Part shown: in pieces, positions 1 to 33,381 of the stretch
How the letters are laid out: every line of letters begins with the position of its first letter
How positions within the stretch are numbered: position 1 is the stretch's first letter
Assembly (NCBI GenBank): GCA_944390335.1
Contig: CALXQA010000004.1
Location: 1 to 33,381, forward strand
Direction of reading: 5' to 3'
From: an uncultured Clostridia bacterium
Lineage (GTDB): Bacteria > Bacillota > Clostridia > TANB77 > CAG-508
DNA: 33,381 nucleotides
Notes under the pieces: model-generated
What the model was told of the DNA's origin: nothing
Database searches by the model: none
Seen by the model: the letters and a program-made list of their open reading frames with translations, nothing else
Position numbers and translations under genes: made by a program

Positions 1-4
1 TTTG

Positions 5-13
5 CCTCCTTTC
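5..13 (-). promoter_or_regulatory. Ribosome binding site of a gene starting just left of the window
   Basis: On the minus strand this reads GAAAGGAGG, a near-perfect Shine-Dalgarno sequence, with only four bases left before the window edge. A minus-strand gene should therefore start within a few bases beyond position 1. It would directly follow the small membrane protein gene that ends at 26. Confidence 0.6.
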
Positions 14-25
14 TTTTCTATATAA

Positions 26-226
26 TCATTTATTTTTTTCATTTTTTGAAATATATAGTACCAATAATATTATTCCTATTAAATTAATTCCTATTGATAA
101 ACCTAATAACAAACCCGAACTAAATTCACTAAATGGTGTAACCTCATTACCACAAAAGAAGGTATAAGCCAAGTACAATATATTTCCTAATATTATTAAT
201 AATATTCCAGTTTTTCCTTTATGCAT
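26..226 (-). CDS. Small two-helix membrane protein, unknown function
   Basis: This encodes 66 residues that I do not assign to a family. The chain has a short basic N-terminus, a hydrophobic segment at about residues 7-24, a short polar loop, a second hydrophobic segment at about 38-60, and a lysine/asparagine-rich tail. It looks like a helical hairpin in the membrane with both ends in the cytoplasm. A GTGAGG-like ribosome binding site lies about 7 nt before the ATG. It follows the 96-aa gene by 23 nt and is followed at once by another ribosome binding site at the window edge, so the three probably form one transcript. Confidence 0.55.
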   Translation of the reverse strand: MHKGKTGILLIILGNILYLAYTFFCGNEVTPFSEFSSGLLLGLSIGINLIGIILLVLYISKNEKNK

Positions 227-249
227 TTGTAGTCCTCACTTTCAACTTA

Positions 250-540
250 CTATTTTAATATTTTATGTATATCTAATAACCTTAAAATTAAGTAATCCAT
301 CTGCTCTGTGTCTTGACCTTTAGAAATTTCATTTTTTCTTTTTCTATCTAAAGCATTTAATATAACTCCTAGAATATATCTATCAGCTTTCATTTTACTT
401 TTTAATCTGCACATTGCTTCATTCACAACATCTGCATACCTATTTTCTTGAATAAGTTCTGTTCTCAACTCATTTAGTGCATATAGAATTATTCTTTGTT
501 CTTCACTTGATAATTCAATTTTTACTTTCTTTTTAAGCAT
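250..540 (-). CDS. Small helical protein with an internal duplication, unknown function
   Basis: This encodes 96 residues, highly charged and predicted all-helical. Residues 17-46 and 59-88 align without gaps (shared I-L-x-A-L core, an Arg four residues later and R-L at the end, 8 of 30 identical), so the protein seems to be two copies of one helical hairpin. Similar short hairpin proteins are common as unannotated accessory genes in gut Firmicutes; that is recollection, not a search result. A GGAG site precedes the ATG. It is probably co-transcribed with the small membrane protein 23 nt downstream. I see no catalytic motif. Confidence 0.55.
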   Translation of the reverse strand: MLKKKVKIELSSEEQRIILYALNELRTELIQENRYADVVNEAMCRLKSKMKADRYILGVILNALDRKRKNEISKGQDTEQMDYLILRLLDIHKILK

Positions 541-696
541 TACTATTTCTCCATTAATTTATTATATAACTAAATTATACCATATTAAACAATTTTTTTG
601 TTATTTTTTATATAAAAATATTAAATATTAAGTACAATATTTAGTTTTAAGAATCTAGCTTTATTTATTAAGCAAGCCATTTCTAATGCATGGTAG

Positions 697-725
697 TTGA
701 CAAAGATATGCTTTTAAACTAAAAT
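697..725 (+). promoter_or_regulatory. Sigma-A-type promoter of ispG
   Basis: A TTGACA box at 697-702 and a TAAAAT box at 720-725 are separated by 17 bp. This puts transcription start near 732, about 20 nt before the ispG ATG and just ahead of its GGAGG site at 743-747. Confidence 0.7.
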
Positions 726-753
726 ATCTTTAAAATATATTTGGAGGTTTGCA

Positions 754-1812
754 ATGAAAAGAACAGAAACAAGACCTATTTTTGTTAATGGTATTCAAAT
801 TGGAGGTCAAAATAAAGTTGTTATTCAGTCTATGTGTAATACTAAAACAAAAGATGTAAAAAGTACAGTTAATCAAATATTAGAACTTGAAAAAGCTGGT
901 TGTGAGATTATTAGAGTTGCTTGCTTAGATATAGAAGATGCTAAAGCCATAAAAGAGATTAAAGAAAATATTCATATTCCTATTGTCGCAGATATACATT
1001 TTGACTATAGAATTGCTTTAGAAGCAATTAACTCTGGAATAGATAAGGTTCGCATTAACCCTGGAAATATTGGTGGAAGAGAAAAAGTCAAAGCTGTAGT
1101 TGATGCTTGCAAAGAAAAAAATATCCCTATAAGAATTGGTGTTAATGCAGGTTCACTTGAAAAAGATTTACTTATGAAATATAACAATGTTCCTACTGCA
1201 GAAGCTATGATTGAAAGTGCAAAAAGACATGTTCAAATTTTAGAAGATTTAAATTTTTATGATATTGCAATTTCTCTTAAAGCATCTAATTTAGATTTAT
1301 GTATTAAAGCTTATGAAATGGCTTCTAATACATTTAAATATCCTTTGCATCTTGGTATTACAGAAGCGGGTACAGCTTTTAGTGGAACAATTTTATCTAG
1401 TATAGGATTAGGTATAATGCTAAGAGAAGGAATTGGGGATACTATTAGGGTTTCTTTAAGTGATAATCCTATTAATGAAATTAAGGTTGCAAAAGAAATA
1501 TTAAAAGATTGCAATCTTTATAGTAAGTCACCTAAATTAATAGCTTGCCCTACATGTGGAAGAACTCAAATTGATTTAATTCCAATTGCTAAAGAAGTAG
1601 AAGAATTTTTACAAAGTATTGAAAGTGATATAACAGTTGCTGTAATGGGTTGTGTTGTTAATGGTCCTGGTGAAGCTTCACATGCCGACATTGGTATTGC
1701 AGGTGGAATTAATGAAGGTGTATTATTTAAAAAGGGAAAAATTGTAGGAAAAGTACCTCAAGATAAGATTGTATCTGTTTTAAAAGAAGAAATATTAAAA
1801 ATGATAAAGTAG
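754..1812 (+). CDS. ispG: (E)-4-hydroxy-3-methylbut-2-enyl-diphosphate synthase, flavodoxin type (IspG/GcpE)
   Basis: IspG carries out the penultimate step of the MEP isoprenoid pathway, reductively converting methylerythritol cyclodiphosphate to HMBPP with a [4Fe-4S] cluster. The 352-aa length is normal for the bacterial two-domain form. The N-terminal TIM barrel covers about residues 1-250. The C-terminal cluster domain shows Cys265 and Cys268 in a CPTCGR motif, Cys300 in [10 protein letters not shown], and the catalytic Glu307, so all key residues are present. GGAGG sits 6 nt before the ATG. It is monocistronic, with its own promoter and a hairpin that begins inside the last codons. Other MEP genes such as dxr are not adjacent. 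Confidence 0.97.
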
Positions 1813-1836
1813 GCATATATTCCTACTTTATTTTTG
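1806..1836 (+). terminator. Intrinsic terminator of ispG, probably bidirectional
   Basis: AAAGTAGG (1806-1813) pairs with CCTACTTT (1822-1829) across an 8-nt loop and is followed by ATTTTTG. The left arm overlaps the ispG stop codon. On the opposite strand the hairpin is followed by a T-rich run, so it can also end the convergent two-component transcript. Confidence 0.75.
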
Positions 1837-1890
1837 TTCTTATTTTCTATTTATTATATTTTGATATATTAATCTTGCTATATTATCTTA

Positions 1891-2913
1891 TCATTTATTT
1901 TTTAAATTAGTGTAACTATTAATTGGAAAAGTAATTTTAACAAGTGTACCTATATTTTCTTCAGAGGATATCTCTATTTTCAAATCTAATTTATCACAAA
2001 GCTTTTTACATAAATATAGCCCCATTCCAGTAGATTTTTTGCCAATAATCCTTCCATTTTGACCTGTAAAGCTTTTATCAAATACTCTTGAAATATCTTT
2101 ATCACTTATTCCTATTCCATTATCTTTTATATATAACATTACATTTTCTTCACTTTCATTTGAAAAAATCTCTATTTTTTTGTTATCTTTTTTAGAATAT
2201 TTGATGCTATTTTGTATAATCTGATTAAGTATAAAGATGCACCACTTACTATCTGTATATACTGTTTTTTCTAAGTCATGTAAATTAACTTCTATATTAT
2301 TATATACAATAAGTTCTTTATTTCTAATAATCACACTATTTACTATATCTTTTAATAAACATTTATTTATGAAATAATCTTTTTCAACAGTACTACTTCT
2401 TGCATAGAAAAGTACTTGCTCTATGTAATCTTCTATTTTTGTAATTTCCTCTCCTATATTTTTTGTAACTTCTGTTTTATTATTTTCTATAATTAACTTA
2501 CTAGCTGCAATAGGTATTTTTATTTCATGTATCCACATTTCTATGTAATCTTTATAATCTTCTACTTTAAATTTATATTTATTTACATTTTCTATCATTG
2601 ATTTACCAGTTTCTTCAAGCACTTGTTTTAATATCTTTTCTTCAACAAACTCAGGCTCTTTTAGTATTTCTGATATTAAATATTTTTCTTGTAATTTATC
2701 TAGATTATTTTCTAAAAAATCATAATATGCTTTTTTCTTATATCCTTCTATAATTATAGAGATTAGATATATGCAAATTGGGATTAAAAAAATATATATT
2801 GATATCCCTATTGTTACATTAAATGGAAGTAAAAATATAACTACTGTTATTTGTACAATTATTATTAGAATTAATCCTAATATTTTTTCTTTTATAAAAT
2901 CACTTATTTTCAT
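1891..2913 (-). CDS. Sensor histidine kinase, BceS-like intramembrane-sensing type
   Basis: This 340-aa membrane kinase has two N-terminal helices (about residues 12-30 and 34-55) joined by almost no extracellular loop, the layout of intramembrane-sensing kinases such as BceS. The H-box is around His129 (WIHEIKIPIAASK). The N-box Asn235, the G1 box DNGIG (264-268), and the G2 box with GMGL (296-299) are intact, so it should be an active kinase. Its start overlaps the response regulator stop by 4 nt, indicating translational coupling. BceS-type kinases usually work with a BceAB transporter; none is adjacent, and the ABC pair at 8113-10393 is a different type. The stimulus is unknown. Confidence 0.88.
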   Translation of the reverse strand: MKISDFIKEKILGLILIIIVQITVVIFLLPFNVTIGISIYIFLIPICIYLISIIIEGYKKKAYYDFLENNLDKLQEKYLISEILKEPEFVEEKILKQVLEETGKSMIENVNKYKFKVEDYKDYIEMWIHEIKIPIAASKLIIENNKTEVTKNIGEEITKIEDYIEQVLFYARSSTVEKDYFINKCLLKDIVNSVIIRNKELIVYNNIEVNLHDLEKTVYTDSKWCIFILNQIIQNSIKYSKKDNKKIEIFSNESEENVMLYIKDNGIGISDKDISRVFDKSFTGQNGRIIGKKSTGMGLYLCKKLCDKLDLKIEISSEENIGTLVKITFPINSYTNLKNK

Positions 2914-3581
2914 TTTAGAATATATCCTTGTCCTCTCTTTGTTTGTATAATATCTCCTAGATTAATTTCCTCTAGCTTTGTTCTTAATCTTTTCATATTT
3001 ACTGTTAATGTATTATCATCAATAAAACTTTCGCTATCCCACAAATAATTTATTATATCTTCTCTTGATACTATTTGCCCTCTTTTTGATACTAAAAAAT
3101 ATATTATTTTAAGTTCATTTTTTGTAAGTTCTATTTGCTTATCATCTTTTTCTATTATACTTTTTGAAACATTTAGAATAAAATCTTTACAATCTATCTT
3201 ATTTTGGTTTGTATCTGTCATTTTACTTCTTTTTAATAATCCTGATATTTTTGCAAGCAGTATTTGTATATTAAAAGGTTTTGTTACATACTGATCTGCT
3301 CCATAATTTAGGCTTATTAGTTCATCTAATTCACTATCTTTACTAGTAATCATTATTATTGGAACATTTGAAACTTTTCTTATTTCTCTTAAAATATATT
3401 CTCCATCTATATTAGGAAGGTTTATATCTAATAAAATAAGGTCTGCTTCTTTTTCTAAAGCTTCTTTAAGAGGATTTTCAAAGTTACTTATAATACTTGC
3501 TTCATATCCGTTTTTATTTAAAAATATTTCTAGTTCTTTTCTTAGTTTTTCATCATCTTCTATTATTAATATCTTAGACAT
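2910..3581 (-). CDS. OmpR-family response regulator (BceR-like)
   Basis: The 223-aa protein has an N-terminal receiver domain (about 1-115) and a C-terminal winged-helix DNA-binding domain (about 130-222). The acidic pair Glu8/Asp9-Asp10, phosphoacceptor Asp52, Thr79 and Lys101 are all in place. The C-terminus has the usual winged-helix ending (RGQGYIL). GGAGG stands 5 nt before the ATG. It lies upstream of and overlaps its cognate kinase. A 40-nt gap separates it from the unknown membrane-anchored protein, so all three may share a transcript. Target genes cannot be read from this window. Confidence 0.93.
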   Translation of the reverse strand: MSKILIIEDDEKLRKELEIFLNKNGYEASIISNFENPLKEALEKEADLILLDINLPNIDGEYILREIRKVSNVPIIMITSKDSELDELISLNYGADQYVTKPFNIQILLAKISGLLKRSKMTDTNQNKIDCKDFILNVSKSIIEKDDKQIELTKNELKIIYFLVSKRGQIVSREDIINYLWDSESFIDDNTLTVNMKRLRTKLEEINLGDIIQTKRGQGYILK

Positions 3582-3621
3582 ATTTCCTCCAAATCTACCT
3601 TTATTATTTATAAATATTTTT

Positions 3622-4227
3622 TTATTTATTCTCTATATATTTATTTAATATATTATTTATAATCTTAGACGATGTGCTATCTAATTTAGCTTCTCCCTTT
3701 TCTATATTTGTAATATGAACATTATCATATTCAAATATCTCTATTCCATATTCTTCATTCTCACTCATATTAATATACATTAAATAATCATTTAGTCCAT
3801 CACATGTATCTTTAGTAAATTCAGCATTTTTTATTATATCAATAATTTCATTAGCTTCTTTAATAATCTCTACATTTATCTCTTCTGCATCTTCCTCTCT
3901 AAAACCTGTCTTTAATAGTATTGTATTTGAAGTTTTTTTAATCATATTTTCATACTCTTCAAATTCACTTTGAAAATCCTCATAATCCATAAAATATGTA
4001 CCTATTTTCATTTTATCAAATCCGTCTATGCTATTAAAATCTATTACTTTATATCCAATCCCATAATACTCAATAGTTCCCACATCTGCTATTCTAGAAC
4101 TTTCACTTTTTATACAAAATATAGGTACTTTTTCATTTTTTACTCTTATATAATCTACTAAGAATATTGTGGTCCAAACTAATAATATATATATTAGCAT
4201 TTTTAAAAATAAATTTACAAACTTCAT
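3622..4227 (-). CDS. Membrane-anchored extracytoplasmic protein, unknown function
   Basis: The 201-aa protein has one hydrophobic helix at about residues 5-25 followed by a polar acidic domain, presumably outside the membrane; there is no lipobox cysteine. The start of the outer domain, with PIFC and a nearby GTIEYYGIGYKV, resembles a group of uncharacterised Firmicute proteins I have seen but cannot name. Its ribosome binding site (AGGGATATG) overlaps the stop codon region of the AbiEii gene only 12 nt upstream, and the response regulator follows after 40 nt. It might be an accessory or target protein of the two-component system; that is inference from position only. Confidence 0.6.
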   Translation of the reverse strand: MKFVNLFLKMLIYILLVWTTIFLVDYIRVKNEKVPIFCIKSESSRIADVGTIEYYGIGYKVIDFNSIDGFDKMKIGTYFMDYEDFQSEFEEYENMIKKTSNTILLKTGFREEDAEEINVEIIKEANEIIDIIKNAEFTKDTCDGLNDYLMYINMSENEEYGIEIFEYDNVHITNIEKGEAKLDSTSSKIINNILNKYIENK

Positions 4228-4239
4228 AACATATCCCTT

Positions 4240-5106
4240 TTAAATTATTCCTTTAATATCTTTACTTATATTTATAAAAAAGTCTGAATTCCATAACTTC
4301 AAAGAATCAATATCTTTTATAAAAGGCATTACATCTTCTTTTGCATCAGCATAATTAATTTTTTCAAATTTTTTGTAAAGCATTTCTTTTAAAATATTGA
4401 TATTAAATTCAGATTTTTCATTTAAAACCTTAGATTCAATTAATTTAGATTTAATTAATTCTAAATTCACTTTTGTTCCTTTAGATAAATAAAATATATA
4501 ATCATATAAATCTCTTCCCTTGGTTCTTAAATTCCAATTTCTACATAGTATTGCATGTATTTTACCTGCAAATTGAGATGGTTCATCATATAATCTAACT
4601 TGATGTGGAGATGGTAGTAATTTATATTTAAATTCATATTTAGCCCCACTTGGTGGATTAATATCAACTTCAAATTTTATTTTTATGTCTTTCATTGAAG
4701 AAGATTTTGAAATATCCTCAACTGGGAAGAATATAAATATATGTTCTTTTGTATCTCCCTTCAAAAAAGCAGAAAGAATATTTGAATTATTTGTTTTTTC
4801 TTTTGTTACAATTTTTAAGTCTAATCCATATGCTTGTACTTCTTTTTCAATAAATGAAAAATACTTATTTAATTCAAAGTTTTTATTAGGCTTTAATAGT
4901 GCAAAGTCTAAATCTTCTGAAAATCTATCTAATCCATAGAAAATTCTTAGAGCTGTACCACCATAAAAAGCCGCTTCATCAAAAAAACCTCCTCTGCTTA
5001 AACCACAGATTACTATTTCTTGTATTATCTCTTTCATAGCATTAATTTCATCAGCAGAATTTTTTATATCATATTTTTCTAACATATTTTCTAATACATT
5101 ATTCAT
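4240..5106 (-). CDS. AbiEii-type toxin, nucleotidyltransferase (type IV toxin-antitoxin)
   Basis: The 288-aa protein belongs to the AbiEii/AbiGii nucleotidyltransferase family, whose studied members are toxic and act in abortive phage infection. The signature is GGTALR (Gly49-Gly50) followed after about 14 residues by SEDLDFAL with Asp65 and Asp67, the DNA polymerase beta-like NTase motif. A later segment with QVRLYD.P..FAGKIHA is also typical of the family. The chain is full length and the metal-binding acids are present, so it is probably active. Its start overlaps the end of the AbiEi gene by 8 nt, with its own AAGGAG site inside the upstream gene. Confidence 0.88.
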   Translation of the reverse strand: MNNVLENMLEKYDIKNSADEINAMKEIIQEIVICGLSRGGFFDEAAFYGGTALRIFYGLDRFSEDLDFALLKPNKNFELNKYFSFIEKEVQAYGLDLKIVTKEKTNNSNILSAFLKGDTKEHIFIFFPVEDISKSSSMKDIKIKFEVDINPPSGAKYEFKYKLLPSPHQVRLYDEPSQFAGKIHAILCRNWNLRTKGRDLYDYIFYLSKGTKVNLELIKSKLIESKVLNEKSEFNINILKEMLYKKFEKINYADAKEDVMPFIKDIDSLKLWNSDFFINISKDIKGII

Positions 5107-5689
5107 TTATTATTCTCCTTATAAATTTATATAACAAATTTACATTTGTAGAATGATAAGCATCTGCAAATTCCTTGATGCTTTTCATATTTAGTTTTTT
5201 TAATTCTTCTATATCTATTCTTAAATCATTAAGTAAAGTCTTTTCTAATATTTCTAGATTTTTTAGTGGTGATAGTGTATATAGTTTATCACACAATGCT
5301 TTTTCAGGAGTTGCTATTTGATAATAATAGTTATTTTCTTTTAAAAGATTAATTCCTAAAGGATATACTTTTTCTGGTACATCTCTATATAAAAATGTAC
5401 CAAACTTATTACTAAACATTTTCTTTTTTCTTTTATTAAAAGTAGCACTTGTATATATAGTTACCTTTTCTGGTATTAATCCATAATAATATAATGCAAA
5501 GTCAAATGATAAATATGATGGTCCATATATGCTCCCTGCAAGTAAGTATCCATTTGTTGTTTCATCTGTTTCATATAGTCCATTTTTTATTTTTATTAAC
5601 TTTCCATTTTTTATTTCTCTTGCAATTTTTGTATTTTTATTTGAATATTTATTTAATTTATTTTTTAAAATATTATTTGTTAATATCAT
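5099..5689 (-). CDS. AbiEi-type antitoxin, transcriptional autoregulator (type IV toxin-antitoxin)
   Basis: I start the protein at the ATG at 5689 (196 aa) because AGAGGTG lies 5-6 nt upstream. The longer reading from 5737 adds 16 residues and has no ribosome binding site. The N-terminal third is a winged-helix region (NKKLNKYSNK-like basic helix, GLYET wing), followed by the AbiEi core with YLSFDFALYYYGL and ATPEKALCDKLYTL, which is characteristic. In characterised AbiE systems this protein both represses the operon and neutralises toxicity without a stable complex with the toxin. It overlaps abiEii by 8 nt. Confidence 0.88.
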   Translation of the reverse strand: MILTNNILKNKLNKYSNKNTKIAREIKNGKLIKIKNGLYETDETTNGYLLAGSIYGPSYLSFDFALYYYGLIPEKVTIYTSATFNKRKKKMFSNKFGTFLYRDVPEKVYPLGINLLKENNYYYQIATPEKALCDKLYTLSPLKNLEILEKTLLNDLRIDIEELKKLNMKSIKEFADAYHSTNVNLLYKFIRRIINE

Positions 5690-5704
5690 ATTTTCACCTC
5701 TTTT

Positions 5705-5737
5705 TATCATTATATGATATTTTGTGGAGAAAATCAA
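5705..5737 (-). promoter_or_regulatory. abiE promoter with a palindrome over the -10 box
   Basis: Read on the minus strand, TTGATT (5732-5737) and TATAAT (5709-5714) are 17 bp apart. An inverted repeat, TATCAT-TAT-ATGATA (5705-5719), covers the whole -10 box. Binding there would block transcription, and AbiEi proteins are known autorepressors that bind inverted repeats in their promoter. Assigning this site to AbiEi is inference. Confidence 0.6.
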
Positions 5738-5802
5738 CTAATATCAAAAATTATTTTACTATATTAATTAATTTTAAAAAACATTTTTAATTTATTTTTT
5801 AC

Positions 5803-6669
5803 TTATATTTGTAAAAGTTCCAAATATTTATCTTTCATAATTTTAGCATCTATACTTTGAGTTCCTGCGGATTCTAATATTATATTAGGTTCTAGTCCTA
5901 ATTCTATAATTGCTTTTAGAACCTCTATTTCATTTGGTCCGCTTAAAATTTCTTCTTTTGCTTTTTCAAAAGTTATATGGCATTTTTCACCCATTTTAGT
6001 ATATATCATTTTACTAAAATGACTATGAAAGCATTTCACTCTATCAAATCCGAGTTTATCAATATATAGCTTTAATTCTTTTTTCCAATCCTCTTTAGTT
6101 TTAAGTTTTCCTAAATTTCTACAATACAAATGTCCAAAATCTATAGTGGGAATAAAATTATCATCAACCTTGCACATTTGTATAATTTCCTCACTATTTC
6201 CTAATTGATTTACTTTTCCCATTGTTTCTGGGCATATTCTTACATCATCTAAATTAAGCTTTCTTGCTTCATTAATTGCTCTTTTTAAAAGTTTGCAGTT
6301 ATTCTTAAGTGCTTCTTCTCTTTGAAGATTAAGACTAGAACCAGCGTGTACAACTATTCTTTTAGCTCCCATTACTTTTGCAATTCTCATTGTATCTATG
6401 ATATATTGTATACTTTTATCTTGTTTTTCCTTATCAGTTGTAGATAAACTTATATAATATGGTGCATGTACACTTAATAATATATCATATTTTTTTGCTT
6501 CTATGCCTAATATCTTAGCCTTTTCCTCTTTTATTCTAACTCCTCTTGAGCATTCATATTCATATGAATCAAGTTTAAAATCACTTAAATACTTAGGCAT
6601 ATCCTCTGATTTTTTATACCCTGAATTATAGAAATCATCTGGATTTCCTCCAACTCCGAATTTTAGCAT
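5803..6669 (-). CDS. Endonuclease IV-like TIM-barrel protein (AP endonuclease family 2)
   Basis: The 288-aa protein is of the xylose isomerase-like TIM-barrel superfamily and resembles the archaeal/thermophile branch of endonuclease IV (start FGVGGNPDDFY, YEYECSRGVRI). Family enzymes cleave DNA 5' to abasic sites with a trinuclear zinc centre. Visible candidate ligands are His68 (SVHAPYY), His108 (VVHAG), Glu148 (CPETMGK), Asp177 and His180 (DFGHLYCR), His215 and His217 (FHSHF), and Glu265 (LESAGTQ). These fit the family layout, but the motifs differ from bacterial Nfo, so another phosphodiester or sugar substrate is possible. AAGGAAG precedes the ATG. Confidence 0.78.
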   Translation of the reverse strand: MLKFGVGGNPDDFYNSGYKKSEDMPKYLSDFKLDSYEYECSRGVRIKEEKAKILGIEAKKYDILLSVHAPYYISLSTTDKEKQDKSIQYIIDTMRIAKVMGAKRIVVHAGSSLNLQREEALKNNCKLLKRAINEARKLNLDDVRICPETMGKVNQLGNSEEIIQMCKVDDNFIPTIDFGHLYCRNLGKLKTKEDWKKELKLYIDKLGFDRVKCFHSHFSKMIYTKMGEKCHITFEKAKEEILSGPNEIEVLKAIIELGLEPNIILESAGTQSIDAKIMKDKYLELLQI

Positions 6670-6784
6670 TTTTCTTCCTTATTACCTTTTTATTAATTTT
6701 ATTTATTATTTTTATTTTTTAATTAAATTATTATTTTTTTCATAACTATATTATTTTATAAATGGCTATTTGATATAATATAGT

Positions 6785-7267
6785 TTAAACTAAATCAAAA
6801 TAATATAGCTTTTCTCCATTTTCTAACTTTTCTATAAATTTAGCACCAAATTTCTCATAATATCCATCTAAATCTGTTTTTAGATATATTTTTCTAAAAC
6901 CTCTTTTTTTAGCCTCTTTTAAAATTGCATTATTCAAAATTTTAGAATATCCATTTCCTCTAAACTCTTTTTTCACAAACATAGTTGCATACCATGGAGT
7001 AAGTTCTTTTCTTTCTTCACAGTCATTTGGGAAGATTGAAATAAAACCTATAAGCATACTGTTTTTATCGCTTTCATTTTCATTTACTAATATTAACTTG
7101 CAATAATATGGATTATCTAAGCTATTTAAAATTTTATTCATTTTTTTTGCTATCTTTTTATTAAATTCCTCTTCTGAGTTACATTTACTTCCCCATTCAT
7201 TTTGTGTTAGTATGCATATTTCTTTCAAAAATTCTTTTTTATCTTTTATATTATATATTTTTAGCAT
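6785..7267 (-). CDS. GNAT-family N-acetyltransferase
   Basis: I choose the second ATG (7267; 160 aa), because AAGGA abuts the first ATG at 7273 but is about 6 nt from the second. The acetyl-CoA binding region is clear: AMFVKKEFRGNGYSKILNNAILKEAKKRGF contains the Q/RxxGxG/A-like loop (RGNGYS), followed by a helix and the C-terminal beta strand (YLKTDLDGYYEKFGAKFIE). The substrate is not predictable. The gene lies 27 nt downstream of the SDR gene and probably shares its transcript. Confidence 0.85.
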   Translation of the reverse strand: MLKIYNIKDKKEFLKEICILTQNEWGSKCNSEEEFNKKIAKKMNKILNSLDNPYYCKLILVNENESDKNSMLIGFISIFPNDCEERKELTPWYATMFVKKEFRGNGYSKILNNAILKEAKKRGFRKIYLKTDLDGYYEKFGAKFIEKLENGEKLYYFDLV

Positions 7268-7294
7268 ATCCATTCCTTAAATTATTATATAAAC

Positions 7295-8086
7295 TTAAAC
7301 ACCCATAATCATAGTTTCTGGAAGAGTTGAACCACCATCTATTACAATCCCTTGTGCCGTAATATATGAACTTTCATTACTTGCCAAAAATGCAGCAAGC
7401 TGTCCTAATTCTTCTATAGTTCCAAGCCTTTTCATAGGAATACCTTTAGCAATACCATCTACTACTGATTTAGGATTTTGCTTATTTGTATCATTTGCCA
7501 TATTTTCAACCATTGGAGTCATTATATATCCAGGCATAATTGCATTTACTCTTATATTATATTCTACAAGTTCTGCTGCCAATGCTTTAGTAAAACCAAT
7601 TAATGCTGCTTTAGTTGTAGCATAAGCTACTTCTCCACTATCAGCTACCATAGGTCCTGTTACACTAGATAGATTAATTATTGAACCATACATTTTCTCT
7701 TGCATGTATGGAATGCAGGCTTTACTTACATTCCAAGTACCTTTTATATTTATATCAAAGTGAAAATCTCTTAAACTATCATCCATATCCATAAACTTAG
7801 CAAGTTTGCAAACACCTGCATTATTTACTAATATATCTATTTTACCAAACTTGCTATAAATATCATCTACTGCATTTTTAACTTTTTCAAAATCTCTAAT
7901 ATCTACAGTATAGCCTAAAACATTATAACCTTTTTTCTTAAAATCTTCTAAAGTACTAATTAACTTATCAGAATAATCTAAAATAGCAACTTTTGCTCCA
8001 TATTCTAGAAAAACCCTAACAATTCCAAGGCCATTTCCCATAGCTCCTCCTGTAACTATTGCTACCTTTCCTTCTAATTTTTTCAT
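7295..8086 (-). CDS. ucpA: Short-chain dehydrogenase/reductase, UcpA-like
   Basis: The 263-aa NAD(P)-dependent oxidoreductase has a Rossmann fold. It shows the cofactor loop TGGAMGNGLGI (12-22), the VD motif (61-62), NNAG (88-91), the serine pair 140-141 and the catalytic YxxxK as Tyr155 and Lys159. The tail IDGGSTLPE is the distinctive end of UcpA proteins and supports the symbol; the substrate of UcpA is not established, so treat the name as a subfamily label. A strong AAAGGAG site precedes the ATG. It is the first gene of a likely pair with the acetyltransferase. Confidence 0.85.
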   Translation of the reverse strand: MKKLEGKVAIVTGGAMGNGLGIVRVFLEYGAKVAILDYSDKLISTLEDFKKKGYNVLGYTVDIRDFEKVKNAVDDIYSKFGKIDILVNNAGVCKLAKFMDMDDSLRDFHFDINIKGTWNVSKACIPYMQEKMYGSIINLSSVTGPMVADSGEVAYATTKAALIGFTKALAAELVEYNIRVNAIMPGYIMTPMVENMANDTNKQNPKSVVDGIAKGIPMKRLGTIEELGQLAAFLASNESSYITAQGIVIDGGSTLPETMIMGV

Positions 8087-8112
8087 AATATCTTCTCCTT
8101 TCGTTTTTTAAT

Positions 8113-9687
8113 TTATATTTTTATCTTAAAAGTTTTTGGTGCTAATTTATATGCTAAAAACAATGATAAAATACAATATATAATGCTAAAGCATACTGTA
8201 AATAGCCCAAAATACATTGTTGGAAGCTGAAGTTTTAAAGTAAAGTAACATACAATATATGTAATAAAGTTTACTATCTGATATCTACTATCTTTAATTT
8301 CACTGTTATAGTTATATGGTTGCAATAAATAGTAGATTACTAAGTAATGTACAGAGAAAAATATACTCATTGCAATTATTGAAACTATTAATACTATATA
8401 GTTAAGTATATTATCTGTTCCTCCTGTAGCAAATAAGATTAAAGCTAGTCCTGTTCCTATTACAAAAGCTGGTATCAAATTTATAATAATTAGACTTTTA
8501 AGTCTTTCCTTAAATAGCCCTAGTATTGCTTTTGGAGATCTATAAAAAGAATATGTAAGCATACTATGGTCACAATTCATAAACATTGCCTGAGTTATTA
8601 TTTGTCCTCTATTAATTATGTACATTACAAATACAAAATATGGTAAGAAATTTAGCATTATTTTATTAATAGGTTGTTTTATTTGTTCATTTACTATAGA
8701 TATTATTATAGTAGCTAAAACTGCAAACAAGCAAAATGCTGTTATTTTCTTTACAGGTGACATAAGTATACTTTTATGCCTTTTTATAAATAAGTCATTA
8801 AAATATGCATATCCACTTTTATTGCTTATGGTCTTTTCTGAAATTTCAATTTTCTTTTGCATATTATCTTTTACTATTTCATTTGCATTATTTACTACAT
8901 TTATTTGTGAAAAATCCAATAATTTCTTATATATTTCTCTATATTTATCAAATTTAAATATATATCTTATACTATAAATTCCAAGTATTATAAATAAAAT
9001 TGATATAGGAATAAATAGATTGCTAGTAATTACAATCCCAATGTATGGCATTGCATATGAAGTAGCTAACAAAATTGCTACATAAATCCATATATTTTTT
9101 ATTGGTTTATTTTCATTTACAATTATTCCTTTTTTCTTATATAAATGTAAGAAAAATGCTGCAAAGACTAATTTTATACTTGCAATGAACAATGTTATTA
9201 ATATACTATATATTATATTTATTTTCAAAAATATTGAAATTATACAAAGTACTGGTAAAAATCCTATTACCACTTTTAAAATACTATAAATATAGTTAGA
9301 GATTACATATTCTTTAGCATCTAATTTCATTACAAATATTCCATAATATTTATCTATTGAAGGATTAAACATATATGTATTGAGCATCCCGCCTATTATG
9401 CTTAAAAAGAATATTATATGTATAAATGTATCTACTTCATTTGTCTTATACATACTTAAAGCTGAATATATCATAAGGAATATATAAAGTATTTTTCCTA
9501 TAAACATACCAAATAACTCTAATATACCAGCTATAATATATGCAAAAATCTTTACTCCACTGCTTTTATATAAAGTTTTGCTAGGTAGTCTTTTTCCTAT
9601 TATAGGGAGTTTAGTTAATGAATATATTATACTATTAACTAAATACATTATTTTTAGCTTAAAAGAGAATATAAATGTTTTAATCAT
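8113..9687 (-). CDS. ABC exporter permease, large multi-spanning type
   Basis: The 524-aa protein is almost entirely hydrophobic, with about ten to twelve membrane helices in two blocks: residues about 45-240, then a cytoplasmic charged stretch (about 245-300), then about 310-515. This matches the single-gene permeases that pair with one ATPase and form exporters of unknown substrate in Firmicutes. The start overlaps the ATPase gene by 8 nt and has a GAGGAGG site, so the two are translationally coupled. It lacks the large extracellular domain of BceB, so it is not a partner expected for the BceRS-like system at 1891-3581. Confidence 0.8.
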   Translation of the reverse strand: MIKTFIFSFKLKIMYLVNSIIYSLTKLPIIGKRLPSKTLYKSSGVKIFAYIIAGILELFGMFIGKILYIFLMIYSALSMYKTNEVDTFIHIIFFLSIIGGMLNTYMFNPSIDKYYGIFVMKLDAKEYVISNYIYSILKVVIGFLPVLCIISIFLKINIIYSILITLFIASIKLVFAAFFLHLYKKKGIIVNENKPIKNIWIYVAILLATSYAMPYIGIVITSNLFIPISILFIILGIYSIRYIFKFDKYREIYKKLLDFSQINVVNNANEIVKDNMQKKIEISEKTISNKSGYAYFNDLFIKRHKSILMSPVKKITAFCLFAVLATIIISIVNEQIKQPINKIMLNFLPYFVFVMYIINRGQIITQAMFMNCDHSMLTYSFYRSPKAILGLFKERLKSLIIINLIPAFVIGTGLALILFATGGTDNILNYIVLIVSIIAMSIFFSVHYLVIYYLLQPYNYNSEIKDSRYQIVNFITYIVCYFTLKLQLPTMYFGLFTVCFSIIYCILSLFLAYKLAPKTFKIKI

Positions 9688-10393
9688 GATATTCCTCCTC
9701 TTTTAAAGCTTCTATAATTTTTTTCTTAACCTCTTCACTATTCAAATTATTTTTATCTACTCTTTCTAATATTCCATGACTTAATATGACTATATCATCA
9801 CATAAACTTACTGCTAAATCCATTATATGTGTAGAAAATATTATTATATGATTTTCTTTTATACCTTTTAGCATTTCTTTCATTTCTTCTGCAACCACTA
9901 CATCAAGTGATGTTAACGGTTCATCTAATAATAGTATATTAGGGTTTGAAATAATATTTATAAGCATTTGCATTTTATTTTTCATACCATGCGAATAGTC
10001 TTTTAATAACTTATCCCTATCTTGCTTTTCTATTTTCATAAAATCAAAATATTCATCGATTGTTTTTATATTTTCTATTTTATCTTTGTTAATATCTAAA
10101 AAGAATTTCAAAAATTCTCTTCCTGTCAAAAACTCTGGAACTGTTGGTACAGATATAACATACCCTATGTCTTTAATATCTAAGTCTCTTTTTTTACTAT
10201 CATCTGATATAATATAGAATTTACCATTATCAATATCTATGTCATTATTTAAGCAATTAAATAACGTAGTTTTACCTGCTCCATTTCTTCCTAAAAGTCC
10301 ATATATTTTTCCTTTTTCAAAAGTAAAATTAATTCCTTTTAAAACTTGCTTTTCTCCAAACTTTTTTTCTACATTTTCTATTACTAATTTCAT
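9680..10393 (-). CDS. ABC transporter ATP-binding protein
   Basis: I start at the ATG at 10393 (MKLVIENVEKKFG, 237 aa), which has GGAG about 7 nt upstream. An ATG at 10438 would add 15 residues and lies against the stop of the upstream gene. All nucleotide-binding motifs are present: Walker A GLLGRNGAGKTT, Q-loop region, a signature YSHGMKNKMQ that deviates from LSGGQ as in many ABC-2 exporters, Walker B ILLLDEP, D-loop TSLD and the switch histidine in STHIMD. It energises the permease encoded immediately downstream. It closely follows the flavin reductase gene. Confidence 0.92.
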   Translation of the reverse strand: MKLVIENVEKKFGEKQVLKGINFTFEKGKIYGLLGRNGAGKTTLFNCLNNDIDIDNGKFYIISDDSKKRDLDIKDIGYVISVPTVPEFLTGREFLKFFLDINKDKIENIKTIDEYFDFMKIEKQDRDKLLKDYSHGMKNKMQMLINIISNPNILLLDEPLTSLDVVVAEEMKEMLKGIKENHIIIFSTHIMDLAVSLCDDIVILSHGILERVDKNNLNSEEVKKKIIEALKEEEYHD

Positions 10394-10438
10394 TTTTTTC
10401 TCCATTTCTTCAAGTATACTTATTCTTTTTTTATTCAC

Positions 10439-10945
10439 CTATCCATTATATGATGATGCTTTTGGAGGTGTCTTCCCTTTTACTACTTTATGATAATATT
10501 CATATGTCATAACTTCTTCTTCGTTTAATACTTCTGCATTTGTTGCTTCTAATATAAATATAATATGTGTTGAGCAATCTATTTCATTTATTATATTACA
10601 CTCTATATAAGATACTGATTTTTCTGTTATAACTGGCACATTATTTTTCCCAAGTATATACTCTGTACCTTCTAGTTTATCAAAATCTTTACTACTTCTA
10701 AAACCAAATTTTCCAATTAAAAGCATGTCTGCATCTTTAGATAAAATTGATATATTAACTATTTTTGATTTTTGCATAGTCATAGCTGTATCATTTTCTT
10801 TATTTACGATAACTATTAATTTTGGTCTTTCTTCTGGAGTTGCCTGAGTTACTGTATTTACTATGCAACCTGCAAAATGATTTTCATATTTAGTTGATAT
10901 AATATACATTCCATTTGATAAATTATATAATGATTTAATATTCAT
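10439..10945 (-). CDS. Flavin reductase-like protein (flavoredoxin type) without rubredoxin domain
   Basis: The 168-aa protein is a FMN-binding split-barrel of the flavin reductase-like family. It starts with the typical LYNLSNGMYIIST, followed by the flavin-contacting region GCIVNTVTQ. Members in Clostridia transfer electrons from NAD(P)H or rubredoxin to flavin acceptors. The end YYHKVVKGKTPPKASSYNG corresponds to the linker that, in high-molecular-weight rubredoxins, leads into a rubredoxin domain; here the chain stops after the linker. GAGG is about 11 nt from the ATG. It is probably read together with the ABC genes below it, without an obvious functional link. Confidence 0.85.
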   Translation of the reverse strand: MNIKSLYNLSNGMYIISTKYENHFAGCIVNTVTQATPEERPKLIVIVNKENDTAMTMQKSKIVNISILSKDADMLLIGKFGFRSSKDFDKLEGTEYILGKNNVPVITEKSVSYIECNIINEIDCSTHIIFILEATNAEVLNEEEVMTYEYYHKVVKGKTPPKASSYNG

Positions 10946-11271
10946 TTTTATTTTTTCCTCATATAATATGCTTAAATAGAAAATATAGTTAATTTAGTAT
11001 TTTAAAGCATATCCTTTCTTTCTTATTTTTTATAATATACCATATATTCATTATTTTCTCAATGCAATAAACTTGAATATTTTAATTTATATACATAATG
11101 ACTAATACATTTCTTATTAATATTTGTTATTAATATACCTTATTTTATAATTTTTAAAAATTATATCTATATACTTATTAAAATAAATTATATTATTTGA
11201 TTTACATTTCATATATAAAAGTGTAAAATATATTTATAAGAATTTTCTTAATTTTGAAAGGGGAGAAAGTT
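10946..11271. other. Divergent intergenic region, 326 bp
   Basis: This very AT-rich stretch separates the minus-strand flavin reductase gene from the plus-strand ORFan. Apart from the plus-strand promoter and ribosome binding site near its right end, I see no RNA gene, repeat or coding sequence in it. Confidence 0.5.
11201..11229 (+). promoter_or_regulatory. Promoter of the ORFan at 11272
   Basis: TTTACA (11201-11206) and TAAAAT (11224-11229) are 17 bp apart, placing the start of transcription near 11236. A GGGGAG ribosome binding site follows before the ATG. Confidence 0.6.
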
Positions 11272-11733
11272 ATGTGTAAATCCATTTCTGAATCAATGCG
11301 GAAATACTGGTTATTGAAGGAAAACATTAAACAGTTTTCTACTATTACCAATTATGCCATGAAGATTTTTTCTGACAAACTTCTTACCCATCAGGAAGTT
11401 GAAGAAGCCTATTTTAAAGGTTGGAAAGAATTAATTAGATGGCATCATTCTTCTACATTTGAACCAGAATTTTTCCTACCACTCCAAGATAGCATCTTTA
11501 TTCATCGCACATTTAATGATTATGAGCCTCTAGTTATTAATCAAGATGTTATTGCCAAAAGACTTGCACCGTCTAAGGAAAGTATTTTAGCTTATGCAGA
11601 AAAATTAAATAAGGCAATTGAGAGTCTAAAAGAAGAAATAAGCAATACTTATGATGAATTTTTCAAAGATAAACCTCAAATGCTTGTGCCTGATGTAAAA
11701 GAATCTGTTTTGTCATTTTTAGGAATTGATTAA
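11272..11733 (+). CDS. Unknown cytoplasmic helical protein, possibly transferred
   Basis: I do not recognise this 153-aa protein. I start at MCKSISESMRKYW because GGGGAG lies 7 nt upstream; an ATG 18 nt earlier has no such site. It has no signal peptide or membrane helix. It is mostly helical, with an aromatic-rich middle (FKGWKELIRWHH, about 55-66) and a long amphipathic helix near 105-135. It uses codons such as CGG, ACC, CTC and CAC that its neighbours avoid, and it has its own promoter and its own GC-richer terminator, consistent with acquisition as an independent unit. Confidence 0.7.
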   Translation: MCKSISESMRKYWLLKENIKQFSTITNYAMKIFSDKLLTHQEVEEAYFKGWKELIRWHHSSTFEPEFFLPLQDSIFIHRTFNDYEPLVINQDVIAKRLAPSKESILAYAEKLNKAIESLKEEISNTYDEFFKDKPQMLVPDVKESVLSFLGID

Positions 11734-11749
11734 CCAAAACTTTTTTCAA

Positions 11750-11793
11750 AAGGAATAGCCACCATTTTATTTTAATTGGTGGCTATTTCCTTG
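11750..11793 (+). terminator. Hairpin terminator of the ORFan
   Basis: A long stem is formed by GGAATAGCCACC (11752-11763) and GGTGGCTATTTCC (11778-11790), with a one-base bulge and continuing AT pairs at both ends. The T run after it is short (CCTTGTTAC), so termination may be weak. On the minus strand the hairpin is followed by TTTTGAAAAAAG. Confidence 0.55.
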
Positions 11794-11849
11794 TTACATT
11801 ATTTTAGTATAATTTATTTTTTTACAATATTATTACTATTTAATCTTAT

Positions 11850-12618
11850 TTAATTTAATTTTAAATATCCATTATTAGTATTAAGTTCAATACTAAGTAC
11901 TATTTCTTTGCTAAGCAATTTAAAACCTGCTTTTTCTGCAACCATTATTGATGGAATATTATTTTTATTTACCCAATATGTAGGAATAAGTCCTCTATTT
12001 AAGCATTCTTCTGAAATTTTTTGTACTACTTTAGTAGCTAAATTTCTATTTTGATACTCATTTTCTGTTTGAATTACAATATTTGCCATATTATTTATTA
12101 TATTTGATATGTAGCCTAATGAAACTATTTTATCATCTTTAATTATACCATAATTAATTCCGCAAAGGTGCTTTTATTTTAGTAAATTCATACCACTTTT
12201 TTTCTTTATATTTTAATTCATTACTCTTTTTTACAATATTAAAAAAATAATTCTTTTTACTTTCATTAATTAATTCTACACTACTACAATCTATACTATT
12301 TTTATTTGATAGTTTTATTAATCTATACATCTCTTTTATCTCAAAAGTTCTAAATTCTCTTTTGGCAAATTTATTTAAAAAATCCTTCAAACTATTTTTA
12401 TTTATTTTTTTAAGTTCAATTATTTCTTTTTTTAGTTTATTTGTAAATTCATTTGCACATGAAATTATAATATGATTATCAATTTTTGTTACAATTATTG
12501 GGTAATAAAATTTACCAGTATATATAATATTTCTATTAGAAGATGAAAACATGGCTAGTTTAATATCATTATTTATTTTTTTAATTCCTAAAAAATCTTT
12601 AAAAATTTTATTTTCCAT
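11850..12618 (-). pseudogene. GNAT acetyltransferase interrupted by one frameshift
   Basis: Two pieces in different frames make one protein. The N-terminal piece begins at the ATG at 12618 (GGAG upstream) and ends prematurely at 12154. In the +1 frame the homologous reading continues from about 12168 through LCGINYGIIKDDKIVSLGYI to a C-terminal GNAT core (TENEYQNRNLATKVVQK, then AEKAGFKLLSKEIVLSIE) ending at 11850. The joined protein resembles the GNAT_acetyltran family of Firmicutes, with a divergent N-terminal half and a CoA-binding C-terminal half. A single extra base, or loss of two, near 12168 explains everything. Either this is a recent pseudogene or a sequencing error restores an intact gene. 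Confidence 0.8.
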
Positions 12619-12693
12619 TTGATTTCTCCATATAATATAATAATTAATATATATTATTAAGAATAAATAATCAAGAGCCTATTATATAAGAAT

Positions 12694-12732
12694 CTAAAAA
12701 TTAAGAGTATAGAAAATTTTATCTATACTCTT
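12694..12732 (-). terminator. Intrinsic terminator of the recA-ytfJ run
   Basis: A perfect 11-bp stem, AAGAGTATAGA (12703-12713) with TCTATACTCTT (12722-12732), has an 8-nt loop. On the minus strand it is followed by AATTTTTAG. It lies about 50 nt after the ytfJ stop. Confidence 0.8.
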
Positions 12733-12781
12733 GATTTTAAAATCATTTAATTGTTTTTAGTTCATTTTAGTTTTATCTAAT

Positions 12782-13330
12782 TTACATATCAGTTTCATCA
12801 TATTCTACATCATAATTACTATCTTTTTTTATTTCTGTAGTAGTACCTGATGGTGTAGTTGTAACTTTTACATGGCTATTTCCACCATTTTTCATAGCTT
12901 CTTTTTCTAATTTACTTAATTTTATACCATTCATTGTTTTTCCAAGCATTTCACTTAATTTATCAGTTAAATCTGGTACTAAATCAAGTAACTTGTCAAT
13001 AGATGAAGAGTGTTCTACTGGAAGTAATTTTACACCACTTGCTTGTACTACAATAAATGCAATTGGAGATATACTAACACCTGCTCCAGAACCACCGCCA
13101 AATGGTAATCTTTCTTTTATACTTTCTCCTTCTTTTTTAGAATTATCAGAAGTTTTGCAATTAAATTCACTTCCTCCTGCTGCAAAGCCAAAGTTTACTT
13201 TTGATATTGGTATTATAACTACATTATTAGAAGTTTGTATAGGGTCTCCTACAATTGTATTTACATCTACCATTTCTTTTATACTGTTCATTGCAGTATT
13301 CATTAATCCTTCAATTGGATATTCACTCAT
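12782..13330 (-). CDS. ytfJ: Sporulation protein YtfJ / GerW
   Basis: This 182-aa protein of the GerW/YtfJ family is required in Bacillus for normal spore germination responses. The family core is plain: VVGDPI-like segment (IVGDPIQT), PISKVNFGFAAGGSEF, then a glycine-rich PFGGGSGAGVSISPIAFIVV and the VKLLPVEH segment. The C-terminal 50 residues are a polar Lys/Ser/Thr tail. A GGAGG site precedes the ATG, and the start overlaps the ytfI stop by 4 nt. The ytfI-ytfJ pair is conserved in spore formers. Confidence 0.92.
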   Translation of the reverse strand: MSEYPIEGLMNTAMNSIKEMVDVNTIVGDPIQTSNNVVIIPISKVNFGFAAGGSEFNCKTSDNSKKEGESIKERLPFGGGSGAGVSISPIAFIVVQASGVKLLPVEHSSSIDKLLDLVPDLTDKLSEMLGKTMNGIKLSKLEKEAMKNGGNSHVKVTTTPSGTTTEIKKDSNYDVEYDETDM

Positions 13331-13971
13331 TTTACCTTTTCCTCCTTCTTACATATTACATTAATAATATGTACTAATTTTATTGTTATTATGCAGCTAA
13401 ATTGTAAAAAAAATACATTTTTATTTATATAAATTGGTGTTATTCTATAATAGTAGTTTTGTAGTTTATTATGGTCTGATATATAAGGAAGTAATATTGA
13501 TATTATTATACTTATAACTGAACTTGCAATTGCTGTTAGTGCTGCATCATCTGTTCCTAGCTTTAAATTTAGAGAGCTTACTTTAAGGTATATTTGTGGC
13601 ATAATTTTTTTTATAATATTTTTTGCTTTTTCTTTATCTTTTTGTATATCTTTATTCTTTTTTATTTCATTTCTATATTGTTTTAATAAAAGTTCTTTTA
13701 TTTTCATATTGTCTATTTTTACTGAAATTATAGGTATTTTTTTCATAAATTTTATTTTTAGTTTTATATTACATTTTATATTGTCTAATACATCTAATTT
13801 CTTTTCATCGTTTTTTTCTTTTAATAATATTTCTAATATATTATATGCATTTTTTGAATTTTCAATTGTAATGTCTTTTACATCAATTTCTAGACTAGAT
13901 AATGTTAATATTATTAGCATACAGAATATTATAATAAAAATTAGCAAAAGAGCATATAAAAAAACTACCAT
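13327..13971 (-). CDS. ytfI: DUF2953 protein YtfI, sporulation-associated
   Basis: The 214-aa protein starts with a hydrophobic helix (about 3-27), has a charged central region of beta strands and lysine-rich helix (about 70-120), and a second hydrophobic segment around 138-162, followed by IYINKNVFFLQFSCIITIKLVHI, typical of DUF2953. It is always found next to ytfJ; its biochemical role is unknown. The start codon lies inside a 13-bp inverted repeat (13960-13999), with the GAGGAGG site in the loop, which may restrict its translation. It is translationally coupled to ytfJ by a 4-nt overlap. Confidence 0.85.
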   Translation of the reverse strand: MVVFLYALLLIFIIIFCMLIILTLSSLEIDVKDITIENSKNAYNILEILLKEKNDEKKLDVLDNIKCNIKLKIKFMKKIPIISVKIDNMKIKELLLKQYRNEIKKNKDIQKDKEKAKNIIKKIMPQIYLKVSSLNLKLGTDDAALTAIASSVISIIISILLPYISDHNKLQNYYYRITPIYINKNVFFLQFSCIITIKLVHIINVICKKEEKVK

Positions 13972-13999
13972 TAAGATTTCCTCCTCAATGGTAGTTTTT
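13960..13999 (-). promoter_or_regulatory. Hairpin enclosing the ytfI ribosome binding site and start codon
   Basis: AAAAACTACCATT (13960-13972) and AATGGTAGTTTTT (13987-13999) form a perfect 13-bp inverted repeat with a 14-nt loop. In the minus-strand RNA the Shine-Dalgarno GAGGAGG (13980-13986) is in the loop and the ATG (13969-13971) is in the 3' arm, which ends in a run of seven T. It could act as a terminator or attenuator after scpA or as a translation-blocking hairpin. Confidence 0.65.
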
Positions 14000-14034
14000 C
14001 CATTTATTTACTATTTATTCTTTTATTTAATATT

Positions 14035-14796
14035 TTAATTAATTTTTTTTATCTTTTTAACTACTCTAATCTCTCCAAATAGCTTATCTTGCTTTGTCTC
14101 TACTTTATTTCTTCTAGACATTTCTAGCAGTCCTGAAAATGCTGTTACTACTTCTTGTGGCTTACATTTATTAAGTGCGTATAGTTTATTAAATACAAAT
14201 GAGTTATTTTTTATTAATTCTCTAAACATACTTTTTACAGTATCTGCAACAGAATAGTTTTCTATAATTGCTATTTTTTCTATGTTCTTAGCATTTTTAT
14301 TTAGCTTATTTGCATTTTTTTCTATTATTTTTTCATATGCTTTTGCTATTTCTTCTTTATCCTTTTTTTCTTCTATTTTTGTCTGTTTTGGTACTTTTAT
14401 ATCTTCTTGTAATCTATATATTCTTTTATTATTTAATAAATACATTTCTTTAAATTTATTTGCTATTTCTTTATAACTTCTATATTCTATTATTCTTTGC
14501 AATAGTTCTTCTTCTGATAACATTTCTTCTTCTTGAACTTGCCTTGGTAACATTTTTTTTGATTTTAGATATAATAGGTTTGATGCCATTATTAAAAATT
14601 CACTTGTAACTTCTAAGTTCATTTCTTCCATTTGATTTATATAGTCTATATACTGGTCTGTTAACCTACTAAGGTTTACATCATAAATATCCATTTTATT
14701 TATGTCTATCAAATGGCATAATAAATCTAATGGTCCTTCAAAGTCGTTTATTTTTATGTTATATTTATTTATTTCTAATGTAAATACATTTTGCAT
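14035..14796 (-). CDS. scpA: Segregation and condensation protein A
   Basis: ScpA is the kleisin that bridges the SMC ATPase heads in the bacterial condensin complex, with ScpB as partner. The 253-aa length is normal. The N-terminal domain shows the signature FEGPLDLLCHLIDINKMDIYDV (about 19-40), followed by the helical SEFLIMASNLLYLKSKKMLPR (about 64-84). The middle is a charged linker, and the C-terminal winged helix (about 200-253) includes VVTAFSGLLEMSRRNKVETKQDKLFGEI. It begins 1 nt after recX ends. The usual partner scpB does not follow; ytfI does. Confidence 0.95.
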   Translation of the reverse strand: MQNVFTLEINKYNIKINDFEGPLDLLCHLIDINKMDIYDVNLSRLTDQYIDYINQMEEMNLEVTSEFLIMASNLLYLKSKKMLPRQVQEEEMLSEEELLQRIIEYRSYKEIANKFKEMYLLNNKRIYRLQEDIKVPKQTKIEEKKDKEEIAKAYEKIIEKNANKLNKNAKNIEKIAIIENYSVADTVKSMFRELIKNNSFVFNKLYALNKCKPQEVVTAFSGLLEMSRRNKVETKQDKLFGEIRVVKKIKKIN

Positions 14797-14797
14797 C

Positions 14798-15229
14798 TTA
14801 TACCTCTTTTATGCTTTCTTCTTTATATCCTTTTTTCATCAAATAATTTTTTATTTCTTGCTTTTCTAATCCTGATTTTTTTATTGCTATTTTTTTAGCT
14901 GACTTTTTTTCATATTCTAGTAATTCATCATAATTCTCACTTATATAATCATCTAATATATTACTTTTTATTCCTTTTGATAATAGCTTATATTTTATCT
15001 CTTTTATAGACATATTATTAAGTGCCATGAATTCATTTACTGCTCTTTTTATATAGTTAGAGTCATCAATATATCCTATTTCTTTTAGTTCTTCTATTAC
15101 ATCTTCTAATAAGCTTTCTTCTATTGTTTTACAAAATTTATTTTTTATTTCTTGCTCTGTTCTTTTTTTATAGCAAATATATTTAAGTACTTTTGTTTTT
15201 GCATTATCAAACTCTTCTACAGAATACAT
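14798..15229 (-). CDS. recX: Regulatory protein RecX
   Basis: RecX binds RecA filaments and limits their extension and activity. I start at the ATG at 15229 (143 aa), which has GAGGAA 8 nt upstream and begins 4 nt after the recA stop. An ATG at 15247 would overlap recA and lacks a spaced site. The protein is built of three-helix repeats: KVLKYICYKKRTEQEIKNKF, then YIDDSNYIKRAVNEFMALNNMSIKEIKYKLLSKGI, then KNYLMKKGYKEESIKEV, the typical RecX architecture. It is coupled to recA upstream and scpA downstream. Confidence 0.92.
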   Translation of the reverse strand: MYSVEEFDNAKTKVLKYICYKKRTEQEIKNKFCKTIEESLLEDVIEELKEIGYIDDSNYIKRAVNEFMALNNMSIKEIKYKLLSKGIKSNILDDYISENYDELLEYEKKSAKKIAIKKSGLEKQEIKNYLMKKGYKEESIKEV

Positions 15230-15233
15230 AATA

Positions 15234-16322
15234 TTATTCCTCATCATCTAAATCTTCTGGTTCTATTTCTTGTTCTTCATCTATAACTTCTTCACCAAGA
15301 CTTTTTTCAAATGCTTCATTAAAGTTATTTCTTATTTTTTGTTCTATTTCACTCATTATCTCTGGATTATCTTCAAGATATTTTTTAGCATTTTCTCTTC
15401 CTTGTCCTATTCTATTTCCATTATATCCAAACCATGAACCACTTTTCTCTACTAATCCTAAGTTTATTCCTAAATCTAATATGTTTCCAGATTTTGATAT
15501 TCCTTTTCCATATACAATATCAAACTCTGCTTCTCTAAATGGTGGTGCTACTTTATTTTTTACAACTTTTACTCTTACTCTATTACCTACTACATCACCA
15601 TCTTGCTTAATATTTTCTACTTTTCTTATATCCATTCTTACTGATGCATAAAACTTAAGTGCTCTTCCTCCTGGTGTTGTTTCAGGGTTTCCAAACATTA
15701 CTCCTACTTTTTCTCTTAATTGGTTTATAAATACTATTACACTATTTGATTTATTTATAACTCCTGCTAGTTTTCTTAATGCTTGTGACATAAGTCTTGC
15801 TTGAAGTCCTACATGTGCATCTCCCATATCTCCATCTATTTCTGCTTTTGGTACTAACGCTGCTACTGAGTCTACTACTATTATATCTATTGCTCCACTT
15901 CTAACTAATGCTTCTGCTATTTCTAATGCTTGTTCTCCTGTATCTGGCTGTGATACTATTAAATTATCTATATCTACACCTAAGTGTTTAGCATATACAG
16001 GGTCTAAGGCATGTTCTGCATCTATAAATGCTGCTTCTCCACCTTTTTTTTGTGCTTCTGCTATCATATGAAGTGCTAGAGTTGTTTTTCCAGAAGATTC
16101 TGGTCCATATACCTCTATTATTCTTCCTTTTGGAATTCCTCCAATTCCTAATGCTATATCTAAACTTAAAGCTCCTGTTGGTATTGCCTCTACATTCATT
16201 GCTTTAAATTCACCAAGCTTCATAACTGAGCCTTTTCCAAACTGCTTTTCTATTTGTCCTAATGCTGCTTCTAATGCTTTTTGTCTTTCTAAATTAGCTT
16301 TTTCTGTTTTTTCTGTATTCAT
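15234..16322 (-). CDS. recA: Recombinase RecA
   Basis: RecA forms the filament on single-stranded DNA that carries out strand exchange and triggers LexA self-cleavage. The 362-aa length is normal. The Walker A motif [10 protein letters not shown] is at about 65-74, followed by the MAW motif with DAEHALDP, Walker [11 protein letters not shown], loop L1 and the L2 region including [26 protein letters not shown]. The acidic C-terminal tail ([19 protein letters not shown]) is typical. AGGAGG precedes the ATG. It has its own promoter, with a LexA-like box just upstream, so it is probably SOS-regulated, and it leads the recA-recX-scpA-ytfI-ytfJ run. Confidence 0.98.
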
Positions 16323-16361
16323 AATTTCCTCCTAATTAAACATTTGTTTTGTATGTTTCTT

Positions 16362-16414
16362 ATTATATACTTATATTTTTTTCTTTGTCAATATTTTTTA
16401 CGAACATTTTTTCG
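16362..16414 (-). promoter_or_regulatory. recA promoter with LexA (Cheo-type) box
   Basis: On the minus strand TTGACA (16386-16391) and TATAAT (16362-16367) are 18 bp apart. Nine bases upstream of the -35, at 16401-16414, lies CGAAAAAATGTTCG, which matches 12 of 14 positions of the Gram-positive LexA operator CGAACATATGTTCG. This supports SOS control of recA; the LexA gene itself is not in the window. Confidence 0.7.
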
Positions 16415-16420
16415 ATTTTT

Positions 16421-17989
16421 TTATTGTTGTCTAAACCATTCATTAAAATTATAATATAAATTAAAACTGTTAGGTATAAAGTTTCCTCCTACATTTGCAT
16501 TTAATAGTAATGTTCCTTTATTTCTATATAATCCAATATATGGTACATCATCATTTACTATTTTTTGTATTTCTTTATAATTATCTAATGAATTTAATTT
16601 TGATTTTACATCTGGATTATTATAGTTTGATATATTTCCATCACCATAAAAATATGATAAATCTGGATTTATAGAATTAGTTATTCCTGTTAATATCATC
16701 TGATAATCTTTTTCTTCTAAATACTGATAATACCTTTCTGTAGTAACTTCAACTATATTTAACGTTATACCTATTTCTCCTAATTGCCTTTTTATTTCAT
16801 TTGCAACATTTACTCTTAACTCTACATCTTTACTAACTACCAATGACAATGTAAGCCTTCTTACATGTCCATCTATAGTTTTTTGCCATCTATTATTTTT
16901 AAATATCCATCCTGCCTGCTCCAATGTAGTTTTTGCCTTTTCTTTATCAGCTTGTAATTCTCCTTCACTTGAATACAAGTATGTACCATAATCAAGTGGT
17001 GAGTTTGATACATAATATGAATTTGAAAATACATTAGATACTAATATGCTTTTATCAATTGCCATATTTAGTGCTTGTCTTACTGCTTTATCACTAAGGA
17101 TTATATCTTCCATATTTATGCTTATAAAGTCATATTCTCTTCCTTTGTATTCTTTTTTATTATATCCCATTGTTCCAATATGCTCTGAAAAGTTTGTACT
17201 TAATGTATTTATTATGTCAATATTACCTAATTTAAAACTATTATATATTTCACCCATTGTTCCATATTTTTTTATTGTAATAGACTCAGCTTTTGGTGTT
17301 TTATCTTTTATATGCCTCCATTTGTCATTTCTAGTAAGTAATATAGTAGCATCATCAATACTAGCTATTTTATACATTCCTGTTCCTATAGGTATTTTGT
17401 TTGTACTTGCAAAGTCTTCATTTATATAGTACATACTTGGAAGTATTGGAAATGTTAAGTTATATTCAAAATATAATACAGGCTTTGATAGTATTATTCT
17501 TACTGTATCTGCATCTGGGGTCTCTACAGTTTGTATATCTTTTACATTTGCAAAATATGCAGTATTCCTTTCTTTTAGTCTATCTATTGTAAATGCTACA
17601 TCTTTTGCAATTAAAGAACTACCATCTTGCCATTTTATTGATGTATCTAATTTTATTTCATATGTTAAGTCATCTTTTTTCTCACATGATGTAGCTAAAC
17701 ATTGCTCTAATTTATAATCAGATGTTATGTTAAACAATGGTTCAAATATTATTTTATCTATATTTATGATTTCTTTATTATTAGTAAGTATTGGATTCAT
17801 TGTATCATAATTAGATATTCCCATTGTTAATGTATCTAATATTTTTATAGAATTTTGTGATACACTGTTTTCATCTTCTTTTATTTCTTGACCACTTATA
17901 TTTTGAGTATATAAAATATAAATAGTTCCTATTATTAAAAGAATTATAAATATTATGAAAATGTATTTAAATATATTGTTATTTTTCAT
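16421..17989 (-). CDS. Membrane-anchored peptide-binding protein of ABC family 5 (SBP_bac_5)
   Basis: The 522-aa protein is an extracellular solute-binding protein of the oligopeptide/nickel class. A hydrophobic helix at about 8-27 serves as an uncleaved anchor or signal; no lipobox Cys follows, unlike most Gram-positive binding proteins. The family core includes CEKKDDLTYEIKLDTSIKWQDGSSLIAKDVAFTIDRLKE (about 105-143) and KAVRQALNMAIDKSILV (about 298-314). No permease or ATPase gene is nearby. In this spot beside recA it may supply an unlinked Opp transporter or act in sensing. GAGAAG precedes the ATG. Confidence 0.85.
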   Translation of the reverse strand: MKNNNIFKYIFIIFIILLIIGTIYILYTQNISGQEIKEDENSVSQNSIKILDTLTMGISNYDTMNPILTNNKEIINIDKIIFEPLFNITSDYKLEQCLATSCEKKDDLTYEIKLDTSIKWQDGSSLIAKDVAFTIDRLKERNTAYFANVKDIQTVETPDADTVRIILSKPVLYFEYNLTFPILPSMYYINEDFASTNKIPIGTGMYKIASIDDATILLTRNDKWRHIKDKTPKAESITIKKYGTMGEIYNSFKLGNIDIINTLSTNFSEHIGTMGYNKKEYKGREYDFISINMEDIILSDKAVRQALNMAIDKSILVSNVFSNSYYVSNSPLDYGTYLYSSEGELQADKEKAKTTLEQAGWIFKNNRWQKTIDGHVRRLTLSLVVSKDVELRVNVANEIKRQLGEIGITLNIVEVTTERYYQYLEEKDYQMILTGITNSINPDLSYFYGDGNISNYNNPDVKSKLNSLDNYKEIQKIVNDDVPYIGLYRNKGTLLLNANVGGNFIPNSFNLYYNFNEWFRQQ

Positions 17990-18053
17990 ATGCTTCTCCT
18001 CAAAATTTCTTTAGTTATAATATATTAAAATTGCATTTTTTTCAATAGTTTTA

Positions 18054-18086
18054 GAGAAAAATAGGCATGTATTTTTACTACATGCC
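18054..18086 (-). terminator. Intrinsic terminator of spoVS
   Basis: GGCATGTA (18064-18071) pairs with TACATGCC (18079-18086) across a 7-nt loop. On the minus strand it is followed by TATTTTTCTC. It lies about 25 nt after the spoVS stop, so the peptide-binding protein gene needs its own promoter. Confidence 0.8.
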
Positions 18087-18111
18087 CCCTTATATTTTTA
18101 TTAAACTCTAT

Positions 18112-18372
18112 TTATCTTGACTCTACTATAAGTCTTATCCCTGTCCTATCCTCACCTTCTACTTCTACCTCTGCAAATGCTGGTATACATACTAGGTCCA
18201 CTCCAGTTGGAGCAACAAAACCTCTTGCTATAGCTACTGCCTTTACAGCTTGATTTAATGCTCCTGCTCCAATTGCTTGCATTTCTGCTTTTCTTGTTTC
18301 TTTTACCATCCCAGCTATTGCTCCTGCTACTGAGTTTGGATTTGATTTTGATGAAATTTTTAAGACTTCCAT
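18112..18372 (-). CDS. spoVS: Stage V sporulation protein S
   Basis: SpoVS is an 86-aa Alba-like protein, highly conserved among spore formers, that affects septation and coat assembly in Bacillus. The sequence is almost canonical: MEVLKISSKSNPNSVAGAIAG at the start, VRxxGxxx-like EMQAIGAGALNQAVKAVAIARGFVAPTGVDLVCIPAFAEVEVEGEDRTGIRLIVE to the end. GGGAGG precedes the ATG. The rny-ymdB-spoVS order seen here matches B. subtilis, apart from the toxin-antitoxin cassette between rny and ymdB. Confidence 0.97.
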   Translation of the reverse strand: MEVLKISSKSNPNSVAGAIAGMVKETRKAEMQAIGAGALNQAVKAVAIARGFVAPTGVDLVCIPAFAEVEVEGEDRTGIRLIVESR

Positions 18373-18511
18373 TTTTTCCTCCCTTATTTTAATTTTTTGT
18401 TTGTTTGTAATTACAAGTATAGTTATATATCTTTTTTAAATGAAAGTCTAGTCTTTTTAGTAATTTTTTCCAAGTTTTCATCGACATTTTATAACATTTT
18501 ATGGTAATTTA

Positions 18512-19285
18512 TTACACATCTATCCTATATATATCAATAGTTCGATTTTTTTCGACATCTATTTCAAATATTACACCATTTAAAATACACTTTCCTTCTG
18601 CTAATTTATATCTTTCAGGAAGTGAAGTTACAAACCTTTTTAAAGACGTATCTATATCCATACCAATAACTGATTTTTCAGGCCCAGTCATTCCTATATC
18701 AGTAATATATCCTGTTCCTTTTTCTAATATTTTTTCATCTGCTGTTTGTACATGAGTATGAGTTCCAAAAATTGCGGTTATTCTTCCATCTACATAATAT
18801 CCCATTGCAATTTTTTCAGCTGTTGCCTCTGCATGAAAATCCAGTATTTTAATATTAACATTTTCCTTGTCTAGATTTTCTATAACTTCATCAATTTTAG
18901 TAAAAGGATTTTCTGACAATACAGGCATATCAGTTCTTCCTATTAAATTAATAACACCTATTTTTATTCCATTTTTTTCTACAATAGTATATCCATGTCC
19001 TGGTACACCTTTAGAATAATTAGCAGGTCTTATTATTTTAGGATTAGTTATAAATGAGAAAATATCTTTTTTTCCCCAAGTATGATTTCCCATAGTAATT
19101 ACATCAATATTCATTTTATTTAATTCTTGAAATATTTTATTTGTTATTCCCATTCCACCTGCTACATTTTCACTATTAACTATTGTCAAATCAATATTTT
19201 CTGCTTCTTGGAGATTCCTTAAATTCTTTTTTAACTTTTCTAATCCATTTTCACCTACTAAATCACCTACTGCTAATACTTTCAA
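18512..19285 (-). CDS. ymdB: YmdB-family metallophosphoesterase
   Basis: The 257-aa protein is a calcineurin-like phosphoesterase of the YmdB family; the B. subtilis enzyme hydrolyses 2',3'-cAMP and influences biofilm and motility decisions. The metal ligands are Asp8 (GDLVGENG), Glu39 and Asn40 (NSENVAGG), Asn67 and His68 (MGNHTWG), a His in DFHAEATAEK, and the final GTHTHVQTAD pair. The start codon is TTG, chosen because AAGGAGGAG lies 6 nt upstream and the MKVLAVGD start is the family start. It is separated from spoVS by 139 bp and from toxN by 98 bp. Confidence 0.95.
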   Translation of the reverse strand: MKVLAVGDLVGENGLEKLKKNLRNLQEAENIDLTIVNSENVAGGMGITNKIFQELNKMNIDVITMGNHTWGKKDIFSFITNPKIIRPANYSKGVPGHGYTIVEKNGIKIGVINLIGRTDMPVLSENPFTKIDEVIENLDKENVNIKILDFHAEATAEKIAMGYYVDGRITAIFGTHTHVQTADEKILEKGTGYITDIGMTGPEKSVIGMDIDTSLKRFVTSLPERYKLAEGKCILNGVIFEIDVEKNRTIDIYRIDV

Positions 19286-19329
19286 TTTTCTCCTCCTTAA
19301 AACTTACTATCATCTTTTAGCATTATATA

Positions 19330-19364
19330 ATAAAAAGTAGATAATTTCAACTTTATTATCTACT
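19330..19364 (-). terminator. Intrinsic terminator of toxN
   Basis: AGTAGATAAT (19336-19345) pairs perfectly with ATTATCTACT (19355-19364) across a 9-nt loop, and on the minus strand the hairpin is followed by TTTTATTATA. It separates the toxin-antitoxin unit from ymdB. Confidence 0.8.
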
Positions 19365-19383
19365 GCTTATTTTAATTTTTTGT

Positions 19384-19890
19384 TTACTTATTAAATTTAT
19401 ATTTTATACTTTTTTCTTCTAATAATTTAAAATTACAAGCTATTGTTTTAAGAAAATTCTTACTATTTTTTGTTACAGCTATATACATTTTATTAGCTCT
19501 TTTATATATTTCTTCTTTATTAGAATTTATATATCTGTATTCTGATGATATTAAATCTTTATATTTTTTATCTTGCTTATGATATTCCAATACATGTGTC
19601 ACTTTTATATTGCTAGGAACTGGTATCATAGCTGAAAATTTAATAATTGCTAATGGATTATTTTTCCTATCATATACCAAGAAAAAACTAGGGTTATTTT
19701 TATATTTTCTATAATGTTCTTTATATGAATATAATGGTACAAAGTATTGATAATTTTTAATTTTTAATACAATTCCTAAATATGGCCTACTATGTCCAAT
19801 TTCATCTTTATTATAACTTACATGATTTTCAAATTCACTTAAATAATTAATATAATTTTTATCTACTGTATAAAATAATAATTCTTCCAT
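19384..19890 (-). CDS. Type III toxin, ToxN/AbiQ-family endoribonuclease
   Basis: The 168-aa protein matches the ToxN/AbiQ/CptN family in length and order of motifs. It has the start FYTVDKNYINYLSEFENHV, RPYLGIVLKI and YFVPLYSYKEHY (Ser55 lies where the family has the active-site Thr-Ser of PLTS), then LAIIKFSAMIPVP. Family members are kinetically slow, sequence-specific endoribonucleases held in check by a small repeated RNA. That RNA is visible directly upstream. AGAGGAAG stands 3-5 nt before the ATG. Replacement of the family Thr before Ser55 by Tyr54 is a feature to check. The gene ends at its own terminator. Confidence 0.85.
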   Translation of the reverse strand: MEELLFYTVDKNYINYLSEFENHVSYNKDEIGHSRPYLGIVLKIKNYQYFVPLYSYKEHYRKYKNNPSFFLVYDRKNNPLAIIKFSAMIPVPSNIKVTHVLEYHKQDKKYKDLISSEYRYINSNKEEIYKRANKMYIAVTKNSKNFLKTIACNFKLLEEKSIKYKFNK

Positions 19891-19904
19891 TCTTCCTCTT
19901 TTCG

Positions 19905-19947
19905 ATAAAACATAATATGGGAGTACATTTTCTTCAAATGTACCCCC
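19905..19947 (-). terminator. Attenuating terminator between antitoxin RNA and toxN
   Basis: In the minus-strand RNA GGGGGTACATTT (19936-19947) pairs with AAATGTACTCCC (19919-19930), 12 bp with one G-U pair and a 5-nt loop, followed by ATATTATGTTTTATC. Type III loci have such a leaky terminator between the antitoxin repeats and the toxin gene, keeping RNA in excess over toxin. Confidence 0.8.
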
Positions 19948-19950
19948 ACA

Positions 19951-20065
19951 ATTTAAAACTGCTTATTTATAAGGCTTAAGCATTACCTAATTTCAAATCA
20001 GTTCATTTATAAGGCTTGAACTTTACCTAATTTTAAGTCGTTCTCTTTTAGGTAAGAACTTCCTA
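19951..20065 (-). repeat. Three tandem antitoxin repeat units
   Basis: Units in transcript order are 20030-20065 (36 nt, most divergent), 19990-20029 (40 nt) and 19951-19989 (39 nt). The shared skeleton is TAGGTAA, a variable 5-nt arm, a loop, the complementary arm, and a T/A-rich tail ending AAAT. The two downstream units are about 80 percent identical outside their stems. Confidence 0.8.
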
Positions 20066-20067
20066 TT

Positions 20068-20085
20068 AGTAATCAAATGATTACT
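20068..20085. repeat. 8-bp perfect inverted repeat at the 5' end of the antitoxin RNA
   Basis: AGTAATCA and TGATTACT are separated by 2 nt, close after the expected transcription start. It could be a protective 5' hairpin, a DNA-binding site for regulation, or the remnant of a fourth repeat unit. Confidence 0.6.
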
Positions 20086-20099
20086 CTTTTAGTATATTA

Positions 20100-20129
20100 A
20101 TTATACTACGTTTTTATTCATTATGTCAA
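20100..20129 (-). promoter_or_regulatory. Strong promoter of the antitoxin RNA and toxN
   Basis: On the minus strand a perfect TTGACA (20124-20129) and a perfect TATAAT (20100-20105) are 18 bp apart. Transcription should start near 20093, just before the antitoxin repeats. Confidence 0.8.
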
Positions 20130-20169
20130 TAAGATTTTTAAATTTTTTAGTGTCAAGATTGAAAATATA

Positions 20170-20356
20170 GTTACTATTCACAGTCTAATTTAAAAAACTG
20201 TATTTTCTTGAGGGTTTTAGCTAGTTGGATTTTATTAACATAAATGAGAAAAAATATTAAAAAATTTTATTTTATGTTAATATTTCTAAAATTTAAAATT
20301 GCTACAATCGTTGAAATTACTTAATTTATATTTATAAAACGGCTGTGAATAGTAAC
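20170..20356. mobile_element. MITE-like 187-bp element with 14-bp terminal inverted repeats
   Basis: GTTACTATTCACAG (20170-20183) and its exact complement CTGTGAATAGTAAC (20343-20356) flank a non-coding AT-rich segment. Inside is a second perfect 12-bp inverted repeat, TATTAACATAAA (20233-20244) with TTTATGTTAATA (20271-20282). There is no transposase and no clear target-site duplication. It lies between the rny terminator and the antitoxin promoter. A miniature inverted-repeat transposable element is the best reading; a long structured 3' RNA or another regulatory element is possible. Confidence 0.55.
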
Positions 20357-20362
20357 AAGATA

Positions 20363-20400
20363 TAAAATTAAAGAGACAACCATTTTTTATGGTCATCTCT
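20363..20400 (-). terminator. Intrinsic terminator of rny
   Basis: In minus-strand RNA AGAGATGACCAT (20389-20400) pairs with ATGGTTGTCTCT (20372-20383) over 12 bp including two G-U pairs, followed by TTAATTTTATA. It starts 6 nt after the rny stop. Confidence 0.8.
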
Positions 20401-20405
20401 TATTT

Positions 20406-21947
20406 TTATTTTGCATAATCAATTACTCTTTTCTCTCTAATCATATTTATTTTTATCTGTCCTGGATAATCCATTTCATTTTCAACTTTTTGAGCAATAT
20501 TTCTTGCCATTAAAGTCATTTCATCATCTGAAATTCTATCTGGCTTAACGATTATCCTTATTTCTCTTCCTGCTTGTATAGCATATGATTTTTCTACTCC
20601 TTCAAATGAATCTGCAATTGATTCAAGTTGCTCTAATCTTTTTATATAAGCATCTAATGTTTCTCTTCTTGCTCCTGGTCTTGATGCAGATACTGCATCT
20701 GCTGCTTGAATTAAATATGCTTCTGGAGTTTGAGGTTCTACATCACCATGATGTGCCTCTACTGCATTTATGACTCTTGGGTCTTCTTTATATTTCTTTA
20801 AAATTTCTACACCAATTTCTACATGTGTTCCTTCCATATCATGGTCTAGTGCTTTACCTATATCATGCAAAAGTCCTGCTCTTCTTGCAAGCTTAGTATC
20901 TAATCCTAATTCATCAGCCATAATTCTGGCTAAGTTTGAAACTTCAATTGAATGGTTTAATACATTTTGTCCATAACTTGTCCTATATTTTAATTTTCCA
21001 AGCAATTTTATAATATCTGGATGAAGGTTCATAACTCCTGTTTCCATTGCCGCTCTTTCTCCTTCCTCCTTTATAGTTTTTGAAACTTCCTCTTTTGCCT
21101 TTTCAACCATTTCTTCTATTTTTGCTGGATGTATTCTTCCATCATCAATTAATTTTTGAAGTGCTAGCCTTGCAACTTCTCTTCTTAAAGGGTCAAAACC
21201 AGAAATTACTACTGCTTCTGGAGTATCATCAATTATAAAGTCAACTCCTGTAAGTGTTTCTAATGCTTTAATGTTTCTTCCTTCTCTACCAATTATTCTT
21301 CCTTTCATATCATCATTTGGAAGAGCTACTATTGATACTGTAGATTCTGATGTATGGTCTGCTGCACATTTTTGTATAGCATATGTGATTACATTTTTAG
21401 CTGTATTTTCTGCTTTTTCCTTTATATCATCTTCCATTGCCTTAATTCTTTCTACTTTTTCAGCTGTTAACTTTTCATCAACTTTTGCAAGCAATTTTGC
21501 TTTTGCTTCTTCTATTGATAATCTAGCTATTCTTTCTAGTTCATCAAGTTGTGCATCTTTTAATTTTTGAACTTCATTTTTTTCATTTTCGATTTCATCT
21601 TCTTTTTTGGCAATCTGCTTTTCTCTTTGCTCAGCTGAGTAAATCTTTTTTTCTAAGTTTTCTTCCTTTTGCATTAATCTTTTTTCTTGTAATTGAATAT
21701 CACTTCTTCTTTCTCTAATCTCTTCTTCAAGCTCATTTCTACTATTTATTATCTGCTCTTTAGCTTTAACAATTTCTTCTTTCTTTGCATTTTCTGCTTC
21801 TTTTTGAGCATTCTCTAATATTCTCTGAGATTCTTTTTCCGCACTTCCAATCCTAGATTCAGCGGTCTTTTTTCTTATAACATATCCTATTAAAAGACCT
21901 ACTATTATTGAGACTAGAAAAATAGTGATATAAATTGCTATTTGCAT
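20406..21947 (-). CDS. rny: Ribonuclease Y
   Basis: RNase Y is the membrane-bound endoribonuclease that initiates decay of many mRNAs in Firmicutes. I start at [11 protein letters not shown] (513 aa) because GAGGTG lies about 6 nt upstream; the GTG 9 nt earlier overlaps that site. The order is an N-terminal membrane helix (about 3-23), a long coiled coil (about 30-180), a KH domain with [15 protein letters not shown] (about 214-228) and an HD domain with [10 protein letters not shown] and HHGDVEP. All HD metal ligands appear present. In B. subtilis ymdB follows directly; here a toxin-antitoxin cassette and an inverted-repeat element intervene. Confidence 0.97.
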
Positions 21948-22054
21948 ATTATACACCTCTTTCTATTAAATTTTCAATGTTCAAATATATATAATCTATA
22001 AATATATTCTACCTATATTATTTTATTATTATTATGTGAATATGTCAATAGGAA

Positions 22055-22099
22055 AAGAAAAAATATAAAAGGAAGAATTTTTTATCTATCCTTCCTTTT
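22055..22099 (-). terminator. Intrinsic terminator of the xerD-like gene
   Basis: In minus-strand RNA AAAAGGAAGGAT (22088-22099) pairs with ATTCTTCCTTTT (22067-22078) across a 9-nt loop, with one G-U pair, followed by ATATTTTTTC. It begins close after the stop at 22108. Confidence 0.75.
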
Positions 22100-22107
22100 T
22101 TATTATA

Positions 22108-22989
22108 TTATGCCCTTGGATGAGCCTTTTTATATATATCTTTTATTCCAGAATCTTGAAATTGTGCATATACTTGTGTTGATGAAATATCTGAATGTCC
22201 TAACATTGCTTGAATTGATTTTAAATCTGCTCCATTTTGTAAAAGATGTGTCGCAAATGAATGTCTTAATACATGTGGTGTGATATCTTTTTCTATATGT
22301 GCTTGTTCTTTATAGTATTTTACTATTTTCCAAAATCCTTGTCTTGTTAGTCTTGAACCATTTACATTTACAAATAGTGCTTTATTTCCTTCATCTTTTA
22401 TAAGTATTGGTCTTGCTTTTTCTACATATTCTTTTAATGCACTTTCTGCTAGTGCTCCTAATGGTATTATTCTAGATTTCTTACCATTTGAACATGTAAC
22501 TGTATCTTCATTAAAGTTTACATCATCTATATTTAAATCAATTATTTCTGTAACTTTCATTCCAGTTGCATATGCAAATTCTAACATTGCCTTGTCTCTA
22601 GTTCCTTTTAAATCTACATCTTTTGGTTGGTCAAGTAATAATTCTACTTCTTCTGAAGATAGTACACTTGGTGCTTTTTTTTCTATTTTAGGAGATTGTA
22701 TTGCGGTTGTTGGATCATTCTTTGCTTTTTTTGTTCTTAATAAAAATTGATAAAATGATCTAATTGATGCTAAACTTCTTGATGCTGTAGAAGTCTTTTT
22801 TCCCTCTTTTTGTAATTCTTTAAGATAATCTTTTATATCTTCTTCTTTTGCTTTTGCATAATTTATATTGTTGTCATTTACATAATCTCTAAATTGCATA
22901 ATATCTCTTTTATATGATTGAAGAGTATTATCTGACAATTTTTTGTCATTTTGTAAGAATTCTAAAAAAAGTTTAATCTGTTTATCCAT
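22108..22989 (-). CDS. xerD: XerD-like tyrosine recombinase with Lys in place of the first catalytic Arg
   Basis: The 293-aa protein has the XerC/D layout: a SAM-like core-binding domain (about 1-90) and a catalytic domain (about 105-290). XerD normally resolves chromosome dimers at dif. Lys170/171, His239, Arg242, His265 and the nucleophile Tyr274 (TQVYAQF) line up with E. coli XerD. The first catalytic arginine, in the motif ATGLRVSE, is Lys145 here (ATGMKVTE). That residue normally contacts the scissile phosphate, so activity may be altered; I recall but cannot confirm similar Lys variants in some Clostridia. AGGGGAG precedes the ATG. It stands between rny and spoIIM. Confidence 0.88.
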   Translation of the reverse strand: MDKQIKLFLEFLQNDKKLSDNTLQSYKRDIMQFRDYVNDNNINYAKAKEEDIKDYLKELQKEGKKTSTASRSLASIRSFYQFLLRTKKAKNDPTTAIQSPKIEKKAPSVLSSEEVELLLDQPKDVDLKGTRDKAMLEFAYATGMKVTEIIDLNIDDVNFNEDTVTCSNGKKSRIIPLGALAESALKEYVEKARPILIKDEGNKALFVNVNGSRLTRQGFWKIVKYYKEQAHIEKDITPHVLRHSFATHLLQNGADLKSIQAMLGHSDISSTQVYAQFQDSGIKDIYKKAHPRA

Positions 22990-23086
22990 TTTTGCTCCCC
23001 TGTTCTTTTAAATTTTTTATTCTTTACTTAAACTTATTATGTTATATCAAATTATTTGCAAAAAGTAAAGACTTTTTTTAATTGTT

Positions 23087-23710
23087 TTATAAATATTTTA
23101 CTATACTTACTAATATATTACTACTTATATATGTTTCTATAAGCGATGCTATTAGTAATACCACTAGTATTAAAGCTGATAATATTGTATGTCTTATAAT
23201 TTCAAGCTTAATGTTTTCTTTTCTTCTATCTTTTATTATTGATTTATATAAATTTATCCCACTTGTTGCTAGTAAAAGCATACTTGGTATAAATATAATA
23301 TTATGAAGTAACATTGATGATAGTACAAACATAATGCCTTTTCCTGTACCTAATGCTGCTACTACTGATGATATTGTATATCCTACTGCAAATCCTTTAT
23401 ACCCTATACCTGCATATACTACAGGTATTCCTATTACTGTTGAACTCATAAACCATAATATTAATACAATAAAAAAGTTATTTCCAAATGATGTTTTTAG
23501 TAAATTTAAATAATCTAATTTTTTTCCATCTTTTAGTTCTTGAATAAATGTTCCTATATAACTTGATATTTCATTTTTTACATCTTGTGTAGATGTATTT
23601 ACTACTATTATTCCTATTATTAGTCCTAACAAGAATATAACTACAAGAATTATATATGTTTTTATATTTCTAGATACATGCTCTTCTACTGCACTTTTTA
23701 TGTTCTTCAT
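23087..23710 (-). CDS. spoIIM: Stage II sporulation protein M
   Basis: SpoIIM is a polytopic membrane protein that, with SpoIID and SpoIIP, forms the peptidoglycan-remodelling complex that drives forespore engulfment. The 207-aa chain has the typical length and five or so hydrophobic segments: about 18-36, 73-95, 98-120, 125-147 and 175-198. The family segment NNFFIVLILWFMSSTVIGIPVVYAGIGYKGFAVGYTI lies in the middle, followed by GTGKGIMFVLSSMLLHNIIFIPSMLLLATSG. AGGAGGAG precedes the ATG. It lies 57 bp downstream of the endonuclease Q gene and may share its transcript. Confidence 0.94.
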   Translation of the reverse strand: MKNIKSAVEEHVSRNIKTYIILVVIFLLGLIIGIIVVNTSTQDVKNEISSYIGTFIQELKDGKKLDYLNLLKTSFGNNFFIVLILWFMSSTVIGIPVVYAGIGYKGFAVGYTISSVVAALGTGKGIMFVLSSMLLHNIIFIPSMLLLATSGINLYKSIIKDRRKENIKLEIIRHTILSALILVVLLIASLIETYISSNILVSIVKYL

Positions 23711-23767
23711 AATTCTCCTCCTAATACATAATATCTATTCAATAAGAGAAGAATTAGAACTTATTTT

Positions 23768-24958
23768 TTAACCTACTTGTAATTTTCCATATACTCCGCC
23801 TCCTCCAGCTTGTATATGTACTTTTCCTTTTCTTGATTCATCTATTATATTTGCTTGCTTAGTTCCTACTTCTGATTCTAAATCGTCTTTTGTTAATTTA
23901 TGTAATATAGTCATTTCTGTTCCAAAAGTATTAAGTAATTTTTCTATAGTTTTATTTCCTACTCCTGGCATAAAACCAAGTGGTATTTGATAATTATACG
24001 GTGGCCTAAAGTCTGGACTTTTTGATTCTTTATCTTTTATTATTTCTATTCTATCATAAACTCCCATAGTTATGTTCTCACCACCACATTTATCACATTT
24101 AGTTGCAGGTGGAGGTGTTTCTATAGACATATTACAATCTTCACAAAAACTTCTATTATATTTACCAAGCTTAGGGTCTAGCCCATAGTTTGCTAGTATT
24201 TTTCTTCCATCTTCCATTTTGATTGCTTTTACTATTTCTTTAAAACTAATTCCATTTACTAGTAGTTTGTTATATTCTCTAGCAATTTTAGGAAGTGAAT
24301 GTGCATCTGAGTTTGTTATATAGCTTTTGTTTTCTAGTTCTTTTATTTCATCTGCTATAAATGTGTCTGCACTTAACCCTAATTCTACTGCAAAAATTTT
24401 ATTGTATTTTTCTTTAAATATTCTTTCTAACCTTTTTGTACAATTTCCATAATAGCTTTTAAATGGTGTAAAAATATGTGCTGGCACTAATATTCCATTA
24501 TATTTTTCTACTATATCTATTAAATCATATCCAGATAAATCCGACTTTTGTGTACTTAAAGTTATATTATGTATATGCTTAGACATTTCATTTGAAAATG
24601 CTTTTATATCTTTTAAAGTTGGAAAATAGCATAAATTATGTGCAGAACCTTTTTTCCCATCTTCTCTTATTTCAGTTGTTTCTACTTCACTACCAAGTAT
24701 AATACATATTTTATCTTTATATATTATTCCTCCATCTGGAATTTCATAAGCTTCACCTGTTTTTAAAAAGTTTTCTATATCTTCTATTACATAAGGAGAT
24801 GCACAATCTATAATTCCTACTACATCTATTCCTTTTCTTTCAAAACATTCTTTTGCGATGTTCGCAAAATTTAGTGATTTTGCTGCTGTTATTTTTATTG
24901 GTTTTCCATTTTCACTTCTTCCAATATGTACATGTAAATCTGCAAATATTTCATTCAT
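23768..24958 (-). CDS. Endonuclease Q family PHP-domain nuclease
   Basis: The 396-aa protein matches the EndoQ family, which cleaves 5' of deaminated bases (uracil, hypoxanthine) and abasic sites in DNA. The PHP metal-binding domain starts with FADLHVHIGRSENGK (His9 and His11) and continues with GIIDCASP, LGSEVETTE, VPAHIFTP and TNSDAHSLPKIAREYN, which supply the remaining ligands. A zinc-ribbon follows (CEDCNMSI...CDKCGG, about 270-297). The C-terminal part has a helix-hairpin-helix-like segment (GVGNKTIEKLLNTFG) and ends VHIQAGGGGVYGKL. In Firmicutes this family is often listed under B. subtilis YqxK; it probably supports base-damage repair. Confidence 0.9.
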   Translation of the reverse strand: MNEIFADLHVHIGRSENGKPIKITAAKSLNFANIAKECFERKGIDVVGIIDCASPYVIEDIENFLKTGEAYEIPDGGIIYKDKICIILGSEVETTEIREDGKKGSAHNLCYFPTLKDIKAFSNEMSKHIHNITLSTQKSDLSGYDLIDIVEKYNGILVPAHIFTPFKSYYGNCTKRLERIFKEKYNKIFAVELGLSADTFIADEIKELENKSYITNSDAHSLPKIAREYNKLLVNGISFKEIVKAIKMEDGRKILANYGLDPKLGKYNRSFCEDCNMSIETPPPATKCDKCGGENITMGVYDRIEIIKDKESKSPDFRPPYNYQIPLGFMPGVGNKTIEKLLNTFGTEMTILHKLTKDDLESEVGTKQANIIDESRKGKVHIQAGGGGVYGKLQVG

Positions 24959-25060
24959 AATTTTTTCCTTTCATTTATATATTAAATTTATTTTATTCTT
25001 TTTTTATTTTTAAGTTTACTTAATTAAGTTCAATATTTCAGAAAATGTAATTTAATTCAA

Positions 25061-25088
25061 GAAAAATAGGCTGCAATACTTGCATGCC
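25061..25088 (-). terminator. Intrinsic terminator after the acidic 117-aa gene
   Basis: In minus-strand RNA GGC-A-TGCAA pairs with TTGCA-GCC (within 25069-25088, one bulged A), followed by TATTTTTCTTG. It lies about 12 nt after the stop of the 117-aa gene. Confidence 0.65.
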
Positions 25089-25100
25089 TTTTTCTTTTGT

Positions 25101-25454
25101 TTATCTATCATCTCTACTCTCATCTTTATTGCTTTTATTATTATCTTTTTCCCAAAAATCATTTAAATTACTATTTTCTATTTCTTCATATGGATTTTGC
25201 ACAGAAGTATTATTTAATTTAGCAGCTTCTGGTCTATAAATTCCTTCTGCCTCTTTAATTAAATCCTCTAGCCAATTCCCTTCATTTTCTTTATTTTCTG
25301 AAGTATTCTCTTTTGGGGCCTTATAATTATTAATCTCCTTTTTGGCCAATTCATATTCTCCAGGCACTCTATTAGCATATTCTACGGTCTTTTCCCCTGC
25401 ATCATTAGCAATATTAGCTTTTTTAGCTTCACTTGTCAACAAACCTTCACTCAT
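25101..25454 (-). CDS. Small polar disordered protein, unknown function
   Basis: I do not recognise this 117-aa protein. It is rich in Glu, Asn and Lys, has no membrane segment, and is probably mostly disordered beyond an initial short helix. Two short hydrophobic helices stand out: NWLEDLIKEAEGIYRPEAAKL (about 60-80) and NLNDFWEKD (about 95-103), which could be docking motifs. An AAAGGAG site precedes the ATG. It follows the degenerate HD-like gene by 16 nt and is the last gene before a terminator, so it may be a partner of that protein. Confidence 0.6.
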   Translation of the reverse strand: MSEGLLTSEAKKANIANDAGEKTVEYANRVPGEYELAKKEINNYKAPKENTSENKENEGNWLEDLIKEAEGIYRPEAAKLNNTSVQNPYEEIENSNLNDFWEKDNNKSNKDESRDDR

Positions 25455-25470
25455 ATCTTTTCTCCTTTGC

Positions 25471-26028
25471 TTACACAGTTATCTTTTCCATAAAGTTTGC
25501 AAACTCTATAAATTTATCTAAAAATTTATTATCTTTTCCTCTTAGATTTCTATACTGTAGTAAGACTAAAGCCTCATCTACTTTAAAACCTACTCTTTCT
25601 GGTCTATCTAATACCATACCGCAAAATTGGTCTGTAAGTTCTAATATATCACTTTCTATTTCTCTATCTATTGGTATAGTATATCTATTTACACCTTCAC
25701 AGATTCTGCAAAATCTTTTATCAAAACCTAATCTAAATAAATATTCTGCTCCATTTTTTGCATATCCTCGTATTTCTTCTAAATCAGTAGAATTTTCTTT
25801 TTTCATACAGTCACAAAGAAGTCTTGCTGATATAATTATATTTTCATCTAATTCAATTTCTGGATAATTGTCTTTTAAATAATCTAAAAACTGCTTAGTT
25901 ATAAGTGTTTTGAATATTACAGTTGTATCATAAAATATTCCAGTTCTTTTCTTTAAATAATGCATAATATCAAGCTTTTTTGCCCAATCTTTTTGATTTA
26001 GAAAATAGCTTGCAAATGTCTCTTCCAT
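25471..26028 (-). CDS. Possible degenerate HD-domain protein, unknown function
   Basis: The 185-aa helical protein has no clear family assignment. Its C-terminal third, ESDILELTDQFCGMVLDRPERVGFKVDEALVLL, resembles the late HD-GYP/HD segment with the pattern ILxxADxFxAMxxxRPYR, but the metal-binding HD pair is missing: the matching earlier helix reads ARLLCDCMK. Seven cysteines, including CDC and CRIC, are scattered. It may be a non-catalytic HD-fold regulator or scaffold. AGGAGG lies ahead of the ATG. It sits 84 bp downstream of tmcAL and 16 nt upstream of the acidic 117-aa gene. Confidence 0.55.
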   Translation of the reverse strand: MEETFASYFLNQKDWAKKLDIMHYLKKRTGIFYDTTVIFKTLITKQFLDYLKDNYPEIELDENIIISARLLCDCMKKENSTDLEEIRGYAKNGAEYLFRLGFDKRFCRICEGVNRYTIPIDREIESDILELTDQFCGMVLDRPERVGFKVDEALVLLQYRNLRGKDNKFLDKFIEFANFMEKITV

Positions 26029-26112
26029 TTTGCATCCTCCTCTTTGGTAAATTATATTTCAATATATATACTTTTTCAATCTATGTAATTAAAACTTAAT
26101 TATTTTGACATA

Positions 26113-27336
26113 TTATTGTAATATTAATCCTGTTGTATAATCTAACCCTGTTCTTGAATTTTTTCTATAACCTAGTGTATATATGTCAGTTGCCATTTTA
26201 TCTATATCTAATAACTTGGTAAATTTTTGATTTCTATTATCTTCTTCAAACCTTTTAAGTGATGTTATTACTGATACTTTAGGATTTATTTGAGAAAGTA
26301 ACATTTTCCCATTTTCTGAACAACCTAGCACTCTTATATATGGTATAATTTTTTTAGAAAGTTCCATATCTTTTTTAGTAATACCTAGCATTGCATATAT
26401 TAGTATTCTTTGAATTCTAGTTTGTGTATATCTTTTAGATTTTATCATACTAATTAATTCAATTAAGTTATTAGTTTTACCAGCTGCTTCTTTTATAAGA
26501 TTTTCTAATCCTTCTGCTACATCTGGAAGTTCTGAAATTTCTTTTACAGTCATATTTCTTAATTTATATATTATCTCATAATTATATGCTGTTAAGTCCA
26601 GTACATAAGTTCCATTTCTAAAGTTATTCATAAGTATTTGAAATGTAGTAGATGGCACAACTTTTCTTACTTCTTCTACTTGATTTCTTAAAAGTAAGTT
26701 CCTAATACCTGTAGCACTTGCAAACTCGTCAATAATTTTCATACTATTGTAATATACTTTTTCTCTTTTTATCCCTATTGGCATTAGATTACTTTTCTGT
26801 TTTTTTAATGCTTTTAAATATTCAATTGCTAAAATATTATTTGACCCTTTTAAAATATTAGCATACCTTTTTATATCATTTAAATACATCATCAAAGCAT
26901 TATCTCTTGCTTTAGGAAAAGATTCTCCTTTTTGAAGTTCATGCATTAGCACACTTACATATTCTGGTGGTTCTGAATATAGTACTGTTGCAATATTATT
27001 TAAACTAGAAAGATCCTCAGCCTCCATTCCAAATGAAATAGTATCTACAATTCCTAATGAATCTAATACTTTTACTGCACCATCAGCAAAGTTTTCTGCA
27101 CTAGATATGCTATAAATAGTAGGAAGTTCTATTACTAAATCTGCTCCTCCTGCAATTGCCATTTTTGTTTTTTCCCATTTATTTACTACTGATGAGTTTC
27201 CTCTTTGTGTAAAATTACCAGTTATAACTGCTACAATGCAATCTGCACCGGTTTGTTCTTTTGTGTTTTGAATATGATATACATGTCCATTATGAAAAGG
27301 ATTGTATTCTGCGATTATTCCTACAATTTTACTCAA
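26113..27336 (-). CDS. tmcAL: tRNA(Met) cytidine acetate ligase TmcAL
   Basis: TmcAL (formerly YlbM) makes N4-acetylcytidine at the wobble base of elongator tRNA-Met, using acetate and ATP. The 407-aa length is normal. The nucleotidyltransferase fold starts IVGIIAEYNPFHNGHVYHI, with the HxGH motif at His15-His18, continues with VIELPTIYSISSAENFADGAV, and has the tRNA-binding C-terminal half ending RKNSRTGLDYT. The start codon is TTG, chosen because GGAGGGGAG is correctly spaced and the family begins here. It is divergent to rnhA across 89 bp. Confidence 0.93.
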   Translation of the reverse strand: MSKIVGIIAEYNPFHNGHVYHIQNTKEQTGADCIVAVITGNFTQRGNSSVVNKWEKTKMAIAGGADLVIELPTIYSISSAENFADGAVKVLDSLGIVDTISFGMEAEDLSSLNNIATVLYSEPPEYVSVLMHELQKGESFPKARDNALMMYLNDIKRYANILKGSNNILAIEYLKALKKQKSNLMPIGIKREKVYYNSMKIIDEFASATGIRNLLLRNQVEEVRKVVPSTTFQILMNNFRNGTYVLDLTAYNYEIIYKLRNMTVKEISELPDVAEGLENLIKEAAGKTNNLIELISMIKSKRYTQTRIQRILIYAMLGITKKDMELSKKIIPYIRVLGCSENGKMLLSQINPKVSVITSLKRFEEDNRNQKFTKLLDIDKMATDIYTLGYRKNSRTGLDYTTGLILQ

Positions 27337-27354
27337 ACTTTGCTCCCCTCCTAC

Positions 27355-27383
27355 TTGAAGAATTATTATTTCATTGATATAAT
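27355..27383 (+). promoter_or_regulatory. Promoter of rnhA
   Basis: TTGAAG (27355-27360) and a perfect TATAAT (27378-27383) are 17 bp apart. Transcription should start near 27390. GGAGG at 27415-27419 is the ribosome binding site. Confidence 0.7.
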
Positions 27384-27425
27384 ATCATAAACTTATTTTT
27401 TTATCAATAATTTTGGAGGTCATGT

Positions 27426-27866
27426 ATGGAAAAAGTTACAATATATACAGATGGTGCATGTTCTGGTAACCCAGGTCCTGGAGGTTGGGGGGCAATTCTT
27501 ATGCATAATGAAAATAAAAAAGAATTATCTGGTGGAATAAAAGATACTACAAATAACATAATGGAGATTACAGCTGTTTTAGAAGCTTTAAAAGCTTTAA
27601 AATTTCCGTGTGAAGTAGACATATATAGTGATAGTGCATATGTAGTAAATTGCTTTAATCAAGGGTGGATTTATAACTGGCTAAAAAAAGGATGGAAAAC
27701 AGCTTCTGGTGAAAACGTAAAAAACAAAGAACTATGGGAAGAATTATACAATCTAACAAAAGTACATAATGTAACATTTCATAAAGTAAAAGGACATGCA
27801 GATAATGAATATAATAATAGATGTGATGAATTAGCAAGAAACGCTATTAAGTCATTAAATATCTAA
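27426..27866 (+). CDS. rnhA: Ribonuclease HI
   Basis: RNase HI cuts the RNA strand of RNA-DNA hybrids such as R-loops and primers. The 146-aa protein has the complete active site: Asp9 ([16 protein letters not shown]), Glu47 ([12 protein letters not shown]), Asp69 (YSDSAYVVN), His124 ([10 protein letters not shown]) and Asp134 (CDELARNA). It also has the basic handle region [16 protein letters not shown] of the E. coli type, rather than the handle-less form. GGAGG is 6 nt before the ATG. It stands alone between a promoter and a terminator. Confidence 0.97.
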
Positions 27867-27876
27867 ATAAATTAGT

Positions 27877-27910
27877 AAACTCTATATCTTATTTAAGTGT
27901 AGAGTTTTTT
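27877..27910 (+). terminator. Intrinsic terminator of rnhA
   Basis: AAACTCTA (27877-27884) pairs with TAGAGTTT (27900-27907), followed by TTT. The loop is 15 nt and the T run begins inside the right arm. Confidence 0.7.
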
Positions 27911-28054
27911 ATCATATAAATTTAATTTACAATAACTATTAAACTTTAAAAATTTTATTTTTTTCATCAATATAGTTTAATACTTGTCGTCAAATATTTG
28001 ACTATTATCTTTATATTAATTTTGTTCTTTTAGTTTGAAAATATATAATTAAAT

Positions 28055-28741
28055 ATGAGTGCTTCTATGAATGAAAATGAAATTAAACTAAAAAGTAATT
28101 CTATTCTACATAAGGATAATTCTCTAAACAGATTAGATGTATCTTTTTTAAAAATATATTGCATTAAGCGAATATACAAAAAGCGACTTACTAGCTTATT
28201 AGATAAATGACTTTGCTGAGTATCATGATGAAGAAAGAACATTTAATATTGCTAAATCTGGTATGTACTCTCGTGGAGACATTATAAAAGTAAATTTAGA
28301 ATTTAATATAGGAAATGAATTAGGAGGGTTACATTATTGCATTGTTTTAAATAAATATGATAATACAAGAAATGGTGCTTTAAATGTCATTCCATTAACA
28401 TCTAGAAAAGATAATAAAAAATATGATTCTTCTTCTGTAAATCTTGGAAAAGAACTATATAATGTATTTCAAGAGAAAATTAAAAAAGAAAAATAAAAGT
28501 TACAACAATTATTAGGCGAATTAGAAAAAATAGAAGATATTTCTGTTAAGATTCCAAGTATTATAGAAAAAGAAAAAAATATATAGAAAAAATGGAAAAA
28601 GATAGTATTGCACTAATTAATCAAATAACAACCATTGGCAAACAAAGAATTTTCAAAGATACTGTAAGAAGAAATGTAAAAATATCTAGTAAATCACTTG
28701 ATTTAATTGACAAGCAAATTATTAAATTTTTCACTAAATAA
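28055..28741 (+). pseudogene. Decayed PemK/MazF-type toxin gene
   Basis: Three frames together give one protein. An N-terminal piece runs from the ATG at 28055 to a stop at 28208. After a frameshift near 28200 the middle piece reads INDFAEYHDEERTF, then MYSRGDIIKVNLEFNIGNELGGLHYCIVLNKYDN and LNVIPLTSRK, which is the PemK/MazF SH3-like barrel with its typical G-D-I start and HYCIVLN strand. An in-frame stop (TAA, 28494-28496) interrupts it. After a second shift in an A run near 28580 the C-terminal piece continues as MEKDSIALINQITTIGKQRIFKDTV to 28741. Two shifts and a stop make it non-functional. The intact family is an endoribonuclease; no antitoxin gene is adjacent. Confidence 0.8.
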
Positions 28742-28750
28742 TTATAGTAC

Positions 28751-28778
28751 TTAAAAAGGAGAGTTGCTAAAACTCTCC
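28751..28778 (-). terminator. Hairpin with T run, probable terminator for tRNA-Thr
   Basis: GGAGAGTT (28758-28765) and AACTCTCC (28771-28778) form a perfect 8-bp stem with a 5-nt loop. On the minus strand it is followed by TTTTTAAG, so it suits transcripts coming from the tRNA about 200 nt upstream. On the plus strand it ends the pseudogene less convincingly (AAAATCATTT). Confidence 0.55.
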
Positions 28779-28800
28779 AAAATCATTTAGGCTCCCGTCT

Positions 28801-28877
28801 TACTACAAAAAGTAGTAGAGGGTTAAGTTAAATATATTTAACCATATAATATTTAACTTGTCAAACTAAAGTTGACA
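28801..28877. repeat. Cluster of inverted repeats downstream of tRNA-Thr
   Basis: Several short perfect inverted repeats crowd together: TACTAC/GTAGTA (28801-28817), the palindrome GTTAAATATATTTAAC (28827-28842), an alternative 11-bp pairing of 28825-28835 with 28849-28859, and TGTCAA/TTGACA (28859-28877). The second and third compete with each other. No open reading frame or family of RNA that I recognise explains them. Confidence 0.5.
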
Positions 28878-28982
28878 TTAATATTATATAAATACTTATT
28901 AAAATTATGCATTATAAATTTATAGTAACAACCTGAGATATTTTACTACTATAAAATTTCAAAATTTTATAAAAATAATATT

Positions 28983-29058
28983 TGGAGCCTACGACGAGGA
29001 TTGAACCCGTGACCTCAGCCTTACCAAGGCTGCACTCTACCAACTGAGCTACATAGGC
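28983..29058 (-). tRNA. tRNA-Thr (anticodon GGT), CCA encoded
   Basis: On the minus strand a full cloverleaf is seen. The acceptor stem pairs GCCTATG with CGTAGGC (one G-U). The D arm is GCTC-AGTTGGTA-GAGT. The anticodon stem CAGCC/GGCTG holds the loop TTGGTAA, so the anticodon is GGT (threonine, codons ACC/ACU). The T arm has loop TTCAATC. The discriminator base is T, and CCA (28983-28985) is encoded. Without CCA the gene is 28986-29058. Confidence 0.95.
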
Positions 29059-29076
29059 ATGTTATTTATACATGAT

Positions 29077-29105
29077 ATATTATCATACTAAACAAAAAAT
29101 ATCAA
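29077..29105 (-). promoter_or_regulatory. Promoter of tRNA-Thr
   Basis: On the minus strand TTGATA (29100-29105) and TAATAT (29077-29082) are 17 bp apart. The mature tRNA begins 19 nt after the -10 box. Confidence 0.65.
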
Positions 29106-29135
29106 GTAAATTTTTCATATATCTACTTGGTATTT

Positions 29136-29390
29136 TCACATACTATATGGTATATCATTATCTTTTGGTTCATATTCTATTAATTCATCTACATCACATT
29201 TTAGATAACTACAGAATCTATCTAAAACAAATATATCAATTTTAACCACATCACCTTTCATAATTCTTTTTATTACTTTAAAATCCGTATTAGTATCCCT
29301 CATTAATTTATTTATGCTAATATTTCTTTGTTTTAAAACATCATCTAGTTTAAATAAATAATATCCATTTTCTACTTCAATTTTTACCAT
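29136..29390 (-). CDS. Small Cro/C1-type helix-turn-helix regulator
   Basis: The 84-aa protein is a single Xre-like HTH domain of the kind that reads KLDDVLKQRNISINKLMRDTNTDFKVIKRIMKGDVVKIDIFVLDRFCSYLKCDVDELIEY: a five-helix fold with the recognition helix near residues 34-46. Small proteins of this sort occur in mobile and accessory regions, and as free-standing chromosomal regulators. The ribosome binding site is weak. It is divergent to the other HTH gene at 29517, with a shared 126-bp control region, so cross-regulation is plausible. Confidence 0.8.
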   Translation of the reverse strand: MVKIEVENGYYLFKLDDVLKQRNISINKLMRDTNTDFKVIKRIMKGDVVKIDIFVLDRFCSYLKCDVDELIEYEPKDNDIPYSM

Positions 29391-29445
29391 ATTTGTAAAC
29401 TCTTTCCATTACTATTTTAAAATATTATATTTTACTATATACATA

Positions 29446-29474
29446 TTGACTATTGGCTATATAACCAGTAGAAT
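29446..29474 (+). promoter_or_regulatory. Promoter of the HTH-membrane regulator with embedded inverted repeat
   Basis: TTGACT (29446-29451) and TAGAAT (29469-29474) are 17 bp apart. Between them lies an inverted repeat, CTATTGG (29450-29456) and CCAGTAG (29465-29471), 6 of 7 matched, 8 bp apart, which overlaps both promoter boxes. It is a good candidate operator for one of the two HTH proteins. Confidence 0.6.
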
Positions 29475-29516
29475 ATATTTAGTAGTAATTCACAAAGTTT
29501 TTAAAGGAAATATATT

Positions 29517-29852
29517 ATGGAATTTAAAGAAATTTTAATAAGTTTAAGAGTAAAAAAAGGTTGGAAACAATATGAATTAGCTGATAAACTTGGTATATCT
29601 AGACAAGCAATATCTAAATGGGAAGTTGGATTGTGTAAACCTGATTTAGATAATTTTATTAAACTTGCTTCATTATTTAATGTAAGTTTAGATTATTTAG
29701 CTGGAAATAATCTAAATCGCTATTTAATTAAACATGAAAAAAATAAAATTAAACTTAACTTTAGAAATTTTATCTTTTTATTATCCATTTTTATTATTAT
29801 CTTATATTCTACATTTAAGTTTTTCATTCTTTTTAATATTATAAATGGATAA
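29517..29852 (+). CDS. Xre-family regulator with C-terminal membrane helix
   Basis: The 111-aa protein has a canonical HTH_3 domain at about 5-62 (LRVKKGWKQYELADKLGISRQAISKWEVGLCKPDLDNFIKLASLFNVSLDYLAGN), a short basic linker, and one hydrophobic helix at about 86-107 that would tether it to the membrane. HTH-plus-membrane-helix proteins are common in Firmicutes and often regulate themselves and an adjacent gene. AAAGGAA precedes the ATG. It has its own promoter and a strong terminator at 29899-29927. Nothing is co-transcribed, so its target may be the divergent HTH gene. Confidence 0.85.
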   Translation: MEFKEILISLRVKKGWKQYELADKLGISRQAISKWEVGLCKPDLDNFIKLASLFNVSLDYLAGNNLNRYLIKHEKNKIKLNFRNFIFLLSIFIIILYSTFKFFILFNIING

Positions 29853-29890
29853 TTTTTTTATAATATTTATTTACGATTTTTAGTTAAGTC

Positions 29891-29935
29891 AAAAAAAGGC
29901 ATCTAAGATATATAATATCTTGGATGCTTTTTCAT
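29891..29935. terminator. Bidirectional terminator between the HTH gene and sigH
   Basis: GCATCTAAGATAT (29899-29911) pairs with ATATCTTGGATGC (29915-29927) over 13 bp with one G-U pair and a tight 3-nt loop. It is flanked by a run of A (29891-29897) and a run of T (29928-29932), so it can stop both converging transcripts. Confidence 0.85.
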
Positions 29936-29952
29936 TTTTATTTATTTATTAA

Positions 29953-30600
29953 TTACTCACCATCTAAACTTTTAATAGCCTTTTTTCTAATTCTCTGTAT
30001 AGCATTATCAATAGATTTAACTGGTGAATTAAGGCTTTGTGCAATTTGAATATAACTTTGTCCATCAATAAATTTAGACAAAACCTTTTTTTCAAAATCA
30101 CTTAAAGATTCATCCATTGTTTTTTCAATCTTTTTATAATATTCATTTTTCGTCACAGTATCTAAAGGATCTTCTATAGTATTTGCATCGAGAATCTCAA
30201 TTAACTGACCTTCCTCTTCACCATCCTCATTTTCATAATTAGAATTATTTAGAGAAAGATAAGAATTAAGAGGCATATGTTTTTGTCTATTAGAACCCTT
30301 TATGGCTGTTATTACTTGTCTTTCAATACAAAGGTTAGCAAATGTTTTAAAAGAATTTTGTTTATCAGGATTAAAACCTTTAATAGCCTTATATAAACCT
30401 ATTAATCCTTCTTGAATAATATCCTCTTTTTCAGCTCCATTTAAATAGTATTTACTAACTTTCATGTTAACAACTTCTTTATATCTATTAATCAAAAAAT
30501 CCAAAGCTGGTTTATCTTCAGCTTTTATCCTTTTTATTAATTCTTCATCTGTCATGTCTTCATAAACTTCTTTTGAAAAGAATACGTTGCCATTTGTCAT
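29953..30600 (-). CDS. sigH: RNA polymerase sporulation sigma factor SigH
   Basis: SigH (Spo0H) directs transcription at the transition to stationary phase and the onset of sporulation. The 215-aa length is as expected. Sigma region 2 includes LINRYKEVVNMKVSKYYLNGAEKEDIIQEGLIGLYKAIKGFNPDKQNSFKTFANLCIERQVITAIKGSNRQKHMPLNSYLSL, and region 4 has LSDFEKKVLSKFIDGQSYIQIAQSLNSPVKSIDNAIQRIRKKA, an HTH. The ribosome binding site GGAGG is unusually far (15 nt) from the first available ATG, because an in-frame stop precludes an earlier start; translation could be inefficient. The promoter is a perfect sigma-A consensus. Confidence 0.96.
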   Translation of the reverse strand: MTNGNVFFSKEVYEDMTDEELIKRIKAEDKPALDFLINRYKEVVNMKVSKYYLNGAEKEDIIQEGLIGLYKAIKGFNPDKQNSFKTFANLCIERQVITAIKGSNRQKHMPLNSYLSLNNSNYENEDGEEEGQLIEILDANTIEDPLDTVTKNEYYKKIEKTMDESLSDFEKKVLSKFIDGQSYIQIAQSLNSPVKSIDNAIQRIRKKAIKSLDGE

Positions 30601-30637
30601 TTTTTAATATGTATACCTCCAGTGTATTTTCATTAGT

Positions 30638-30666
30638 ATTATATTTATAAAATGGCTTAATGTCAA
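30638..30666 (-). promoter_or_regulatory. Consensus sigma-A promoter of sigH
   Basis: On the minus strand a perfect TTGACA (30661-30666) and a perfect TATAAT (30638-30643) are separated by exactly 17 bp. Expression from such a site should be strong, so control may act after transcription, in line with the poorly spaced ribosome binding site. Confidence 0.8.
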
Positions 30667-30725
30667 TACATTTTGGCATTTTTCTTGATTTATATTAATT
30701 ATGTTTATTACCTTTTAAATATTTA

Positions 30726-30754
30726 TTGAAGTTTATATACATATGTGATATTAT
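30726..30754 (+). promoter_or_regulatory. Promoter of rqcH
   Basis: TTGAAG (30726-30731) and TATTAT (30749-30754) are 17 bp apart, with GGAGG at 30769-30773 and the ATG at 30781. Confidence 0.6.
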
Positions 30755-30780
30755 ATAAACATAACTTTGGAGGTTTATAT

Positions 30781-32517
30781 ATGGCTTTTGATGGATTAAT
30801 TTTAAATTCTATTGTAAATGAATTACAAATATTAATAAATGGAAAAGTAAATAGAATATTCGAACCAAATAATGATGAAATTATTCTTAATATATATTCA
30901 AATGGTAAAACATACAATCTAAATATAAATATTAATGCAAATGCTTATAGAATAAATCTTACTAAAAATTTAAAACCCAACCCATATTCAGCACCTAATT
31001 TTTGTATGCTTCTTAGAAAATATTTAATAAACAGTAAAGTATCTAGAATATATACAAATGGATTAGAAAGAATCTGTTTCATAGATTTTGAATGCTATAA
31101 TGAAATGAATGATAAAATCATTAGAACTTTAATTGTTGAACTTATGGGTAGATATAGTAATATAATGCTTGTAAATGATAAATTATATATTATAGATGCT
31201 CTAAAAAGGCATGACTTACAGGATTTATCAGATACTTCAAGAAGTATTATGCCTGCTAGAAAATATATATATCCTAAAAATGATAAAATTGATTTTTTAT
31301 CACTTAATTTAAATGATTTTTTAGAAATTTCTTTAAATAAAGATATTCATGTAATAGATACATTAATATCAAATACATTTATAGGTATTAGTAAACTATT
31401 TGTTCAAAGCACGGTTGATAAATTGAAAATATCAAATACAGTTAATAAAGAAAATCTAAAAGAAGTTTATGAATATATATATAAAATATTAGAATACAAA
31501 AACACATATTGTGATAACTATAAAAATAGTTATTCTTTGTTTTTATATCAAGGAAATGATATTGCCGAGCATAAAAAAGATGATAATTATAAAGAGAAAA
31601 ATTGTTTACAAATAAATAAGTTTATAGATGATTTTTATTACTTAAAATCATGTGAGGAATTATATAAATCTTACAAAAATAATATATTAAAAATAATAAA
31701 TCTTACATTAGATAAAATTACTAAAAAGATTGACAACATTAATGCTAAAATTGAATCTTGTAATGATTTAGACAAGTATAAAATTTATGGTGAACTCTTA
31801 ATTGCTAATATTTATAGAATAAATACTCTTAATATTACTGATAATTTTGTTACTTTAGAAAATTATTATGATAATAACAATTTAATAAAAATACCTATTA
31901 ATAATAACTTATCTACTTCGCAAAATGCTGAAAAATATTTTAAAAAATATAGTAAATTGAAAAATACTTTAGAAATAGTAAATGTTCAGAAAAAAGATGC
32001 ATTAAAAGAATTAGATTATATAGAAAGCTTGATTTATGCCATTGGTAATGCTGATACTTATGATGCTCTTGATAATATTTATGAGGAAATTTCTGAAAGT
32101 ATATTATTTAATGACCACATAAAAAATACTAATTCTAAAAAGTCTAAAGAAATCTCTAGCTTAGACAATTATCTAAGATTAAATATAGATGGATATACTG
32201 TCTTAGTTGGTAAAAACAATAAACAAAATGATTATTTGACAACTAAACTTGCAAATGACAATGATTACTGGTTTCATGCAAAAGATATTCCAGGAAGCCA
32301 TGTTATATTAAGGAATAATGGAGATATGCCTAAATTAGATATTCTAGAAAAATGCGCTAGTCTTGCTGCATACTATAGTAAAGCTAAGTTTTCTTCTAAT
32401 GTTCCTGTAGATTATACATTAATAAAATATGTTAAAAAGCCTAACTCTAGCGTTCCTGGATATGTTATTTACACTAATCAAAAAACTTTATATGTTCAGC
32501 CTAGTTCTGGGTTATAG
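30781..32517 (+). CDS. rqcH: Ribosome quality-control factor RqcH (NFACT family)
   Basis: RqcH binds the 50S subunit carrying a stalled peptidyl-tRNA and adds C-terminal alanine tails that mark the chain for degradation. I start at MAFDGLILNSIVNEL (578 aa), with GGAGG 7 nt upstream; an ATG 36 nt earlier lacks a site. The N-terminal NFACT-N domain (about 1-190) includes FCMLLRKYL and ELMGRYSNIMLV. A helical central part with coiled coil follows (about 290-450). The C-terminal NFACT-R domain has DYWFHAKDIPGSHVILR and ends with the usual VKKPNSSVPGYVIYTNQKTLYV. This C-terminus is complete. Sequence is very Asn/Lys-rich, as expected of the base composition. Confidence 0.95.
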   Translation: MAFDGLILNSIVNELQILINGKVNRIFEPNNDEIILNIYSNGKTYNLNININANAYRINLTKNLKPNPYSAPNFCMLLRKYLINSKVSRIYTNGLERICFIDFECYNEMNDKIIRTLIVELMGRYSNIMLVNDKLYIIDALKRHDLQDLSDTSRSIMPARKYIYPKNDKIDFLSLNLNDFLEISLNKDIHVIDTLISNTFIGISKLFVQSTVDKLKISNTVNKENLKEVYEYIYKILEYKNTYCDNYKNSYSLFLYQGNDIAEHKKDDNYKEKNCLQINKFIDDFYYLKSCEELYKSYKNNILKIINLTLDKITKKIDNINAKIESCNDLDKYKIYGELLIANIYRINTLNITDNFVTLENYYDNNNLIKIPINNNLSTSQNAEKYFKKYSKLKNTLEIVNVQKKDALKELDYIESLIYAIGNADTYDALDNIYEEISESILFNDHIKNTNSKKSKEISSLDNYLRLNIDGYTVLVGKNNKQNDYLTTKLANDNDYWFHAKDIPGSHVILRNNGDMPKLDILEKCASLAAYYSKAKFSSNVPVDYTLIKYVKKPNSSVPGYVIYTNQKTLYVQPSSGL

Positions 32518-32550
32518 AATATAATAAAATTCAATACATGATTAATACAA

Positions 32551-32594
32551 AAGCCTAATTTTTACTTAAGTATATTCAAGTAAAAATTAGGCTT
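32551..32594. terminator. Bidirectional terminator between rqcH and the DUF4116 gene
   Basis: A perfect 17-bp stem is formed by AAGCCTAATTTTTACTT (32551-32567) and AAGTAAAAATTAGGCTT (32578-32594) with a 10-nt loop. A/T runs on both outer sides serve both convergent transcripts. Confidence 0.85.
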
Positions 32595-32614
32595 AAATAT
32601 TTTTATCCAAATTT

Positions 32615-33022
32615 TTATTCTTCAGGTGGATGTAAAATATTATTAATCTCTTCATCTTGTCTTATTTCGTCTGTTAGAAATATCTCTGCTTTTTTACTTT
32701 GTTTTATTGCAGCTAAAGCTACATCTTTATCTCCTCTTAATCTATGACTTGCATATTTTACAATTATTCCTTTATTTTGTACTGCTGCTAAAACTACATC
32801 TTTATCATCTCTAAGTTCCTTACTTGCATAATAAAGTAATTGCCCATCTACTTTTACAGCTTCAAGCATTAATTCTTTATCACTAAATATCTTATCAGAT
32901 GCATAAGCTAAAACCCATGCTGCCTTATCTTTTAGTGCTTGTTTCATAAATTCTTTATTATTTGAATTAGCCTCTGCATCTTCTATTTTATATTCTTTTT
33001 CTTCATTATTGTTTTCTTCCAT
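32615..33022 (-). CDS. DUF4116 repeat protein
   Basis: The 135-aa protein contains tandem DUF4116 helical units: KAAWVLAYASDKIFSDKELMLEAVKVDGQLLYYASKELRDDKDVVLAAVQNKGIIVKYASHRLRGDKDVALAAIKQ. The repeating pattern is L(x)YAS..(L/I)..D.(D/E)(V/L)(V/M)L.AV, about 31-32 residues long, at about 33, 65 and 96. The N-terminus is a short acidic, disordered leader. DUF4116 occurs in many bacteria and some eukaryotic viruses and is thought to be a binding scaffold; its role is unknown. It follows the 79-aa gene by 21 nt in a likely common transcript. Confidence 0.8.
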   Translation of the reverse strand: MEENNNEEKEYKIEDAEANSNNKEFMKQALKDKAAWVLAYASDKIFSDKELMLEAVKVDGQLLYYASKELRDDKDVVLAAVQNKGIIVKYASHRLRGDKDVALAAIKQSKKAEIFLTDEIRQDEEINNILHPPEE

Positions 33023-33043
33023 AATATTTAATTCCTTAGATTA

Positions 33044-33283
33044 TTAATTTACTTGCTTATATTCTATTTCTTCCATAAATGGAAATATTTGTTTTATAGC
33101 TTTTGTAGTTATCATTGCTTTTTCAGGGACTGGATTTTTACTCATTTGTTCTACTAATTCTTGCATATAGCAATTTTCTCTTACTTTATATATTACATAT
33201 CTATTTCTTACATAGTTAAATAATATTTTGTATCCATCATCTAAATCTTTAGAAAATTTATTAAAAGTATATTTTCCTTCCAT
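33044..33283 (-). CDS. Conserved small protein of unknown function
   Basis: I do not recognise this 79-aa protein. It is hydrophilic with mixed alpha/beta character: a beta-like start (KYTFNKFSKDLDDGYKILFNYVRNRYVIYKVRENCYMQELV) and a helical end. There is no signal peptide or membrane helix. AGGAG precedes the ATG by 6 nt. It lies 24 nt after the probable ligA stop, and is followed by the DUF4116 gene, so the three may be one operon. Confidence 0.6.
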   Translation of the reverse strand: MEGKYTFNKFSKDLDDGYKILFNYVRNRYVIYKVRENCYMQELVEQMSKNPVPEKAMITTKAIKQIFPFMEEIEYKQVN

Positions 33284-33307
33284 TATATCTCCTATATTTA
33301 TTCATTT

Positions 33308-33381
33308 TTATTTTATCATATTTTCAAATTCTTGTTCAGTAATAACTGTAACTCCTAATTTTTGAGCCTTATCTAACTTAC
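33308..33381 (-). CDS. ligA: 3' end of a BRCT-domain protein, probably NAD-dependent DNA ligase
   Basis: Only the last 23-24 codons are in the window. They read KLDKAQKLGVTVITEQEFENMIK and stop. This is the end of a BRCT domain, where the GSKLDKA-LG-V-I--E-EF pattern closes bacterial LigA. Another BRCT-ending protein is possible, since the ligase core lies outside the window. Confidence 0.65.
   Translation of the reverse strand, partial: KLDKAQKLGVTVITEQEFENMIK

Follow-up and report, generated by a model that had tools for sequence, protein, structure and literature searches.

The window, a stretch of 33,381 nucleotides from an uncultured Clostridia bacterium, carries on its minus strand a locus (20129-19326) in which a promoter, three repeat units, a terminator hairpin, an open reading frame and a second hairpin follow one another, the whole module being flanked by rny and ymdB. 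This arrangement is that of a type III toxin-antitoxin system, a bacterial module for self-defence in which an RNA-cutting toxin is restrained by short, knotted RNAs whose repeats lie directly 5' of the toxin gene. The promoter (TTGACA-18-TATAAT, 20100..20129) matches the consensus at 12/12 positions and, as judged by comparison of the upstream sequences, is retained in nearly all related arrays. The gap between the promoter and repeat 1 contains a 5' leader hairpin of 7 bp (AGTAATC-ATTT-GATTACT, 20068..20085, z about -3), which is followed by repeat 1, a variant unit (20034..20067), and by two ToxI units, repeat 2 (19994..20033) and repeat 3 (19954..19993), spaced by 40 nt and sharing 80% identity at this locus. 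An intrinsic terminator hairpin of 15 pairs with a T-rich tail (19916..19950, z = -6.0) occupies the gap between the antitoxin and the toxin gene, toxN (19384..19890), which encodes an endoribonuclease of the ToxN/AbiQ family of 168 aa. A hairpin with 20-nt arms and a T tail (19326..19374, z = -4.25) is found 3' of toxN. In the locus region, two terminator-like sites were observed compared to 0.1 expected from shuffles, the post-toxN hairpin being missing from the list of the terminator scan because it is AT-rich. Using a promoter scan, we also detected a promoter-like sequence, TTGAAA-17-TATAAT (19350-19322), which overlaps the post-toxN hairpin and probably belongs to ymdB. All of the elements named in the preliminary description, from the promoter to the second terminator hairpin, are hence present on the minus strand, and their order of promoter, repeats, terminator and toxin is the ToxIN layout that it had recognised.

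The assignment of the 168-aa open reading frame to the ToxN/AbiQ toxins, and with it the type III nature of the locus, was borne out by profile and structure database searches. The predicted protein matches Pfam PF13958 (ToxN_toxin) over nearly its full length (2.5e-42) as well as the PADLOC AbiQ profile (3.6e-41), and a PDB sequence search identified 4ato as the best match among solved structures (8.7e-23), along with AbiQ 4glk (2.1e-14) and ToxN 2xd0 (2.6e-14). Membership in the CptIN or TenpIN families was considered and rejected, as the significant toxin matches are to ToxN/AbiQ. When 20 diverse homologues were aligned, R35 proved invariant, and S55 and K57 nearly invariant; in the pairwise PDB alignment, these three residues align with K33, S53 and K55 of ToxN_Pa, the active site of which is described as Y29, K33, T52, S53 and K55 (PMC5086642). 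In the same pairwise alignment, the position of T52 is taken by Y54, and that of Y29 corresponds to a gap. An AlphaFold model of the toxin, built from 13 sequences, was too poor for use (mean pLDDT 45.5), and the ToxN-like fold of the toxin is predicted from sequence similarity only.

By reading of the sequence, each of the three repeats forms an H-type pseudoknot composed of two interleaved stems. The preliminary description had listed one stem per repeat, namely GTTCT/AGAAC in repeat 1 (20059-20055 with 20044-20040), AGTTC/GAACT in repeat 2 (20022-20018 with 20004-20000) and TGCTT/AAGCA in repeat 3 (19982-19978 with 19964-19960), all of which are exactly paired. The sequence that it had given as the loop, AAGCCTTATAAAT, is present but is not simply a loop: its CCU pairs with an AGG located 5' of the listed stem, and the listed stem closes across this pairing. 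The resulting shorter stem reads AGG/CCT in repeat 2 (20028-20026 with 20014-20012) and in repeat 3 (19988-19986 with 19974-19972), and TAGG/CCTA in repeat 1 (20065-20062 with 20052-20049). This pairing had escaped the first inspection, as had the 7-bp leader hairpin and the presence of NAAAU at all repeat junctions (see below).

We then compared the units of related loci. Among 15 distinct internal units, the longer stem is paired in 98.7% of cells and shows two-sided changes at 3/5 pairs; 16 cells carry such changes compared to 5.8 in shuffles (0/500), and every slid control scored far lower. Once a second, more distant array group was added, two-sided changes were found at 5/5 pairs of this stem. 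The longer stem of the predicted pseudoknot is supported by covariation, whereas the 3-bp AGG/CCU stem is invariant in the 15 distinct internal units and its pairing is supported in this group through conservation and not covariation. Covariation within the locus itself, as originally claimed, is clear between repeats 2 and 3, where 3/5 pairs are changed on both sides; repeats 1 and 2 have the core GTTC/GAAC in common, offset by one base. When each unit was folded alone for minimum free energy, a method blind to pseudoknots, the z-scores of units 2 and 3 were weak. The preliminary description had named homologous loci without conserved repeats and stems as a refuting outcome; chance is ruled out, because about 30 distinct related arrays retain the same layout and the covariation score of the stem tops 500/500 shuffles and all slid controls.

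Across the related arrays, the longer stem of repeat 1 (GTTCT/AGAAC) pairs in 99% of cells and the short stem in 80%. The short stem shifts register in some relatives, for example to TTTGAG/CTCAAA in locus L112, and is lost in loci L004, L031, L023 and L101. Column-wise covariation of repeat 1 showed no excess over shuffles, partly because of these changes in register. The earlier suggestion that this diverged upstream repeat may not be processed, or may differ in function, finds little support: most relatives keep both pseudoknot stems and a 3' NAAAU; a lesser or different role is possible in L004, L031, L023 and L101.

NAAAU was found at 54/54 internal repeat junctions from about 30 related loci (GAAAU, 21; CAAAU, 17; AAAAU, 14; UAAAU, 2), and unit 3 carries a UAAAU at its 3' end in most arrays. 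These junctions resemble known ToxN cut sites and are putative cleavage sites, the published motifs being AA-AU in P. atrosepticum and GAA-AU in E. coli (PMC8860590). Repeat 1 carries NAAAU on its 3' side, here and in most relatives, and has no AAAU on its 5' side, where the conserved leader hairpin occupies the corresponding place. Among 27 distinct sequences, this hairpin is paired in 97.9% of cells and shows two-sided changes at 4/7 pairs, compared to 0.8 expected (1/500 shuffles). Leader hairpins were also seen by eye in the L038-L048 array group, in L003 and L010, and in arrays of Carnobacterium (L119), F. vincentii (L120) and Vibrio navarrensis (L122); none was visible by eye in those of Lactococcus (L124), E. 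faecalis (L121), Lactiplantibacillus (L125) and Listeria (L126). In the literature passages covered, no mention of ToxIN leader hairpins was found. A further stretch just 3' of TATAAT, AATATACTA, is conserved between the window group and the L038-L048 group, the toxins of which are only 45-50% identical, and is possibly a start-site or operator element.

The repeat units of the window group are non-identical and specific to their position within the array. On average, identity between loci within a given position amounts to 93.5% for unit 2 and 98.7% for unit 3, whereas unit 2 and unit 3 share 78.4% identity when taken from one locus and 78.8% when taken from different loci; toxin divergence in the same comparison reaches about 25%. 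Each of repeats 2 and 3 has its own stem across loci, with no homogenisation, and on the basis of sequence comparison the units are old separate positions and not recent duplicates. Arrays of two units (L030, L105, L112, L037 and L114) always consist of repeat 1 and one internal repeat. Non-identical units are not unique to the window group and are also encountered in Fusobacterium, Lactiplantibacillus and L038-L048. As a separate observation, L038, L039, L041, L044, L045 and L047 carry three non-identical stems by position, and their units apparently contain an additional hairpin within the second pseudoknot loop.

The window-type ToxIN subgroup was found in metagenome-assembled Clostridia. 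An array is present for every toxin of at least about 60% identity among those listed with upstream sequence, and the locus of the closest relative (toxin 94% identical) is equally intact. Behind 34 distinct arrays, the toxin is intact in 23, broken in 8, some of which may be metagenome assembly errors, and absent in 3. Two of these last three arrays, L154 (= L129, G113:C4 around 5279-5351) and L163 (G237:C14 around 30680), retain the promoter, the leader hairpin, three units and the terminator with no toxN downstream, and are candidate free-standing antitoxin RNAs. The toxin is lost before the antitoxin, which is the order expected of an antitoxin. The next open reading frame after the L154 array is membrane-transporter-like and has its own promoter-like sequence. 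At L169 (G342:C41), we observed the decayed remnant of an array, reduced to one altered unit and lacking a toxin.

The genes flanking the module vary among related loci, and in the same-genus relative L055 only 132 bp lie between rny and ymdB, with no insertion. These varied contexts and the existence of close relatives lacking the insertion fit a mobile module. A functional link to the neighbours rny and ymdB was rejected, since related loci sit in many different contexts. No phage-borne copies of the window repeat were present in the viral contigs searched, and a search of viral contigs for the ToxN of this subgroup returned one distant match only (35%). In the same-genus relatives L052 (879-1423) and L064 (3084-3627), the rny-ymdB interval, where the window has ToxIN, is filled by an OLE RNA (RF01071, 297 and 258 bits) followed by a small membrane-protein-like gene; an OLE search of the window's genome gave no match, but the search controls gave none either. 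Just upstream of the ToxIN promoter lies a MITE-like element of 187 bp (20170-20356) whose 14-bp terminal inverted repeats (GTTACTATTCACAG) are perfect, and a similar element of 198 bp is found in the same genome (G000:C15:5875-6072). This genome also contains a second ToxIN locus, L003 (G000:C8:132-590), whose three repeats are near-identical and which has a leader hairpin of its own, and a broken ToxN with no visible repeats, L002 (G000:C7:9678-10121).

A different observation concerns the toxin gene in L034 (907-1977), L035 (907-1977) and L049 (1501-2559), where the ToxN open reading frame is extended in frame by about 190 aa that form a C-terminal domain (in L036, the contig ends). This domain is 95% identical between L035 and L049 though their ToxN parts differ, has relatives in 20/98 family genomes and shows a weak match to a triphosphate tunnel metalloenzyme (E 0.017), and a stand-alone relative, L178, matches CYTH below the cut-off (E 0.0047). 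These open reading frames are candidate ToxN-CYTH fusions.

Taken together, these results leave us with very little doubt that the window carries a complete, chromosomal member of the ToxIN family of type III toxin-antitoxin systems. For transcription, processing, toxicity, ring assembly and phage defence, which we infer from the characterised family, the following model may be drawn. A single promoter would give rise to a precursor RNA comprising the 5' hairpin, the three pseudoknot units and the terminator, and the toxN mRNA would stem from occasional read-through of this terminator. By cutting this precursor at the NAAAU of each internal junction, ToxN would release the pseudoknots that then trap it, probably in a ring made of three ToxN and three ToxI molecules. 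Once the antitoxin supply halts, for instance upon phage shutdown of host transcription, ToxN would be freed and would cut cellular and phage RNA.

One could argue that the module is a decayed or silent remnant, in which repeat 1 is dead and the toxin non-functional, given that the short stem of repeat 1 is gone in L004, L031, L023 and L101, that eight related loci have broken toxins and that the same genome harbours the broken ToxN remnant L002. Such decay is very improbable for the locus described here, which has a full-length open reading frame retaining the nearly invariant residues, a perfect promoter and stems that are all paired, and whose nearest relative, as indicated above, is equally intact. 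The presence of a structured RNA and a terminator directly 5' of toxN would also be compatible with a cis-regulatory leader, attenuator or riboswitch-like, in place of an antitoxin. We give hardly any credence to this explanation: tandem pseudoknots with a ToxN-like cut motif at each junction correspond to the known trans-acting ToxI design, and L154 and L163, which keep the entire array without toxN, do not fit a purely cis role.

Within the ToxIN reading itself, repeat 1 and the leader hairpin may constitute a separate element, acting as a 5' cap or regulator, so that the antitoxin would comprise only repeats 2 and 3. The lack of a 5' AAAU in repeat 1, the conservation of the leader hairpin in nearly all arrays and the constant retention of repeat 1 in the two-unit arrays listed above speak for this variant, but in most relatives, and in the window, repeat 1 shares the same pseudoknot design and its 3' cut site is normal, and we regard the variant as possible but doubtful. 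A further proposal, which we put forward as speculative and rather unlikely, is that the ToxIN subgroup is built from fixed, non-interchangeable units, with a 5' hairpin cap, a specialised unit 1, and units 2 and 3 whose stems would be kept distinct by a need of the complex or of precursor folding, and that the toxin-less arrays (L154 and L163) persist as free-standing antitoxins against ToxN encoded on other elements. The sequences do show the fixed non-identical units, the leader hairpin and the toxin-less arrays, whereas the functional roles attached to them are putative. The about 30 distinct arrays of this well-resolved gut Clostridia ToxIN subgroup offer a set of natural mutants against which the ToxI pseudoknot can be tested, and the position-specific repeats, the conserved 5' hairpin and the two toxin-less arrays raise the questions of whether the units are equivalent, how the 5' end of the precursor is protected and whether an antitoxin RNA alone is kept as protection.

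Overall, the window locus adds a new member to the known ToxIN family, and its antitoxin sequence is in itself no evidence of novelty. The window array gave no Rfam antitoxin match at gathering or at E <= 10, only chance matches; the classical arrays L118-L124 and L126, analyzed as a control, were likewise without an Rfam antitoxin match, and the absent match is therefore not evidence of novelty. The remark in the preliminary description that the repeat sequence is not a recognised one is true but uninformative, as ToxI sequences vary widely and Rfam misses the classical arrays; according to PMC4627078, ToxI repeats differ greatly between systems in both sequence and length. Similar to the window locus, P. 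atrosepticum ToxIN (L123) shows the operon layout, a toxin of the ToxN family, the length of the pseudoknot unit and A-rich AAAU junctions (PMC5086642, PMC8860590). In contrast to the window, with its three non-identical units and 5' hairpin, its repeats are more numerous and nearly identical, and the toxins are only about 33% identical. L. lactis AbiQ/antiQ resembles the window locus in the PADLOC AbiQ profile match (3.6e-41), in having about three repeats and in unit length (PMC5086642), whereas the Lactococcus plasmid relative L124 has near-identical repeats soon after the promoter and no visible leader hairpin, unlike the window. The closest solved ToxN by sequence, 4ato (8.7e-23), is that of B. 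thuringiensis ToxIN (ToxIN_Bt), which is listed with 2.9 repeats of 34 nt in PMC5086642; its published cut motif, AAA-AA (PMC8860590), differs from the NAAAU of the window group. Finally, the ToxIN systems of Fusobacterium (phage phiFN37 and F. vincentii; L117 and L120) have toxins only 32-37% identical to that of the window and another repeat sequence, but they carry two non-identical units, and the F. vincentii array is preceded by a leader hairpin, as in the window.
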